DNA from: Sipunculus nudus
Lineage: Eukaryota > Annelida > Sipuncula > Golfingiida > Sipunculidae
DNA: 64,000 nt
Reading direction: 5' to 3'
Assembly: GCA_026874595.1 (NCBI GenBank)
Contig: CM049308.1
Location: 43,221,327-43,285,326 of the forward strand
Made by a program: the position numbers and the translations under genes. Of this stretch, positions 1 to 64,000 are shown one piece after another. Each line of letters starts with the position of its first letter. The first letter of the stretch is position 1. The notes below the pieces were generated by a model, which did no database searches, had not been told where the DNA came from, and was given only the letters and a program-made list of their open reading frames with translations.

Positions 1-180
1 TTCTTAAAGGGGGGGGGGGTGTACTATGTCTGGGCATGCTCTGGCACCTGCGGTGCCAAGAAATGTCTAGTTAATAAATTATTTGCAGCTGAACAGGGAG
101 GATGTGATGGTTGTTTCCATTTTTTCACTGTGACAAAATTGCTTCTAATTTTTCTGAGGATATAGAGTATGTCACTCTGA

Positions 181-475
181 AAAAATGGTTAAAATAACCA
201 AAATATTGGTAAATTTTAATAAATTTGCTTTATAAGTTGAAATGTATCCAAACAATTTATTGGTTGGTACAGCCAATCTTGTTTGTTTAAAGTGAACAAA
301 TAGACACTGGTCATATTAACCAACATGTTGGCCAGAATAACTAAAATTTTTGGTAAAGTAATTCTTTTTAACCAATTTTTTGGTCAACCTTAACCAAAAT
401 AAAATTGGTTGATTTCTACCAAAATAAGTTTGTTACATCAAGAATAAAATTGGTTATATCAACCCATACAAGTTT
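181..475. repeat. Degenerate TTGGT/ACCAA repeat block, left part
   Basis: The pentamer TTGGT and its complement ACCAA recur every 10-30 bases, often as facing pairs (for example ACCAACATGTTGG and AACCAATTTTTTGGT), so many short hairpins can form. A second block with the same texture lies at 780-1030. About 300 bp with tRNA-SINE features separates them, so the two may be halves of one element split by an insertion. There is no open frame. Family not recognised. Confidence 0.6.
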
Positions 476-559
476 CTCAGGTTAGTGGGGTTCACACCTT
501 AATTTGTGCACACCTAAATTGAGTCCTTTTTTGGCTGTTTTATTCTCAAAATTGACTGG

Positions 560-700
560 AAGCCATGTTATGAACCATTCTTCAGATCCTGGTTGCTTAC
601 TTAAAATGAAAAGGGAAACAAATCCCAGCTGAGTATGGATTGGAACCATTGACCAATCTCGTACAAGTCGGACATTTTGCCACTTGACCAGTAAAGTTTA
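560..700 (-). mobile_element. tRNA-derived SINE head (partial)
   Basis: On the minus strand, positions 690-680 read TGGTCAAGTGG, which fits the RNA polymerase III A box TRGYNNANNGG. Positions 647-637 read GGTTCCAATCC, one mismatch from the B box GGTTCRANYCC. The boxes are about 32 bases apart, as in a tRNA. The sequence does not fold as a complete tRNA with paired acceptor arms and continues into non-tRNA sequence, which points to a SINE rather than a tRNA gene. Its outer ends and target duplication were not resolved. Confidence 0.45.
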
Positions 701-779
701 CTTCACAGGATACTCATCAGGAACACTTGGGTATATGGTGTTAAACTGACAAAGTGAGTATGTCAGTGCCTGACTGATC

Positions 780-1030
780 ATTTGGTAGAGTTAACAAAAA
801 TGTTGGTAAAATCTACCAATATTTATTCAACCAATTAAATTAGTTAAATATATTCAATCTATCTGTGGCTCTCCCATCAACCAGTAAAAATATGGTCAAA
901 ATGACCAATTACTTTGGTTTTGTGCATGACCAGTGAGTTGGTCTAAATACCAATGTGTTGGTCAGATCTGTTAATATTGTCTTAACCAATGAAATTGGTT
1001 AAATATATAACCAATCTGTTTTGCCAATTT
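780..1030. repeat. Degenerate TTGGT/ACCAA repeat block, right part
   Basis: Same texture as 181-475: facing ACCAA and TTGGT words such as ACCAATGTGTTGGTCAGA and AACCAATGAAATTGGTTA. It is probably the other half of that element, displaced by the SINE-like segment between them. No coding potential. Confidence 0.55.
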
Positions 1031-1210
1031 GTAGACAGATGAACAATTTAATTTCTGTTTAGCTTTTATTTGAAAGAAGGCTTTTTCAAATTTTTCAAAT
1101 GATTCTCAAATTCTTTCAGAAACATTATTATCAGTAGACAGTAAAGTTTTTTAATGACTTACAGAGTGCATCGAACCTTGGTCCTATTTACATGAATAAT
1201 ACAGGAATTA

Positions 1211-1549
1211 GGCCAAAATAAAAAAAAGGTAAGGTTCTCAGGCACTTTTTTTTCAGAAATCAATGTGGGCGGGCAGTTTTTTTATTTTTAATTTTTTGGT
1301 ATGTTTCGATAAAAATGTCAAATGAAAAGGGAAAATCATTAAAATAATAAATTTATTTTGCTAAATAAGTAACAACACTACAAAACAAAGGAAATTGTAT
1401 GATTTTTTCTTCTTGAAAGAAATGTCTGAGCGGCTGCAGCTCGAAATTGGTGAGTTTCTATTGAAAAATCAAACTAAAAATTTTTGATGCGGGGGTTTAA
1501 AATTGATGCAGGCAGTGCCTGAGAAGCATACCTTTTATTTTTTTTAGCC
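1211..1549. mobile_element. MITE, 339 bp, TTA target duplication (PIF/Harbinger-like)
   Basis: The left end starts GGCCAAAATAAAAAAAAGGT. The reverse complement of the right end starts GGCTAAAAAAAATAAAAGGT. Both ends then continue with a shared TTCTCAGGCACT, giving about 36 bp of terminal inverted repeat with roughly six mismatches. TTA flanks both sides (1208-1210 and 1550-1552). A 3-bp TTA/TAA duplication and GG-starting ends are usual for PIF/Harbinger elements, so that superfamily is inferred. The interior has no transposase frame, so the element is non-autonomous. Confidence 0.75.
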
Positions 1550-1552
1550 TTA

Positions 1553-2970
1553 TCCATTGTGTTTAACTGCAGTGTCCTGAATTTATAATTACATGCAGTT
1601 TAACAGAATAAGATTACCTGCATCCATCAGAGCTTGTCCAAACACAAATTTTATAATTTTATTAAAATTTTTAATATATATAAAACATTATACATGCCAA
1701 ACATGGATTAATTAATACACTGGGTACAGATGTTGTAATAACTAAAAGATAATTGTTGCAATGGCTCTTGACTTCAGTTTATTGGTGTATTGATATATTG
1801 AAAGAACCTGTGGACATAATTTAGTACTTGATAAATGATATATCATTAAATCATTAACTTTTTTTATTAATACCTTGAGATGCTTTGTTCAGATGACTTG
1901 ATATGATTTTTTCTACAATGAATTAACAAGATCATGTATTATAATTGATGCTTTATCAATTTGTACCTGGTTACTGGTCTATTATGTTTGATGTAGATTG
2001 TGTCCTGAAGCATTCAAAGAAGGAAAGGGGGTCCATTAATAAGAGTTAATTAAGAATGAATTGGGGATAAAGAATGGCTAGTAGAGATTGGAGCTGACCA
2101 CTAGCAGGTCTCAGCAAGCCATCAGGAGACATGATAAATGAGATGGACCTGGGGCTTTGTAGAGGTTTAATGAGACTGCACACAGGCAAGTAGTGGTCTC
2201 TGGATTGCCTCCTTCCCTGGGGACTGGCTACACACCATTTGATTGTTGTCTCTTATTATCTTTGCCTCTGAAGTGACAGCTGTTTAGTTATATCTTTTAG
2301 AATGGCATCATTCGCCTCTCATGTTGTGCAGGCTGCATGTTTTAGTACTCAAACTTTTTCTGATATGATGCTCTAGATATTTTGCAAAATTCTTGATATT
2401 TCTAACACCCAGTTCCTTTCAGATAAGGCAGTGAATATAAGATGAATAAGATGTATTACAGACAAATTCATTCTGTATATGGAGGTATAATTTAGGTGTC
2501 GTCCCAGCATATTGTTCTGCCGTTTTTATTTGTCTTCTGGAAAATCCCTCCAATAAATAAATTGATGAGATATCTGTTGATGGTGGCAGGACATTTAGCT
2601 TTTGACAGTTCTGCTTTGGTTGATCCTGTGGGCCTGAAAAAGGTACTTTTTAACTAAATTTTTATTACAGATAATTGAAATATATATATAGATTAATATA
2701 TATTTAATGTAATTATGAAAAAAATATTTGTATAATTTGGTATTACTTATATATAATACAAATGTTTGTGTTTTGACTTTATAAATAAACCTTTACCAGA
2801 TGATATTCATGAATAATGATGGTACCTTGAACCTTTTGTTTTAAATACATTTTCACAGTGTATAATACAAAACATCCTTATCAATGTTTCAAATGTATGA
2901 TAATTACTCTTTAAATATAATAATATTAATTAATGGGTGTCTATATATGGTGATAAGTTGAGCAAATTAA
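1553..2970. other. Non-coding stretch without recognised features
   Basis: AT-rich sequence without convincing open frames. A segment at about 2030-2310 is more complex and less AT-rich than its surroundings and is not repetitive within the window. It would be the place to look first for conserved regulatory DNA, but nothing in it is diagnostic. Confidence 0.4.
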
Positions 2971-2974
2971 CATT

Positions 2975-3382
2975 TTGCACCAATACAAAATGTCACAGGT
3001 CATACTGCAACAAAACATATCACAGGTCATACTGCACCAAAACATGTCACAGGTCCTACCACACCATAAGCAAATGTCACAGGTCATATTGCACAAATAG
3101 CAAATTTCACATGGCATACTGCACCAAAGCAACATACAGGTCATAGGTCATACTGCACCAAAAGTATGTCACTGGTCATCCTTCACCAAGACAACATGTC
3201 CCAGGGCATACTGCACCAAGACTGAAGGTCACAGGTCATACTGCACCAAAAGAAAAGGTCACAGGTCATATTGTACCAAAGATATGGTCAAAGGTCATAT
3301 GCTCCAAGAGAACATGTCACAGGCCATATTGCACCAAAGATAAGGTCAAAGGTCATATTGCACCAAGACAACATGTCATAGG
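2975..3382 (+). repeat. Tandem repeat, about 29-bp unit
   Basis: About 14 diverged copies of a unit resembling GTCACAGGTCATACTGCACC plus AAAACAT. Unit length varies because of small indels. Several copies contain two AGGTCA-like words spaced by one base (AGGTCACAGGTCA), the DR1 arrangement bound by RXR-type nuclear receptors. The short open frames on both strands here simply mirror the repeat. Confidence 0.8.
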
Positions 3383-4069
3383 ATGTTTGATGTTTCCAGC
3401 AGGACATGTTTGATTTGCATGAACAAAGTGAGTTCTCAGGCAGCATGTTAGAGATGAAAGGAACACCAGGCTCCAGGCTCTCACTCTTGAAGCAGGCTTC
3501 ATGGTTTATCACAGTGTAATTGAGAAAGAAATAAAAGAATATATGAATAAGCGGCAAGATTGGCTCTGTATCGATTTTGCTACATTCTTCAGTTCTTTTG
3601 GTCATAGATTGATCAGTTTAAACTTTCCAGATGAAAAGCAGCGCAGCAAAATGTAATCACCAGCCTAAGGATATCTTTGTATCACTGCATAAAGATCATC
3701 TAAGTTAAAATGTATAAAAAAAGTTTAGATATTAGGTGAAAAATCAATAACGGTTCAGTCAGAGCACTTTGTTCAACAAATGCAGTGTGCATCTTGCGCA
3801 GAACTAAACCCCTCTCAGACAAAACCCCTTTCAGCCGCCCGCCTTCAACAAAACCCTACCCCAAATATGTGTAAGTTTATTTGATGATTCCTGACTTTTT
3901 TGACACAACGCTCAAGTTTCTTATATAAAACGTATAATGCACATGAGATAAGTGGGGGCTGTGAGTTTGAAGTTTATACACGTGTGTGTTGTGTGTGTGT
4001 ATACCCTCATGAAAGTGCAGAGAAACCCCTCTCCACAGCTATATAGCTCTTTATAGCACCTCCTTATGA
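3383..4069. other. Non-coding stretch without recognised features
   Basis: A minus-strand open frame of 105 codons (3605-3288) starts in unique sequence and runs into the tandem repeat. It has no recognisable domain and is treated as chance. A short GT-rich run lies at about 3980-4002. Nothing else was identified. Confidence 0.4.
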
Positions 4070-4625
4070 CCGGCACCTATCTTTTACAGGATCCTGTCTA
4101 TCACCTATCTGTTACAAGTAACTATCTATTACATGATCCTGTATATTACAAGTACCTCTCTATTACAGGCTCCTGTCTATTACAGGTACCTATCTACTAC
4201 AGGCATCTACCTGTTACAGGTGACTATCTATTACGGGATCCTGTCTATGACAGGCATCTTTCTATTACAGGCTCCTGTCAGAGGAACTCCTGCTACAGGC
4301 ACCTATCTATCACAAGCTCCTGTCTATTACTTGGACCTCTCCAGTGGCAGATCCAGGATTTCGGAAAAGGGGGGGTCCAACCCAAGAGGACTATCAAAAA
4401 CCCTAAAAAAAAGGTCCGCAGGTCTGGAAAAAGGGGGGGGTCCAGGCCTCATAATTTTGTCTGAAGCCCTTAAAAAACTTTGTGTCTGATGAAAAAGGGG
4501 GGGTCCAGACCCCCTGGACCCCCCCTGGATCCGCTTCTGCTCTCGATTACAGATTCCTGTCTGTTACAGGCAGCTATCTATTATGTGTATTACAGGGACC
4601 TGTCTATTAAGGCATCTCTCCTGTC
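4070..4625 (+). repeat. Tandem repeat of CTATTACAGG-type units, interrupted by a MITE
   Basis: Irregular copies of a short unit such as CCTGTCTATTACAGGTACC, about 15-30 bp apart, run to 4341 and resume at 4545 after a 198-bp insertion. Removing the insert and one copy of its 5-bp duplication restores the array's rhythm. Each copy contains a TTACAG word resembling a splice acceptor, but no adjacent coding exon was found. Confidence 0.75.
4342..4539. mobile_element. 198-bp MITE inserted in tandem array, CTCTC duplication
   Basis: The left end reads CAGTGGCAGATCCAGG. The reverse complement of the right end reads CAGAAGCGGATCCAGG. CTCTC flanks both sides (4337-4341 and 4540-4544). The interior carries several G runs and a palindromic GGGGTCCAGACCCC core. 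It is non-autonomous and has no transposase. Similar GGATCCAGG-ended elements are common in marine invertebrates (from general knowledge). Superfamily not assigned. Confidence 0.8.
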
Positions 4626-5738
4626 TATTTTGGATGACAGTATAAACAATACTCCAGTTACCTCTCAAATATGGACACCCCCAAATCACATGTGAAATCA
4701 AGGTCCTGACAGTGTCCATACTTGAGAGGTGCCACTGTAATGTTGATTATTTCCACGGGCTGGTGAACAGGAATGTCCTTATCAGTATCTGATTAGAATG
4801 GACACAGTAACAGTGGTGTGTGTGACTTGTGAGTCCATGTGTATGAATATTTGTTTATTTCAAATAAAGTAATGAAAAAGAAAGCTGTTTGTACAAACAC
4901 TGTCCTGGTGAAGTACAAGTCAGCCTGTCATTGTTTTTGTGTTCATCTCTCTCATGTATTTTTGTGTATTTATACTTGTAGTAGTAAAAGGACTGGTGAA
5001 TCAGGACTGGTGACAAGTTTTCATGTTTACTTTATGAAGATGTATTCATAGAGCAGATAAAAATGTTGATGATAGAACAGATTATGCTGGTGTTTGATGT
5101 CCATAAGGAGTGTCATTACCAGGATAATATACACCAGGACATAATGACAGGTTTCCTAGCCCGGCTTTCAAAGCATTAGCAGACCTCTGAATAGCAGCCC
5201 CATTCAGATGCACAGTTGCTATGTAATAAACCTGATATGCCCTGTAGGTGTGTAAATCAGAGGCCGCCTGATTAATGTTGCTGGTTAATGTCCTCACTGC
5301 CCAATCAGGAGTTGCGCATTGCAATAATGGAGTCCACAAGATTTTTGTGACTCCTCCTAGCATGGAGCGGAGTTGCCAGCGTCACCCAGATCTGTGAACA
5401 TTTTGATTCATGCCAGGGGGACCTCAGTAGCTGTTTGTGCATTGGATGTGGTTGTATGGCCAGTTGGTGATTATAAGAATATTGTGAATTATATAAGGAT
5501 CGGTGTGATTCTGCTCTACACATACCATGTAGTGGATGGAGCCAGCCAGCAGCTGGGAACTCTTGCCTGCTATCTCTGTCATCAGCTATTAACTTGAATT
5601 TGGCTGGCCCCATAGCGTGCATCAGATGCTCTCGGGCTGCCAGGCTGCCCACCACAGTGCTCTCAGCTCCACAAACAATGGCATACGTAAGGCATACCTG
5701 CAATATAGTGACTTTTATTTTATTGTTTTTTGTTGTAG
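4626..5738. other. Region upstream of the first recognised exon
   Basis: From about 5080 the sequence becomes less AT-rich and non-repetitive up to the Ig1 exon. Antisense open frames here (5703-5305 and 5363-5082) have no recognisable domain. No TATA-type promoter could be defended. The last 28 bases before 5739 are T-rich and end in TTGTTGTAG, a good splice acceptor preceded by a possible branch site (TAGTGAC at about 5706). This part may therefore be the end of the first intron rather than a promoter. Confidence 0.45.
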
Positions 5739-6038
5739 TTGTGACAACAAAACAGCAGGATAACTTCTACTTTGATCCGGCGCCCTCAGACACTGAAGTG
5801 GCAGAAGGCAGTGTAACAGAACTCAAATGTAATGTGTCAAACAGACAGCATATCAAGTTTTCTTGGATGCTTAATGGAAAAACATTAGCAAACACCAGCA
5901 GAAGGTATCAGGCTGGCAGTCACCTGCGTATAGTGTCAGCAGATAGAAATGTGGACGTTGGTTCTTACCGTTGTATTGCCACAAATGTGACAACGGGAGT
6001 GTCTAAGCAGAGCAAGGGAGCCAGAGTCACCGTAGTCT
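5739..6038 (+). CDS. PTK7: PTK7 exon encoding Ig-like domain 1
   Basis: This exon encodes the whole first immunoglobulin domain of PTK7, a cell-surface Wnt/planar-polarity co-receptor with seven Ig domains and an inactive kinase. The hallmarks are Cys at 5828-5830 (LKC), Trp at 5864-5866 (FSW) and Cys at 5972-5974 within D-V-G-S-Y-R-C. The run WMLNGKTLANTSRRYQAG closely parallels the corresponding stretch of vertebrate PTK7 Ig1. Three N-glycosylation sequons are present (NVS, NTS, NVT). The donor is T|GTAAGT at 6039, phase 1. The start is uncertain. An acceptor ending at 5738 gives a 300-nt phase 1-1 exon, as expected when the signal peptide sits on a separate exon. The frame is also open upstream, and ATG at 5678 would add a signal-peptide-like leader (TFILLFFVVVV) coded by the same T-rich tract. 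Confidence 0.85.
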
Positions 6039-9000
6039 GTAAGTACCCACAATTTTTATATCAATACTTAATTCTGTTAGCCTTACTTTCTGATTTTTCT
6101 ATCATGGACTTGCATTCATCAGAGAGGACTTTCACTGTGCCATGTGAAATGCTACTCTTTATTTGTGTTAGCTTTTTACTTCCTATTTTATCTTAAAAGT
6201 TTTTTTAAAATTAAATATAAACATTTTTTCCTCACATCACATGTATTTTATCTTAGTGACTGATATAAATATTTAAAAGGACCAAAGTTTAGGATAGTAT
6301 ACCTTTTTCCTTTTGTTAAATAAATACACAAATGAAGGGGTCAGGGGGATTTCTCACTGGTTTTGGATAGTTTAGATCTCAAGACCATGTGGTGGATTGT
6401 ACCATGTGGGGTTAACACTTGATGATCAAAATGGTCAAATTTATACATGTATAATTCATCCTTTTCATTAGTTTAAAAGAAATGAAGAAATGAAAAATTG
6501 ATATCCTAATTGTACTGGATTCTCTTTACTCCCGTTCTGATTTAATACACACATACAGTGGATTACAACCTTTTTACAGGTCCATCATACATGACAATAT
6601 TACATTAAGGACACCGCACAGGACAGAATGGTGTTCGGTTATTTAATTATAAGGTTTTGTACTAATATACAGTAGTCAAGTTATTCTGTTTTAAATGGTC
6701 TGTTGCCAGTGTGTCAGTTATTCTTCTGTAAATGTGTAATTCCATCCTTTTTTCTTGCGGCAAAACTCAATAAGCAGTCCATTGGATATGAATTATATAC
6801 CAGACCTGTAGACACAGCATAGTCATCGGACACATAAATGTGTCCTCATTTATTTTTAAAGGTAATATTCACAGTGGGAGGTAATTGTGTAGATCTGAGA
6901 TTGGTATGATAATTTTTGTAAGTGAGACCTGAGTATTGTTGTCTGTTAATTAGAACAGGCACAGGATGCGGAGCATGTTTGGTTGGTCTTAACATGGCAG
7001 CCACATGGCATTGCATACTTTTTGTAAGCTTTCAAAGAAAATACTTTACCTTTGAACTTGTCCGTGGATCCCCAGTTGTTGTCACTCCTGCGGAAGGAGA
7101 CTGAGTAACTATTTATCCCTCATGAATGGAGCATTCAAAATTTGCATCAGTTAATTATAAGTTTAGCGAGGTGGTGTCAGCTGGCATTGTGGCCACAGCA
7201 GTGTATTCATGAATCCATTGTGAGCTTAGTAATTGATTCAGTGTAGCTCAGAAAGTCATTCAATGAAGCTCAGAAAGCCATTCTATGGATCTCAGAAGTA
7301 AATATGTAATTTTATTATTTCTGTCTGTGAGAATGAAATGTATACTATTAGAGTGATACCTGTTCTCACAATGTTCTGTAAGAGGCAGGGTATATATTTC
7401 ATAATTGATTAAGTTTGAATTAAACCACCCATCAAGAAGGCCCATTTCTCAAATACATGAATATTTTTGTTAATAATGTTGCTGTAGCAGGTGTCTCAGG
7501 TTTGGTAATGCTACTTCATGCAATCACCAGTTTCAGCAGATATTAATTGTCATGAGTACTCAATATTTTTAGCAATTGTACATTAAACACATTGATGAGT
7601 CCTCATGCATATCCAATACAGTTATTTTGGTAAAAATCCAAAAGTAAACCTGAAAAACTAACCTGATGTGGGTGAGATAAGCATGTCAATTAGAACAAAA
7701 TTCAGAAGTGTCATATATAATTTATTTTATTATTAGAATTTAAAATTGTGAAATATCAATATTTACCCTTTCTTACATGGATATATCTGAATTTGTACAA
7801 TCCTGAAGACATCATTTGTGAACACACTTGGTGCAACAAAATTTTAATGAATCCAAGGAATGTAGTTATTATGATGCAGGTGAAGGTTTTTGTGATAATT
7901 CTGATTAGACAGACATCTGTCAGTAACGTTGATGTGGTGGTTCATTGAGTAGGCATGGGGAGCATGGAGTGTGAACTTTGAGTTTACACAGGAAAAGTGT
8001 ACTTATGTTTTATCTCGGTGAGTAGAAGCTTTGTTCTGTTCAGCTGGTACCTGTAGTTTTATAGACCTAGTAATTGAGGAGTTTGAGGAATGCGTGACTA
8101 TAGATGACCGGGATTGGAGGGAGATTACATCACTAGCAGAATGGAACAAACATCTGAAGCCTAATCTCAAGTTGATCCTTGAGAAGTTGGGCCAAGTGTG
8201 ACTCTGGATTTAGTTACTAGGTAGTGCTGGAGCCTGATATATCTTGTGGCTTGGGTCTGTTTGAATTGGTTCCGTATGCTGCAGTCTCATGTTTGCTGCT
8301 GAAGTTCATTAAGGTGCCAGGACTGAAGACTGACTGTACACTTGCTTTGGCAGCCAGTAGAGTTATGGGTCAGTGCACAACATGGCAAAACCTGTTTATT
8401 GTGCACATCAGTAGCAACTCTATGATGCTTTGCTCAACCTGGTATGGCAGGTGAATCACTCACCATTTGTACCAGACTGGCAGTGACGGATCTTAGTTTG
8501 AAGATAATGTCATGCCTAGTTCAAAGGCAGCCAGAGTCTCGGGTGTCAGATGCCAAGATTCCTCACTGCTATCTTGTGTCTGATTCATTCAAAAAATGCT
8601 AGTTATAAAAGAAAGTCGATACAGAATTTTTCTTTTGGCTCAGTTTGATCATAATAACAGTATGAGCTGTGAACTACTTGTGAAATCATCTGTGGCTAAC
8701 ATGCCCCAAAAAAGTGGTGTTTTTTTATGGGAGCTTAATGTGCCAGAGGTCAGCTGATCATGGAGGTTATAGAAGACAGCTGGAGGGGGAGGGCAAGATC
8801 TCAGCTCTAATTTCCCTCAGTGTCACCTTCACCAGCTCCACATCACAGAAAACTTGTCTTTTACAGGTTTAGATTGTTGACTGCTGCATGGATTCATTAG
8901 GTAATATAGGTGTATATCAAGTAAAAAAAAAAATCCTGGTGTCCTGTGGAACTTTCATTTTACACTTACAGTCACCTCACGGATCATATACAGAGATGTA

Positions 9001-9400
9001 GGCAGTGTTTAAAGCTATATGTAGCAGTATCCCATTTGTTTACTAGTCTGTGTAATGACTTCTTATCTCAGAGTACAATACCAAACAATATCCTGCTCAT
9101 GATACAGTACATGATAAAGTCAGATATATTATAGTTATATTCTGTGCCAGTGTTCTTCTATGCTTTTTGCCCCTCCCAGCTTTTAATTTAAACCTATAAA
9201 TATTTTTCCCACTGATAGCCAATCAGATGCTGCTGAACTTAAAAAAGGGTGATTAAATTTGTATGTTCCTATCCTTCCATTAATCTGAATACTGTAAATG
9301 TATCAACAAAGATTTCCAGTCATACAAATACCTTGTTTGATTTATATGTTGATGTAACGGGGACCAGGGAATTTTTATGGGGCTGTTTTTACAGCACTAC

Positions 9401-9712
9401 CTAGCATATCAATATAATGTAGTAAATTTATGGCACTGTACCAAGGATGTAAATATAATGTAGTAATGACACTGTACCAAGGATATCAATAAAATGTAAT
9501 AATGGCACTGAACCAAGGATATCAATATAATGTTGTAATTGTACTGTACCAAGGATATGTATATAATGTAATAATACCACTGTACCATATATATTGTAAT
9601 AATGGCACTGTACCAAGGATATGTATTTAATGTAATAATACCACTGTACTATACATATTGTAATAATGGCACTGCATGTACCTAGGATATCAATATAATG
9701 TAATAAATATAT
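9401..9712 (+). repeat. Tandem repeat, about 30-38-bp unit
   Basis: About eight or nine imperfect copies of TAATGGCACTGTACCAAGGA followed by TATCAATATAATG, with indels. The minus-strand open frame of repeated ILGTV-type peptides reflects the repeat. No coding evidence. Confidence 0.8.
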
Positions 9713-12700
9713 AATGAAATCCTAAAAAGTTGAACACATCCATGATGGCACATTCAGATAAAAAAACATGAGGTAAAATAGAAGAAAAGGGAAGTTAAAA
9801 CCTGAAAATGCATATATATGGTAGATAATACATGTGCCTATTTGCATATATGAATATATCCAAGCAAAATTTTTACTTGGCACTATAAAAAACAGATACT
9901 AGCTATTTATCAAATATGATGTTACTGCATATGGGTACTGGTATATGCAATAAGAGTCCAGTACCAATGTAAATTATATCAGGCTTTCAACATATTTATC
10001 TAAGAAAATAGACTAGTTCAATAATAATAAGTGTTGTCGGGTTACTATAGGTTCATAATAATAACAGTCCTGTCCCATCATCATAAGGGATATCAGGACC
10101 CGGGTTGGAAAAGTGCATTTTAAGGAGTTCATAAATTTGTTAGAGGTGCACATTCACCTACCTTCTGAAAAAGAATTGATGAGATTTCTGGCTTCCTCTG
10201 TATATTAATGATCTCTGGGTTACTTTGGTTGTGAAAAGTTCTTATAATGCCTTTGTGAAGGATGTATGAAATTGTTAATCAACAAGTTTGTAAACACAGC
10301 AATGTTGACAAATAGGAAAAACATGTAACCTCAGGTGGTAGGGTGCATATATGCAGAGGTTTGAAAGGTCACTTGTTTCAAAACGCCATTTGCATAGCAC
10401 TGGCTGACTTGCTTCAGATGTGCTTGTTGAATTTGTTTCGATAATTTTGGTGGGACCCCACATATTGTAAACAAGTTGATATATAAACAAAACAAGCAGC
10501 CTGTGTGCGGTGATATAAATGTTTTCTGGCCTTATTTTATAAATGCTCCAAGGGATTACCTTTAGTTTATGAAGGTCAGATAGGCGATTGGGACCCTTTA
10601 ATTACATCTTTAAGATAATGTATGTCGAAGAGGAGTCGTGGTTTTACATCACAAGGTATACCATAGATACAAGTAGACGTACATGTCTCTGGAACTGGGT
10701 GTTAGACAGATTGTAACTGCAGATGTTCATTGTATTTAAGTTCTATTATTTGCAAGACATTTTTATGGCTTAAGTGGTTCTCTGTCAGCACAATGATCTT
10801 TTAGTTCATGCAACTCGAACCTGGTCGTATTATTTCACTAATAACTGTTGTTGCAGCTGGACCATCAGCATCTATATATATATATATTTTAACAATCTCA
10901 TTACAAATGCAAAAATGAAAAGTTTCAAATTATTGATTACAGTTAAATAATCAGATAAGATGTCCAGGACAGCCTGACATGTGACTTGACTTGCGAGTCC
11001 ATTGTCTGCATGACGTATGATTGTATGTGGATCTCTGGTACAGTTTCCTTTCCTTTGTGATCCAACTGCTGCTCAGCATGTATGCAAATTTAATGACAGT
11101 AGTCTACCAAATAACAAGTACTGTCTGAGTGACAATAAGGAATATCAAGTATCAACAGCTTGTTCCTGGTAGTTCTTGGTTTATAGGGCTGTGAATTACT
11201 CATGTAATTTGATGACATGGACAAATCAGTTGCAGATCACATACACATTATGTTTTATGTATTATTCATGTGTTCTCTACTTTAGCAGTTCTTTCTATGT
11301 TCTGGCTGACAGTAAACTCCAGTTTATCATTTTTATGTGCCACACTACCTCAGCAGCAACAACTCTCTAAACAGTTTGACATTCTGGCCATAAATTATCA
11401 CTGACTTTCATTATATTGTGTCAACAGTAATCTTGTACTCTTGCTATAAATTATCAGATTAATTACTTTTTGAAGGAGAATAAAGTTAGTGATTAAAACC
11501 AGCATTAATGACAAGTCTTGAACAGGTGTATATCTACCACCAGTGACCCAGTGGATGTTAATGTAGAGGATATATACAAAAAAAAATAATGCCTAAATAA
11601 AAAACTCTTTGAAGGCACAAAATATGTTGTTACAATACAACAATATGTAAAAGAAACCTGTGGATAATACTTTATCCACTGAAACATATGTTGTCATAAA
11701 AGATAGCCCACAATTAAAAATACAATATAAAACTCAGAAAGTCCAAAGTATTGTATGTTTTCATAAATTTATACCAACAAAAAGAGAACTCCATGAATAG
11801 TCCATAACACACAATGTTATAAGTATGGCTTTTAATTTTCTATAACACTGCTATTACTGTTTGCTTGTACTCATATCATAACCACTTGTATGTCAGTTGT
11901 GTGTCAGTTCAGTACTGACAGTGTACACTCCATGCATGGTCAAAGCGCTTTGTGCAGAGTAGTTAAAGCAGCCAAAACATTACAAATCGAAGTACACTGG
12001 CCTCAGTGCATCCAGAATAGCAGACATGTGTACCACTTATTCTTTTTATTGTGATTTTACGAAAAGTAATAATACAATTTTAATGCAGTAACTTGTGTTC
12101 ATACATATGTTATGTAGAGGTATGTATGTAGCCATGCTGGTTCTGTGTATTGATGTTCTATCTCTATACATATCGTATGTTATTCATATGTGTGAGTATA
12201 AGTCTGAACTGCAATGAACTGAGATGTAACTCACTGTTAAGGTTATTTTGTCTCTCCTCTTGAGTTCTAGACATGTTGAGCCATTACAGTAATTCTGGCA
12301 GTAATCCTTGCCCAAAATGGCATTATTTGATCCATTTTATACTTGAAATGTTTCTGCAGTCTTACAGTAGTCTCCATTTCTGGTAATAAAATTGTGTGCC
12401 AGCAGCCCCTTTCTTTTTATTTAGTTGTTGATTGAACAATCTGTGTAACTCAACAAGCACAGCATGTAGTCAGTAGGGATGAACTGTATACAAAATTCTG
12501 AATTTGAGTACTCAATAGGCATTTACCGACTTGGACTCAACTACTCAGTGAGTATCACCTTATGTATTAACACCTTACCTTACTTGGTAAGTATTACCTG
12601 GACATATGGAGTTCATCCTTAGCAGTCAGCACAGTTTACATATTGAAGTTGTTTTACAAATGTTGTTCTGAGTATTCCTGAAGAAATGGATTCAGCACCA

Positions 12701-13280
12701 AAACCTGAAAACTATGCACAAACTAAATGGACAGACAGGAGTTGTGACATGTTGAATGGGTTTTGTGAGGTTTCACTGTAAGACTGACCAAATGACTGTT
12801 GGTCTGTGAACAGTTGCGTAGTTACATGCCTAAAAAAATAGATTGTTTTCTTGTGTGTTTGACTGAATGCACTAGGGCTTAGGCTTGGTCTTCATGTATT
12901 AACACCCACCAGTCACTAGCTCTACAGAAATGCTGGCTATAAATATAGCAACACACGGTTTGAATGGTGAAAGCACACTCGTGTTGTAGCAGTTCATATC
13001 ATTCATCTCTCGTAGCCTGCAGGGAACATTGGTCCAAGCAGTGATTGGCCATTTTCCCTTTTTGAAAACTGCTCCAGGCATAGGGATTATGAGTAATGAA
13101 TATCATTGTGTAAAATTGTACATGCAGTGAGTGTCCAGGAGATTTAGCTGTTTTGTTTATATAATATGTTAGTACTTTGTTACAGTACAAAGCCTGAAGT
13201 CTCTTACCATGGAGAAGAAAATACATGTTCGGTTAATTGTGTCTGCAGAAAGTTGGCTGGCCCCAGTGTTCACATGACTG

Positions 13281-13948
13281 GACCAATACCCTAGCTGACT
13301 CTGACTTGACTTGTGTAGTGACCACTACCCTAGCTGACTCCGACTTGACTTGTATAGTTACCACTTCCCTAGCTAGCTCTGACTTGACTTGTATAGTTAC
13401 CACTATCCTAGCTGACTCTGACTTGACTAGTATAGTTACCACTACCGTAGCTGACTCTGACTTGACTAGTATAGTTACCACTACCTTAGCTGACTCTGAC
13501 TTGACTTGTGTAGTGACCACAACCCTAGCTGACTCCGACTTGACTTGTATAGTTACCACTACCCTAGCTAACTCTGACTTGACTTGTATAGTTACCACTG
13601 TCCTAGCTGACTCCGACTTGACTAGTATAGTTACCACTACCTTAGCTGACTCTGACTTGACTTGTATAGTTACCACTATCCTAGCTGACTCTGACTTGAC
13701 TAGTATAGTTACCACTACCTTAGCTGACTATGACTTGACTTGTATAGTTACCACTACCCCAGCTGACTCTGACTTGACTTGTGTAGTGACCACTAACCCA
13801 GCTTACTCTGACTTATGTAGTGACCACTACCCTAGCTGACTCTGACTTGACTTGTATAGTTACCACAACCATAGCTGCCTCTTACTTGACTTGTATAGTA
13901 ACCCCTACCCTAGCTGACTCTGACTTAATTAGCTTGTATAGACTCTAA
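13281..13948 (+). repeat. 39-bp tandem repeat, about 17 copies
   Basis: Unit CTAGCTGACTCTGACTTGAC followed by TTGTATAGTTACCACTACC (39 bp). Because 39 is a multiple of three and the unit lacks stops in some frames, long open frames appear on both strands: TLADSDLTCIVTT on + and a VVTIQVKSESARV-type repeat on -. Point variation is not concentrated at third positions and there is no gene context, so it is called a minisatellite. The outermost copies are the most diverged. Confidence 0.9.
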
Positions 13949-16724
13949 AATTAGTTAATACACAATGAACTTTTGAATATGGTTATTTTGACCTAAAAGG
14001 TAGATGTTATCACAAAAATTACAAACCACAATTTAAAAAGGTGTTATAGGAATCCCTAATAAACTATGTCAAGATAAGACAACCCCTGTGGGGCCAGTGC
14101 AAGCATGTTGCAAGTTGATATGATAAACCCAGCAGCTCAGAAAGTCTGCTCTAGCTAATACAGGTGTTTTATTAAGCCAGAGATAGAGATTAAGTGCTGA
14201 TAACCAGTGATTTGACCATCTTGTTAGAGACACCAGTATAGTTGGGTCAATATCAAATTATTTACAGCTGTTCATTGTCAGAATGTGTAGGGGTATTGTG
14301 GCACATCCTAGCAGTTGAATAGTTTGCCCATGTTTGCTGGAACCATGCAACACATGGCGTGCTTGCCATTCTGGCGAGAGTTCACAGGAACTACTTGTGA
14401 TAACGGTAGAGAGGCATTAGTCTTGAAGATTTATAACTTGGAAAGTTGACTGGTGTGGTACTTCTGATAATCTACCTCACTAATAAATTATCAGGGGTTG
14501 TTACTCAGGGTACAGGCCAGCTTCAGGTCAAAGGGGTTACAAAGTTGTACTGGTGTTTATCATTAAGCAAGCATCAGTTTACCCAGGTTTAGACTGTGTT
14601 TCCTTTTCTTTCCTCTGGAAGGGTATAAAATGGTATCAGCCTCACCTGTGGTCTGAGTTCTTATTACTTCAGAAGAATTTTTAACCAGCCTTCTGTTTGT
14701 CTGGAATTTTATAAGTCTCGTGTGGAATGATGTTACTTTAACTGAGATCCTGTGGTCGTGGAGGTTTGCTTGGTTTTACAGGCCAGCATATTGATCCCAG
14801 CTTCAGTGGGTCTGCTACTTAAATTGTGTCATTAATAATCTTGAGGTCCCAATCAGCACTCAGCTTCATTATGGCATTTGGCCTCTGGATATCAAAAATT
14901 TAAATGGCTTAAATAAAACATACAATTTCACATATTGAATGGTATTGGCAAATGTCCACTGGATACAAACAATTTAAATGGCTGAAACCTTCATGGATTG
15001 AAGGAGATGACAAATGTGTTGGCTCATTTCATGCACATATTAACAGATATTTTGTGTTTGAGCCTTTACATTATTAAGCATGAGTTGTATGGAACCAGCT
15101 GGAAATACATTGATAATTACTTAGTGGCGGTTTGTTAGGGGAAAGTTGCATTATGAATATGGCTGGGTAGATACGCCTGTGTAAATCACACTAACTAGCC
15201 TTGGGCTCCACAGGCGAGTTGTTTTGGTGAAATGTTTATGGGCCTCACATGACCTCCTCACTACGGCTTCCTGGAGCATATTAAAGGTCCTGGTGGAAAA
15301 ATGGCAGAGGCCCTGATTTATTCTCTTAATAGCTTTGATAAACCAAGTTTGGAAGCCTCCAGTTTTCACCCCTGTATACTTGAAATCCTTCACATGAATT
15401 ATGAGCTTGATTCTGGCCATTGGTGCACATGCGGCCAGTGCTAATTAGACAAGCGTACTCAATGTCTGCACACTGCCCGACTAAGGTGGTGACTGAAACC
15501 ATCAAATGGTGTCACATGTTAAATATAAATACTGACCACATCTAAATATATTCCAATATAATCACAAGGTAGCTACTGTCTCTGTGAATATGTCTTGGTT
15601 AACAACTGGGAATAATTGTCAATAATTCATTTTAACTATTGGTTTAAATGGTCTTTATGTCCAGAGGGGCTACCTGTTAATTATTGCTGGTGCCCTAAGT
15701 CCCAGTCATCCTTTAAGAGAAACCCTTGTAGACATTAACTTTGTTTATTCTGTTGCATACACAGGTTACAGTTTGTTAGTTAAACTTTAAGATCATGTTT
15801 AGTAACACAAATACTAATGTACTTACCTTGAAAATTATACAAAAGTAGAGGCAACAGTGGACGTTGATGCTAGTTATTACTGATGCAGGTTACATGCTCC
15901 TTGAGACTGCTTTTCCAGATCCTTACTGGTACTAATATTCCTTTATTCGATCAGCAGTAATATGTATGTCTTCCTTCACCAGATCCAGGAGTATAGATAC
16001 TGCTAAGAACTTAAATCTCTGCCATGACTTCCCCTCTTGATGATCACTTTGAGGTCATTTAATACATGTTTCTTTATACATTGAACAAATAATTGATAAT
16101 TTTAATTAAATGAAACTTTAATGATTGGATTTGTAAAATAAAAACAAAAATGGTAGGTTGTTAGATATATGTTAGTTTGTGTCTAATGAACTATATAAAA
16201 ACCAACGTGTTGATTCATGTCTCGATCCGTATGTACCAAAATTAAACGTTCTGTTTATCACCTAATGAAATATAGTGCGTATTTGACATTATAATTTGTG
16301 AAATAGGCATAACACCCTGTATTTTAAGTGTACAATTAAATATACCAGTGCAAACCAGTTCCAGTGAATGTATTGGGAGATTTAACAAAATATACCAAAA
16401 CCTTTATGTTATGAATAATGTATTTTTAAAATATTCCGAAACTTATGTGTAAACTTCCCTTCTGCAGCTCCCTCCATGGACCGCTAGGATGCAAAGACAT
16501 CCTTTATTGTAGTTAATAAAATTAATCATGTACATTAAATTGAAAAGTCCAATGTGGAAATCTCAGATTGCTAAATGAAACTCATAATGTAAATTTTGAA
16601 GGGAGAACTGCCAGATTGGTAAATACTTGCAGCATGGTTTTCTCTCAAAGCAGACAAAACTTTTTTAAAGAGGTTAGTAAAATTCTCAACTCAGGGATTT
16701 ACATTGTAGGTAGCTGTAGCTTTC

Positions 16725-17521
16725 GGGTGACAGACAAAAGCCCACCCTGACAAAAGCCCACCCTGACAAAGGCCCACTGGACAAGAGCCCACTGGATAAA
16801 AACCCACCCCTAAAAGTGCAAACCTGGACAAAAGCCCACCCTTGAATAAAATGTAAAATTAAATGATTTTATTGTGTTTTTCTTAAGTTTTTTTTAAATA
16901 CTGTGATACTGTGTGGAAGAGTATAAATATTATGATTAACATATATAAACATACACATAATAATATGAAGATTAACATCCCAATATATATTATACCTAAT
17001 AAGCCCACTGATGTAATTGTTTTTACAGGAAATACGTATACATTATATTATATAAATATTCTATATTAATTATGATTTATATATATATATATATATATTT
17101 TGTTTTATTATATGTTTTAATATATGTTGGATTTTTAATATAATATTCTTAGTACAATTATCATTCTTTTATGATTATATTATTTTATAATATATAATTT
17201 ATAATATATATGTCTCTGTTATTAGTTTAGGAGAACCCTAGGCATTCTCTTTGATGTTTGTGTTTGTTTTGATTACATCACTTTAGCTGTAGAGACCTCA
17301 ATCAGAAACCAATTAGCTACTTAGCCTGATTATTTGCTCAAAAGATTGGGTGTCACATTTCCCTTTGTAGAACATAAAGATCACAAGTATAATTATAATT
17401 AACATATAAATTATATAATTTTGGTTAACATATAAATTATAACTAATTAGCCTATTGAAATTTTTTAATTTACATGAAATATATATATCATTATATATTA
17501 TATATTATGTATATGCAATAT

Positions 17522-17557
<36 letters not shown>

Positions 17558-17624
17558 GTGATCTATAAAGTGATCTATGAAAAATATAATTATTATAATA
17601 ATATACATAAATATTATGTATATG

Positions 17625-17694
<70 letters not shown>

Positions 17695-18062
17695 TGATCC
17701 TTAAAGTGATCTATGAAAAATATAAATATAACACATATATGTTCACTTATATATATTTATATATCTGTTTTAGCAAGCTGTGGATAGATATATAACAGAT
17801 ATATATGCATGTATATGAACACATAAACATTTATAATACTTGTCATAAGTATAAAAAATGTTACATACATTTAGAAAATGATACAGATGTATTTAAAAAA
17901 CTTTAGAAAACATGATAAAATCATTAAAATTTATATTTTAGTCAAGGGTGGGCTTTTGTCCAGGTTTGCACCTTTAGGGGTGTGTTTTTGTCCAGTGGGC
18001 TCTTGTCCGGTGGGCCTTTGTCAGGGTGGGCTTTTGTCAGGGTGGGCCTTTGCCCTACACCC
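16725..18062. mobile_element. Foldback/MULE-like element, 1,338 bp, 9-bp target duplication
   Basis: Two inverted arms of about 120 bp (16725-16850 and 17940-18062) are made of ACAAAAGCCCACCCTG-type subrepeats. They start GGGTG and end CACCC. The 9-mer GTAGCTTTC flanks both ends exactly (16716-16724 and 18063-18071). The interior is extremely AT-rich, with two TA microsatellites and a duplicated AGAGTGATCTATAAAGTGAT-type segment. It has no transposase frame. Long arms plus a 9-bp duplication fit Mutator-like elements; foldback elements of unknown superfamily are the alternative. Confidence 0.85.
17524..17688. repeat. (TA)n microsatellites inside the foldback element
   Basis: Two TA runs (about 17524-17553 and 17625-17688) are separated by a unit containing GTGATCTATGAAAAATATAA, which recurs after the second run at about 17689-17730. 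Open frames of alternating Tyr/Ile on both strands are artefacts of the dinucleotide. Confidence 0.9.
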
Positions 18063-21000
18063 GTAGCTTTCAAGTGGATTTCACGATCATCATCAGCAGT
18101 CTGGTGCCCCTGTTATTAGGTTGAATGTTGGTGCACTAGAACCATCTCTTATTTGCCTTTGTGACCTGTGAGTTAATTTCTTTGTAATTAATAAGGATAT
18201 CACTTCTCATGCCTGTATCAGTCATGCAGTTTTCATAATTTTTGCCTACTTTTTGTGGTCACAGATATATAGCATATAGAAGGTTTATATAGATTAATTA
18301 GATTTATATTATAGATTAATATTTTATATTATAGATTTAAATTTTATATTTATATTATAGATTTATTGAGATTCAGGACTTCAGGAGTCTGTAAATATAT
18401 GTATGGTGTAAATGCTTTGAACATGTTATATATGGCAGATTATACAGTATTTTTAACATTCTTTGGAGTCCTTTGAATAGAGACAAAAAATGCTCCTTTA
18501 TTGCATGTACGATCATTGTAGGAGCACAAGCTGCATCACATTTATTTAAAACTAAGAGAATAGGAAACTATACATGCAGGACAGACTTAGTAATGATATT
18601 GCTAAATGGTTGTTGTGTTAGGATTTACATTTTCAAGTACAACGAAATAAGAAAACCTTTTTTCTGTGCGTCAGGATTTATATTTGTCTGTCATAGGTAA
18701 ATTGAGATGATTACCGTGACCGGTGAGATCCTTGTTCTAATTCTCAGCCAGACCACCTCTTTCTGGAATCTCTTCTTTGTAAAAGAAACCAGAACAGAAG
18801 CACATATACATGTCATCAGATCACCAGAGTGCAATATTACATAGTTCAATAACAAGCATGCAAGCATTATAAACAGCAGTAGTTGTGAGGGAGCGGGCCG
18901 GCATGCCTTTGATGTGCTGTATGAGATTAGAGATGAGAGATTCCTAATTTGAGTGGTGTTACAGTGAGCCCTGTAATTGGCTGTCAGGTCTCCAGGAGAG
19001 GCCTTTATGTAATGTCACTGACCATAAAGGCTGAGTCAAAATAAATTCAAATCTCATGTATAATATCACAGAATCTATCACCCCATATATAGAACCACAG
19101 GGGCATGTGTGCTGCAGACACACACCAGGGTCACTGGAGAATTAAGTGTGAGAAAACATCACAAAAGATCTCAATAGAAAGCCTGTCATGGCAGCTGGGA
19201 AGTTTACAATAAGCACAGTTTTGTGATCCAATATCTGCTGGATGAGGGGTCTTTCATGTGGAAATACCTGGTTGTCACCTGAGGATTTCTTTGAAGTCAA
19301 GTTGCACCAAGAGCACCTAGACCAGTGGCAATCACAATACTCCACACATCATTTGGACTGTCAGTCCCAATCACATGGTCAAGTACACTTTGAATAGTGG
19401 ACCTTGTGGTCACCCACAGAATCAAGCTGGTCTGGCACTTATTTGTATTTGAAATTTCTGCAGTCCCCCCAGAGGTTAATTATGTGCTCACCTTTGGCTT
19501 ACCTGGCCTATGTTTAATGATGATATTGTAATGTCTGCTTGAGTTCCTATGACTGGTTCTATCTGATCTTGCCTTAGTTTATTAAGTATATCAGAAAGTG
19601 GTCACATCCTGGTGTGAAGATTTTAGTTGTATGCACAAAGAAGAAAATACAGCAGTACAATAACGTCTGATGTAGAGGAGTCTGGAGCATCAAAGGGACA
19701 ATTGTTTTTGAGCCTCTGTACGAGTCAAATCTGTCATTGAGTTTATTGTTGGTGTCCCAGAATGGTTATCACTTGTGTGAATAAATCTATGGATTAAAAT
19801 TAAAGAAAATAATCTGTAGAGTCAGCACAGATTAAATGAAGCACCACATTATGAAACCAGTGAACTTTACATTTGTGCTAATGATAGAGGTGTGTTATAA
19901 AACTGCTGCTTTCTACATTCATGAGACCTGAGCCATGATATAGTATTGGTGTCCAGTCAGTGTCTGTGTTTCTTGTCCACTTGGTCAGGGAATGAACCTC
20001 TTGCTATAAATGGCCATCAAACATGAGGTGTCAGGGGTGATAAATGTTTTACTTTCATTTGAATTAATAGGGATAGAATATCTATTTGACTGGCATGTCC
20101 AGCATTAGAAACTATATTACACAGCCTGAACTTAAGTATGAGAGTCCTGTTGTGTCACCAGTTTTAATCTTTTTCATTTTTTTCTTTTAAGACATGGGGG
20201 AAAAACAGCAAATCATTATATAAAGAGTAGTTCTAAGAAAGTCACTAATGAAAAGTCAGCAGTTTTCCAGGTTTTATGTGTTACTTGTTTAAAATAATTA
20301 TAAATCACTTATTTACCAAAAAAAAGCAAGCAGTTGAAGTACTGTATTGAACAAAATGAAGGTAATATTATACTACTGGTTTGTGAAGAAAATAATACTT
20401 TGCTTCTTTAAAGTTATTGCTTCTGAGTCCCTCTTGTTGTCAAATATCAAACAAGTTTCTTCAGCAGATACCATATTTATAGATGACATGCATGAGGAGA
20501 AATGAACATTTTCTCATGTGTAGTGTGAGGTGGTGTGTCGATCATCAGCATCCAGGGGACTCACATCACTCCTCCACTCGCATCCGTGTTGAAGCTGTCA
20601 AATCAACATCTAATTAATGTCACCTTGGATGCCCCCAGTATACACATGTTCTTTGTGGGTCAGGAGTAGATACAAGTACTAGTCTTTCATGAGCTTGTTA
20701 TGACAGATGACTGTTTGAATGATAAATAAGGTAATTAAGCCTTTCCACTTGACCTTTCAATCCATGCTTTTTCTTCCAGATTAAATGGTATAATACATTG
20801 TAATGTAATTGTATCAATACATCAGGTGGCCATCTGTGGAGGCATGTGTCAAGGGCAATCTAAAAACCCTGGCTCATCCCTTACATGTCATGTCTGCTGG
20901 CTGGCATGGCCTACTTTACATGTGCTTTTAGCAGGTGTGACATAATGGTTCAGCTTGAGTGTTACTCTGATTTGAGTTCATCCTCTACATTTCACGGCAC

Positions 21001-21740
21001 ATTGTGACAGACCCTATGAAGGGCCACTATCCGTAATTATCCTTTGATGCCTGGCAGCTCCAATGATACCTTCAGGGTTTGTTGAAGTACTTAAACAACT
21101 TGTATGACTCACTGACCCTGGCGTTTTTCTCATAGATTTGAGAACAGATGGTAGGATTCCTGTTGGGTGTATTGGTTCAGTATTTTAGTGTGTAGGATTC
21201 ACTAAACTTTGGAGAATACAAAACAGAATTAGCAACAGGCAGTCATAGCTTAAATGAAACTCTGTGTATGTGATCTTTTACATATTAAAGAGATAAACAT
21301 ATAAATATATATTAAAAGAAGTAAACATTTTTATATATTTACTGGGAGCCAAAAGAGAGTGGAGCTTTAGGGTTCTAACTTCATGTATAGGTAAGACTTG
21401 ATGGTGGCTGACAGGTGAACCATGTATAACCAGGTATCTGAATCATTCTTCACCAGTACACATGAGCTGGGTCATAACCTTCAGGATCCGGCATTCTGTA
21501 ACCAGTTAGATTATAGCAGAACAATGTCCCATGGAGAAGAGAAGCTTATAACACATTCAGGTTCATCCAGGGGAGGCACCAGGCATGCGGTTTAATGATT
21601 CCCCTTATATTGTATTACATAATACTCTCATTGGAATAGTTTTGTGCTACTAAAATCATACACTTTGTCAAAGTTTCTGTTTCCAATAGAAAATAAGTGA
21701 CCTTGCTAGGGATCCTTCCAATAGTCTTAAAAAATGGAAG

Positions 21741-22081
21741 GCTCTCACATCCTGAGAGACATGCTGCCCTTGGACCAGCTGGCTAACTGCTCTCACATCC
21801 TGAGAGACATGCTGCCCTTGGACCTGCTGGCTAACTGCTCTCACATCCTGAGAGACATGCTGCCCTTGGACCAGCTGGCTAACTGCTCTTATATCATCAG
21901 AGATATGCTGCCCTTGGACCTGCTGACTAACTGCTCTTACATCATGAGAGACATGCTGCCCTTGGACCAGCTGGCTAACTGCTCTTACATCATGAGAGAC
22001 ATGCTGCCCTTGGACCTGCTGGCTAACTGCTCTCACATCTAGAAGGCACATGTTGCCCTAAGACCAGCTGCCCTTGGACCA
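21741..22081 (+). repeat. 48-bp tandem repeat, about 7 copies
   Basis: Unit CTGAGAGACATGCTGCCCTT followed by GGACCAGCTGGCTAACTGCT and CTCACATC. Copies alternate GGACCAGCTG and GGACCTGCTG, suggesting amplification as a 96-bp dimer. The length is divisible by three, so both strands are open (LPLDQLANCS on +, an AVSQLVQGQHV-type repeat on -). No other coding evidence. Confidence 0.9.
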
Positions 22082-22440
22082 TGCTGCTCCTATTCACATG
22101 ATACAAAATATAAGAGAATATGCCATACCCAACTTCCTTATTAAGTTATGCTACAGTATCAATATGAGAATATTAAATCAACTTACATTGGGGAGGGGAT
22201 ATGAAGGGGACCCCTTAGCCATTGCATTACTAAAATATTTAACAATGAGGCCTCAATTGTTCAATTCAAATGCTACATAACCTTTGATGACTTCTTTGGT
22301 GATCTTAATTCCTGAAGGAGTTACATATATAGAACTCCATTGAGACAGAATCCAAACATGCTTAGAGGTTTACATTTAACTAAGTCTAAAGAAATGTTTA
22401 GTCAGAGAAGATAGATTTGAAAACAAATGAATAAGAATAA

Positions 22441-23824
22441 GTAACTGTGAGTAATTGTTGTTAGTGATTTAGCCCCTGAATAAGGATGAGTTACTGTGTG
22501 ACGTTGTTAGTGATTTAGCCCATGAATAAGGATCAGTTACTGTGAGACGTTGTTAGTGATTTAGCCCCTAAATAAGGATCAGGTACTGTGAGATGTTAGT
22601 GATTTAGCCCCTGAATATGGATGAGTTACTGTGTGACGTTGTTAGTGATTTAGCCCCTGAATATGGATCAGTTACTGTGAGATGATGTTGTTACTGATTT
22701 AGCCCCTGAACAAGGATGAGTTACTTTGAGACGTTGTTAGTGATTTAGCCCCTGAATAAGGATCAGGTACTGTGAGATGTTAGTGATTTAGCCCCTGAAT
22801 AAGGATGAGTTACTTTGAGGCATTGTTACCTATTTAGCCCCTTAATAAGGATGAGTTACTTTGAGACGTTAGTGATTTAGCCTCTGAATAAGGATGAGTT
22901 ACTTTGAGAAATTGTTGTTAGTGATTTATCACCTGAATAAGGATGACTTACTTTGTGACACTGTTGTTAGTGATTTAGCCCCTGAATATGGATGAGTTAC
23001 TGTGTAACGTTGTTAGTGATTTAGCCCCTGAATATGGATCAGTTACTGTGAGATGATGTTGTTACTGATTTAGCCCCTGAATAAGGATGAGTAACTTTGA
23101 GACATTGTTGTTATTGATTTAGCCCCTGAATAAGGATCAGGTACTGTGAGATGTTAGTGATTTAGCCCCTGAATAAGGATGAGTTACTTTGAGGCATTGT
23201 TACCTATTTAGCCCCTGAATAAGGATGAGTTACTTTGAGATGTTAGTGATTTAGCCTCTGAATAAGGATGAGTTACTTTGAGACATTGTTGTTAGTGATT
23301 TATCACCTGAATAAGGATGACTTACTTTGAGACACTGTTGTTAGTGATTTAGCCCCTGAATATGGATGAGTTACTGTGTGACGTTGTTAGTGATTTAGCC
23401 CCTGAATATGGATCAGTTACTGTGAGATGATGTTGTTACTGATTTAGCCCCTGAATAAGGATGAGTAACTTTGAGACATTGTTGTTAGTGATTTAGCCCC
23501 TGAATAAGGATCAGGTACTGTGAGATGTTAGTGATTTAGCCCCTGAATAAGGATGAGTTACTTTGAGGCATTGTTACCTATTTAGCCCCTGAATAAGGAT
23601 GAGTTACTTTGAGACGTTAGTGATTTAGCCTCTGAATAAGGATGAGTTACTTTGAGACATTGTTGTTAGTGATTTATCACCTGAATAAGGATGACTTACT
23701 TTGAGACACTGTTGTTTGTGATTTAGCCCCTGAATAAGGATGAGTTACTGTGAGACGTTGTTAGCTATTTAGCCCCTGAATAAGGATGAGTTACTGTGAG
23801 AGATTGTTGTTAGTGATTTTACCC
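22441..23824 (+). repeat. 45-50-bp tandem repeat with 374-bp higher-order unit
   Basis: Basic unit GATTTAGCCCCTGAATAAGG followed by ATGAGTTACTTTGAGACGTT and GTTAGT, with internal length variants. The variant GATCAGGTACTGTGAGATG occurs at 22761, 23135 and 23509, exactly 374 bp apart each time. The GAGGCATTGTTACC variant follows at the same offset. The array was therefore extended by duplicating an eight-copy block. Confidence 0.9.
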
Positions 23825-23898
23825 TGCATTACTTTCCTGAATATAATATATAGTATTTATATAGCGCCAATTTTCCAGTGGTCAGACTCACAGTGCAA

Positions 23899-23916
23899 TT
23901 CACACACACACACATT
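23899..23916. repeat. (CA)n microsatellite
   Basis: Short ACACACAC run just downstream of the 374-bp higher-order array. Confidence 0.7.
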
Positions 23917-25884
23917 TTTCATTGAAATCTACTCCCTAGGCCATGTGCCTGACCCAAGAAAAAAAATTATGTATATTAATAACCAAAAGCTTGCCGAAAG
24001 AGGAATAACTTTTTCAATTAGTTTTAAATGATACAAGAGTTGGATATTTTCTTTGTGTTATAGGAAAAGAATTCCAGACTTTTGGGGCTATGAAACAGAA
24101 GGAACATTCACCGACTTTCATATTACATTTGGTACTTTACTTTTTAGAAGATTTCCGCCAGCCAAGCACAGCAAATGCAAAGGCTGATAGGTTTTTAATT
24201 TTTCAGACAAATATGATGGAAGTGAGCAATCAAAATGGCGGTAAACAAAAATATGACTGACCAGGCAGGATCCTGACCTATATTCTGAGATTTGTCAGAG
24301 GGGTCATCTCCACTCTGGTTGAACTTTATCTGGGTAGAATGCTCCCCATGATTGCTATTCTATTATTGACACCATTTGGGTTTGTTTTTCTTTGTAGAAC
24401 AGTGGATGGCCTCTTCCTCTGTGACTATAATTTGTATCAGCTTCTGCCAGCACTGTAACAGGAGACATCTTTATATACCTAACAGATTTCATTGTTTAGT
24501 GAGGCAGTTTCAGATGACTGTTAATTGATATGCATTTCTACTGTGATAAGCAAGGAACTCTGCAGAGGCAGTTTGCAATTCTCTAAGGACTAAACCACTG
24601 ATAGTAATTAGCAGGGGCAGGCATGACAGGGAGCCATAGTAACTCTCACAAGTAGTTAAGTGGGGGAATTTGATCACATCCTCCCTGCAGAATGCACGTA
24701 CTGAACATACCTCATATGAAATGTCTGTCACACAGGCACCTGTCTAAAGTTTGACTCTGTATAGACTCTGTATATCAAGCTTCATGTCCGTTCCTCCTAT
24801 CTATGTGTCCCTGTCTATAGTTCTATGGAAACTACTGTGAAATATCTCCAGAAACACAGGGAAAGGTATACCAAATGGGTGACCCATTTGAATTTTTAGT
24901 TACAATTCATGCACATCATAGCTGTTAGCATTTTCTCTTATATAATACAAACTGTGATCATGTAACATTATAATTTTTCCTGCTAATTTACTCATATTTG
25001 AGCTGCCAATCCAGCTTCCTGTTCAGCATTCTGAGTATAAAGTCTTATGTAATGTTAAATGATAATGTCATAGTCATATGTAAAACTCAGGGGTACTCAT
25101 CTCAAGCCAGACCCATTGACTTCTGAATACTGCTCAATGCTTATCTGAGCTGCTGTAATTATGAGGTGTTTGTTAGTGTGTTTATTTATATACTTATTAT
25201 CAGGTGGATAATTCAGTGTGACTCAAGAAGGAATTTCATATTTCATGAGAGAAGTCACTGGCATAGCCTAGGTAATTGCACTGCTGTGTAGTTCCAGTTG
25301 TTTTATATAATTTTTTTTGTCTGACTGCATATTAAGTAAATGGAAAAGAATAATGAATGCTAACTGTCACACTGAGAATCTATTCTCCAAACTCTACTGA
25401 GAGTATATCATGGCAGTATCTCAGGGCTGGCTGGGCAGGATGTTTAGTATATGTGGCTGTTTAGCACTACAGGAGCCAGATTGGTGAATGACCGATGGGA
25501 GTTATAAATGATCGAGTTTGATTTCCATTGTATCTCCACACAACAAGGAAGCAAAGACATGACAAAAGTTGGTGATCTGAGAGGATATTGCTGGCTTCAG
25601 CATTCCAAGTGTGGTCGGTTGTGGAGAGACTGTGGTCTGTGACCTGCTTCCCTTGGTTATGGATTGTATTGATTTCTTCACCACTTGCCATCTTCATGGA
25701 CTGGACAAGGCTGAATCAGGGCACTGTGAAGGCTTCCAATAATTCAACAGTCATTCTGATAGAAAGGCTTAGTTGTCAGCTACATCAGCTCATCTGACAG
25801 AGTCATTTACAACGTCCCATGTCAACCACCTCCATCTTGACATTTGTAAACAGGAAATCTGTGAGAAAACACTAATATGCCCAG

Positions 25885-27115
25885 TGTCACAGGGCATCAT
25901 GTCCACATACTGGCCCACAGGGCATATGATGTCCACATACCCACCCAACAAGGCATGATGTCCACATACCCACCGACAAGGCATGATGTCCACATACCCA
26001 CCCCACAGGGCATGATGTTCACATACCAACCCCACAATACATGATGTCCATGTGCCTTCCCCACTGGGCATGATATCCACATACCTACCTGACAGGGCAT
26101 CTTATCCACATACCCACCACACAGGGCATCATGTCAACATACCAAACCCACAGGGCATGTTGTCCACATATCCACCCTACAGGGCATGATGTCCACATGC
26201 CCACCCCACAGGGCATCTTGTCCACATACCCACTCTACAGGGCATGATGTCCACATACCCACCCTACAGGGCATGATGTCCACCTACCCACCCCACAGGG
26301 CATTATGTCTACCTACCCACCCAACAGGGCATGATGTCCAAATTCCCACCCTACAGGGCATGATGTCCACATACCCACCCTACAGGGCATGATGTCCACA
26401 TACCCACCCTACAGGGCATGATGTCCACCTGCCCACCCCACAGGGCATGATGTCTACCTACCCACCCAACAGGGCATCATGTCCACATACCCACCCTACA
26501 GGGCATGATGTCCACATACCCTTCCTACAGGGCATGATGTCCACCTGCCCACCCCACAGGGCATGATGTCTACCTACCCACCCAACAGGGCATCATGTCC
26601 ACATACCCACCCTACAGGGCATCATGTCCATGTACCCACCCCACAGGGCATCATGTCTACCTACCCACCCAACAGGGCATCATGTCCACATACCCACCCT
26701 ACAGGGCATCATGTCCACATACCCACCCTACAGGGCATGATGCCCACCTGCCCACCCCACAGGGCATGATGTCTACCTACCCACCCAACAGGGCATCATG
26801 TCCACATACCCACCCTACAGGGCATCATGTCCATGTACCCACCCCACAGGGCATCATGTCCACATACCCACCCTACAGGGCATCATGTCCATCTACCCAC
26901 CCCACAGGTATCATGTCCACATACCCACCCTAAAGGGCATCATGTCCACATACCCACCCCTCAGGGCATCATGTCCACATACCCACCCCTCAGGGCATCA
27001 TGTCCACATACCCACCCTAAAGGGCATCATGTCCACCTGCCCACCCCACAGGGCATGATGTCCACATATCCACCCCACAGGGCATGATGTCCACATAACT
27101 TCTCCACAGGGCAAC
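25885..27115 (+). repeat. 29-bp tandem repeat, about 42 copies
   Basis: Unit ACAGGGCATGATGTCCACAT followed by ACCCACCCT (29 bp). Many copies carry CATCATG, CCTAC/CCCAC or ACATACC/ACCTACC variants in changing order. Since 29 is not a multiple of three, three units give an 87-bp coding period, which explains overlapping open frames in several phases and both strands (for example 26798-27058 and 26080-25790). These are artefacts. Confidence 0.9.
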
Positions 27116-28918
27116 CCCATGGCAAAGACCCAATTTCCAAATACCAACTGCACAGGTCATGTTGCCCACTTAACAAAACCACAAGATATGATATGTTAAA
27201 ATGTAACACACCATAGATGTGCAGAGTACAGAGGCCCCTAAAAACTGAATCACTCCAGAGTAAACTAATCAGTGTGTAAGATTTCAGCAATCCTTATCTA
27301 TATTTTATAATTAAAAGCTTTGATATGACATGAGGTAATTTTATATTATGATGATTTGTTGTCATAATCTGTGGTGCTGAGCATCATGACCATGGGCCAC
27401 CTTGGCCCAATTTTGTTGTTGCTGCCACAGAGCAGAGAACATGGGTTGACCATTTATCTGTTAGGCTTGTCAACATAAATTCTTTTAGCCTCCCTAATGC
27501 ATTACTCCCCGTAGCCATTTGTAATACAGCTACTGTATACAGCTGATTAAGTTCCTGTCTAGGTCTCTTGTTTTCAGTTTGCTTTATTTGCCTTACACAT
27601 GAGAAACACAGATCAGGTTGGTCGACATCGATAGCTGGCCTGAAAATAATGTGGTCTCACTGTGAAACAAGCAATAGTGGGCCATGCTGGTTTACTTCTG
27701 TAAAAAATATTGCTTTGCTGTCTTTGCATTCATATGTTTGCCAAGATATATTCCAGAATATAAATTCAGTCTCAGAACTTGCATGTAATTCCCCTTACAC
27801 AGCTGCTTTTGTGAGATGTAAGGTCACCATGACATTTTAAAAATAAGGTTAACAAACAATTCATGCCATGGTTAATACAGAATAGTTTCACACAAGGCTC
27901 CTTCTTTTTAGCATACATGTATCCACAAGCTAGAAAGTATGATTGGCAGCACTTGAGAGATCTTAAATAACTTATCATTAATGATCTTATGTAAACAGTC
28001 TGGATAACTAAAATGTAAAAATAACACAGCATTAATTGACCCCAAAAGATATATAATCGGTTAATGATTTGATATTAATCCAGTTTAATGTCACAAAATC
28101 AAGTTATCCTTTCAAAAATTGTACACAAGATGACAATAATTGACATTCTTTGTCAAATGATTTATTGTTGTTTGTATTGTCACAAAAAAAAGAAATGTTC
28201 TGAAAAAAGTATGCTCTATATAAATGTTTTTTTTCTTCTGCAAAAGATTGTATACACTTTATAATATGTTTATATTTTATATAGAGATATATAAGGTATG
28301 TTTTCATATAAAAAATATGTAATATATGTGTTTATGCATTCTAAGTACCCAGTGTATAGATCAGTCTGACAGACAACCCAGTTAACTGAATACGTTAATT
28401 TTTTACAGTTATTTGATAAGTGATTTGCCAGATAGCATGCATATTATTGAGCAATTCAACCCTGGATCATCATTACATGCAGTTATTTACCACATTAACC
28501 AGGGACTCAACATGCTTTTTAAAGTTTTTAACTAAAGACTTTCCATGGAGAGTTTAAAGCAAATTAACAGGGTACTATTTCCCACATGGTTCAACTTTAA
28601 CCCACAAATTCCTTTAGGTTACAAAGTTGCATGGTCCTGAGAAGCTGGAGGCAGACTTCCCTAGTTCATTAGAATATTTCCTCAGGCCTAATAGTATTGC
28701 GGATCATAATATGCCAACCTGCATGAAGACCCATGGGCATGTGTTTGTGTAAAACTAGAAAGCTCCCACACTGCAGAGGACACAGTAATCTGAAACTGAT
28801 TAAACAATTACCTATTAGCATATTGCCATGTGGCCTTGTTCACATGCTCACTGAATGAAGTGAGATTTTTCTATTGTCATACTATAAGAAACTGAATTGT
28901 GTGATTAGTAACTCTCAG

Positions 28919-31900
28919 TAAACCTGTATCTGCAAGATGAGACCTCGTCTTTGACACCTCCCTGGTCCTCAATAACCTGTATCAGCAAGATACCACCTCA
29001 TAATGGTGACATTGTCATTGACACCTCCCTGGTCCTCAGTAAACCTGTATCAGCAAGATACCGCCTCATAATGGTGACATTGTCATTGACATCTCACTGG
29101 TCCTCAGTAAACCTGTATCACCAAGATACCGCCTCATAATGGTGACATTGTCATTGACACCTCCCTGGTCCTCAGTAAACCTGTATCACCAAGATACCGC
29201 CTCATAATGGTGACATTGTCATTGACACCTCACTGGTCCTCAATAAACCTGTATCAGCAAGATACCGCCTCATAATGGTGACATTGTCATTGACACCTCC
29301 CTGGTCCTCAGTAAACCTGTATCAGCAAGATACGGCCTCATAATGGTGACATTGTCATTGACACCTCCCTGTTCCTCAGTAAACCTGTATCAGCAAGATA
29401 CTGTCCTCATAATGGTGACATTATCTTTGACACCTCCCTGGTCCTCAATAAACCTGTATCACCAAGATACCGCCTCATAATGGTGACATTGTCATTGACA
29501 CCTCACTGGTCCTCAGAAAACCTGTATCAGCAAGATAGTGATACTGTCCTCATAATGGTGACATTATCTTTGACACCTCCCGGTCCTCAGTAAACATGTA
29601 TCAGCAAGATACTGCATCATAATGGTGACATTGTCATTGACACCTCCCTGTTCCTCAGTAAACCTGTATCAGCAAGATACCGCCTCATAATGGTGACATT
29701 ATCTTTGACACCTCCCTGGTCCTCAATAAACCTGTATCACCAAGATACCGCCTCATAATGGTGACATTGTCATTGACACCTCCCTGGTCCTCAGAAAACC
29801 GGTATCAGCAAGATACTGTCCTCATAATGGTGACATTGTCTTTGATACCTCCCTGGTCCTCAGTAAACCTGTATCACCAAGATACCGCCTCATAATGCAG
29901 ACATTGTCTTTGACACCTCACTGGTCCTCAGTAAACCTGTATCAGCAAGATACTGCCTCATAATGGTGACATTATCTTTGACACCTCCCTGGTCCTCAAT
30001 AAACCTGTATCACCAAGATACCGCCTCATAATGGTAACATTGTCATTGACACCTCCCTGGTCCTTAGTAAACCTGTATCAGCAAGATATTGTCCTCATAA
30101 TGGTGACATTGTCATTGACACCTCCCTGGTCCTCAGTAAACCTGTATCAGCAAGATACTGTCCTCATAATGGTGACATTATCTTTGACACCTCCCTGGTT
30201 CTCAATAAACCTGTATCACCAAGATACCGCCTCATAATGGTGACATTGTCATTGACACCTCCCTGGTCCTCAGAAAACCTGTATCAGCAAGATACTGTCC
30301 TCATAATGGTGACATTGTCATTGACACCTCCCTGGTCCTCAGAATACCTGTATCAGCAAGATACTGCTTCATAATGGTGACATTGTCTTTGACACCTCCC
30401 TGGTCCTCAGTAAACCTGTATCAGCAAGATACTGTCCTCATAATGGTGACATTATCTTTGACACCTCCCTGGTCCTCAATAAACCTGTATCACCAAGATA
30501 CCGCCTCATAATGATGACATTGTCATTGACACCTCCCTGTTCCTCAGTAAACCTGTATCAGCAAGATACCGCCTCATAATGGTGACATTATCTTTGACAC
30601 CTCCCTGGTCCTCAATAAACCTGTATCACCAAGATACCGCCTCATAATGGTGACATTGTCATTGACACCTCCCTGGTCCTCAGAAAACCGGTATCAGCAA
30701 GATACTGTCCTCATAATGGTGACATTGTCTTTGATACCTCCCTGGTCCTCAGTAAACCTGTATCACCAAGATACCGCCTCATAATGCAGACATTGTCTTT
30801 GACACCTCACTGGTCCTCAGTAAACCTGTATCAGCAAGATACTGCCTCATAATGGTGACATTATCTTTGACACCTCCCTGGTCCTCAATAAACCTGTATC
30901 ACCAAGATACCGCCTCATAATGGTAACATTGTCATTGACACCTCCCTGGTCCTTAGTAAACCTGTATCAGCAAGATATTGTCCTCATAATGGTGACATTG
31001 TCATTGACACCTCCCTGGTCCTCAGTAAACCTGTATCAGCAAGATACTGTCCTCATAATGGTGACATTATCTTTGACACCTCCCTGGTTCTCAATAAACC
31101 TGTATCACCAAGATACCGCCTCATAATGGTGACATTGTCATTGACACCTCCCTGGTCCTCAGAAAACCTGTATCAGCAAGATACTGTCCTCATAATGGTG
31201 ACATTGTCATTGACACCTCCCTGGTCCTCAGAATACCTGTATCAGCAAGATACTGCTTCATAATGGTGACATTGTCTTTGACACCTCCCTGGTCCTCAGT
31301 AAACCTGTATCAGCAAGATACTGTCCTCATAATGGTGACATTATCTTTGACACCTCCCTGGTCCTCAATAAACCTGTATCACCAAGATACCGCCTCATAA
31401 TGATGACATTGTCATTGACACCTCCCTGGTCCTCAGAAAACTGATATCAGCAAGATACTGTCCTCATAATGGTGACATTGTCTTTGACACCTCCCTGCAT
31501 GGTCCTCAGTAAACCTGTATCACCAAGATACCGCCTCATAATGCAGACATTGTCTTTGACACCCCACTGGTCCTCAGAAAACCGGTATCAGCAAGATACT
31601 GTCCTCATAATGGTGACATTATCTTTGACACCTCCCTGGTCCTCAGTAAACATGTATCAGCAAGATACTGCATCATAATGGTGACATTGTCATTGACACC
31701 TCCCTGTTCCTCAGTAAACCTGTATCAGCAAGATACCGCCTCATAATGGTGACATTATCTTTGACACCTCCCTGGTCCTCAATAAACCTGTATCACCAAG
31801 ATACCGCCTCATAATCGTGACATTGTCATTGACACCTCCCTGGTCCTCAGAAAACCGGTATCAGCAAGATATTGTCCTCATAATGGTGACATTGTCTTTG

Positions 31901-34900
31901 ATACCTCACTGGTCCTCAGTAAACCTTTATCAGCAAGATACCGCCTCATAATGGTGACATTATCTTTGACACCTCCCTGGTCCTCAATAAACCTGTATCA
32001 CCAAGATACTGCCTCATAATGGTGACATTATCTTTGACACCTCCCTGGTCCTCAATAAACCTGTATCACCAAGATACCGCCTCATAATGGTAACATTGTC
32101 ATTGACACCTCCCTGGTCCTTAGTAAACCTGTATCAGCAAGATATTGTCCTCATAATGGTGACATTGTCATTGACACCTCCCTGGTCCTCAGTAAACCTG
32201 TATCAGCAAGATACTGTCCTCATAATGGTGACATTATCTTTGACACCTCCCTGGTTCTCAATAAACCTGTATCACCAAGATACCGCCTCATAATGGTGAC
32301 ATTGTCATTGACACCTCCCTGGTCCTCAGAAAACCTGTATCAGCAAGATACTGTCCTCATAATGGTGACATTGTCATTGACACCTCCCTGGTCCTCAGAA
32401 TACCTGTATCAGCAAGATACCGCTTCATAATGGTGACATTGTCTTTGACACCTCCCTGGTCCTCAGTAAACCTGTATCAGCAAGATACTGTCCTCATAAT
32501 GGTGACATTATCTTTGACACCTCCCTGGTCCTCAATAAACCTGTATCACCAAGATACCGCCTCATAATGATGACATTGTCATTGACACCTCCCTGGTCCT
32601 CAGAAAACTGATATCAGCAAGATACTGTCCTCATAATGGTGACATTGTCTTTGACACCTCCCTGCATGGTCCTCAGTAAACCTGTATCACCAAGATACCG
32701 CCTCATAATGCAGACATTGTCTTTGACACCTCACTGGTCCTCAGAAAACCGGTATCAGCAAGATACTGTCCTCATAATGGTGACATTATCTTTGACACCT
32801 CCCTGGTCCTCAGTAAACATGTATCAGCAAGATACTGCATCATAATGGTGACATTGTCATTGACACCTCCCTGTTCCTCAGTAAAGCTGTATAAGCAAGA
32901 TACCGCCTCATAATGGTGACATTATCTTTGACACCTCCCTGGTCCTCAATAAACCTGTATCACCAAGATACCGCCTCATAATCGTGACATTGTCATTGAC
33001 ACCTCCCTGGTCCTCAGAAAACCGGTATCAGCAAGATACTGTCCTCATAATGGTGACATTGCCTTTGATACCTCACTGGTCCTCAGTAAACCTTTATCAG
33101 CAAGATACCGCCTCATAATGGTGACATTATCTTTGACACCTCCCTGGTCCTCAATAAACCTGTATCACCAAGATACCGCCTCATAATGGTAACATTGTCA
33201 TTGACACCTCCCTGGTCCTCAGTAAACCTGTATCAGCAAGATATTGTCCTCATAATGGTGACATTGTCATTGACACCTCCCTGGTCCTCAGTAAACCTGT
33301 ATCAGCAAGATACTGTCCTCATAATGGTGACATTATCTTTGACACCTCCCTGGTTCTCAATAAACCTGTATCACCAAGATACCGCCTCATAATGGTGACA
33401 TTGTCATTGACACCTCCCTGGTCCTCAGAAAACCTGTATCAGCAAGATACTGTCCTCATAATGGTGACATTGTCATTGACACCTCCCTGGTCCTCAGAAT
33501 ACCTGTATCAGCAATATAGCGCCTCATAATGGTGACATTGTCTTTGACACCTCCCTGGTCCTCAGTAAACCTGTATCAGCAAGATACTGTCCTCATAATG
33601 GTGACATTATCTTTGACACCTCCCTGGTTCTCAATAAACCTGTAACACCAAGATACCGCCTCATAATGATGACATTGTCATTGACACCTCCCTGGTCCTC
33701 AGAAAACTGATATCAGCAAGATACTGTCCTCATAATGGTGACATTGTCTTTGACACCTCCCTGCATGGTCCTCAGTAAACCTGTATCACCAAGATACCGC
33801 CTCATAATGCAGACATTGTCTTTGACACCTCCCTGGTCCTTAGTAAACCTGTATCACCAAGATACCACCTCATAATGGTGACATTGTCATTGACACCTCC
33901 CTGGTCCTCAATAAACCATTATCACCAAGATACCGCCTCATAATGGAGACATTGTCATTGACACCTCCCTGGTCCTCAATAAACCTGTATCAGCAAGATA
34001 CTGTCCTCATAATGGTGACATTGTCTTGGACACCTCCCTGCATGGTCCTCAGTAAACCTGTATCACCAAGATACTGTCCTCATAATGGTGACATTGTCAT
34101 TGACACCTCCCTGGTCCTCAATAAACCTGTATCACCAAGATACCGCCTCATAATGGAGACATTGTCATTGACACCTCCCTGGTCCTCAATAAACCTGTAT
34201 CAGCAAGATACTGTCCTCATAATGGTGACATTGTCTTGGACACCTCCCTGGTCCTCAATAAACCTGTATCACCAAGATAACGCCTCATAATGGAGACATT
34301 GTCATTGACACCTCCCTGGTCCTCAGTAAACCTGTATCAGCAAGATACTGTCCTCATAATGGTGACATTGTCTTTGACACCTCCCTGGTCCTCAATAAAC
34401 CTGTATCAGCAAGATACTGTCCTCATAATGGTGACATTATCTTTGACACCTCCCTGGTCCTCAATAAACCTGTATCACCAAGATACCGCCTCATAATGAT
34501 GACATTGTCATTGACACCTCCCTGGTCCTCAGAAAACTGATATCAGCAAGATACTGTCCTCATAATGGTGACATTGTCTTTGACACCTCCCTGCATGGTC
34601 CTCAGTAAACCTGTATCACCAAGATACCGCCTCATAATGCAGACATTGTCTTTGACACCTCCCTGGTCCTTAGTAAACCTGTATCACCAAGATACCACCT
34701 CATAATGGTGACATTGTCATTGACACCTCCCTGGTCCTCAATAAACCTGTATCACCAAGATACCGCCTCATAATGGTGACATTGTCATTGACATCTCACT
34801 GGTCCTCAGTAAACCTGTATCACCAAGATACCGCCTCATAATGGTGACATTGTCTTTGACACCTCCCTGGTCCTCAGTAAACCTGTATCAGCAAGATACT

Positions 34901-35011
34901 GTCCTCATAATGGTGACATTGTCTTGGACACCTTCCTTGTCCTCTTTAAACCTAGTGTATCAACAAGGTACATTCCTCATGATGGAGACATTGTCCTTGA
35001 CGACCTCCTGA
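28919..35011 (+). repeat. 68/69-bp satellite-like array, about 88 copies
   Basis: The largest repeat in the window. Unit CCTCATAATGGTGACATTGT followed by CATTGACACCTCCCTGGTCC, TCAGTAAACCTGTATCAGCA and AGATACCG (68 bp), with a 69-bp form carrying CTGTCCTCAT. Long-range copies show block amplification. The same three-unit stretch recurs at 30031, 30920 and 32087 (offsets 889 and 1167) and nearly so at 33186. Another recurs at 31469 and 32636 (offset 1167). The 3' copies beyond 34900 are degenerate. Repeated 68-115 codon frames here are by-products. Confidence 0.92.
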
Positions 35012-38000
35012 TGCATGAGCTTTTTGCATGTTTTTCCTTTAAAAAAATTAATCCATAACCCATAACTGCTGTTTATTTATTGTGCTTGTTTATTCTTGTT
35101 TTTTGCAATAACATGTACATGTAACTTAATTTCCTGCTCGTACATATTTCCATATTTTAAATGATAAAAAATAGATTAATACAGGTGATATTAGGTTTTC
35201 TTACTTGATTAGGAGCCATGCTGACATAGTGCCTCTATGATCTTATGCAGATTGATGGTGCAATAACATGGTGTGTCAACCGTGGTTAAATGACCCCATT
35301 AGTGGAGGCTGATGACAGCCATAAGAATGTTTAACTGTGAAGATCACAGAGACCAGGCTGTGGTCATCCGTGAAAATGTGACTTTTGTCTGTCATATCCA
35401 TTATTACAGAGCTCATTATCCACATGATTATCATACAGCAAGGGCTTTTATATCATCAGTTCATAATGGAATGTTAATGTGAAGTGTATTTTAATCCATT
35501 AACCTCCAATTCACAGGGTAAAGCTGAAATTGTGATAATCTGCTGGGAATGCTTGTCCACTTCTGCATTGTGCATGAGATGAATATGGGATTACATGAAT
35601 AAAACATTAAGCAGTGCTAATTGGCCACGGCGCCCTGTGGGTACCGGTGAGGATGAAGCACAGTCAGATGGCTCAGTGTCAAATGAATGCATCCACTAGT
35701 GTTTGTGTTTTATTTGCGGAGCCTGAGAAGCGGCTGTCCTGCTGTGTTTGACGTAGACCATATGGAATGGGCTCACCGGTAACCCATCTGTTGTTATAAG
35801 CTCAGTCAACTGGCCTGTAGTGATTACCCCATGTCCATCAGCGGGCACTGGTCTGTAAACACCAGATTCATCTCACCAATATTCATCACAAAACTCTCCT
35901 CTCATAGTTCCTGTCTTTAATTATAAGAACAGGATAAATTGCTTAATATTTATTTTTTTCACTTTTCACTTTGCTTATAGTCTGTGATTTCAGTGAATTT
36001 TTTGTTACTTGCAGGAAGATTTAGATTTCAGGAATTATGTCAGTTGTACTGTATTCAGTATTCAGTTTATTTTGATTTGTGATATTATGGTAATTAAAGG
36101 ACTAAAGCACATGGATAAATGTTTATTAGTGTGGCATTCATTATGCTTAACTTGTTTGATATAATTATGGTGGATAAGCATACCATTGCCACTTTATGGT
36201 GTCATATAATTTGTTCTTTCGGTTAGATGGATTATGTATTACTGCTACAGCTTATGACAAATGATATATGCTGTAGCAGATCGTCTCTTAGCCTCTTTTG
36301 ATCCCCATTTATGATATGAAGTTTGTTGGAAATTGTGTTAATTTAAATTAATGGGATACCTTTGCAAGACTATCTGTATAATAATAAATAAAACCTAAAA
36401 TATCCTAAATAAAATAAAAAATCAAAACTAAAGTCTGCTGAAATTTCATCAACAGACCTGGCATTGTATAGTTTATGTCTGATGATATAACTGACAATTC
36501 ATATAACACAACTGACTGGCTGTAATTAAAATAGCTGTTGAACTCTAAATTATAAGTAATATTGGCGTCTTGTTAATTACTCAGTAAGCTTACTGATTAG
36601 TTCAGATACATGTGTGTTTTTATGGTCCCTTGCAAATTGACTGTCATGACAGTTACCGTTGGATGAATTGTTTTTCATATGCTCCGCAGTGTGTCAGTTA
36701 ATCTCAATACCACCTTCTGAGCTGCCTATGTGAACAGCAGCCATATAGACACTACATACAAATGTACTGTATCTTTGATTGAAGAGTAGATCAGCAGAGA
36801 GGTCATGAAGCTACAGCTTGAGAGTTTAGAATCATATTGAATAATATTGCCTTTAGAATCATATCCTCCCCATGGTCCTCAGTCACATGCATTACCAGTA
36901 ATCTTGGTTATTCACAACCATGCTTGTAGAGTTGTGTTCATTTTAATGAGAATTATAGAGATTAAAGTCATGTTATTGATTCAGTCTTCACCATGCAGAC
37001 TTAATCATCAGTTCTTTGTAATACATGTTTTTACAGTGTGAGTATACTCCACACTGGCAGTGTGTGGTCACACAGGCCAGCTGACCAGCAGGCATACCTT
37101 ATTAATTCTGAGCAAACACACCAGGTAAACACCACCCTGTAGGTGTTGTCAGGGCAAATAGTTCTCACTGGTTCACAGTAATCCTATTTGTAGGGTTTTT
37201 ATTATAGGCTTTGCATAAAAGAAGTGTTCACTATCACTTTTTTGGCTGAACAATAAGACCATGCCAGGGGCACTGTGTTACAGATACAGGTATTGTCCCC
37301 TGTATTCTGGTTTAGGTAAACACTAGTAACTTTTGCCTTTGTTGTACACAGGTATCCTTATACTCTGGTGTCAGTATGTGTCTGATCATATCAACTAAGG
37401 CAGTAGCAGTATATGTATACAGGGCAGGGGGAGTCAAATAATCAGTGACAACAGCAGAGTGTTGAGGTTTAAGATGTAGACACAAAATAACTGTTTTGGT
37501 TTACAGAAGGGTGTCAGGCTGTCAGGGTATTTACATATACCTGTATACATAATCTTTTTGTAAGTTCAGGTATTTATACAGTATACACACAGATGGTATC
37601 AGTGGAGCATATGAAAGTGTGTGGCATACAGGTACAGGTAACCCTTGAGTAACAGTTTAACCAAATGTTTCTGGCGTATGCTTACTTTGAAGTACAATAC
37701 TGGTGGGTTGGTGTAAGTAGAGTTGCAATATTTCTCTCAGGGTAGGGCTGCTTTCTGTACACGGAGATAATCAGGTTGTAGGGAGCCTGGCTTTTATCAC
37801 TGGCAGTCTCTCTTGGGATAATACATACAGATAGATATGTAGCCAAAGAGTGTGACACATGTAGTTTTAGCCAGCTTTGGGTATTGAGAATGCTTATTGG
37901 TTCTGGTTCTAGATAGCATATCTTAACGAGCCTGGGTCTTGTTGGTAGAGTGTATGTGCCAGACCAGACACAGCAACTAATCAGAGGGCGTTATCTGGAG

Positions 38001-38204
38001 ACTGCTGGCGAGCGCATCCGATCTTCACCGCCACTGTAGAAGGGCCACACAATTCAATTAAGTTCTGCACCCACTGCTGTGGCGGTACATGTATATTGCA
38101 TTGTCTGCTTATATGTCAGAGGGTCTGCCAAGCAGATTACTTAAAGATACCTGAAGGTGTGCTTTGTTGAAATGCAGACAGCAGAATGTAACATTTTTCA
38201 CAAG

Positions 38205-38435
38205 ACTCAATAAATCAACATTTTATGTTCCTGGCAGTTTCTATGAATAAACTGTTTAAGTCATTGAATTTTAAAGATTCAACATTTCATGTTTTTGGCA
38301 TTTATTCAATTTCTTAATCATATGTTCTTGGCAGTTATAAGGATTCAGCAATTTATGTTCTTGCAGACATCACAATTCAACATTTCATGTGTTTGGCAGT
38401 AATCAAAATTCAACACTCCATGTTGCTGGCAGTTG
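38205..38435 (+). repeat. Short degenerate tandem repeat, about 40-50-bp unit
   Basis: Five or six imperfect copies of a unit such as TTCAACATTTCATGTTTTTG followed by GCAGT and spacer. It is diverged and probably old. Confidence 0.6.
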
Positions 38436-40368
38436 TGGGGTTACATTTTCAGAAGATGTGCTTTGGTAAAGGCACATTTGGAAATAAAGAAAAAAATTAT
38501 TCTTAAGTATTATCTTAATTTTGTTACAGAACATCTGAGTTTTTAATATTCCATAAATAAATATAGCAGGAAAACATTTTTGATCACAGGTCAGATGGTC
38601 ACTGCTTGGACTTTAACAGTACTCTTGTGTACTGATACATGTGGGCAGAACTGTATGACATAACTGTATGACCAACAGCATATCAGGAGGAAGGGCAATC
38701 TTTCATCATGCACAGGGATTATGACAGCAAGTCGTTGTGATGATTATGATAGAACACATGAAGCTGATTGACATCACCTCAATATGACTATGATGAATAA
38801 CATGTCAGTTTGAAGGACTGTGTGTCATTATACATGAACATTGTGACAGATTGTGATGAATGTGAAGATCATGCAGTGGGTACATCTGATATACAGCCTC
38901 ACAACAAAATGCCACACCATGTCAGTTGTAATGTACATGACCCAGCGGGTGGTGAAGGTGTACAATCAAGACAACTCTTCACTTTGCTGGTAGTTTGTGG
39001 TTTGTACTTGGTAAACATTCTTTGTTCTTGGTCATTACATCCTGTTGCATGTTGTACCTTGGTCAGGATACCAGGTTCAGGAAAGCATATTTGACTTTTG
39101 TGATCTTAAATTTTGGTGTGCAGATTACATTTTATACCTAACCCTTTCATTAATAATACATTATTGTTAAAGAAAACTGTTAAATGAAAAGATGTTGCAA
39201 CTACAGCATCTATTTTAGGAGAATGCTAATAAGACACTGTTCTTATATTGCTGAGATATTTAAACAAGGACCAGCTTGAGCACATTGATGCTCAGCTGCA
39301 GCGGATGGTAGTGATTTGTTAAGGTACTGTAGGTGAGTGGGGATGGCCAGCAGCAGGTCAAGTTTGTCTGCGTGAGGTAGCCCAGCAGGCAGACACACTA
39401 ATGGAGACCATAGCCTGTGTGGGGATTATTTTGTGAACTGGATAGTCATATTGTACTGCTCTTTAATTGAAAGGCAGGAAACTTAAGTAAACCTCCCAGC
39501 AGAGGCAACTTTCGAGCAATCTGGCTGTTGTTATTCTGTCCATGCATGGGTCAGATTATCACCATCCAAGGTTTAACTGGTCTTAAAATCTAGTGCTGTT
39601 GAGTCCTTGCATGTTGGAGTCCTTGAGGTTTCAGTCCAAGTCAACACTCATTGAATCCATTGGTTCCAAGTCTGTGTCTATATGAGAAAACATGATTGAG
39701 GAACAGATTCATTCTTCTCTTTGGAAATAATCTGTAGTTTATAATTATTATCACACAATACATAATCTTACACAGTTCATTGGCATAGACCTTAAATTTG
39801 AAAATCGTTTGTTTTAGTTCATATAAGCACGCAGTCAGCCTGTTTATCCTGCCCAGCTCAGTGTCAGAAGTTTGCTTGCTATGTATGTGACTGAGTGTTT
39901 TGTCTTCTTGACTTGAACTGAACTCAGGTTCAGTCCTTAAGTCCTAGTCCAGATCTGTCAACTCCCCAAGTCTTGAGTCAAAGTCACTGAAAAGTGGTCA
40001 TGAATGTGGACTAGTCCACAGCCTGGCTGGAGCCCTGTATAACTGATTTACAATAGTCAGGTGTAAACCTGTCATTACCAATAAGACATTCATTTCATAA
40101 TAATTAGTGCTTCTTTTATAAATGTATGAATATTACTTGTTTGTGAAGGGAGTGAAAATATAAAAAAAAGTGTGTGAATTGTCTGTCATCATTGCCATTC
40201 AATTCAAAATGTTTTGTGCAAGCCATAAATCTGTATACTGTTCTCTTGTTCTTCTTAATCAAGTGTAATCGGTATTGCTTTCATCAACTTCTTTCAATAA
40301 AAACTTATGTAATATAAGGATGCTTGAATAGTTTTAGAGGTTTTTATCATTTGGTTGTTTATCCTTAT

Positions 40369-40622
40369 AATGTTTATATCTGTAGCTGACTTCTCACTGA
40401 CTCTGATTGTTATGTTTTTGTTTGCAGCTGACTTCTCTCTTACTCTGGTTGTAATGTTTTTGTCTGCAGCTGACTTCTCATTGACTCTAGTTGTAATGTT
40501 TTTGTCTGTAGCTGACTTTTCTGTGACTCAGGTTGTAATGTTTTTTGTTTGCAGCTGACTTCTTTCGGACTCTGGTTTAATGTTTTTGTCTGTAGCTGAC
40601 TTCTCTCTGACTCTGGTTGTAG
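40369..40622 (+). repeat. 42-bp minisatellite made of splice-acceptor-like units, abutting the Ig2 exon
   Basis: Six copies of CTGACTTCTCTCTGACTCTG followed by GTTGTAATGTTTTTGTCTGC and AG. Each copy has a pyrimidine-rich tract ending in CAG or TAG before CTGAC. In the last copy GTTGTAATG has become GTTGTAGGG, and its AG at 40621-40622 is the acceptor that makes the correct PTK7 junction. The nearest decoy acceptor (AG at 40594-40595) lies 27 nt upstream in the same frame without a stop, so it could add nine residues. The decoy at 40554 is out of frame. Confidence 0.85.
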
Positions 40623-40761
40623 GGCTCGACACCCCAGCGGAGGTTCAGCTCCGGGCTCCATCGGATGAAGCCAGTATAAAGGACGGTGTTGACATCACCC
40701 TCAGATGCGAAATAGAGGGCAACCCTGCTCCAGTGATAGAGTGGTATAAAAACAAGCTGTT
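40623..40761 (+). CDS. PTK7: PTK7 exon encoding the first half of Ig-like domain 2
   Basis: Its first two bases GG complete a Trp codon with T from the previous exon. It then encodes LDTPAEVQLRAPSDEAS and runs through the B strand Cys (40706-40708, LRC) and the core Trp (40742-40744, EWYKN). The Trp-led linker and the following hydrophobic strand mirror vertebrate PTK7 Ig2. The exon is 139 nt (2 + 45 codons + 2). It ends in phase 2 at a GTAAGT donor (40762). No N-glycosylation sequon lies in this half. Ig2 is completed by exon 47707-47855. The exon sits directly behind a minisatellite of acceptor-like units, so alternative 3' splice-site use is possible. Ig-domain homology is certain; assignment to PTK7 rests on the combined exons. 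Confidence 0.9.
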
Positions 40762-40778
40762 GTAAGTACTGTCTTCAT

Positions 40779-40784
40779 CGTATT

Positions 40785-40839
<55 letters not shown>

Positions 40840-40850
40840 GTATATATATG
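40779..40850. repeat. (TA)n microsatellite
   Basis: Interrupted TA dinucleotide run beginning 17 bases after the splice donor of the Ig2a exon. Length polymorphism is likely. Confidence 0.9.
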
Positions 40851-43195
40851 AATGAATATATGTAAATCAGAGTCATGTGCGGATCTGCTTTTATATTATT
40901 ATTTCAACACAGCTCCAGATGAGCTGTTTCTTTTGATTTAATGGTCAGTCTTTACTAATGTTGTCATATAAGTAGTTCTGAAGATTCATAATTGTGGTTA
41001 ACAAATATATGGTAAATCATATACATTTGAACTGTCTTAATACAGACAGTGGGGGGCCACTGTTAGAGAAGAACCTGTTTATCACAGGATCACATCAAGC
41101 CTCCATAAGACAGACCTGTTCACAATAGGGCTCAGGAGATGCCCATAAATGAAGGTTTTCCTGTATACTAACTGTATGCTTTGATATTGATTTGATTTTA
41201 GTGTTGTAAATTTGCTTGGGTGGTGCATCATTTCCAAGTATTTATAAGTAATACTTGGTTTATTGTTCACTGACAGACACCTTTAAGAGAATAATCATGG
41301 GAAACTGGAGTATGAATGGAGGGTTTGGTATGTGAACCTGTACATGTTATGGTTGTAGGCTAAGGTACCCATCCATCACTGTCAATTACAGCAGACTGTC
41401 AACATCCATTGGCATTTGGGTTTTCATGTAAAACCTGAATCAATGAACAATATATTTAAGAAATGAAATGCAATTTTTTTCCACATGTAATCATGTTTCT
41501 TGCCAATTTCTTATCTAGTTGAAGCCCATTGTTGATGCATATTTGCCTTTCACAGATCAGTTATTGTATCCACCAAAACAAGAGTTTTTGGATACTAAGC
41601 TTTCATCCAGGTTCCGCCACCACTGCTACTGCCATGTTTGTTTAGGAGAACTGAGACCCTTTGTCTGATTGTTCTGAAACCTTGCATAGTTATTAGCTTA
41701 CCTATGTAGCTGTGTGTAACAAAGACAGGTGGCACCATCTGTAATATTTATTGTGCAGTATGAATCTGGGTGTGTTAGTGTTAAAAGCCCATATCTCAGG
41801 AATGGTTCAATATGTTGAGCTGAAATTTGCATGTCCACAGATCTTGGATCTCCCCATCTTATACTCGAGACTGGTATCCATGCATTTATATAAACTTTAT
41901 TTATTTTACATGGATTGTACATGCATCAATGCATTTGCAATCTGTTTATCTTAGTGATGGTTCAATGTAAAAGTCTGAAATTTGGCATGACCATCCTAGG
42001 TCCTGTTTCTGTAGAATACATTGATGCCTTTTTCTCAGGGGTTATTTGCTTTATTTGCTTTAAATTGTGCATGTCCGTACATATTGGATACCTCCATCTT
42101 GATGCTGGTTCTTTTGGTCCAGTCTGTCAGAGCACTTGATTCTCACTGGTAGTACAGGTATCTGTGAACATGTCGTTACAGTCAGGCAGTCAGGGGGTTG
42201 GCTGGTGCCCTGCCAATAAGAATTCATGAGCATTTTCTTCATTACTCAGAGGCTTATGTAAACAGGGTCACCTCAGCCTTCCTCTAACTGTAGTGGAACC
42301 AGCCTGACATGTTGGCAGACAGTGTCCCAAGAGTGAGTACAGAGTAGTCCAGTGATGATATTTGATTTTATGTGATACAGTCACTGCCTCTCTTTAATTA
42401 TAAAACAAATGTATTGTAAGAGGTTTTTGTGACAGTCAACCTGCAAAAGAGGTTCCATGTGTATACTTGCACACACAAAATGTAATTTCAATAAGCAAAT
42501 ACCCAGTTCTCAGGATCATTTCATAACAGAAACATTTGACAGCTAGAGGCCCCATATCCAAGTTTTTAACTAGATCCTAGTAATAGTTTAGTTAGAAAAA
42601 CAATCACATGATACATTTAATCAGATTAATCAGTTGTTCTTTTAATCTAATCTAGTTTGATCAGTATGAGTTTTATTCTTCCACATTAGGTGTTCGTAAC
42701 TCAGGCACTGTGGCTTTACTTGCCTGTCTGACTGGAACTATCCAAATACACCCATTATATATGGCTAGTCATTGTGCAGGGCTAATCTGGGTTATAAAAT
42801 AATGTTCACAAAGCATTTTATAGATGAATTAGATCTGTGACACTCTCATCAGATGAACGTCATATTCATGTAAAGCTCATATAAAATCAGCTTAATCCAC
42901 AGTGGATGGCTTTTAATAAATTTCACTTATCTAAGTGAGGTATGTTATGTATTAAGGCCTAGAAGTATGTAATTGTGTTAGCAATTACTGTATTAGCCTC
43001 TCAGCAGGGTATGAAATTTGTTTGTAAATTTTTAATTGCCACTTTGTCCTTTGTATTGCTGGTTTTACAGCCCCATCAGAAAAATTATAGGCCGATATAT
43101 TTTTGTGTCAAAATTTAAAAAAAGTAAATGAAGGCTAAATATATATAATTATCCACATATGATCTATTTGTTTAATGTTAACTGCCCAAAGGCTT

Positions 43196-43860
43196 GGGGG
43201 TATTTATTGTATCCCCAGACAAAGTCGGGGGATACTATGTTTTCATACCGGTCCCCCGGCTGCCGCTGCATATAAATCTTGTTGGCGCGATAACTCAAAA
43301 AATATTTCACGGATCTTTACCAAACTTGGTATATACATAGATATGGGTGAGAGGACGACACCTATTTAAAATGAGGTCATGACCTTGACTAGGAGAGTGT
43401 CCTTGTTCTTGAATAAGTCCAATTTTGGGGAAAATCACACAGATTCTTAGATATCTCAAGAAATCTTGCATGGATTGATCCCAAAATCAAGTTGATGGAA
43501 GATCATGGATAGGGTTGTCATGTTCCAGAAACTGGTGGCGCCACCTATTATTCTTTACTTGTTTTCGTGCCATTTAATACCCCCAAAACTGCTACTTGAC
43601 AGTACTGTGAGCATTATAAGTCAAAAACAAATGGACGCAGAAAAACCTTCAAAAAATATTTCACTGATCTTTTTCAAACTTTACATTTGTATAGATATAG
43701 GTAAGGGGACGAAGCCTATTTGAAATGGGGTCATGACCTATGCTAGGAGAGTGACCTTGACCTTGAATAGGTCAATTTTTGCTGAAAATATCTCAAGGAA
43801 GCTTGCATGGACTGGTCCAAAAATCATGAATATATCTTGAATCTTGAATATATAGCTCAC
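43196..43860. repeat. Dispersed mollusc-type repeat, two tandem copies of about 360 bp
   Basis: It opens with a palindrome-like TATCCCCAGACAAAGTCGGG followed by GGATACTATG. Two diverged copies of a segment containing AAAATATTTCAC, GATCTTT and GGTCATGACCT lie about 360 bp apart (near 43295 and 43655). No intact protein frame. Family not named; it resembles repeats common in bivalve genomes (from general knowledge). Confidence 0.6.
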
Positions 43861-45135
43861 TTGCCAATAGTCGAAAAATTAGTTTCTGGATGATAATTCC
43901 TGCTTTAATTGATGTACTGATTTCAAACTTTACTTATATATGTCCCATTGAAAAAGCAAGACTCCAATTGATTTTGGGGTCATGAGGTCAAAGGTCAAGG
44001 TCACAGGACACATCTCTAAAAAGATTGTGGATGCATTTTCAGCCAAACAGTTCATCTCAGATCTTTTATCTTGCACATATAGTTTATCTGCCAATAGAGG
44101 AAGACCCTTATTAATTTTGAGGTCACAAGGTCAAAGATCAAGGTCACAGGAGCCATCTGTCCAAAAATTAGTTTCTGGATCATAATTCCTGCTTTTATTG
44201 ATGTATGGATTTCAAACTTGACTTGTATATGTCCCATTGGAAAAGTAAGACCTGAATTGATTTTGAGGTCATGAGGTCAAAGGTCAAGGTCACAGGACAC
44301 ATCTTTAAAAAGATTGTGGATGCATTTTCAGCCAAACAGTTCATCTCAGATCTTTTATCTTGCACATATAGTTCACCTACTGAGAGAGGAAGAACCCTAT
44401 CAGTTTTGAGGTCACAAGGTCAAAGGTGAAGGTCACAGGAGCCATCTGTCCAAAAATTAGTTTCTGGATCATAATTCCTGCTTTTATTGATGTATGGATT
44501 TCAAACTTGACTTGTATATGTCCCATTGGAAAAGTAAGACCTAAATTGATTTCGAGGTCATGAGGTCAAAGGTCAAGGTCACAGGACATATCTTTAAAAA
44601 GATTGTGGATGCATTTTCAGCCAAACAGTTCATCTCAGATCTTTTATCTTGCACATATAGTTCACCTGCCGAGAGAGGAAGAACCCTATCAGTTTTGAGG
44701 TCACAAGGTCAAAGGTAGGGTCACAGGAGCCATCTGTCCAAAAGTTAGTTTCTGGATGATAATTCCTGCTTTTATTGATGTATGGATTTCAAACTTGACT
44801 TGTGTATATCCCATTGGAAAAGCAAGACCCAAAATTGATTTTGGGGTCATTAGGTCAAAGGTCAAGGTCACAGGACACATCTTTAAAAAGATGTGGATGC
44901 ATTTTCAGCCAAACATTTCATCTCAGACCTTTCATCTTTCACATATAGTTCACCTGCCAAGAGAGGAAGAACCCTCAATTTTAAGGTCACAAGGTCAAAG
45001 GTGAAGGTCACAGGAGCCATCTGTCCAAAAATTAGTTTCTGGATGATAATTCCTGCTTTTAATGATATATAGATTTCAAACTTGACTTGTATATGTCCCA
45101 TTGGAAAAGCAAGACCCAAATTGATTTGCAATACC
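43861..45135. repeat. Tandem repeat, about 288-bp unit, rich in AGGTCA half-sites
   Basis: About four and a half copies. TTTCTGGAT followed by ATAATTCCTGC recurs near 43884, 44171, 44459, 44750 and 45036, with spacing of about 287-291 bp. Each unit contains two clusters such as AGGTCATGAGGTCAAAGGTC continuing into AAGGTCACAGG. These stack AGGTCA words as DR2, DR1 and DR0 and include the extended half-site TCAAGGTCA known for ERR/SF-1 type receptors. A diverged relative lies at 62215-62690. The open frames here have no domain. Confidence 0.8.
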
Positions 45136-47706
45136 AAACATCTGATTTCTGGAGATCATGCACTAGACATCGTCCATTGCGCAGGCTGCTTTGACCGAGA
45201 AACAAAATTTGATAGCGGTTTCACAGCAGATTTTGTCCTCTCATGAACAGTTGTTCTGATCGTTTAACTTATATAAGCACAATCAGACTAATTTAAAAGG
45301 TTCAAATTAAACCATCAGCAATTCAGGGTAATACTTTTCATTATGGAAATTAACAATTTCTACTTGGAGACTGATGGAGATTAAGAATGTAATTGGAGGG
45401 CAATTTTTGTAGCACATGAAGGCAGATTTTTATGGGCCCAGTCGGGCTTGGATCCTCATATTACGGGACCAAGCCAAAAAATACGGGCAATTGCCCAAGG
45501 GCCCCTTAAAATTTCAAACCCTGTTACAGTAAATATTAATCATCAGTTAGTACTGACACACTGAAACAATGAAATGGTTAGAATTATCAGGCTCTGTAAG
45601 TACTGAGTTAGCCGTGTGATGAGAGGTCTGTCAGACACCAGGTCTGGGTCAGTATATGACCAGCTGTATATCAGCCACCCACTGTACCTGTGTTTGGTAA
45701 TAAAGACCTACCTGCTGTATACCTGTGAGGATTAGTGTTCTGCCATATATCACCCTGTCACAAGCTACTCCACCAGTTAAAAGTGTGGCCAGTACAAACA
45801 CCCCCATCCTTCTCCAGGCTCATATACCTGTCCTTTATGACTTCGTAACAGACATTTTATGACCACACAGGCAGGCCTGCAGTGTAAATCTGTGACAAGA
45901 GGAATATTTTGATTGGCTGCAGATCTCTTGAAGCCCTCTGAGTGAGTGTTAACTTAATGATCATGACCTGGCCAGGTTATCTCTGCTCCAATGTTTCCCC
46001 AGCTAACTATTGCCATTGACAAAGTGTCGGAGCCTGCACAAATATAAACCTCAGCCTCCCTCAGATTAGTCAGTCCACTGCCAGCTGTCTGATGACTCTC
46101 CTACCTAAACCTGCTCCACTCAAACCTCCACTTAAAGTAAAAATCTTCATCTACTACAGGACTGTGTTAATGCAGTTAGAGAAAAATTCATTTTATCAAA
46201 CCATAATTCTGGTTACAAGGGATTCTAATGTACTTTGAGGGACATGCATATAGTTAGAGAAGAACAAAGATACCCCTGCCAAGGTCTCACCATGTGGCCC
46301 ATAGAAAACATGTTGAATTTATCATAGGCAAATTCAGCTGAGCACCATGACCCATGGGTTCCTTGTTTTGTTTACCTGCCGGACATTTTATTAGATTAGG
46401 TATATAGGATATTAAATCTCAGTTAAAACTGCCTTGGCCTTCCTAGATCAACAAATAATATACCACAGGACACAGGTAGTGAGAATACACTGTCAGTATG
46501 ACAACCCAAAATGTTTTTTAAATGGTAGGACTGTTTCTTTTAAATACAACATGGGATCAACAATTGTACAATTCTTCAAGTTGTTACCAGTATTTTATGT
46601 GAAGTCATTGAGAGTTTATAGATGACTGACCCTGGTAATGGTCACCTGACCTTGCTGCACACGGTGAACTGTTACCTGTGCTGGGCTGGCACATGTCAGT
46701 CTCAATCAGCACAGGAGGGTGTATAGTGACGTGAAGTTTGAACCAGGTGGTGAAATATGACTAGTTGGCTGATTGCATAAACACAGAGGCCATTGGTAGT
46801 AGTGGTGTTTGTGTAATAGTAGAGGCTTTTACAGCACCGCTGACAGCACAATATTCCTCCAAGTAGCTAGCTCAGCCACCAACAACAACAGCAATAGATG
46901 TAGGTTCACAATACCTCCAGACATAAACTGTCACAGTACTGGGGTATTACTGTAACAGGACCAGGTTCTGACTGACCTCAGCTTGAACCGGGTATACTCC
47001 TTACAGAGTTGTGCCACTATTCAGTCAGACTTATCACTCATATATAACATGATCCTGGGCTCAGCTGACTTCTACTCCATACAGAAAGGTCATTTTAGTC
47101 ACTTGTATGTATATCTCTGAAACATTAAACTGTATTAATGACTGTAACAAACTCCTCAGGAAAATTTCTATGTGGTTATAGCTCTATTGTTTATTAAAGG
47201 AATCTCAGTTGGCCTTTATCATTATTATTTTAGATGGGGAGGGAGACAGGTTGTATTACCGCTAAAGCAAGAATACCCAAGGTTATAATAAAGGGTTTCT
47301 GTTTGATAATCATTGTCTATTATTTGAAAAATATGATCAAATAAATTTGTAATCTGTATGGTTATTTATATTTTTGTAAATAACATTTATCATATTAAAT
47401 AATACAAACTTAAAGAAAAATTTCAAATGGCCTTTGAAAAGGCATCAGAACCCTGATAGACTGATGTATGTTAATCTGCCTCCAGACAAATTGTATCCTT
47501 CGGCTGAGTGTCAAGGCCAATGGGCCATAAGTTCATGAATAAAAAGTTAGCAGTTGAAAGCCCCAAGCTTGATTTCTGAGAATTAAAGGTGTATTGATGA
47601 CAGCATGATGGAGTGATCACCCCTGGGTGCCAGTCAAATCATAGATCTGACCATTTTTACTCACTGTACATACATGTAACATCCTGTTCATTTACTGTAA
47701 TTTTAG

Positions 47707-47855
47707 GTTATATGAAACAAAAAATGTGAAGTTTAGCCGTAACCGGTTGAGACTGCTCGCAGTGACACCTGCAGATAACGGGGTGTATTCTTGTAAAGCC
47801 AGTAACAAGGCTGGAGATGTGTTCAGTGCCAACAACTTCCTGCTCAACATCAGAG
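47707..47855 (+). CDS. PTK7: PTK7 exon encoding the second half of Ig-like domain 2
   Basis: The first base completes a Leu codon begun in the previous exon, followed by LYETKNVKFSRNRLRL. The F-strand hallmark D-N-G-V-Y-S-C (Cys at 47792-47794) follows, then KASNKAGDVFSANNFLLNI. That last stretch aligns residue by residue in pattern with the end of vertebrate PTK7 Ig2 (Y-S-C, then N-F-x-L-x-I). The exon is 149 nt (1 + 49 codons + 1). Acceptor TAATTTTAG, donor G|GTAGGT at 47856, phase 1. The upstream boundary is fixed by frame: the other bases before the AG would not keep the domain in register. A shorter reading from GTG at 47726 is not needed once the splice is recognised. Confidence 0.9.
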
Positions 47856-47959
47856 GTAGGTCACATCAGCATCTCCAAAAAAAAAAAATTACACAAAAAT
47901 ATCATAAGACCAAGAGAGCCATATTTTCTTGATTATTGTTTTTACATGCCAGTGTTAGA

Positions 47960-48470
47960 TGTGGGTAATAAGGTATACCAACAGTCCATCTGTCTGTCCA
48001 TTGGTCTGTTAACTTGTGTTAACTTGGAAGTTTCTCTCCAGGGCTTTGATGGATTTTAACAAACATCACCATGACTACCTGACAATCTGTTATCTCACCT
48101 GAGTTTGATTATCGGCAAAACCCGTACATATTTGTTGAGGTCACAGGTCAACCGGCTACTTTACGATGTCACAGCAATTACTTAGCAGCAATATGATATA
48201 TTTTGATGAAACTCAACAGAAATATTAACCAATATATAATATCTTACCTTAGTTCAATTCAAAATATATGTATATTTAATAAGGTCAGCGGTCACTCAAC
48301 TTTGGTAGTGCAGTGATGACTTGCCAAAAGTCTGATGCATTTTCATGAAACTCATTATAAATAATTTCCCTCACAGTTTCACACCTGAATTAACTTCTCT
48401 GCAAAACCCATGCATATTTAACAAGGTCAGAGGTCACCTACAGCAGGAGTACTATGCGCCCTTACAGTGC
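47960..48470. repeat. Dispersed repeat with AGGTCA words (mollusc type)
   Basis: Phrases such as CATCTGTCTGTCCATTGG, GAGGTCACAGGTCA and AAGGTCAGAGGTCACC recur at roughly 150-bp spacing. Their style matches the 43861-45135 and 60150-62690 repeats, although the sequence is diverged. No protein frame. Confidence 0.5.
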
Positions 48471-50339
48471 TTTTGTTTTTTGGTGATCCTTGTAATGCTG
48501 CCTCAGTTTAAACACACTATTTGATATCCCAGAAATAGAACAGAACAATAGCTAACATTAGGAGGTCTGATATCTCACTTCTCCAGTGCTAAATATAGCT
48601 TGCACACTCTAAAAATATCTGTTTTGGGATTACCATTGTTAGTTATTTTAAGTATATAGGATGGGCTGTGACAGGAATCAGACATCCATATTTTAGAAAA
48701 GATATTAGTCATAAAGTAAACACACACACATACATCTGTATATATTAATGCTTTATAACAGACAGGTGTAAAGATAATTCATAATAAAGTCAAAAGTGAT
48801 ATTGGATCTTCTGGTGGTCTTGTACCTATATGTTGATGTTGATATGATCATGGGAAGTGATGTCAAACATTTGAGAGTGGTCTATGTAGAAGGCATGTGT
48901 CAGCTAAAACATAACTTCCTGAGTCAGAAACAAGTTGAATGCGTTCCTATTTCATAACATTTTTCCATGTATGTAAAACCGTTGAAGATCCAGACCAAAT
49001 AGTTTTAACCCTGATGTGAGTGTCTGAGAGAAGATGTATCATCAACACACATACAGCACAGGTGCAAAGGCATGCCTGGTATACCTGGTTCACATTAGCA
49101 CACTGAAGCAGTTGAGATATAGTCATATATATCATATCATGCTATGTGACCTGGACAAAGAAATACTGCAAACAATGCCCTTGGGAATGAAATATGTCAC
49201 AAAGATACCCCAAACAATAGTAGTAGTGATATAATGCATTCACATTATTGTACTAAGACCCAACAAAGTGCTGAAGCCATTACTAACCCTATAGTGACCT
49301 TGCATAATTGAAGTTTTAAAGTGGGATGGTAATGCTCCTTGTTCTCACTGCTGCATGTGTATAACACGCCAGTGTGGTTATCACCGGTTATGATATACTG
49401 AATAAGTTAGGTCAGAAGTCAAGACCCGACACTGTCCTATATATGGCTGAAGATGTCAAGCTGGGGATTTATGGCATCATAAGTCACCAAGAAAATAAGT
49501 TTCAGCTGCCGCACTCACTGGCGTATGTAGCCAGCCATAAAAACAAGACCCTGCAATACACAACTTGCGACCCGTAGCCTATAACTCGATCAAAAGCCCC
49601 CATATTTTGGGGAGTGTAGGGGTCTCCTTCATGTGTGTATCCTCTGATCAGGAAGGCATGCACTGAACCACCGCACACCACCACGGGCCTTTATGATGAC
49701 AAGACATAAAATTGTGTTATGGGTTCTTTAGTTGCTTGTGAAGGCAGTATAAGCATGAAATACATGGCCTAGCTAATTTGTAAATCACAAAAAAAACAAG
49801 CTGTCGGCTGTAAACCATGATTTATTGGAATCAGGCATTAAAGATGGGTGCGGGTTTACAGTTTGTTGGTGTGTTATTCAGATCATTAATATCACACAGG
49901 GTAACTTGCATACCACCAGATACATCTTGCACTGTGCAGAATCTTTCAGCATCATTTGGTACTAAATAAGCATTTGATTGTCTTGCTTTGTCAGTTTTTA
50001 GGCATGCATGACATCTTTAGTCCTAAATTATGTTTGCCTTAATGATGCAGAGCTTAATAATGGTGTATTTCATGTCAAAATGGCTTAAAACAATGTTATA
50101 TGGTCAGAATCTGTATATCACGGGACTCATAAATCTGTCATTTTAAAGGATAGTAAGAGTTTACGACTGATAGCTGGTGACCATTGTGATTTAATAGGCA
50201 GATTACAAAACAAGCAATCCACATTTATTCGCAAAAAAAAAAGAAAAAATGAAGGTGATTTTTGACATGCATTAGTGTAGGTTACAATAGTCTTGACTTT
50301 ATTTATAAAATTTTTCATATTCAGATCCAAAAGTACATA

Positions 50340-52646
50340 CATAGTTATGTACGTAGTTATGTAGAGCCTCCTTGTTCAGATACACCTGACAACAGATGTA
50401 CATAGTTATATAGAGCCTACTTGTTCAGATACACCTGACAACAGATGTACATAGTTATGTAGAGCCTCCTTGTTCAGATACACCTGATAACAGATGTACA
50501 TAGTTACAGAGAGCCTCATTGTTCAGATACACCTGACAACAGATGTACATAGTTATGTAGAGCCTCCTTGTTCAGATACACCTGACAACAGATGTACATA
50601 GTTACAGAGAGCCTCCTTGTTCAGATACACCTGACAACAGATGTACATAGTTATGTAGAGCCTCCTTGTTCAGATACACCTGACAACAGATGTACATAGT
50701 TATGTAGAGCCTACTTGTTCAGATACACCTGACAACAGATGTACATAGTTACAGAGAGCCTCCTTGTTCAGATACACCTGACAACTGATGTACATAGTTA
50801 TGTAGAGCCTCCTTGTTCAGATACACCTGACAACAGATGTACATAGTTATGTAGAGCCTCCTTGTTCAGATACACCTGACAACAGATGTACATAGTTACA
50901 GAGAGCCTCCTTGTTCAGATACACCTGACAACAGATGTACATAGTTACAGAGAGCCTCCTTGTTCAGAAACACCTGACAACAGATGTACATAGTTACAGA
51001 GAGCCTCCTTGTTCAGATACACCTGACAACAGATGTACATAGTTATGTAGAGCCTCCTTGTTCAGATACACCTGACAACAGATGTACATAGTTACAGAGA
51101 GCCTCCTTGTTCAGATACACCTGACAACAGATGTACATAGTTATGTAGAGCCTCCTTGTTCAGATACACCTGACAACAGATGTACATAGTTACAGAGAGC
51201 CTCCTTGTTCAGATACACCTGACAACAGATGTACATAGTTACAGAGAGCCTCCTTGTTCAGAAACACCTGACAACAGTTGTACATAGTTACAGAGAGCCT
51301 CCTTGTTCAGATACACCTGACAACAGATGTACATAGTTATGTAGAGCCTCCTTGTTCAGATACACCTGACAACAGATGTACATAGTTATGTAGAGCCTCC
51401 TTGTTCAGGTACACCTGACAACAGATGTACATAGTTACAGAGAGCCTCCTTGTTCAGATACACCTGACAACAGATGTACATAGTTACAGAGAGCCTCCTT
51501 GTTCAGATACACCTGACAACAGATATACATAGTTATGTAGAGCCTCCTTGTTCAGATACACCTGACAACAGATGTACATAGTTATGTAGAGCCTCCTTGT
51601 TCAGATACACCTGACAACAGATGTACATAGTTATGTAGAGCCTCCTTGTTCAGATACACCTGACAACAGATGTACATAGTTATGTAGAGCCTCCTTGTTC
51701 ATATACACCTGACAACAGATGTACATAGTTACAGAGAGCCTACTTGTTCAGATACACCTGACAACAGATGTACATAGTTATGTAGAGCCTCCTTGTTCAG
51801 ATACACCTGACAACAGATGTACATAGTTATGTAGAGCCTCCTTGTTCAGATACACCTGACAACAGATGTACATAGTTATGTAGAGCCTCCTTGTCCAGAT
51901 ACACCTGACAACAGATGTACATAGTTACAGAGAGCCTCCTTGTTCAGATACACCTGGCAACAGATGTACATAGTTATAGAGAGCCTCCTTGTTCAGATAC
52001 ACCTGACAACAGATGTACATAGTTATAGAGAGCCTCCTTGTTCAGATACACCTGACATCAGATGTACATAGTTATAGAGAGCCTCCTTTTTAGATACACC
52101 TGACAACAGATGTACATAGTTACAGAGAGCCTCCTTGTTCAGATACACCTGACAACAGATGTACATAGTTATGTAGAGCCTCCTTGTTCAGATACACCTG
52201 ACAACAGATGTACATAGTTATGTAGAGCCTCCTTGTTCAGATACATTTGACAACAGATGTACATAGTTATGTAGAGCCTACTTGTTCAGATACACCTGAC
52301 AACAGATGTACATAGTTATGTAGAGCCTCCTTGTTCAGATACACCTGACAACAGATGTACATAGTTACAGAGAGCCTCCTTGTTCAGATACACCTGACAA
52401 CAGATGTACATAGTTACAGAGAGCCTCCTTGTTCAGATACACCTGACAACAGATGTACATAGTTACAGAGAGCCTCCTTGTTCAGATACACCTGACAACA
52501 GATGTACATAGTTATGTAGAGCCTCCTTGTTCAGATACACCTGACAACAGATGTACATAGTTATGTAGAGCCTACTTGTTCAGATGCATCTGACAACAGA
52601 TGTACATAGTTATGTAGAGCCTCCTTGTTCAAATACACCTGACAAC
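50340..52646 (+). repeat. 49-bp tandem repeat, about 47 copies, two interspersed subtypes
   Basis: Unit ACAGATGTACATAGTTATGT followed by AGAGCCTCCTTGTTCAGATA and CACCTGACA (49 bp). Copies are of two main types, GTTATGTAGAG and GTTACAGAGAG, mixed along the array. A third minor form, GTTATAGAGAG, is clustered near 51970-52075. The marker CAGAAACACC occurs in two copies about 294 bp (six units) apart, indicating local block duplication. Copies are nearly identical, so recent homogenisation is likely. Not a CRISPR array, because there are no unique spacers. Confidence 0.92.
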
Positions 52647-55600
52647 ATTCATGACACATTTTATCACTGAAAGTGAAATCATTTGCACTTCACCTAGATT
52701 TTCCAGTTTTCACAGCTGCAAGTGGTTGTAGATTTTATGATAAAAGTTTGGTATAAAAATAACCAAGAAATGGTTTTTCCATTTTATTTTAATGCATCTA
52801 TTTAATTCATCCTGGTACTTAATAAATTTTACAGAAAACAAATTTAATTCAAAGTAAATAAAAGTCAAATTCATTTGTTTCATAAATACATAGGGTGTAA
52901 GAAAGAACTGTGACCCCACAGGTAAACAAGTGTAATACAAATGTATAAATGTCTGTGTTTGTATGTAGTATAGCAGAAAGTTGACTGGCTTCTTTTAAGC
53001 CTCTATACTGCCAGAGTACACACTTGATATGTTAATATTTTGTGTATCCCCTTTGATTTTCTTTGTTTTCTCTTTTATAAAGATATAAATAAAATTGTTT
53101 ATTTTTTTAATATATACATTAAAGAAATTGTAGGGGGAGCGTGTCTCCTCCATATATCTTCTGGCTGACATAACTGATTTTACCTAAATTAAATTTATTA
53201 TCTGTTAAAAGAAACAAGAGTTTTGGTGAAGTGCTTCACTCTTCAACTTGCAAATAAATGTGAACCTTCCTGTTTGAATTGCAAAAACACTAACTTAGAA
53301 AAAGCATCAAACAGGTAAACTATATATAAAATGAAACAACTTTTCCTGCAGCTATCAGAAAGATTAAAATTATGCTAATTCCTTATTTAAATTTGTTGCC
53401 TTAGAATTGCATGTAAATAGGGTTTAGATTTTAAGACTTCCCACACCAATGTTTGTATATACACCCAGTCCTACACCCAAGTGCATATGCGGATATGCAA
53501 ATGAATACAAATTTTTGAGTCCCATAACTCCGAGTTAATTTGTACCATTATGGGGTTATATTATTGGTGTGCCTTATACCCATTTAGGCTTGGTTTTGAG
53601 TAAACTCCTCACAAATTACAAGGTGGATAAAATATACAAGCCCTGTGATGACTGACCATACAAACCTACTGGTAACTGTAATGGTTGACACAACATGAAC
53701 ATGGGAGTAAGAAGGGAGAGCATGCAGGCGGTTTCACCACATGGTCTCCACATCATAAATCTGTCTTTGGCACACTAAATAGTTCCCGTGTTGTGTTAGG
53801 GACACGATTTATGGTGCGTGTACCACTCCCTGCATCCCCTTTGCTTTTCTTCACCATTACATAGCTAGTTTTTCACTTGTGTTCCCCTGGCCCTCAGCTG
53901 GCAGGCTCAATGCCAACATCTGCTCCCAGTGAAGAAACCTGGTACACCAACCTCCAGCAGGTCCTGTTTAGCTCATGTACACATCTTTAAATTCATTCTT
54001 ATGGCACCCAGTAGACCCGTCATATCCCATAGGCAGCATTTTATAATGACACCATGAACAAACAGTCATGCTTAATGTAACAAGTTATTATGGCAATATC
54101 GCTATTGCCTCATTGTACCATATACAAACTGTCCAGGTACATTACGTTTTCAGTGATTGACAGTGCTTATCAAATCACTGACTGATATAAATAAGATAAT
54201 GAGGTAACGTTGTGGCATCATGTACATTGAGGAAGGACATTTCACTTGTCCCTTCTGATTAAGGTCACTTAGTTATTACCACATCTTCTGAACTGTGTTC
54301 ATTCAGAACCTCTGAGATGCTTCATTACAGAATGTCATAAATGATCTGATTTGCTGCATGCATTCCAGAGGTACCACAGGATTAAGAGATCATGATTAGT
54401 AGTCTAACATGATTCTCTGTACGGAAACAAAAATATCAAAAGTGTACAACCATGTCTGTAATACATATGAGAAAGATAAAAAGCCTTATTGAAATAATAA
54501 GTTATATAGTTGTAATTTAGTTCTAAATCAACGGCTCGCATTTGCAAAATAAATATGTATTACCTAGTTGTTTTTCTGGGGGTGTTTGCTGAAGCTTGGA
54601 ATACACGGTCTCCCCCACCTTTCTGCTTTATGGGTGTTCTCTCACCTATTTTTAAACATGTTTTCACTTCATGACTTGATATATGAATTCAGGGACTGTA
54701 TGATTTATGTCAGAATGTGTTAATAGAATTCATCACCAGGTATTATTCAGCAGTGCTGCAGACATCTGCCAATCTGGCTGTCACTGGAGTCTCAACAGTT
54801 TTGACGTTACCTACATTCTAAACACCTGGCAAGTCAATTTCTTACAGGTGTATGGCAAAACTGGTTTCCCTGTATATTAATCCATGGGTACTGCGGCTAC
54901 AGCCTTGTATACTACTAGCCTGCCAAGTCACGGGGCCGGCCTTGCCCAGTGTACTGGTGCTGTAGTTTCATTAACCTATCCTGAGGTGAACCTATGCCAG
55001 AACCATACAACACATACGGACACTTTGTTGTACCTCACAAATGTTCTGATTGTTTTTTGTTTCACTTCCTTGGTAAAATTAATCACTCAGTTTTCCCACC
55101 TTGACAAGAGAGGAAAATCGATATTTGATATTTGACAGTAATTAAAAGTAAGAAAGAAGTGAATTAAGACATGTAACAAACAAGTTACAAACATGTAACT
55201 TCACTGATTCTACAGTACATCTGAATTGTAAATAATAAACATCTTCCCAGTTAGACTGTACTGTATGTGGTTACAGTCATGTGGCTGTGTTGATCTTCAC
55301 AAACACAGTCATTTGGTACAAAACTGTAAAATGATGTAAACTTGTCAATAAAATATCTATTTTTATACATATGAAAAATTCAAATCAGGTCTTTTAAAAG
55401 ATTTACTTCTGTAGTTTGAGATGTTAACACATACACATGCACACACACAGGTAATATGATATAATAGGCCAGATTGTTAAAATTATTGGTTAATACATAT
55501 GTTGAGGTTGAGCTAAGGGTTGATTCTTGCATTTGAGCACAACTGATGCAACATAAAGGGCTAGGTTAATTGAGAAAAAATGGATGACCTTGGCATGTTC

Positions 55601-55989
55601 CAAGGTCACAGATGCGATTTTACTCAAATAATGTTATCGTTTGACTGGAAAAGATTACAGCCACAGTCACAGAACTCACACTATCGATACATCTCATGAG
55701 GGCCAAGATCAAGTTTGGAAGTAGATGATCATGACAGATTTTTCAAGGTCTGAGAGGCAATATTTGCTTACATAACTTGAAAAGAATTAGAAGCACAATC
55801 ACCATTGATTGACCAATCCTACTATCATCCTTGTCTGTTACTTATATTACACTCATCAGTCCATGTAAGTGTCTCTCAAATATCCCACTGGTATTGAAAA
55901 CCACTCTGGAAGCTACTTCCATGATAGGTGGAGACAAACCAGATCTGTTCCACAAATAAAAGGATAGAGTTTTTATAGTCTGATATCAC

Positions 55990-56305
55990 CTACGATGTCA
56001 GTCTCATCCGACTTTGCCTTCCTGGTCTTTCGGGCCTGTTCATTCTTGTAGCTTTTCTTGGCTCCCTGGGGAGCATACAACCCAAGCTGCCATATCAGGC
56101 GCAAGAGGGTTATTCGTTCTACATTTGCCTACCTCCTATGACCAGTACCCATTCACTTCTGGGTCGAGAGAGCGCACCCTTGTGGTAAAGACTTTGCCTA
56201 AGAGTCTTAGCGCAGATGGCGGTCAGAACAGGACGCGAACCCAAGACCCTGCGGTCACAAGTCCAGCACCCCATCCATTATGCCACCAAGCTCCACAAAT
56301 CAACC
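55990..56305 (-). mobile_element. tRNA-derived SINE
   Basis: On the minus strand, positions 56285-56275 read TGGCATAATGG, a perfect fit to the polymerase III A box. Positions 56241-56231 read GGTTCGCGTCC, one mismatch from the B box. The spacing suits a tRNA-type promoter. About 230 bp of non-tRNA body follow, including TATGCTCCCCAGGGAGCCAA. The composition is clearly less AT-rich than the flanks. The 102-codon plus-strand frame over this segment is a shadow. Target duplication was not determined. Confidence 0.7.
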
Positions 56306-56430
56306 TTTCTTGTTTACTTTGAAAGTCTTCAGGGCATAATCAGTAAAAAAACTTAACTAAATTGTTATTTGTTGTATGAAAGTATCAGGTAGGGGGAGCT
56401 CAGGTAATTTTAAACAAATCTTTTTTATTA

Positions 56431-56750
56431 GGAACTAGCAATTACCCGTGCTACGCACGGTTTTGGGCGAGCATTTAGTTCTGATGTCAAATAGTCTGTC
56501 ATAGTTTCATGTCTTGGGTGAACAATGTTACTGTCTCTTTGAATCCGACATTTGATATAAGTGTTCTGTCTCTGTGTTAACCTTGTGTCGGAGTCTGAAT
56601 GACCTGGACGAATACGTTCTTGTCTAAATGGTGGAATGTCTTCCGACAAACCCGGAGCATATGTATGTCAAAAATCACGGCAAACCGTAGTGTCAGAGGA
56701 GACGTAAATTCACACAAATCGCGTTACGCTATTAATATAAAGATCCATTA
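56431..56750 (+). mobile_element. Retroposon-like repeat copy 1
   Basis: It begins ACTAGCAATTACCCGTGCTA followed by CGCACGGTTTTGGGC, a start shared by a widespread class of invertebrate repeats, and ends CGTTACGCTATTAATATAAA. Its last ~110 bp are repeated at 58479-58596. I infer a non-LTR or SINE-type element from the style of the ends, without proof. Open frames here are short. Confidence 0.5.
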
Positions 56751-57149
56751 TATGCATGGTGTTATGCATAAAACTCTAATTGAAGCCGAGAGGTTGGCCG
56801 GAGAATTTTCGAAGAATTTGATATGTTAAATAAAATCATTTTTATATGAAAATATATATTATACTGAACATCGCCATTTAAAGTTGCCCTCCGCGCCCGT
56901 GAATCTGCCAGTAAAAGAACCTATTATCTTGCATGGTAGTACAGTACAGCACTGAGACGTGATCTCGATAATTGCATTCTGGTTATAACGCTCAAAAACT
57001 GAGCACTCACATGGTCGGGCAATCCCGCTGCGCAAAAGTTTGTGGTAGCATTATATTATGTGGTACATTTAATGGCTGTATATATTTTTAAATATCATGC
57101 ACTCCTTTCTGTTTGAAAGCTGAGCCAATGTTTTCCAGTGAGACAGTCA
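56751..57149. other. Unassigned spacer in repeat cluster
   Basis: CpG-containing sequence including GGTCGGGCAATCCCGCTGCG. Probably repeat-derived, because it lies between two copies of the same retroposon-like end. No gene seen. Confidence 0.35.
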
Positions 57150-57158
57150 CTGCATTCA

Positions 57159-58135
57159 GGCAGTGTGTTAAACCCGGATCCCACTCAGGATCCCTGAACC
57201 CAAGAAAAATTTGTAATTCTTAAACTCTCATGGTAATTTGTCCAGATGTTTTAGCATAATCGTATATAAAGACATATTTTATATTATGTTTGGTTAAAAC
57301 ATAAAAAAATATTCTGTTTTGCAACAAAATTTGATATAAAAAAAACACTTACAGACCCTTGGGCACAGACCTCACGGATTACACGGACCCCATTTTCTCG
57401 TTGTTTTACCATTTCTTTAGTACATACATGTATTTGACATCATGTTTAGCCATGACACATTTGTGATTTATAATTGTGTTTGTATCTGTATTTTTACATT
57501 TCTGTCTCAGTTTTTATTCATAATTTATATTTGCTATTTATTTCATTTGTGTAGCATATTAAAAAGTATTATAATTTAAAACATTTACAAAATCATTATT
57601 TTGGAACCTGTAGTTGCTTGAAATGCATGTAATCAACAATTCCTCACGGTATTTATATTATTGCCAACTTTTAATTGCATGGTTGTTATGAATGGAACAC
57701 GAAACCTGTTGTTATGTGGAAGAGCTCAGTCTCCGGTCCGCAACGACTGTTAGTGCACTTCAAATAAATCTCCCACAGCATGCCCGTACTATTATATTTT
57801 CATTTAGAATAACAAATAATTATATTTAGTGTGTGACATGAGAGCTAATTTTTCCCCCTCTTTTAGTCATAAATAAAAATATGAGCAGTGGTTACTGGGG
57901 TTCGTCAAAATGGAACAGTCAGCAAAGTCAAGTAAATGAGGTCCGTCTTCATCTAAATATTTTTGTAAATTTAAATCTTTCAGTGAATTGATCATTTACA
58001 AAGCTGCAACATTTAGGGACTTAGCCCTGTTCTTACATCAGCAATAGTGGTGTTTTTATCGATATAAATAATGGAAAATGAGGAAATTGGTTTTTGGGGT
58101 CCGGGGACTGTGGGGTCCGGGTTTTACACACTGCC
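57159..58135. mobile_element. TIR element, 977 bp, 9-bp target duplication
   Basis: The left end reads GGCAGTGTGTTAAACCCGGA. The reverse complement of the right end reads GGCAGTGTGTAAAACCCGGA. Similarity continues imperfectly for about 60 bp. The 9-mer CTGCATTCA flanks both sides exactly (57150-57158 and 58136-58144). The interior is AT-rich and lacks a transposase. The duplication length suggests a Mutator-like superfamily, as for the element at 16725-18062, but the two have different terminal sequences. Confidence 0.85.
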
Positions 58136-58144
58136 CTGCATTCA

Positions 58145-58478
58145 CTACCGTTTGGAAAATTTTCATTCTTTAAAAAAGCCCCCTTTTGAGCATTCTCCTC
58201 TCGCGAGATTCCCTTGTGCACAATAGACCTTTTCGCTGCGCAGAGGTTGCCTTTTGAGAAGGGATCACCAATGCGGATTATTTCGGGCCGGTCACCACGA
58301 AATGGTAGAAAACCCCAGATAGGGCCCCCGGAGTAAAACTCTGTCCCGCCATCACACACCCTATGGCCATTGTGTTACCAGGCCAAAAGACACAAAGAAA
58401 AGAGGCGCCCACGGGGGAGCAAATATTAAAATTATTAATTATGCAGGTAATACGCAAATATTGCAAATAAAAGGGGGC
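58145..58478. other. CpG-richer segment in repeat cluster
   Basis: Noticeably more G+C and CpG than its surroundings, with GGGCCGGTCACCACG and the palindrome TCTCGCGAGA at 58199-58208. It resembles a fragment of an undescribed repeat or a regulatory patch. A minus-strand frame of 108 codons here has no recognisable domain. Confidence 0.4.
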
Positions 58479-58596
58479 GGAATCTCTTCGGACAAACCCA
58501 GAGCATATGTATGTCGAAAATCACGGCAATCCGTACGGCGGTATCAGAGGAGATACGGAAAATCACAAAAATCGCCTTACGCTATTAATATATAGA
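58479..58596 (+). mobile_element. Retroposon-like repeat copy 2 (3' end)
   Basis: The block from CGGACAAACCCAGAGCATAT to TTACGCTATTAATATATAGA repeats the 3' end of the copy ending near 56750, with about ten differences and a small indel. Its end lies only about 160 bp before the PTK7 Ig3 exon. Confidence 0.6.
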
Positions 58597-58756
58597 TGAA
58601 ACCAGATCAACTATTGGTAACGTCTAAGTTCATGCAGTACCCTGGTAGTATTTAAGTCTTGTGGCTTCCGTTAAAGGATTTCTGTACAGCTCGACACTCC
58701 AGCACCCTCAGTGATATCTGAATTGTTTTGTAAATATTCCATAATTTCTGTTACAG

Positions 58757-58910
58757 GAAGCAATGCAGCCCATCTTAAGGAAAGTACCTTCAACCGCACT
58801 TTGCTTGTTCGCAAGCAGGGCCGAGCTCAGTTTAACTGCGAATATGAGGGTGCAATCATCACTGCTTGGTATTTCAAGAAACGTCGGCTGTCAAATGAAA
58901 CCAACCCCAG
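58757..58910 (+). CDS. PTK7: PTK7 exon encoding the first half of Ig-like domain 3
   Basis: Its first two bases finish a Gly codon with the last base of the previous exon. It then encodes SNAAHLKESTFNRTLLVRKQ and continues to the B-strand Cys (58837-58839, FNC) and the core Trp (58867-58869, AWYFKK), ending at SNETNP. Sequons NRT and NET are present; vertebrate PTK7 also has a sequon just after the Trp-containing strand. The exon is 154 nt (2 + 50 codons + 2). Acceptor TTCTGTTACAG, donor CCCAG|GTGAGA, phase 2. The upstream open frame to 58711 is intronic. The next coding segment is either the 9-nt microexon at 59332 or directly 63151; both keep the frame. Confidence 0.88.
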
Positions 58911-59331
58911 GTGAGAAAATATGAAGTCTCATTAGATGTTTAAGACACGTCTGTTCTTACTACATCTAGTATATGTCATGATGTAAATGGAGAAAATCAT
59001 TTCTGGATGTGCTTTCCTAATAATTCAATACACATTTTAGCATTTTGCATTGCCTCATCTTTTCTAATTATTTTGATAATTGCATTCATTCAAAAAGAAA
59101 GTCAGTGCATGGGACAATTATTTAAAATTATTTTTTTTCCAATTTTATCTTAGGTGTACATGTTTCGAAACTAACTCATATGGTACTACTCTAAGCCCAG
59201 CCTCATAGGAGGTGCTGACATTATTTTCACTGATACTTCAAACTCATAGGAGGTACTGGTATCAGTTTCAATGACACTCCTGTCTTAAATCAGGTTCTTA
59301 TGATTGTTTCATTTTTTTTGCTCTCGGACAG

Positions 59332-59340
59332 TGGAGGAAG
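59332..59340 (+). CDS. PTK7: Candidate 9-nt microexon in PTK7 Ig3
   Basis: Nine bases, TGGAGGAAG, lie between a strong acceptor (T-rich tract, then CTCTCGGACAG) and a perfect GTAAGT donor. Spliced between the two Ig3 exons in phase 2 it changes NPR-TVL into NPSGGRTVL, adding three residues and no stop. The insert falls in the loop between the two halves of Ig3, where vertebrate PTK7 is also a few residues longer than the directly joined form. This is inference from splice signals and frame; it could be a chance acceptor-donor pair. If real it is probably alternatively used, because skipping it also keeps the frame. Confidence 0.5.
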
Positions 59341-60149
59341 GTAAGTACTATTACTGTTAATTATTGTAAACATAGTGTTGTGTTATGTTGGAATTTTTTT
59401 TTTGCTATAAATATATTTGAATTTTTTTTACAGATCCTGGCAGCTCTTTTTTTTTCATTTCATCACCACAAGAAAATTTTAAACTTGATGAATCTATCTA
59501 AGTTTTTATGTAATTTGATGTTTCAGACTGTCATGGCCAGCTCTCATTGAACATTTTTCATCTATTAATGGACATTTTGCTGAGGCTTTTTTGTCCTTGT
59601 ATTATTTATTATCAGTGTAACATTGTTTCCCTAGTTTTATCATCAGTGTATCATTGTTATCCTTGTTTATATATTATAATGTAACTATCTTTATCCATAG
59701 GTTTATTAACTCTTATTTTTGTTTCCCTGTTGCTCTTAACTAGTGAGTCGTGTACTTTACCATTGTGTCAACATTTTATATTGACAAATTTAATGTCATC
59801 ATACAAAAATTTCTTCTTCTAATTCATATCTCTGAGACATTCACTAGATTTATATATCCAGCGCATGTTAGTTTACTATAATATTATATGTAAACCTTTA
59901 CATCTGATATGATACCAATCAAGTTTGTCAACTGTCACAGTACTGCATCTTCCTTAATCTGCTGTCAATCAAGTTTCTTACACTGCTCCATGTATGGTTA
60001 GTCAGGTACTGTTGAGATGTTGCATGCTGTTGAAATGTCCATGTTATTGCTATTATTGGTGATCTGTTTTAGTTTATTCATTCATCTTTAGGTGTTGATT
60101 TTCACTAGTGCTGTATCACAGCTGTGCCTCAGGCCATTTTTTTTTCAAT

Positions 60150-60640
60150 TTTTAGCTCAGCTGACTGTAACTAAACTGAGCCTTTGTGATCGGTCAGTGT
60201 CCATCGTCCATCCATCTGTCTGTTAGAATGGCACATTTTGACACTGTTATACCTAGAAACCTGTAACTGAATATCCAGGAGGTCAATAAAAAATCTCCTT
60301 GGAAACCTGAAATTAGGTCACTGTGACCTATATCCTCCAGGCTATGAGTGATTGACAGCAAATGTCAGTTAATTTCTCGACTGTGGTTTCATCTAGTGTC
60401 TTGAAACCTTGTGTATATATTGATTATGACTGGTTCTTCTGAACCTGAAGACTGGTGGTGCCACCTGTATTTTTTCTGTTTTTTTTTACGATTTTTTATC
60501 CTTTATTTAGAGACTGCCAAATTATATTGATCTTATCAGATTAGCAGCTGTGGTTTCATCTAGTGTCTTATGACCTTTTTAGCTCAGCTGACTATTAGTC
60601 ATCTGAGCTATAGTCATGGTCCTTTGTCCTATGCAAATTT
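60150..60640. repeat. Dispersed mollusc-type repeat, two partial copies
   Basis: TTTTTAGCTCAGCTGACT occurs at about 60153 and again at about 60578. TGGTTTCATCTAGTGTCTT occurs at about 60383 and 60551. These are overlapping fragments of one repeat family with no coding frame. The family is widespread in bivalves as far as I know. Confidence 0.55.
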
Positions 60641-60949
60641 TTCAAGTTATAAGCATAAATAAAAAATCAATACCTTAAATTTTGTCCACATTTGGCAATG
60701 GCAAGGTTTTTCCCTGTAAGCACTGTTGATTTAATTTTCACAGCATATATACATAAGGATTTAATCTTTTAAAATCTGAAATTTCAAAGGAATTGATTGA
60801 AACGAGTAGCTTGTATTCAAGTTTTCATACACCATGTAAAGTGTTGTTTACATCTAGCCCATCTATTAGTACAGCCTGCACTTGATTTATGTAACCCACC
60901 CCTGGCAGCTTGCCTTGGCTCAACTTCCCCTCTGCCCTGCACTCACCCG

Positions 60950-60975
60950 CCCCCCCCCCCCCCCCCCCCCCCCCC
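60950..60975. repeat. Poly-C tract (26 C)
   Basis: Uninterrupted run of 26 cytosines. The proline-rich open frame ending here is an artefact. Such a run is prone to sequencing or assembly length error. Confidence 0.95.
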
Positions 60976-61899
60976 GTTGGTGCATTAACTAGATGAATGT
61001 TATAATTTTCTGTATTTTATTTTGTTCTTGGCTATGCTGCATTTTAGATTTTTTATTGTACCACCTGGGTTACAATGATTAAAGTACACATTTAATTGTG
61101 TCCACAAAGTGGTGTATTGCTATGGAAGTGTGGATGTTCATCAGATAAGTAATTCCTTACTTCAGAAGAGTAAAAACTTCACCAGGTGTGAAATTGACTA
61201 TTAATTCAAGTAATAAATTATAGCTGAGATAGTAATTAGCACAATGAAATTGTTTGTCCCTCATTCAACCAACAGTGTGTATACTTTATTTGAAAAGATG
61301 TTTTTATTTTATCAGATTTACTGAATCTTTTATTTTATTTTGTTGAATAAAATTAAGTATGTACTGAAAATTCCAATGTGCAAAACTTTTTAATGGTGAT
61401 TCAAGGAATAATCTTGTAGATGCCATGTTGTTGCATTATTTGCTTTTAAATTCAGTTTAAACATTTGTGATTTAAAAATAATAAAATATATGTGTATGCA
61501 TAATATGACCCAATATGAGCTACACTCTGGATATATAATGATTGCAACTTAGAATTCTAAAATTTTAACATATTTAGTTTATTTATTAAAAATTTATAAT
61601 GAATCAGATAAAAACTATAAATGGAAAAAGTGGATATGCTAAAAAAATAGTCTTATATATAAACTTAAATGCATTATTCCCTTTAAAGTGAAATAGGTAT
61701 TAGTCCTTTCTGTCCATCTGTAAATTTTTCATATGCATCACAGTATCTCAAAACTTTTACTATTTTTCTTCATAACAGTCTTGTCAGAGTATTAGTTTGC
61801 AATCATATATTTAGAACTTTACTATAACCAAGTAGGAGGGTCCCTTTCCTCTTAGCTTCTCATATGCTTATATAAATGAAAAACATTACAATAGAATAT

Positions 61900-62100
61900 T
61901 TTGCATTTGCAAAAATTTCAAACTTCATCTGAGCGCTGTGACCCATGTGTCCCTTGTTTGTTATTGGGGCCCCACTTGAATAAGCAGATGCCCTGTATTA
62001 ATCACTGTGTCCTTCTGTCTGTCTGCCTGATCATCTTTCTGTGTGTGTGTCAAATTTGTTTTCCAATGATAACTCCAGTTTGGATTGACATATTGATTTC
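61900..62100. repeat. Start of AGGTCA-type dispersed repeat
   Basis: CTGAGCGCTGTGACCCATGT followed by GTCCCTTG marks the beginning of a mollusc-type repeat. A related phrase occurs at about 46334-46363. It leads through the TA microsatellite into the half-site-rich part at 62215. Confidence 0.5.
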
Positions 62101-62105
62101 AACCT

Positions 62106-62106
<1 letters not shown>

Positions 62107-62165
<59 letters not shown>

Positions 62166-62188
62166 ATAGATGTATAGATATATATGTA
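62107..62188. repeat. (TA)n / (GATATA)n microsatellite
   Basis: TA dinucleotides pass into ATAGATATAGATAT units. The Tyr/Ile frames on both strands are artefacts. Confidence 0.9.
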
Positions 62189-62214
62189 TGGTCCACTTCC
62201 AAAGCAAGAACTCT

Positions 62215-62690
62215 ATTGATGTTTGGATCAAAGGTCAAGGTCACAGGAAAAACTTATTTAAAAATGTGTGGATGAATTTTAAGCCAAACTTTTCATCTCA
62301 AACTTCTTCTACATTTTGCTCACCTACCAATAGTGGAAGAAACTTTTTGGATTTTGGGGTCACTAGGTCAGTGGTCAAGGTCACAGGAGCCATCATTCCA
62401 CATATTTGTTTCCAAATGATAACTCAAGTTTGGATTAACATATTGGTTTCAAACTTGATTTATATATGGCCCAGCAATAAAGTAAGAATCCTTTTTATTT
62501 TGAGGTCATGATGTCAAAGATCAAGGTCACAGGGGTGATCTGTCCACATATTGGTTTCCAGATGACAACACCACTTTGGATTAAAATATTGGTTTCTTAC
62601 TTGACTTATATATGGCCCACCACTAAAGAAAGACCCCTATGATTTTGGGATCAAGAGGTCAGAGGTCAAGGATATCTTTAAAAAGATTTT
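62215..62690. repeat. Diverged copies of the AGGTCA-rich repeat
   Basis: Two to three degenerate copies related to 43861-45135. Shared phrases include AAAGGTCAAGGTCACAGGA, AGCCAAACTTTTCATCTCA, GTTTCCAAATGATAACTC and TATATGGCCCA. Spacing is roughly 145-170 bp between half-site clusters. No intact frame. Confidence 0.7.
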
Positions 62691-63150
62691 CTGATGATGT
62701 TGCTCTGGTGTATGTTTAACAAAGACAGGCAATACAAAGTGACCTTTGCTCAGTGTTTATTTAAAATAAATAGGTTATATCATTTGTTAAGCCTTATCAT
62801 ACGTCACTGCTAACCTTGGTGGTAATGTAGGCCCACACAGTATTGTTACTCAATGCAGAGTGATGGCATGCTGGCTTTTTAAAACTTCTATAATAATTAA
62901 GTGATTGTGATACCTGCAAATTTCATTAAAACAACCAAGAACAATACAGAATCCACAATATATTCAAGTAAGAGCAACATAAAATACCAGGATGTCCTGT
63001 CAAATAACGTATAGCCCAATAATTACAGCAAAAGATAATAGAGGGTCTTTTTAATATATAAGGTCAGAGAAAAAAGTGTTAAAATCGCTTTATTTCAAAC
63101 TCCTTTGTGGAAGAGGTAATGATATATGATTGATGTTGTGTTCTGTTTAG
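62691..63150. other. Intronic stretch before the Ig3b exon
   Basis: AT-rich and apparently unique; nothing was recognised in it. It ends in TGTGTTCTGTTTAG, the acceptor of the next PTK7 exon. Confidence 0.5.
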
Positions 63151-63281
63151 GACTGTCCTTTACCCTAACGGAACACTGATAGTGGACCAGGTCAGAGAGA
63201 GGGATGCTGGGGTGTACAGCTGCGTTGGGATCAGCGAGTCAGGACCAGTACAAACATTTGTGTCAGAGCTCATTCTTTCAT
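63151..63281 (+). CDS. PTK7: PTK7 exon encoding the second half of Ig-like domain 3
   Basis: The first base completes an Arg codon. It then encodes TVLYPNGTLIVDQVRERDAG and VYSCVGISESGPVQTF. The pattern T-V-x-x-N-G-(S/T)-L followed by Q-V-R, D/N-A-G, Y-x-C and a GP-containing turn matches the second half of PTK7 Ig3 in vertebrates closely and is the best single piece of evidence for orthology. The F-strand Cys is at 63221-63223. NGT is a sequon. The exon is 131 nt (1 + 43 codons + 1). Acceptor TTCTGTTTAG, donor T|GTAAGT at 63282, phase 1, leading to the Ig4 exon outside the window. Confidence 0.9.
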
Positions 63282-64000
63282 GTAAGTTTACTTATATATT
63301 GTCTCTAAATGTCAGCAGGCATTCTTAATTATTTAGCTGTTTCCATGATTATCCCTCACATATGTGCACACTTAATTTTTGTGTATTTTACAGACACAAC
63401 ACAAAACCATTCTGTGTGTCCTCAACAAAATGTAACACATAGAGAGAGCTAAGGTATGGCAGAACATAGAGAGCTGGATGTCCAATATATCATGAGAGCC
63501 TGACAGATTGGCTTTCAATGTCTTATGACTTCTCTATTAATAGATACTTTATGCATAGAAAATCTTTGATCCAAAAGGCAGAATAATTACATAAGTTACT
63601 TGCCTTGTGAATTGCCATTGTCTTCATTCGTTGGGAGTGCCACCATCAACAAATTTTCATTAAAATCATTTTAGACACATTTATTGCACATTATATCAAA
63701 GATAGTGCAGTCATCAATATATATACCTGTCTTGGCCTATGTGATGCCCTTGACAGAGTATTCCACACAAAATATGATATGTCATTTTGGTTTCGATATC
63801 AGGTGGCTTTTAGCCTGTTAGCTAGGGCTGGGTATTGGTGAGTCTATTCATGTACAATCTGTATTGTAATACACTCAAAGTGATACCCGATATGTATTGA
63901 CGATACAGAGAGAGGGAGAAAGAGAGAGAATATTATCCTAATTTTAGGCCTAGATGAGCGAGCCACATGTCAGTACCGACATAAGAACTCAGTGTTGCTG
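63282..64000 (+). other. Start of the PTK7 intron after Ig3
   Basis: No coding sequence seen to the end of the window. A short purine-rich AGAGAGAG stretch lies at about 63907-63929. The rest of the gene (Ig4-Ig7, transmembrane segment, pseudokinase) is expected downstream. Confidence 0.6.

Follow-up and report, generated by a model that had tools for sequence, protein, structure and literature searches.

Nine nucleotides at positions 59332-59340 of the window (the whole 64,000-nt stretch of Sipunculus nudus DNA analysed here) on balance probably form a real optional exon, a cassette microexon of the PTK7/Otk gene. The candidate, TGGAGGAAG, lies within the coding region of the third immunoglobulin domain (Ig3), in the context CTCTCGGACAG/TGGAGGAAG/GTAAGT (slashes mark exon boundaries), and is bounded by GGACAG on its 5' side and GTAAGT on its 3' side (Table 1). 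It is located 421 nt past the first-half exon of Ig3, and the introns on either side of it would measure 421 and 3,810 nt. The first-half exon ends in ACC AAC CCC AG/GTGAGA, and the second half starts at TTTAG/G ACT GTC. Skipping of the nine nucleotides yields SNETNPRTVLYPNG (NPRTVL), and inclusion yields SNETNPSGGRTVLYPNG (NPSGGRTVL); both products are in frame and free of stops in that frame. An initial annotation had described this same three-residue insert, which turns NPR-TVL into NPSGGRTVL. Translation of both forms bears it out, and the coordinates, letters and phase (2) assigned to the candidate proved exact on re-reading.

Microexons are cassette exons of up to 27-51 nt, a limit within which the candidate falls at 9 nt as an exon delimited by splice-site score only, and the frame is kept with inclusion and with skipping alike. 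The 301-nt region around the candidate matches only itself within its own genome, where the second-half exon of Ig3 has one strong match; the next two, on C5, are weak (E 0.036 and 0.24).

Table 1. Coordinates of the features discussed, numbered from the start of the window except where a C7 coordinate is given.
Feature	Position	Strand	Remarks
PTK7 Ig1 coding sequence	5759..6037	+	exon ends approximate
PTK7 Ig2 first half	40623..40761	+	exon start approximate
PTK7 Ig2 second half	47707..47855	+	Ig2 intron also phase 2
First half of PTK7 Ig3 exon (SNAAHLKE...SNETNP)	58757..58910	+	frame reading; acceptor TTACAG 5.3 bits, donor AG/GTGAGA 7.7 bits
Phase-2 intron within Ig3 coding region	58911..63150	+	4,240 nt
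AG-free zone upstream of acceptor	59294..59329	+	36 nt
Candidate branch point CTTAT	59297..59301	+	A at -32; yTnAy match, weak motif
T8 tract	59312..59319	+	
UGC (59319-59321) then UCUC (59322-59325), eMIC/SRRM4-type enhancer-like	59319..59325	+	motif match
Acceptor AG of candidate microexon	59330..59331	+	5.9 bits
Candidate microexon TGGAGGAAG	59332-59340	+	net insert Ser-Gly-Gly, NP[SGG]RTVL
Donor GTAAGT	59341..59346	+	7.8 bits; preceded by AAG, full consensus
Four-YCAY cluster, possible NOVA site	59455..59469	+	115-129 nt past donor; cut-off chosen after seeing the cluster
Second half of PTK7 Ig3 exon (TVLYPNG...SELILS)	63151..63281	+	frame reading
cwf21 exon, start MYNGIGL	C7:69757001		eMIC exons 81-93 kb downstream
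eMIC exons	frame from C7:69838283, and C7:69849878	same as cwf21 exon	PF15230 when joined
End of putative Srrm234-type gene	G000:C7:69837409-69849919		RS-rich frames and intron-split eMIC (...GSPSHLERRRIT / SARKRPTPYYRPSP...)

Gene Identity and Domain Layout

The gene was read over 134 kb, 70 kb past the window having been added, with frames taken from the frame listing and a motif scan. In continued window numbering, a kinase exon lies at 120.5 kb, some 56.5 kb beyond the end of the window, and 39 of its residues were compared with the PDB. Their top match is human PTK7 (6vg3; E 6e-10), followed by EphA4 (7e-5) and, more weakly, other Eph receptors. A transmembrane-like exon at 117.3 kb was read by eye among the frames listed. 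At the other end of the gene, Ig1-Ig2 aligns with Drosophila Otk (6s9f) in a single stretch of 83.7 bits that starts near the Otk N-terminus and is the highest single stretch in the three alignments listed; over the whole Ig1-Ig2 query, titin (132.9 bits) scores above Otk (116.6 bits). Arrays of Ig domains can score high over a whole query, as titin does here. Both marks by which membership of the PTK7/Otk family was judged were thus found, namely a PTK7-type pseudokinase downstream of an Ig array and membrane segment, and a likeness of Ig1-Ig2 to Otk/PTK7. Because Ig1 (5.76 kb) and Ig2 (40.6 and 47.7 kb) lie upstream, the domain that holds the candidate is Ig3. The earlier assignment to PTK7 Ig3 is therefore upheld by the kinase match to human PTK7 and by the two upstream domains.

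The intron between Ig1 and Ig2 also contains two tandem arrays. In one (28947-35008; 89% matches), a 68-nt unit is repeated about 88 times and long open frames are kept; in the other (25888-27113), a 29-nt unit is repeated about 42 times.

Strength of the Splice Sites and Expectation by Chance

The candidate combines two strong splice sites. Under weights drawn from general animal frequencies, which may not be those of S. nudus, its donor is the best of the 260 GTs scored between 58930 and 63140, ahead by 3 bits in the one donor model used, and its acceptor ranks 1, 1, 4, 1, 3 and 4 among the 201 AGs of the same interval in six acceptor models. Among 60 other tiles of equal length (both strands, exons included), just one likewise has its highest-scoring donor preceded at 3-30 nt by its highest-scoring acceptor. 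The sites also stand comparison with those of the gene itself. Among the first donors listed at the ends of 13 of its coding blocks, a single one (8.6 bits) beats that of the candidate, and the candidate acceptor falls inside the range of 2.0-8.2 bits spanned by the gene's own acceptors (assignable for 11 of the 13 blocks). Markov simulations of 12 Mb each, matched to the composition of the sequence, produced pairs as good 4 times at order 2 and 10 times at order 4, which corresponds to 0.0014-0.0035 expected per such intron and, for 64 kb of a single strand, 0.02-0.05. An upstream TGC accompanied none of the 4 pairs at order 2 and 3 of the 10 at order 4. The framing of the candidate by a long T-rich tract and GTAAGT, to which the initial annotation had pointed, accordingly stands, with a run of eight T and splice sites stronger than chance.

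A lesser, though real, possibility is that a cryptic AG and GT came to lie together by chance in a T-rich intron and are never spliced in, so that the NPR-TVL form is the only one made. The first search spanned the whole 64-kb window, for which the 0.02-0.05 pairs given above are expected, and other T-rich acceptor-like sites recur within the intron at 59154, 59434 and 60341. When pairs separated by 3-30 nt with an exon length divisible by three were scored over the 134 kb, the candidate topped the + strand with 13.7 bits (runner-up 5.9), whereas on the - strand a 21-nt pair reached 16.35 bits and exceeded it (runner-up 6.24). What speaks against coincidence is that the top donor of the intron and one of its top acceptors stand 9 nt apart in the correct order, frame and strand, with UGC and UCUC at the expected position.

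The 21-nt pair on the - strand is located at G000:C3:43308141-43308161, that is, 86815-86835 from the window start and beyond the window; it lies antisense in the stretch from PTK7 Ig3 to Ig4.

Genome-wide counts bear on the same question. The pattern TTTTTTTN{3,12}CAGN{0,24}MAGGTAAGT (T7...CAG...MAG/GTAAGT) was searched across the whole genome together with a reversed control and returned 58 raw matches against 44 for the control. Because T runs match repeatedly, the 58 were merged to 38 distinct donors (20 rows dropped). Exon lengths measured from the first CAG at these 38 sites leave remainders of 0, 1 and 2 on division by three in 14, 13 and 11 cases, so that lengths which preserve the frame are not overrepresented. 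If real microexons of this form were numerous in the genome, a surplus at remainder 0 would be expected, and most sites of such strength are therefore probably due to chance, which favors a chance origin for the candidate as well. A second pattern, based on TTTTTGCTCT and written TTTTTGCTCTN{2,12}CAGN{3,30}GTAAGT, gave 6 matches in the whole genome and 2 in its reversed control, with no sign of a large set of microexons sharing exactly TTTTTGCTCT. Both genome-wide pattern tests for a microexon programme are underpowered or negative and weigh against it. In our judgement, the candidate is lifted above the other similar sites by its sense strand, its place in an intron of a receptor gene and the motif at its proper position.

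The probability that we attach to a real optional microexon is a judgement formed in the same way. A handful of real sites was set against some 12 chance sites per length class genome-wide; the place in a sense-strand intron was considered next, and then the motif. Real microexons number some hundreds per genome, a figure assumed in this estimate.

Two other uses of the same donor were considered. Among the upstream acceptors listed for it, just two would delimit a stop-free exon divisible by three, of 9 and 75 nt; the 75-nt exon was rejected, since its acceptor scores -7.9 bits against 5.9 for the 9-nt exon. It is also highly improbable that the site is a recursive splice site or a decoy, whose donor would aid removal of the intron in two steps or delay it, with the nine nucleotides absent from the mature mRNA. 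The AAG abutting GTAAGT does create a juxtaposed AG/GT, but the intron is just 4.2 kb long, and recursive splicing was rejected as the main reading with a score of -5.9 bits for the acceptor of a zero-length exon at 59341.

Regulatory Motifs Around the Candidate

The sequence upstream of the candidate resembles the code by which eMIC (SRRM3/4-type) neural microexons are marked. Exons that depend on eMIC are described as having long AG exclusion zones, pyrimidine tracts that contain UCUC, and a UGC near the 3' splice site, which itself is extremely weak (PMC8797185). In the candidate, GCTCTC follows directly on the T8 tract. Relative to the exon, the first letter of UGC stands at -13 and that of UCUC at -10, which places UGC near the acceptor and UCUC within the pyrimidine tract; UGC by chance is common, with 0.37 expected per any 31 nt of the intron. 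A strong branch point also belongs to the eMIC type. Upstream of the candidate, branch points are represented by yTnAy matches: besides the putative branch point of Table 1, a second match, TTCAT, has its A at -21. The candidate thus shares UGC, UCUC and a pyrimidine tract with eMIC exons of Drosophila and mammals, and with its 36 nt free of AG may share their exclusion zone, in a species that encodes an eMIC domain, but differs from them in that its acceptor is not weak (PMC8797185). As the acceptor (5.9 bits) lies within the range of the gene's assigned acceptors, against the tendency of the group, the candidate is not filed as a proven eMIC-dependent member.

The donor side also divides the known cases. 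Fly eMIC exons are reported to have weak 5' splice sites, short surrounding introns and a median of 31 nt (PMC8797185). The candidate departs from them in its strong donor, its 9 nt against that median, and its introns of 421 and 3,810 nt (PMC8797185). SRRM4-dependent microexons, by contrast, are reported to stand out by the strength of their 5' splice sites, with the downstream intron mostly removed first (PMC10250204), and the full-consensus donor of the candidate fits these mammalian exons. Taken together, control of this optional microexon by eMIC is a good possibility that stays somewhat short of probable.

Regulation by other means is a less likely course. The exon would then be real and governed by a non-neural factor or by a protein of the NOVA type that binds the YCAY cluster downstream. 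This cluster packs four YCAY into the 15 nt from +115 to +129; the + strand of the 134 kb has two such clusters, with 0.002 expected per 150 nt under a cut-off set post hoc. YCAY itself is not enriched downstream of the candidate (4 per 150 nt against 3.1 expected). The 9-bp Robo1 exon 6b offers a precedent, being under NOVA control by repression (PMC6687390), and the acceptor, not being weak, is unlike that of typical eMIC exons. The UGC/UCUC element fits eMIC instead, and we consider non-eMIC control unlikely.

An eMIC Domain Encoded in the Genome

By its genome sequence, S. nudus encodes an eMIC domain. A Pfam search of the genome for this domain at E 0.001 gave no match. Relaxed to E 10, it gave three weak matches, one of them on C7, where a cwf21 exon lies 93 kb upstream, and the others on C13 and C14; a second cwf21 match in the genome lies on C9. 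At the C7 match, which was read together with the preceding 30 kb, the domain proved to be split over two exons. When these two C7 exons are joined, they match PF15230 (eMIC) with 54.7 bits (E 1.6e-14; cut-off 27) across a proper AG/GT...AG phase-2 junction, with ATC ACC AG/GTAC as donor and TTTCCAG/T GCA AGA as acceptor. Read-through into the eMIC intron leads to RYKTEKF and then a stop, and another RS-rich frame (69841608) is found inside this intron. A Srrm234-type form without eMIC could therefore arise by processing, and eMIC-less forms that arise in this way are reported from non-vertebrates (PMC8797185). The initial annotation had observed the short candidate exon with its T-rich tract and splice sites. 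The signature of UGC/UCUC, T tract and AG-free zone and the eMIC-encoding locus are additions that strengthen this observation.

Predicted Mechanism and Effect on Ig3

The genomic DNA shows the letters, the frame, the splice-site ranks, the motif and an encoded eMIC domain; that the exon is used in mRNA under neuronal control, which strands of Ig3 flank its insert, and how the insert acts on the protein are matters that we infer. The very strong 5' splice site of the candidate would be recognized first. Since the exon is too short for unaided exon definition, a neuronal activator would be needed for its 3' splice site to be used. The most likely activator is the eMIC domain of Srrm234, which would act through UGC/UCUC at 7-13 nt upstream; a NOVA-type protein bound to the downstream YCAY cluster might modulate the outcome. 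Inclusion would place Ser-Gly-Gly in the Ig3 loop between the C/C' and D strands and lengthen this surface loop, and the longer loop could give a second form of the receptor that differs in how it contacts partners or packs its domains.

Sequence alignment and general Ig anatomy suggest that the insert follows strands C/C' and precedes strand D. Loop length varies here among homologues in low-scoring alignments: Robo2 Ig4 has 8 additional residues a few positions before the insert, and Robo Ig1 has 2 just after it. The joined Ig3 loses 0.5-1.8 bits across three Pfam Ig models when the insert is present. The ig model falls from 28.5 to 27.7 bits and Ig_3 from 28.0 to 27.5 bits (both forms under its cut-off of 30), while I-set falls from 24.3 to 22.5 bits and so passes under its cut-off of 23.7. 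Tolerance of three additional residues by Ig3 is plausible on these scores, and the insert may tune contacts without disturbing the fold, as had been proposed.

A mouse mutant provides the closest parallel within the same gene. In chuzhoi, a splice mutation is reported to add 9 nt (Ala-Asn-Pro) to Ptk7 between Ig5 and Ig6 and to alter the abundance of Ptk7 protein forms; its authors hold the insert responsible for defects in planar polarity and the neural tube, with other mutations incompletely excluded by their account (PMC2930600). This phenotype suggests that three residues in the PTK7 ectodomain can matter, for better or worse. In both cases, splicing at an intron boundary adds 9 nt and three residues to the ectodomain, but in chuzhoi a mutation creates a new acceptor rather than a separate exon, the site is that between Ig5 and Ig6, and the result is harmful (PMC2930600). 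A more far-reaching reading takes the candidate as a natural counterpart of chuzhoi, a neuron-restricted Ser-Gly-Gly switch driven by eMIC that arose at a mid-Ig intron and gives this lineage a distinct neuronal form of PTK7. We regard this full scenario as rather unlikely.

Comparison With Known Microexons

The NCAM VASE exon lies inside Ig4, is longer than 9 nt and belongs to a different gene. It resembles the candidate as a short optional exon in the ectodomain of an Ig receptor (PMC2644493). A closer counterpart in size is exon 6b of the Robo receptors, which has 9 bp in Robo1 and 12 bp in Robo2 and encodes a linker from Ig3 to Ig4; NOVA represses the 9-bp Robo1 exon, and the resulting receptor forms are reported to differ in guidance activity (PMC6687390). 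Robo1 6b and the candidate are alike in being frame-neutral, 9 bp long and apt to lengthen a guidance receptor by three residues within its Ig ectodomain. They differ in that the Robo exon sits in an inter-domain linker and its use and function were shown by experiment, whereas the candidate falls in a loop inside Ig3 and is read from sequence (PMC6687390). For the meB microexon of PTPRD, a LAR-RPTP, UCUCU and UGC motifs are described as enhancers (PMC13080001). It shares with the candidate the character of a tiny exon in a large surface receptor with UCUCU/UGC in the upstream intron, but it belongs to another receptor, encodes four residues rather than three, and has been demonstrated in mice (PMC13080001).

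The kind of element is hence well known, and its location in PTK7 Ig3 appears to be new by searches of the open-licence literature. A PTK7 microexon is not known to us from vertebrates or flies. No description of a microexon in PTK7 Ig3 was found in these searches, nor were octopus microexons. Planar polarity and Wnt signalling have so far been the main contexts in which PTK7 is considered. Its role in planar polarity is treated in the chuzhoi report (PMC2930600). If the candidate is used as proposed, PTK7 would join Robo and the LAR-type receptors as receptors with an ectodomain adjusted by a tiny optional exon, with an example from an animal outside the usual models, and a planar-polarity/Wnt co-receptor would gain a distinct neuronal form.

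Look-alikes of a 9-nt exon also occur in repeated DNA of the same genome. At G000:C4:6929311-6929988, about 8.7 tandem copies of a 79-nt unit each look like a 3' splice-site region (TTTTCATCGACAG). Two of the units contain ACAG/AGAACCCAG/GTAAGT, which has the appearance of a 9-nt exon, and others have an 8-nt form (ACAACCCT/GTAAGT). This array lies directly upstream of an open frame that is perhaps a true exon (ELLDKPAEHLVMNQADSYRKTQELRYIIDRTIPTMDYGKG).
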